Origin: a bacterium UBA6115
GTDB taxonomy: Bacteria > Bacillota_A > Clostridia > Christensenellales > Aristaeellaceae
Reading direction: 5' to 3'
Assembly (NCBI GenBank): GCA_002428405.1
Contig: DIWD01000073.1
Span: forward strand, 1-9,761
Length of the DNA stretch: 9,761 bases
Position numbers and translations under genes: made by a program. How positions within the stretch are numbered: position 1 is the stretch's first letter; every line of letters begins with the position of its first letter. Shown here in pieces: positions 1 through 9,761 of this stretch. The notes below the pieces were generated by a model. It was given only the letters and a program-made list of their open reading frames with translations, did not search any database and was not told the origin of the DNA.

Positions 1-2
1 TC

Positions 3-95
3 GGCATGGACAATGTCAGCCACTTCATCGCCACCTTTAAGAAAACGGAAGGGGTCACTCCATCTGTCTACCGGGACAGCTGGTACAGGCGCTGA
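3..95 (+). CDS. AraC-family transcriptional regulator, C-terminal fragment (5' end outside window)
   Basis: Only the last 30 codons are present, ending at TGA 93-95. The peptide contains GMDNVSHFIATFKKTEGVTPS followed by VYR. This matches the end of the second helix-turn-helix of AraC/XylS regulators, where the pattern G-F/M-x-(D/N)-x-S-x-F-x-x-x-F-K-K-x-x-G-x-(T/S)-P-x-x-Y-R is strongly conserved. By family knowledge the missing part would hold the first DNA-binding helices and a sensor domain. Its ligand and target genes cannot be told from here. The reading frame is intact to the natural stop, so this looks like a window-edge truncation and not a pseudogene. It is transcribed toward the small gene at 247, with a 151-bp gap that contains a parS site. 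Confidence 0.85.
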   Translation, partial: GMDNVSHFIATFKKTEGVTPSVYRDSWYRR

Positions 96-134
96 GGCGC
101 TCTTCCGCTTATCCGGCATAGAATATGCAAACAG

Positions 135-150
135 TGTTTCACGTGAAACA
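135..150. promoter_or_regulatory. parS: parS site 1 (ParB/Spo0J binding palindrome)
   Basis: TGTTTCACGTGAAACA is a perfect 16-bp palindrome identical to the consensus ParB/Spo0J site of Bacillus subtilis. It lies in the 151-bp gap between the AraC-type gene and the 64-aa gene. The palindrome stops at 16 bp, because 134 is G and 151 is T. By established knowledge, ParB dimers load here with CTP, spread or slide along the flanking DNA, and recruit condensin for origin segregation. It is one of three perfect copies in the window. A TAGAAT hexamer at 119-124 resembles a -10 box but has no good -35. Confidence 0.93.
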
Positions 151-246
151 TGCGGGTGGAATGTACAGGCGAAGCAGGACAGGATCATCATGGCTGAACC
201 GCAAATATGCGGAACCAAAACGATCATGATTTTTCAGAGGGACATT

Positions 247-441
247 ATGACGGGATACAGCAGACAGGAACTGGAGGATGCGTTGCGCGCAGTGGAATCC
301 ATCATTGCAAAATGTGATAAAGCGCTGACTGGGCAAAAAGAAGGCAGTCCGCAGAAAACATTGCTGACCCGGCGGATCAAAGCCATGCGGATCTCTGCGT
401 TCCTGATTGAAAAAGAGATGGAAGTGCGCAACGATGGCTAA
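247..441 (+). CDS. Small helical protein of unknown function (64 aa)
   Basis: The ATG at 247 has AGAGGG at 236-241, five bases upstream. It encodes 64 residues beginning MTGYSRQELEDALRAVESII. The protein is rich in charged and hydrophobic residues in helical spacing, with no signal peptide or membrane segment. It resembles short conserved hypothetical proteins of Clostridia with the pattern 'RQELEDAL..(I/V)ES.I.KC.KA...G..Q.TLL.RRIKA..I...LIEKE' (recalled, not searched). An in-frame ATG at 190 would add 19 residues but has a poorer ribosome binding site. The open frame extends farther upstream only because it reads out of frame through the AraC gene. Its last 8 nt overlap the start of the next gene, so the two are probably co-translated. 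Function unknown. Confidence 0.7.
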   Translation: MTGYSRQELEDALRAVESIIAKCDKALTGQKEGSPQKTLLTRRIKAMRISAFLIEKEMEVRNDG

Positions 442-967
442 GAAAACACGGAAAATGCTTGGCGCGGCGGATTCGCCGTGTATCCTGTCGCTGATGGCGC
501 TGATCCAGACCCAGAGCAAGAAGACCATCGCGAACTGGTGCATGGATTACGCGGAAACCCACATCCTGCCCATTTATGAGAAGCACCGCCCGGGCGATGA
601 GCGGCCGCGCCACGCGCTGATGGCCGCGCGGGACTGGCTTCAGGGCCATGTCAAATTACCCTTTGTGAAAAACATCATCCTCAATGAGGCGCACGCCGCC
701 GCGAGGGAGAACGAGGATTATCCCGTCGCGCAGGCGGCGGCCCGCGCTGTGGGCCAGGCCGCGTCCAGCATCCATACGCCGACCCATTCCCTGGGTGTCG
801 CTTTCTACGGCGCGGCCGCCATTGCCTATGACCGCGCGGGCGTGGGGGCGAGCCCGGAAACCTATGACCGCATCGCTTCGGAAGTCTTCGCGGGCATGGA
901 AGCCGCGCTGCGGGCAGCGGCGGTGGAAAATGAGCCCAATCCGGCGAAGATCAATTGGTATTGCTGA
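434..967 (+). CDS. Imm-5-like putative immunity protein (177 aa)
   Basis: The start is ATG 434, giving MAKKTRKMLGAADSPC, with GGAAG at 420-424 nine bases upstream. A longer in-frame start at 407 lies well inside the preceding gene and is less likely. Visible blocks are CILSLMALIQTQSK, ANWCMDYAETHILPIYE, PGDERPRHAL-x-AARDWL, AQAAARAVGQAASSIHTPTHS, and the C-terminal ENEPNPAKINWYC. These match, from memory, the soluble alpha-helical family annotated as 'putative immunity protein' or Imm-5-like, which usually runs about 150-180 aa, so the gene looks full length. The family name comes from association with polymorphic toxins. No toxin gene is visible nearby, so an immunity role here is not demonstrated. 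There is no signal peptide or membrane segment, so it is probably cytoplasmic. It overlaps the 64-aa gene by 8 nt, which suggests translational coupling. Confidence 0.75.
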   Translation: MAKKTRKMLGAADSPCILSLMALIQTQSKKTIANWCMDYAETHILPIYEKHRPGDERPRHALMAARDWLQGHVKLPFVKNIILNEAHAAARENEDYPVAQAAARAVGQAASSIHTPTHSLGVAFYGAAAIAYDRAGVGASPETYDRIASEVFAGMEAALRAAAVENEPNPAKINWYC

Positions 968-1031
968 TTGAATAAAGTATCGCACGGCTTTGCCGGGCGG
1001 GCGGGGAGAATTGCGAAGGGTTTCATTCCTT

Positions 1032-1073
1032 GCATTTTCACTTGCCGGGAGCGCAGCGACCAAGTGAAAATGC
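1032..1073. repeat. Inverted repeat, 13-bp arms with 16-nt loop
   Basis: The arms are GCATTTTCACTTG (1032-1044) and CAAGTGAAAATGC (1061-1073), perfectly complementary around a 16-nt spacer containing GAGCGCAGCGAC. It lies in the convergent gap between the Imm-5-like gene and the oxidoreductase beta gene. There is no T-run, so it is not a standard terminator by itself. Together with the adjacent 28-bp palindrome and the hairpin at 1127 it resembles a REP/MITE-like extragenic unit; that interpretation is inference. Confidence 0.75.
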
Positions 1074-1087
1074 CCGTTCTTCCAAAA

Positions 1088-1115
1088 CGGCAAAGTGTCC
1101 GCGGACACTTTGCCG
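1088..1115. repeat. Perfect 28-bp palindrome
   Basis: The arm CGGCAAAGTGTCCG (1088-1101) is followed directly by its exact reverse complement (1102-1115), with no spacer. It sits 15 bp from the preceding inverted repeat and 12 bp from the terminator-like hairpin. It could be an operator, a transcript-end hairpin or part of a dispersed repeat. The sequence alone does not decide. Confidence 0.8.
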
Positions 1116-1126
1116 ACACTCTGAAG

Positions 1127-1155
1127 ACGCCTCCGGAAATTCCGGAGGCGTTTTC
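1127..1155 (+). terminator. Terminator-like hairpin at the convergent gene ends
   Basis: ACGCCTCCGGA (1127-1137) and TCCGGAGGCGT (1141-1151) form an 11-bp G+C-rich stem around a 3-nt loop, followed on the + strand by TTTTCT. This suits rho-independent termination of the Imm-5-like transcript. The hairpin starts 160 nt after that gene's stop. It also lies 25 nt beyond the stop of the - strand beta-subunit gene and may help end that transcript, although the minus-side trailer (CTTCAG) is poor in T. Confidence 0.65.
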
Positions 1156-1175
1156 TCCATGCGGTTATCGCGCCG

Positions 1176-2027
1176 CTAAACGAGATTTCGCATCAGACGG
1201 TCGAGGACATCCGGGTCGTTCCTGCGCCCGGAGAGCACCTGGCCGTCCCTGAGCGCGGCATGTTTGCTGTGGTAGTCCTCCAGCGGTTTCTCATACAGCA
1301 CGCCGATGGGGATCTTTTCGCCGAATTCCGTTGACAGCGCCATGGCCTTTGCCAGGTCCCCGGTATCGTGGCTTTCATCCAGTTCGTAGATGCGGCTGTT
1401 ATACCAGGCATAGGTGTTGAGTTTGTTGAAGGATACGCAGTTTTGCAGGATGTCCACCAGCGCGTAGCCCTTGTAGCTGATGGCGCGCTTCATCAGCCAG
1501 GCCAGATGCTCCGGTTTGCCGGAAAAGCCCCGTGCCACAAAGCCCGCCCCGGCGCCCAGCGCCATGAGCAGGGGATTGAAGGGGATAGCGCTGCTGCCGT
1601 CCACCTGGACGGGGGTCACCATGCCTTCCATGGTGGTGGGGGATGCCTGGCCCTTGGTCAGCGCATAGAGCTGGTTGTCGTGGACAAAGTGCGTGATGTC
1701 CACATTGCGGCGGATGTTGTGGATGAAGTGGTTGCCGCCCTCGCCGTAAGTGTCGCCGTCGCCGGAGTTGATGATGACACTGAGGCGGGGGTTGACGATC
1801 TTGGCGGCCACCGCCGGGGGCACGGCGCGGCCGTGCAGCCCGCAGAAGCTGTTGGTCCTGAAGTATTGGGGCATCTTGGCCGCCTGCCCGATACCGCCGA
1901 TGATCAGCACGTCATGCGGGTCCAGGTTGAGCCCTTCCAGCGTGTTTTTCAGCGCGCTGAGGATGCCGAAATTGCCGCAGCCCGGGCACCAGGCTGTTTC
2001 CAGGGTTTCATATACCTGCTGGCTCAT
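1176..2027 (-). CDS. korB: 2-oxoacid:acceptor (ferredoxin) oxidoreductase, beta subunit, TPP-binding
   Basis: The 283-aa product is the thiamine-pyrophosphate subunit of a CoA-dependent 2-oxoacid:ferredoxin oxidoreductase. It decarboxylates a 2-oxoacid and passes electrons to a [4Fe-4S] cluster. Motifs: WCPGCG (13-18), GLHGRAVPPA (63-72), the TPP/Mg motif GDGD...GGNH (89-100), RRN (106-108), DNQLYALTKGQASPT (117-131), and LQNC (194-197). Length is normal for KorB-type subunits. C14, C17 and C197 correspond to three of the four cluster ligands known from Sulfolobus OFOR. The fourth position, usually GIGCSS, reads GIGQAA here. The start has a strong AAGGAGG (2035-2041) and overlaps the alpha stop in TAATG, so the pair is translationally coupled. 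There is no separate ferredoxin-like delta subunit. The substrate (2-oxoglutarate, pyruvate, branched-chain) cannot be assigned, so the symbol is a family label. Confidence 0.92.
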   Translation of the reverse strand: MSQQVYETLETAWCPGCGNFGILSALKNTLEGLNLDPHDVLIIGGIGQAAKMPQYFRTNSFCGLHGRAVPPAVAAKIVNPRLSVIINSGDGDTYGEGGNHFIHNIRRNVDITHFVHDNQLYALTKGQASPTTMEGMVTPVQVDGSSAIPFNPLLMALGAGAGFVARGFSGKPEHLAWLMKRAISYKGYALVDILQNCVSFNKLNTYAWYNSRIYELDESHDTGDLAKAMALSTEFGEKIPIGVLYEKPLEDYHSKHAALRDGQVLSGRRNDPDVLDRLMRNLV

Positions 2028-3697
2028 TAAAAGCCCTCCTTTTTGACCCTGTCAGCGATCTGAGCGCCGGACAGCTGACGGCCGTCGTAATTGAGAATAC
2101 TGGCGTTCATCTGAAGGCCGGTCTGCTCGCGGATGAGGCCGCCCAGCTGGCCGGTGTAATTCTGCTCGACATTGATCAGCGCTTTGGCTTTTGCGGCGGA
2201 TTTTGTGAGCAGCTGCTGCGGCAGCGGCCAGACATCGCCGAAGATAAGGGCGGCATAGCGTTTTTCATCCCCATGGGAAAGCAGGTCGACCGCCTCTTTG
2301 AGGGGGCCGGACATGCTGCCCCAGCCCAGCAGGAGGACCTCCGCGTCCTTCGTCCCGATGTGCTCGGGCTCCTGCAGCTCTTTTCTGAGCAGTTCCATCT
2401 TGCCCATGCGCTTGTCCATCATCTTGATCCGTGTCTGGGCATCCTCGATGATGCGGCCAAACTGGTCATGCTCATCTGAGTCGGCGGAAGCAAAGCCCCT
2501 GGGATCGCCGGGGAAAAGCCGCGGGGAGATGCCGCTGTCCGTGAAGCGGTAGCGAGCGTATTCCTCTTTGGCGGAAATATCCCCAGGCTCAAAGACCTTG
2601 ACCTTGAACGGGTCCAGCAGAGGGATGGTGGTCGTGCAGTCCTGCAGAAACTGGTCCGTGAGCAGGATGACGGGAAGCTGGTATTTTTCCGCCAGGTAGA
2701 AGGCGCGGGCAGCCTGATTGTAAGCGTCCTGATGGTCGCGCAGCGCGATGACCATGCGGGGGAACTCACCCTGGGCGGCGGAGATGACAAAACGGAGATC
2801 GGACTGCTCCGTGCGGGTGGGCAGGCCGGTCGCGGGGCCGGGGCGCTGCGCGTCCACCACCACCAGGGGGATTTCCGTTATGCCTGACAGGCCAAGGGCC
2901 TCCACCATCAGGGAAAAGCCGCCGCCCGATGTGCCCGTCATCGCTCGCGCGCCGGCGTAGGAAGCGCCGATGGCCATGTTGATGGCCGCGATCTCATCCT
3001 CGGCCTGCTCGACCGCGATGCCTGTTTCCTTTGCGGACTGGGCCAGATATTCCAAAATCGAAGTGGAGGGGGACATCGGGTAAGCGGAGTAGAACTGAAG
3101 CCCTGCCGCCAGGGCGCCCAGCGACAGCGCTTGGGAACCTGAGAGCAGCATGTCCTCCGTATGGCCGCCTGTCTGCGGCGGGAATTTCTGCTGCACGGCC
3201 CCATACCCAGCCATCGCGGCTTTGACGTTGACTTCCACCAGATCCTCGCGCAGCATATGCCTGAAGATATCCGCGGCCAAGTCGCTGTACAGCGGTATTC
3301 CGAACAGTTTGAGGGCGGCGCCGACCGCCACGGATCCGGAGGCGCGCACATTGCCCAGGGATTTCGCGATGCCGGCCGCGTCCAGCCTGATGACGCGGGG
3401 ATCATCGGACGTTACCGCGCTGTCCGCGATGGCAAAGCCTTCGCCCTGCAGATCCTTCAGGTGGAACGCCAGGGTCTCTTCGTTGAGGGCAATGATACCG
3501 TCCAGGCGCTCAATATGGGAAAGCGGCACCTCCTGCCCAAAGCGCAGGCGGGAAAAATTATGGCCGCCGCGGATGCGCGACATCAGGTCGCGCATGGTGA
3601 ATACGCCGCAGCCCGCGTGTTTGATGAACCGTTCCAGAACGCCTGTGACGGTGTCCACACCCTGGCCGGCCGCGCCGCCGATGAGCAAGTTGTACAT
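2027..3697 (-). CDS. korA: 2-oxoacid:acceptor (ferredoxin) oxidoreductase, fused gamma-alpha subunit
   Basis: The 556-aa product fuses the gamma domain (about 1-180) to the alpha domain. The gamma domain starts with the glycine-rich LIGGAAGQG (5-13) and carries RIRGGHN (41-47). Alpha-domain motifs: GSQALSLGALAAGLQFYSAYPMS (187-209), the family's YPxTPS-type block YPMSPST (206-212), EDEIAAI (233-239), TSGGGFSLM (256-264) and QRPGPATGLPT (284-294). A transketolase C-terminal-like part follows (about 450-556, with VLLLGWGSMSG). This is the standard architecture of two-subunit KorAB-type enzymes, whose partner is the downstream beta subunit. ATG 3697 follows GGGAGGA with good spacing. The gene leads the operon; candidate promoters lie at 3741-3769 and 3806-3833. 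The soluble cytoplasmic heterodimer would use ferredoxin as acceptor. Substrate not determinable. Confidence 0.92.
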   Translation of the reverse strand: MYNLLIGGAAGQGVDTVTGVLERFIKHAGCGVFTMRDLMSRIRGGHNFSRLRFGQEVPLSHIERLDGIIALNEETLAFHLKDLQGEGFAIADSAVTSDDPRVIRLDAAGIAKSLGNVRASGSVAVGAALKLFGIPLYSDLAADIFRHMLREDLVEVNVKAAMAGYGAVQQKFPPQTGGHTEDMLLSGSQALSLGALAAGLQFYSAYPMSPSTSILEYLAQSAKETGIAVEQAEDEIAAINMAIGASYAGARAMTGTSGGGFSLMVEALGLSGITEIPLVVVDAQRPGPATGLPTRTEQSDLRFVISAAQGEFPRMVIALRDHQDAYNQAARAFYLAEKYQLPVILLTDQFLQDCTTTIPLLDPFKVKVFEPGDISAKEEYARYRFTDSGISPRLFPGDPRGFASADSDEHDQFGRIIEDAQTRIKMMDKRMGKMELLRKELQEPEHIGTKDAEVLLLGWGSMSGPLKEAVDLLSHGDEKRYAALIFGDVWPLPQQLLTKSAAKAKALINVEQNYTGQLGGLIREQTGLQMNASILNYDGRQLSGAQIADRVKKEGF

Positions 3698-3740
3698 AGT
3701 ATCCTCCCATGGTTTTCAGGATCAGAGCATAATGAAGTTA

Positions 3741-3769
3741 TTATTATCATACCCAGTCCGGCAAGGGAA
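3741..3769 (-). promoter_or_regulatory. Candidate extended -10 promoter for the korAB operon
   Basis: On the - strand, TG-A-TAATAA (3749-3741) resembles an extended -10 element. A weak -35 (TTCCCT, 3769-3764) lies 17 nt upstream. This would place the transcript start about 35-40 nt before the korA ATG. The -35 match is poor, so this is tentative. Confidence 0.3.
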
Positions 3770-3805
3770 CGGATGATAAAGCGAATATCCTGACTATCCG
3801 CGCAC

Positions 3806-3833
3806 TGTGTAGCAAGGCGGGCGGAAATGTCAA
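3806..3833 (-). promoter_or_regulatory. Candidate promoter with perfect -35 upstream of korAB
   Basis: On the - strand a perfect TTGACA (3833-3828) is followed after 16 nt by TACACA (3811-3806), a weak -10. It lies between the nucleotidyltransferase stop and korA and would give a leader of roughly 100 nt. It competes with the extended -10 site closer to korA; only one may be real. Confidence 0.3.
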
Positions 3834-3850
3834 ATGGTTTTGAAGTGTTT

Positions 3851-4342
3851 TTACTTTACCAAACCCTTGAAGCGCAGAAAGGCGGCAATGGCGTCCGCCC
3901 GTTCATCCCGCCGCAGCAGGCGGTAAGCCTGTTCCTCAAAAATGAGGGAGAGGACCGGCAAGCAAAGGGAGGAAACGGTGACCCATTCAATCAGGGGCGG
4001 CAGAAAAGCGGGCTCACCCCAGGAACCGTCCAGGTTCATGCGGCATGAATCGCCCATGAGGTCGACATCCACGCCCTCGAGCCTGAATTGTCCGTAAAAT
4101 GAGCGGACATACTTCGCGGAGGAGGCCTCCACCGGCTTGATGCAGCAGTCGTTGAGCAGCACTCCGATGCGCAGGGCGCTGTCCCGGTCCGATATGATGT
4201 CAATGTCGTTTACAGGCACCTCCATCCCCTGCAAAGCAAAGGAAGTGCTGCCCGTCAATGCCCAGACCAGGCCTTCCTGGCCCTCCATCCTGGCTATCAG
4301 GGCGCGCAGCGCGCGGATGTGGGTATCGGGTATTGCTGACAT
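3851..4342 (-). CDS. Nucleotidyltransferase-fold domain protein (163 aa)
   Basis: WALTGSTSFALQG (27-39) followed by NDIDI (45-49) is the GS-x(n)-DxD signature of the polymerase-beta-type nucleotidyltransferase superfamily. The third acidic position is supplied by VDVDLMGD (91-98). All catalytic-type residues are therefore present. The layout, with the short helix-GS-DxD core and a later LPVLSLIFEEQAYRLL block, resembles compact AbiEii/ANT-like nucleotidyltransferases annotated only as 'nucleotidyltransferase domain-containing'. Substrate unknown: it could modify a small molecule, tRNA or protein. No HEPN-type or other antitoxin partner lies next to it. ATG 4342 has AGGAGA nine bases upstream. 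The second parS site is in its leader, 26 bp upstream of the start codon. It reads in the same direction as korAB with a 153-bp gap. Confidence 0.75.
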   Translation of the reverse strand: MSAIPDTHIRALRALIARMEGQEGLVWALTGSTSFALQGMEVPVNDIDIISDRDSALRIGVLLNDCCIKPVEASSAKYVRSFYGQFRLEGVDVDLMGDSCRMNLDGSWGEPAFLPPLIEWVTVSSLCLPVLSLIFEEQAYRLLRRDERADAIAAFLRFKGLVK

Positions 4343-4368
4343 AACCGAAACTCTCCTGTATTTCAGGA

Positions 4369-4384
4369 TGTTTCACGTGAAACA
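4369..4384. promoter_or_regulatory. parS: parS site 2 (ParB/Spo0J binding palindrome)
   Basis: This is a second exact TGTTTCACGTGAAACA. Here the palindrome extends to 24 bp (4365-4388), with AGGA and TCCT flanks. It lies in the 202-bp gap between the exporter gene's stop and the nucleotidyltransferase start. An extended -10-like TG-A-AATAAT on the - strand (4405-4397) sits just upstream of it, so the site may cover the start of the nucleotidyltransferase transcript. That promoter has no convincing -35. The rest of the gap (4389-4544) holds no gene that I can support. Confidence 0.95.
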
Positions 4385-4544
4385 TCCTATATGCCAATTA
4401 TTTCATCGCTGCCCGCTCACGGGTTGACCTGGCAAGACCCTTCGTCACAATACCGGGGTCGGGGGATGAGATTCCCTGACAGGGGGTAAGGGGGACAGCA
4501 TCCCCCATGCTTTCCCCGTACATTTTCCATCGTTCCCGTCCCCG

Positions 4545-6392
4545 TCAGGCCTGCTCGAACTGGCTCTCGTACAATTCCTTGTACCGCCCGCCTTTGTTAA
4601 TCAGCTCGTCATGGCTGCCGAACTCGGCGATACCGCCTTCGTGCATGACAAGGATGACATCCGCTTCGCGGATCGTGGAGAGGCGGTGGGCAATGACAAA
4701 GCTGGTGCGTCCCTTCATCAGGAAGCCCATGGCGCGCTGGATGCGGTGCTCGGTGAGGGTGTCCACGTTGGAGGTGGCCTCATCCAGGATGAGGACAGGC
4801 CGGTCGGCCAGCACGGCGCGGGCGATGGTGAGCAGCTGCTTCTGGCCGGAGGAGATATTATCCGCTTCCTCGTTGATCTCCATCCCGTAGCCGCCGGGCT
4901 GGGTGAGGATGAAGTGGTCGGCGTGGGCGAGCTTGGCGGCCTCCCTGACCTCCTCGTCCGTGGCCTCCGGGCGGCCGTAGCGGATGTTGTCCATGATGGT
5001 GCCGGAGAAGAGCCAGGTATCCTGAAGGACCATGCCAAACGAGCTGCGCGCCTCGCTGCGAGCGAGGGTCTTCAGATCCACGCCGTCCAGCGTGATGCGG
5101 CCGGCGATCGGGTCGTAAAAGCGCATGAGCAGCTTGACCAGGGTGGTCTTGCCAGAGCCGGTCTCCCCGACGATGGCGCAGGTCTGGCCGGGGAGCACGC
5201 ACAGGGAGAAATCGTGGATGATGATCTTCTCCGGGTCATAGCCGAAGCGGACGTTCTCAAAGCATACGCGGCCCTTGACGGGGGGAAGGGCCGGCGCGTT
5301 CTCCGGTTCCATCTCCTCCTCTATGTCGATGAAGGCGAATACGCGCTCAGCGGCCGCGGCCATGGTCTGAACGGCCCCCGTGATCTGGGAGAACTGCATC
5401 AGGGGCTGCATAAAGTTGCGCACATACTGGATGAAGGCCTGGATGTCGCCCACGGTGATGAGCCCCATGGCGGCCTGCGCCGCGCCGAATACCGTGACCA
5501 GCAGGTAGCCCAGATTGCTCACAAAGGACATGATGGGGTGCATGAGGCCGGAGAAGAACTGGCTCTTCCAGGCGCTCTCATAGAGCGTTTCGTTCTTCTT
5601 TTTAAAGTCCGCCAGGGAGGAGGCTTCCTGACGGAAGGCCTGCACCACCTGGTGGCCGGCGAAGCTCTCCTCCACCTGGCCGGAAATGTCGCCCAACACC
5701 TTCTGCTGGGCTTTGAAATACTTTTGAGAGCGGGAAAAGATGAGCATGGCCAGCGCCATGGAGAGCGGCACGACCAGGACGACCAGCAGCGCCATGAACG
5801 GACTGATGGTGATCATCATGATCAGGACGCCCAGCAAGGTCGCCAGGCCTGATATCAGCTGGGTGAACACATTGGAGATGTTCTGCGCGACGGCGTCCAC
5901 GTCGTTGGTGATGCGGGAGAGAACGTCGCCCACGCTGGTCTTCTCGTAATAGCCTACCGGGATGCGGTGCAGCTTGTTCCCGATGTCCCCCCTGAGCGAC
6001 CTGCTGAAATCGGCGGTGACGCCGGCCACCAGCCGCTGCATGAGGAAGGAGAAAAGCGCGCTGGTGAGATAGAGCCCCAGCAGGAACAGCAGGACCTGGG
6101 CGACCCTGGTAAAATCAATGCCGCCTGTCCCTCGCACGCGGGCAAGGAGGCCTTCAAAAATAGCGGTGGTCGCCTGGCCGGTGATCTTCGGGCCGAAGAT
6201 GCCGATCGCCGCACTGAGCGCGGATAGAAAACCGCAGAGGATCAGTTTAACACGCCAGGGGCGCAGCACCTTGAGCAGCCGGCGGACCGCGGTTTTGAAA
6301 TCCTTTGGCTTTTCGACCGCCATGACGTGCCCGCCCGGGCCTCCGGGACCGCCGGGCCCCTGCCGGCGCTCTGTTCTTCTCTTCTCAGACAT
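4545..6392 (-). CDS. Heterodimeric ABC exporter, ATP-binding/permease subunit with catalytic Walker B (615 aa)
   Basis: A full half-transporter: a membrane domain with about six helices (about 45-345), then a nucleotide-binding domain. Motifs: Walker A GETGSGKTT (409-417), Q-loop Q457, signature NISSGQKQ (512-519), Walker B VLILDE (533-538) with catalytic Glu538, and switch His569 (IAHRLST). The signature is ISSGQ where LSGGQ is usual. That deviation is expected in the BmrCD/LmrCD/TM287-288 class, where one composite ATP site is degenerate. The partner is the gene at 6385-8538. Start chosen at ATG 6392: AAAGGGGG lies eight bases upstream and the start overlaps the partner's stop by 8 nt. An in-frame ATG at 6446 lacks a ribosome binding site. 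The N-terminus has a short GPGGPGGPGG run, as in some clostridial relatives. The substrate (drug, lipid, peptide) is not predictable. Confidence 0.9.
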   Translation of the reverse strand: MSEKRRTERRQGPGGPGGPGGHVMAVEKPKDFKTAVRRLLKVLRPWRVKLILCGFLSALSAAIGIFGPKITGQATTAIFEGLLARVRGTGGIDFTRVAQVLLFLLGLYLTSALFSFLMQRLVAGVTADFSRSLRGDIGNKLHRIPVGYYEKTSVGDVLSRITNDVDAVAQNISNVFTQLISGLATLLGVLIMMITISPFMALLVVLVVPLSMALAMLIFSRSQKYFKAQQKVLGDISGQVEESFAGHQVVQAFRQEASSLADFKKKNETLYESAWKSQFFSGLMHPIMSFVSNLGYLLVTVFGAAQAAMGLITVGDIQAFIQYVRNFMQPLMQFSQITGAVQTMAAAAERVFAFIDIEEEMEPENAPALPPVKGRVCFENVRFGYDPEKIIIHDFSLCVLPGQTCAIVGETGSGKTTLVKLLMRFYDPIAGRITLDGVDLKTLARSEARSSFGMVLQDTWLFSGTIMDNIRYGRPEATDEEVREAAKLAHADHFILTQPGGYGMEINEEADNISSGQKQLLTIARAVLADRPVLILDEATSNVDTLTEHRIQRAMGFLMKGRTSFVIAHRLSTIREADVILVMHEGGIAEFGSHDELINKGGRYKELYESQFEQA

Positions 6393-8538
6393 GCCGGGCA
6401 CCCCCTTTCCCGGAAAGCTCGGCTTCTGAGAGCTGGCTTCTGGCAATCTGCTGATAAGCCGGGCAGGAAGCCATCAGCTCTTCATGAGTGCCCTGGCCCA
6501 CCAGGCGGCCTTCGTCAAGAACCAGGATCTTGTCCGCCTGCATGACCGTCGCGATGCGCTGTGCGACAATGAGCACCGTTGTGCCGGCAAGCTTTTCCTT
6601 CAGCGCCTGCCGGACCAGCAGGTCCGTGCGGTAATCAAGGGCCGAAAAGGAATCGTCAAACAGCAGGAACCGTGGATTGGAGGCAATGGCCCGCGCGATG
6701 GACAGGCGCTGCTTCTGCCCGCCGGAGAGATTGCTCCCGCCCTGGGCGACGGCGCTCTGGTAACCCTCCCCGCGCTCAGCGACAAAACGCTCCGCCTGGG
6801 CGAGGCTTGCCGCCTTCTCCATGCGTTCATCCGGCATGGTTTCATCAGCGTATTTGATGTTGTTTTCAACGCTGCCCGAGAACAGCACGGCATGCTGGGG
6901 AACAAAGCCGATCAACCCGCGGAGCCCGGGCAGGGAAAGCTCGCGGATGTCGGTGCCGGAGATGGTGATGCGGCCCTGTGTGACGTCATAGAAGCGGGGT
7001 ATCAGACTGAGCAGGCTGGACTTGCCTGATCCGGTCGCCCCGATGACGGCGGCGGTCTCACCCGGGGCGATGACGAAGTTCAGGTCGTGCAGCACTTCCT
7101 CCTGCGAATTCGGATAACTGAAGGAGACCTGGTCAAAACGCAGGCCGTCCGCGGATTCCACCGGAAGCGGCAATGGATCTTCCGGGCTGGTGATGCTTGG
7201 TTTGGTTTGAAGCACCTCATTGACGCGCTGGGCAGCTACCTCGGCCCGGGGCATCATGACCGCTCCGGCCATGGCCATCATCATGAAGGAGAAGGCGATC
7301 TGCAGGGTGTAGCTGATAAAGGCGATCATGTCGCCCACCTGCATCCGGCCGGCCTGGATCCCCTGCGCGCCGAACCAGAGGATCGCCAGGGTCACGCCGT
7401 TGATCACCAGCATCATCAGGGGCATGACATAGCTGAAAGCGTAGTTGATGAAGCGGTTGACGCGGGTGAGGTCCTCATTGGCCTTACCAAAGCGCGCCGT
7501 CTCATTCGCCTCCCTGGAGAAAGCGCGTACCACCTGCACCCCGGTGAGGTTTTCCCGGGCAACCAGGTTCATGCGGTCCACCAGTTTCTGCAGCGTCTTG
7601 AACTTGGGCGTCACCACCGAGGCGATGACAACCACCAGAACCACCATCACGCCCACCGTGACGGCGACGATCCAGCCCAGGCCGGTGTTGGCCCGGGTCA
7701 CGTGCCAGATGCCGCCGGCGGCCATGATGGGCGCGTAGAGCAGCATGCGCAGCATCATGACGGAGGTGGTTTGGATCTGATTGACGTCGTTGGTGGAACG
7801 GGTGATGAGGGAGGCGGTGGAGAAATGGTCAACCTCCGCCTTGGAGAAGGATAGCACCTTTGAGTAGACCTGCCTCCTCAGGCTTCTGCCGATGCGCGCG
7901 CCGGCCCGGCTGGAGATAAAGCTGGTGATGACCGCGGCGAACCCGGCCAGCAGGGTGATGCCCAGCATGATCATTCCCTTATTCCAAAGGAAGGCGTTGC
8001 GGATCCGCGCAAGGTCCTCTCCCAGGCGCTCATACTCCGCCCGCACGAACTGCACCGCGGCCTGTTCCAGAAATTGTTCCGCCTCCGCGCCTTCCAAGGG
8101 CATCGTTTCCCCGATGCGCGCAAGGAGGGCCTCCCGGTTCATCAGGCCGCTGCGCAGTCCGGCCAGGAGCAGTTCAGAACCGGGCATGTTCTCAAGCCCA
8201 AAGAGAACGGCCATCGGCATGCTCAGGGCTTTCCGGGCGGATTCCTGTTGAAGCGCAGTGAGGCCCTTATTGAGGATGTAAACGTCTCCCTCCAGGCTGT
8301 AGGCTGCGCTGACGAAAGTCTTCCCCTCCTCATCCATCAGCAGGGCGAGGGTGTCCATGGATTCGCGGGAGAGCTTCTCGGTCAGCGATGAGGGGATGCC
8401 GCTTTGCTGCACGCCAATGTTGACCAGCGAAGAGGTATACCCCGGCAGCGCCAGCTCGCAGGCAACCTGCGCGATGAGCAGCAGGAAGACCAGCAGCATG
8501 GCCTTCCACTCAGGCTTCATGAAACGGAATATTTTCAA
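6385..8538 (-). CDS. Heterodimeric ABC exporter, ATP-binding/permease subunit with degenerate site and extracellular domain (717 aa)
   Basis: Partner half of the exporter at 4545-6392. Motifs: Walker A GATGSGKSS (500-508), Q548, canonical signature LSGGQKQ (604-610), Walker B FLLFDD (624-629) with Asp629 instead of catalytic Glu, and Gln660 (VAQRIAT) instead of the switch His. So its Walker residues form the weak ATP site and its signature serves the active site. Between the first helix (about 12-32) and the second (about 187-208) lies an insertion of about 150 residues, predicted to form an extracytoplasmic domain. By memory, BmrD-type subunits have such a domain. The start is TTG 8538 (product MKIFRFMKPEW). 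AAAGGA at 8551-8546 sits seven bases upstream, while the next ATG (8520) is too far from it. The gene lies 74 bp after the CorC-like gene and is followed at once by its partner, so all three may be one transcript. Confidence 0.9.
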   Translation of the reverse strand: MKIFRFMKPEWKAMLLVFLLLIAQVACELALPGYTSSLVNIGVQQSGIPSSLTEKLSRESMDTLALLMDEEGKTFVSAAYSLEGDVYILNKGLTALQQESARKALSMPMAVLFGLENMPGSELLLAGLRSGLMNREALLARIGETMPLEGAEAEQFLEQAAVQFVRAEYERLGEDLARIRNAFLWNKGMIMLGITLLAGFAAVITSFISSRAGARIGRSLRRQVYSKVLSFSKAEVDHFSTASLITRSTNDVNQIQTTSVMMLRMLLYAPIMAAGGIWHVTRANTGLGWIVAVTVGVMVVLVVVIASVVTPKFKTLQKLVDRMNLVARENLTGVQVVRAFSREANETARFGKANEDLTRVNRFINYAFSYVMPLMMLVINGVTLAILWFGAQGIQAGRMQVGDMIAFISYTLQIAFSFMMMAMAGAVMMPRAEVAAQRVNEVLQTKPSITSPEDPLPLPVESADGLRFDQVSFSYPNSQEEVLHDLNFVIAPGETAAVIGATGSGKSSLLSLIPRFYDVTQGRITISGTDIRELSLPGLRGLIGFVPQHAVLFSGSVENNIKYADETMPDERMEKAASLAQAERFVAERGEGYQSAVAQGGSNLSGGQKQRLSIARAIASNPRFLLFDDSFSALDYRTDLLVRQALKEKLAGTTVLIVAQRIATVMQADKILVLDEGRLVGQGTHEELMASCPAYQQIARSQLSEAELSGKGGARHV

Positions 8539-8545
8539 ACTTCGG

Positions 8546-8551
8546 TCCTTT
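8546..8551 (-). promoter_or_regulatory. Ribosome binding site fixing the TTG start of the 717-aa exporter subunit
   Basis: AAAGGA on the - strand lies seven bases before TTG 8538. It overlaps the 10-bp palindrome TTTCCGGAAA (8549-8558), which abuts parS site 3. Its spacing is the main reason to prefer the TTG over ATG 8520. Confidence 0.6.
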
Positions 8552-8558
8552 CCGGAAA

Positions 8559-8574
8559 TGTTTCACGTGAAACA
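8559..8574. promoter_or_regulatory. parS: parS site 3 (ParB/Spo0J binding palindrome)
   Basis: This is a third exact TGTTTCACGTGAAACA, extended to a 22-bp palindrome (8556-8577) by AAA and TTT flanks. It lies in the 74-bp gap between the CorC-like gene and the exporter operon, 20 bp upstream of the TTG start. If the two are co-transcribed, the site is inside an operon. Distances between the starts of the three sites are 4234 and 4190 bp. Confidence 0.95.
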
Positions 8575-8612
8575 TTTGGGCGTCCTGTCAGCGGTGACGG
8601 GTATACCGGTGT

Positions 8613-9761
8613 TTACTCGACCTCTTTCCCGGAGTTGCCTGAAGGGGGAGGCCTGAGCGTGAGCCTAACAGCCTCGATGCGGGTATTGCCCGCGCGGATG
8701 ACCTTGAGGGTGAAACGGTCCGTCTCCACCTCAGGTTCCTCGCCCGGCCTGGGGATGTAGCCCAGCAGTTCGATCATGTAACCGGCGATGGTATCCGCGC
8801 CTTCAGACTGGATATCCAGGTCGAACTGGCGGTTGAAATCGCTCAGCGGCAGGCTGCCCAGCAGGACCGCCTCGCGCTCGCTGACCATCTGCATGGGGGA
8901 ATCATCATCATCATCGTATTCGTCCTGGATATCCCCGACGATCTCCTCGATCAGGTCTTCCAGCGTCACAATGCCGGACACGCCGCCGAATTCGTCCACC
9001 AGCACGGCCAGGTGCTGCTTGGACTTCTGGAACTGCACCAGCAGCTCATCAGTGTACATGGTGTCGGGGACAAACATGGCCGGGCGCGCAATGTCGCGCA
9101 GATCCATCCCGTGATCCTGCAGCGCCTGCAGGTTGAGCAGCACGTCTTTCATGTGGATGATGCCCAGGATATGGTCCTTGTCCTCCTCATACAGCGGGAT
9201 GCGCGAGCGCAGCTCCCTGAGCAGATGCTCCATGTTCTTTTCAAACGGCTCCTCGGCGTCCAGCATGTCCGTATTCACCCGGGGCACCATGATTTCCCGC
9301 ACCAGACGGGTATCAAGGGAGAGGACGCCGCGCATCATGTTGAACTCTTCCATGTCGATCGCGCCGTCGTTGCGGCTGGAGCTCAGCAGAGCTTTCATCT
9401 CCTGGCGGGTGAGCTTTTCTTCCTTCTTGGTGAAGTCGACCGGCGTGAGCCGTTTCAGGATGCCCACGGAGGCGGTCAGCAGCCAGATGAAGGGCCTGAA
9501 CATGCTGCGCAGGAAAAGGATGGGGCCGGCCGAACGCAGGGCATAACCCTCGGGAACCTGCAGCGCCAGCTGCTTGGGGTACAGCTCGCCCAGAACCAGG
9601 GAAACGTAGGATATGATGAGGGTGAGGATAAGGTTGGCAACGGTCGCGGCCGCGGGGATGTTTCCAAGCGCCGGCACCAGGAGGCTCAGGAAGGTCTGGG
9701 AAGCCTGCGCGGAATTAAAAAAGCCCGCGAAGGTGATGCCGACCTGAATCGCGGACAGGAA
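8613..9761 (-). CDS. HlyC/CorC-family transporter (DUF21-CBS-CBS-CorC_HlyC), 5' end outside window
   Basis: 382 codons are visible, with the frame open to the right edge. The fragment begins FLSAIQVGITFAGF, the usual 'LSTIQIGITLAG' end of the first DUF21 helices, so roughly 50-60 residues are missing. The first in-window start-like codon (GTG 9677) is internal to DUF21 and not the true start. Order (fragment numbering): DUF21 membrane helices with GELYPKQLALQ (58-68), then two CBS domains (about 152-278) ending in LAVLVDEFGGVSGIVTLEDL and EEIVGDIQDEYD. A run of Asp follows (about 283-287), then the C-terminal CorC_HlyC domain (about 295-370). The 'hemolysin' name is historical. Members such as Salmonella CorC and B. 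subtilis MpfA act in magnesium or cobalt efflux, which is the best guess here. It is co-directional with the exporter, 74 bp away. Confidence 0.92.
   Translation of the reverse strand, partial: FLSAIQVGITFAGFFNSAQASQTFLSLLVPALGNIPAAATVANLILTLIISYVSLVLGELYPKQLALQVPEGYALRSAGPILFLRSMFRPFIWLLTASVGILKRLTPVDFTKKEEKLTRQEMKALLSSSRNDGAIDMEEFNMMRGVLSLDTRLVREIMVPRVNTDMLDAEEPFEKNMEHLLRELRSRIPLYEEDKDHILGIIHMKDVLLNLQALQDHGMDLRDIARPAMFVPDTMYTDELLVQFQKSKQHLAVLVDEFGGVSGIVTLEDLIEEIVGDIQDEYDDDDDSPMQMVSEREAVLLGSLPLSDFNRQFDLDIQSEGADTIAGYMIELLGYIPRPGEEPEVETDRFTLKVIRAGNTRIEAVRLTLRPPPSGNSGKEVE

Follow-up and report, generated by a model that had tools for sequence, protein, structure and literature searches.

The 16-bp palindrome that occurs three times in the stretch of DNA analysed here (9,761 nucleotides, called the window below) is, judging from sequence, very probably the chromosomal parS site of a ParABS system, lying near an origin of replication (oriC) that sits at dnaN, with dnaA and parAB far off.

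Three exact parS-type palindromes in the window

Scanning the window returned three perfect copies of TGTTTCACGTGAAACA, at positions 135, 4369 and 8559 (sites A, B and C), exactly those that the earlier note had reported, and zero further sites when up to 3 mismatches were tolerated. Dinucleotide shuffles of the window (n=200) gave 0.03 matches on average and a maximum of 1, bearing out the earlier claim that the copies exceed chance expectation; a chance origin of the three palindromes was ruled out by this control. The sites had also been equated with the Spo0J/ParB consensus, and the 16-mer is indeed the same as the parS consensus quoted in the available part of PMC10197239. The features of the window are as follows:

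1..95, + strand, AraC-type HTH regulator gene, 3' end (PF12833 and PF00165, both under the curated cut-off)
135..150, no strand, predicted parS site A, perfect 16-bp palindrome (exact match)
434..967, + strand, Imm-5-like protein gene (PF21805, 1.3e-38)
1176..2027, - strand, 2-oxoacid:ferredoxin oxidoreductase beta subunit (Pfam)
2027..3697, - strand, 2-oxoacid:ferredoxin oxidoreductase alpha/gamma subunit (Pfam)
3851..4342, - strand, nucleotidyltransferase-like protein (PF10706, 1.5e-07, over the curated cut-off)
4369..4384, no strand, predicted parS site B, in the gap from the nucleotidyltransferase start to the ABC2 end (exact match)
4545..6446, - strand, ABC transporter ABC2, second of a pair (Pfam)
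6385..8538, - strand, ABC transporter ABC1, first of the pair (Pfam)
8559..8574, no strand, predicted parS site C, in the gap separating the CBS gene from ABC1 (exact match)
8613..9677, - strand, CNNM/CBS/CorC-HlyC membrane protein (Pfam)

Relative to the Pfam-recognised genes, all three sites are intergenic, as had been claimed. Site A is flanked by the AraC-type HTH gene, which ends at about base 95, and by a possible ORF of 64 aa at 247 without a Pfam match. Site B is 26 bp upstream of where the nucleotidyltransferase gene starts (4342). Site C is found 20 bp ahead of the TTG at which ABC1 likely starts (8538), and before the CBS gene end (8613). Longer, mechanically called ORFs overlap the palindromes, e.g., 13-441 across site A. 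The inter-site spacings are 4234 and 4190 bp, and we claim no meaning for this near-regular 4.2-kb interval, since it tracks the lengths of the intervening genes. In agreement with the earlier note, neither parAB, dnaA nor dnaN was recognised in the window using the ORF list and Pfam.

Sites and ParB in near relatives

The closest genome, G152, whose oxidoreductase alpha/gamma subunit is 87% identical to that of the window, carries three sites (at most 1 mismatch), all in gaps matching those of the window, and zero elsewhere in its assembly. Sites B and C each have a positional homologue there (15/16 letters in both cases, with flank identities of 0.79 and 0.80, respectively). An exact copy of site A is found in the same stretch of G152, displaced by approximately 110 bp once aligned, and because of this offset site A can be said to share its gap with G152 but not its base position. 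Beyond G152, a site directly 3' of ABC2 is also present in G166, G096 and G006, and site C recurs exactly in G166 and G005 and with 1 mismatch in G096; site C is absent from G071 and G001, and in G001 the cassette is kept while sites B and C are both missing. Among the genomes showing the respective junction, site B is kept in 4/6 and site C in 4/6.

The window's gene block is found again in genus members, where gene order connects it to dnaN. In the congener G096, the same ABC/CBS cassette carries 2 sites, 13.7 and 17.8 kb from dnaN on one contig. The window's third-position GC skew (+0.128; 1323 G vs 1022 C) is consistent with an origin to its left, as synteny predicts. DnaA boxes, counted in the window and in the G152 contig C58, do not cluster, which places oriC itself outside the window, and window-lineage parS contigs away from dnaN likewise showed no DnaA-box enrichment.

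The earlier note had also made its reading depend on a parB homolog. A ParB match was obtained in 15/16 near relatives, supporting it there, while the draft assembly of G152 itself gave none. ParB carries a GERR motif, and residues 173 and 201 are R and G, respectively, in 17/17 ParBs read. Based on the specificity residues in the accessible part of PMC7383237, which separates parS-type from Noc-type (Q173, R201) proteins, Noc-type binding was rejected for these 17 proteins. In the 2 genomes examined for this, a ParA-like gene adjoins parB, with scores under the curated cut-offs.

Predicted parS sites near dnaN at the skew-defined origin of relatives

Counting the palindrome in relatives, as the earlier note had proposed, gave at least one site (at most 1 mismatch; 1-7 copies) in 179/200 sampled family genomes, compared with 3/200 for the reversed 16-mer used as a control. 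In the four single-contig genomes (G168, G099, G189 and G137), 7/7 sites (at most 1 mismatch) lie about 2 kb or less from dnaN. dnaN and parS share a contig in 11/21 and 11/22 genomes (two tallies), 1.2-38.2 kb apart; in about half of the genomes they are on separate contigs of fragmented assemblies, and some genomes carry extra parS on contigs without dnaN.

Mapping the copies against GC skew, another check put forward earlier, was done with 20 samples each in G168, G099 and G189, and in all three the sign switches from negative to positive at parS; two samples were slightly wrong in sign (+0.002 at 1.02 Mb in G099 and +0.011 at 0.6 Mb in G189). G137 displays the same negative-to-positive switch locally. 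On contigs of other genomes, skew was positive on both sides of dnaN with no switch (G096:C6), unchanged within the final 5 kb (G071:C124), or mixed and near zero (G152:C58). At parS, the number of DnaA boxes in 20 kb was 22, 15 and 20 in the three skew-sampled genomes; the remaining 19 samples of each averaged 5.6, 4.8 and 5.3. The proposal of an origin-proximal ParB-loading region is hence upheld in the relatives by the sites beside dnaN and the skew switch, with the window's own position taken from synteny.

These data bear on two other ways of reading the palindrome. It could be a transcription-factor operator of the ABC pair or the nucleotidyltransferase rather than a centromere site, as the proximity of sites B and C to likely start codons would allow, and repression of neighbouring genes by ParB-parS is described for P. 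aeruginosa (PMC7022226, in the part available). However, the 16-mer has different neighbours in different relatives, among them recF and addA (G168, G099) and, in G071, a rhamnulokinase-like gene that it precedes, and its distance from dnaN stays within 38.2 kb wherever both are on one contig; together with the match to the known parS consensus and the ParB of the near relatives, this makes an operator very unlikely. Alternatively, the window might belong to a plasmid or an integrated element carrying partition sites of its own, given that parAB, dnaA and dnaN went unrecognised in it. This is more improbable still, since the gene block recurs in genus members in an order leading to dnaN, and the same type of site marks the chromosomal skew origin of the single-contig family genomes.

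dnaA and parB lie far from parS in four genomes

The earlier note expected dnaA and parAB near parS, and here it failed: in the 4/4 genomes examined, parS and dnaN are separated from dnaA by 37-39% of the chromosome, and parS from parB by 22-31%. In none of the four is oriC next to dnaA, as in the clostridial dnaA-dnaN origin, and in none is parAB within the 20% ori domain, a location described in the accessible part of PMC7022226 as a conserved feature of par operons. The lack of dnaA and parAB in the window is explained by this distance. According to the part of PMC10197239 available, an origin need not coincide with dnaA. Our literature search, with most subscription papers outside its coverage, turned up neither a split oriC nor parAB placed beyond the origin domain in earlier reports and, for Clostridia, nothing on dnaA or parAB being remote from the origin other than the papers cited here.

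We considered whether the sites are parS while the distance to dnaA and parAB reflects an assembly artefact or a trait of a few single-contig genomes. The single-contig genomes examined number only four; G168, G189 and G137 resemble one another closely in scores and spacings, possibly through close kinship, and the main contig of G137 spans 3.41 of about 3.5 Mb. Yet G099 has a different layout and gives the same result, and the control genomes G007 and G008 came out canonical under identical searches. In the fragmented genomes, listed parS matches fall on 0/18 dnaA contigs and 0/17 parB contigs, a lack of linkage that is weak evidence because the contigs are short. With the window's own lineage having an unwinding element, and not dnaA, upstream of dnaN (see below), we regard an artefact or a narrow trait as very improbable, and parS at a dnaN-linked origin remains our preferred reading.

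A putative unwinding element upstream of dnaN

Directly upstream of dnaN we found a DnaA-trio-like unwinding element, with DnaA-box and trio-like letters conserved there. A strict trio pattern, defined as at least 3 uninterrupted CTA/TTA on the dnaN strand, is present in 10/14 dnaN upstream regions and in 0/17 dnaA upstream regions (one of them only 121 bases). In the dnaN upstream regions of G166, G005 and G197 the repeats are present but interrupted, and in that of G099 the strict pattern is on the opposite strand only; those of G166 and G005 have no DnaA box at up to 1 mismatch. The clostridial bipartite oriC seems to have come apart into its two halves, the boxes having stayed with dnaA and the unwinding element with dnaN.

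We consider it likely that this is a family of Clostridia with a naturally split bipartite origin, in which the DnaA-box half has remained with dnaA, about three-quarters of the distance from origin to terminus, dnaN has kept the unwinding half, and parAB lies mid-replichore. As only cis sites (DnaA boxes, DnaA-trios and parS) would then mark the origin, initiation and segregation would proceed without the usual coupling through gene dosage and proximity.

Proposed role and comparison with known systems

ParB loading and sliding, and its dealings with SMC and ParA, are known from other bacteria. By analogy, ParB dimers would bind each predicted parS, load as CTP clamps and slide along the adjoining DNA; the loaded ParB would recruit SMC and respond to ParA, and the origin region would thereby be segregated first. 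From composite synteny, the distance between oriC and the window's three sites, all in a single replichore, would be some 30-40 kb. In this family oriC is probably immediately upstream of dnaN, at least hundreds of kb from dnaA and parAB. The origin would be marked by the unwinding element and the parS cluster in place of its usual neighbour genes.

parS and ParB themselves are textbook; their neighbourhood in this family departs from it. If true family-wide, the arrangement is a natural experiment on whether initiation control depends on dnaA dosage near oriC, and segregation on parAB-parS proximity. In such genomes, start points, growth-rate estimates or origin calls based on dnaA would err by about 1.2-1.4 Mb, and parS plus dnaN are better origin markers than dnaA.

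Compared with the B. subtilis Spo0J/ParB system, the family shares the 16-bp consensus, clustered copies at the skew-defined origin of the relatives, the parS-type residues and GERR motif of ParB, and a ParA-like gene beside parB (2 genomes); the difference is that parB is remote from parS in all four genomes measured, outside the ori domain usual for par operons. As in the gut bacteria of PMC10197239 whose origin is not at dnaA, a parS cluster and GC skew define the origin; the passages available from that paper name no species for such origins and hold nothing on parAB position or a split oriC. The likeness to the bipartite oriC of C. difficile (PMC7561715, available in part) lies in boxes upstream of dnaA and in a DnaA-trio with boxes upstream of dnaN. 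In C. difficile, however, the two halves flank dnaA, and in vitro unwinding required both, whereas in the single-contig genomes of this family the halves are about 1.2-1.4 Mb apart, with the skew origin at the dnaN half.

parS sites of the window and their retention in relatives

Three perfect, intergenic copies of a 16-bp parS palindrome had been claimed for the window in an earlier note. Indeed, TGTTTCACGTGAAACA occurs exactly at 135, 4369 and 8559 (sites A, B and C), with no further match in the window at up to three mismatches, and shuffled window sequence gave a mean of 0.03 matches to the 16-mer. All three sites lie between Pfam-recognised genes, as claimed; longer mechanical ORFs of the window overlap them. 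The Pfam-recognised genes are:

Minus strand: CBS/CorC membrane protein (CBS)
Minus strand: two ABC transporters (ABC1 and ABC2)
3851-4342, minus strand: nucleotidyltransferase-like protein (PF10706, aminoglycoside-2''-adenylyltransferase family, 1.5e-07, above the curated cut-off)
Minus strand: 2-oxoacid:ferredoxin oxidoreductase (OFOR), two subunits
Plus strand: Imm-5-like gene
Plus strand: AraC-type regulator, gene end only

The PF10706 match possibly reflects just the general nucleotidyltransferase fold. Three inverted repeats were seen in the gap between the Imm-5-like and OFOR beta genes (1032-1155), among them a perfect 28-bp palindrome (1088-1115) and, farther right, a terminator-like hairpin (1123-1155).

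A scan with the OFOR alpha subunit matched mostly clostridial contigs, and among 200 genomes of one family, G152, the closest to the window, encodes this subunit at 87% identity over the whole protein. Contig C58 of G152 shares the window's gene order, with identities of 87-93% for CBS, ABC1, ABC2 and both OFOR subunits, falling to 82% in the nucleotidyltransferase and 65% in the Imm-5-like protein. The three G152 sites (at most one mismatch) are all on this contig, in gaps matching the window's: by alignment, B and C each have a positional homologue there that agrees in 15 of 16 letters (identity of the flanks 0.79 for B and 0.80 for C), and the counterpart of site A is in the same stretch, ~110 bp off. 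Site C is kept in four of the six genomes with a CBS-ABC1 junction (G152, G166, G096 and G005) and absent from this junction in G071 and G001. Likewise, site B is kept just 3' of ABC2 in four of six (G152, G166, G096 and G006); in G071 a parS site instead lies beyond the nucleotidyltransferase gene, and G001 lacks a site at the nucleotidyltransferase/ABC2 place. parS sites are retained among relatives, yet turn over.

Copy number is low: 179 of the 200 family genomes bear at least one site (at most one mismatch), with 1-7 copies each, site positions coming from the places listed, for part of the genomes only. A reversed-sequence control matched in 3 of the 200. All 11 genomes of G152's genus have such a site, and 16 of 17 genomes searched at up to two mismatches have one.

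In single-contig relatives, parS lies with dnaN at the skew change, far from dnaA and parB

Genomes with dnaN and parS on one contig numbered 11 of 21 in a first set (26 genomes, less outgroup controls G007 and G008, G004 with no dnaN, G030 with no parS and G065 with no parS place listed) and 11 of 22 in a second (25 genomes chosen among those with listed parS places, less G150 with no dnaN, and G041 and G057, incompletely listed, whose listed sites are on contigs other than dnaN's). The tally records whether any site is linked to dnaN: where sites fell on two contigs (G180, G066, G022 and G132), one contig was entered, dnaN's if it bore a site, and G071, G180, G066 and G022 have additional sites on contigs without dnaN. 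On common contigs, parS and dnaN are ~1.2 to 38.2 kb apart, and in the four single-contig genomes (G168, G189, G099 and G137) all seven sites (at most one mismatch) are within ~2 kb of dnaN. In G096, of G152's genus, one contig carries dnaN and a window-like CBS-ABC1-ABC2 cassette with two sites, 13.7 and 17.8 kb away. G061 and G075 have two dnaN matches each.

The earlier note had taken clustering of parS at the skew minimum as support for an origin-proximal region. Across 20 samples of 20 kb from each of G168, G099 and G189, skew switches from negative to positive at parS, and dnaA and parB fall within replichores. Two of the samples deviate slightly in sign (G099 at 1.02 Mb, +0.002; G189 at 0.6 Mb, +0.011). 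In G137, sampled at parS only, skew rises from -0.023 in one half of the sample to +0.060 in the other. The parS samples of G168, G099 and G189 contain 22, 15 and 20 DnaA boxes (at most one mismatch), versus means of 5.6, 4.8 and 5.3 and maxima of 11, 9 and 12 in the other 19 samples; G137's parS sample has 23. The gene order at parS in G168 and G099 is polA, rimO, an unannotated ORF, dnaN, recF, parS, addA. dnaA and parB are far from parS in all four single-contig genomes:

Distances of dnaA and parB from parS, measured round the circle (the main contig of G137 is 3.41 of ~3.5 Mb; percentages are of the chromosome)
G168: dnaA 1.323 Mb (39%); parB 0.875 Mb (26%)
G189: dnaA 1.382 Mb (39%); parB 0.905 Mb (25%)
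G099: dnaA 1.214 Mb (37%); parB 1.005 Mb (31%)
G137: dnaA 1.286 Mb (38%); parB 0.749 Mb (22%)

In fragmented genomes, none of 18 dnaA contigs and none of 17 parB contigs has a listed parS, which is weak evidence because the contigs are short. dnaA adjoins pheS-pheT in G168, and a ParA-like gene (below curated cut-offs for ParA families) lies beside parB in G168 and G071.

ParB itself turned up in 15 of the 16 near relatives searched; G152 gave no match. The best structure matches of the G071 protein are solved Spo0J and ParB. All 17 ParBs read have R at 173 and G at 201 (both positions located by a fixed distance from the GKSR motif, two proteins being cut by contig ends), a pair described as absolutely conserved in ParB in PMC7383237, and all 17 have a GERR motif. 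G166's has K at 184, and the rest lack K at both 179 and 184; K184 is permissive for Noc-type binding, according to the same paper (PMC7383237). ParB would probably bind the parS sites and recruit SMC there. G071 also encodes a second, weaker ParB-family protein (C12:32580-33047, locus L162; 524-aa frame).

Placing the window relative to the origin

The right end of G152 contig C58 matches genes of G071 contig C124, which continues to dnaN. A hand-made composite map of the two contigs would put the equivalents of A, B and C ~33, 37 and 41 kb from dnaN, approximate values because local gene order differs between the contigs, and from these we infer the window's own distance from oriC. The window's third-codon-position skew (+0.128, plus strand) fits an origin to the left, as the composite map predicts. 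Within-contig skew is mixed evidence. On G152 contig C15 it passes from negative into positive values within 15-21 kb, where dnaN is at 16.2-17.3 kb, but in G096 contig C6 both flanks of dnaN are positive, without a sign change; skew does not change inside the last 5 kb of G071 contig C124, and is near zero overall on G152 contig C58. The origin-proximal reading of the window is supported through its relatives.

An element upstream of dnaN

Directly upstream of dnaN, an alignment of 14 genomes revealed letters resembling DnaA boxes, a C-rich step and CTA repeats, some of them interrupted. Ten genus members, G037 and G120 have this pattern, and G168 and G099 a weaker form. The strict trio pattern occurs in 10 of 14 dnaN upstream regions and in none of 17 dnaA upstream regions, yet 16 of these 17 dnaA regions keep 2-5 DnaA boxes. 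The remaining one, that of a second dnaA of G120 (contig C137; loci L179 and L273) with one box, adjoins a second dnaN, and this dnaA may for that reason be contamination. G168 and G099 have a second DnaA-box cluster near the addA end, 5-6 kb from the dnaN-side element (L250:12477-13420 and L264:11955-13033, respectively), which might substitute for the lost origin half.

Comparison with known origins

In the limited literature searched, we found no earlier report of a split bipartite origin or of parAB lying outside the ori domain. PMC7022226 treats a position of par operons inside the 20% ori domain as a conserved feature. According to PMC10197239, origins placed by parS and skew in a 12-member gut consortium, with read coverage support, did not systematically coincide with dnaA. 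Unlike the four single-contig family genomes, two complete Anaerocolumna genomes were canonical in the same searches: parS adjoins parB, and the dnaA-dnaN pair is ~13 kb off. We suggest that the dnaN-side element starts replication; the DnaA-trio mechanism is outlined in PMC6669920. In C. difficile (PMC7561715), oriC1 precedes dnaA, and oriC2, the unwinding half with a trio, sits between dnaA and dnaN; in vitro unwinding required both halves, which counts against the dnaN half acting alone. The family's DnaA boxes upstream of dnaA and trio-like element upstream of dnaN resemble oriC1 and oriC2 of C. difficile, respectively.
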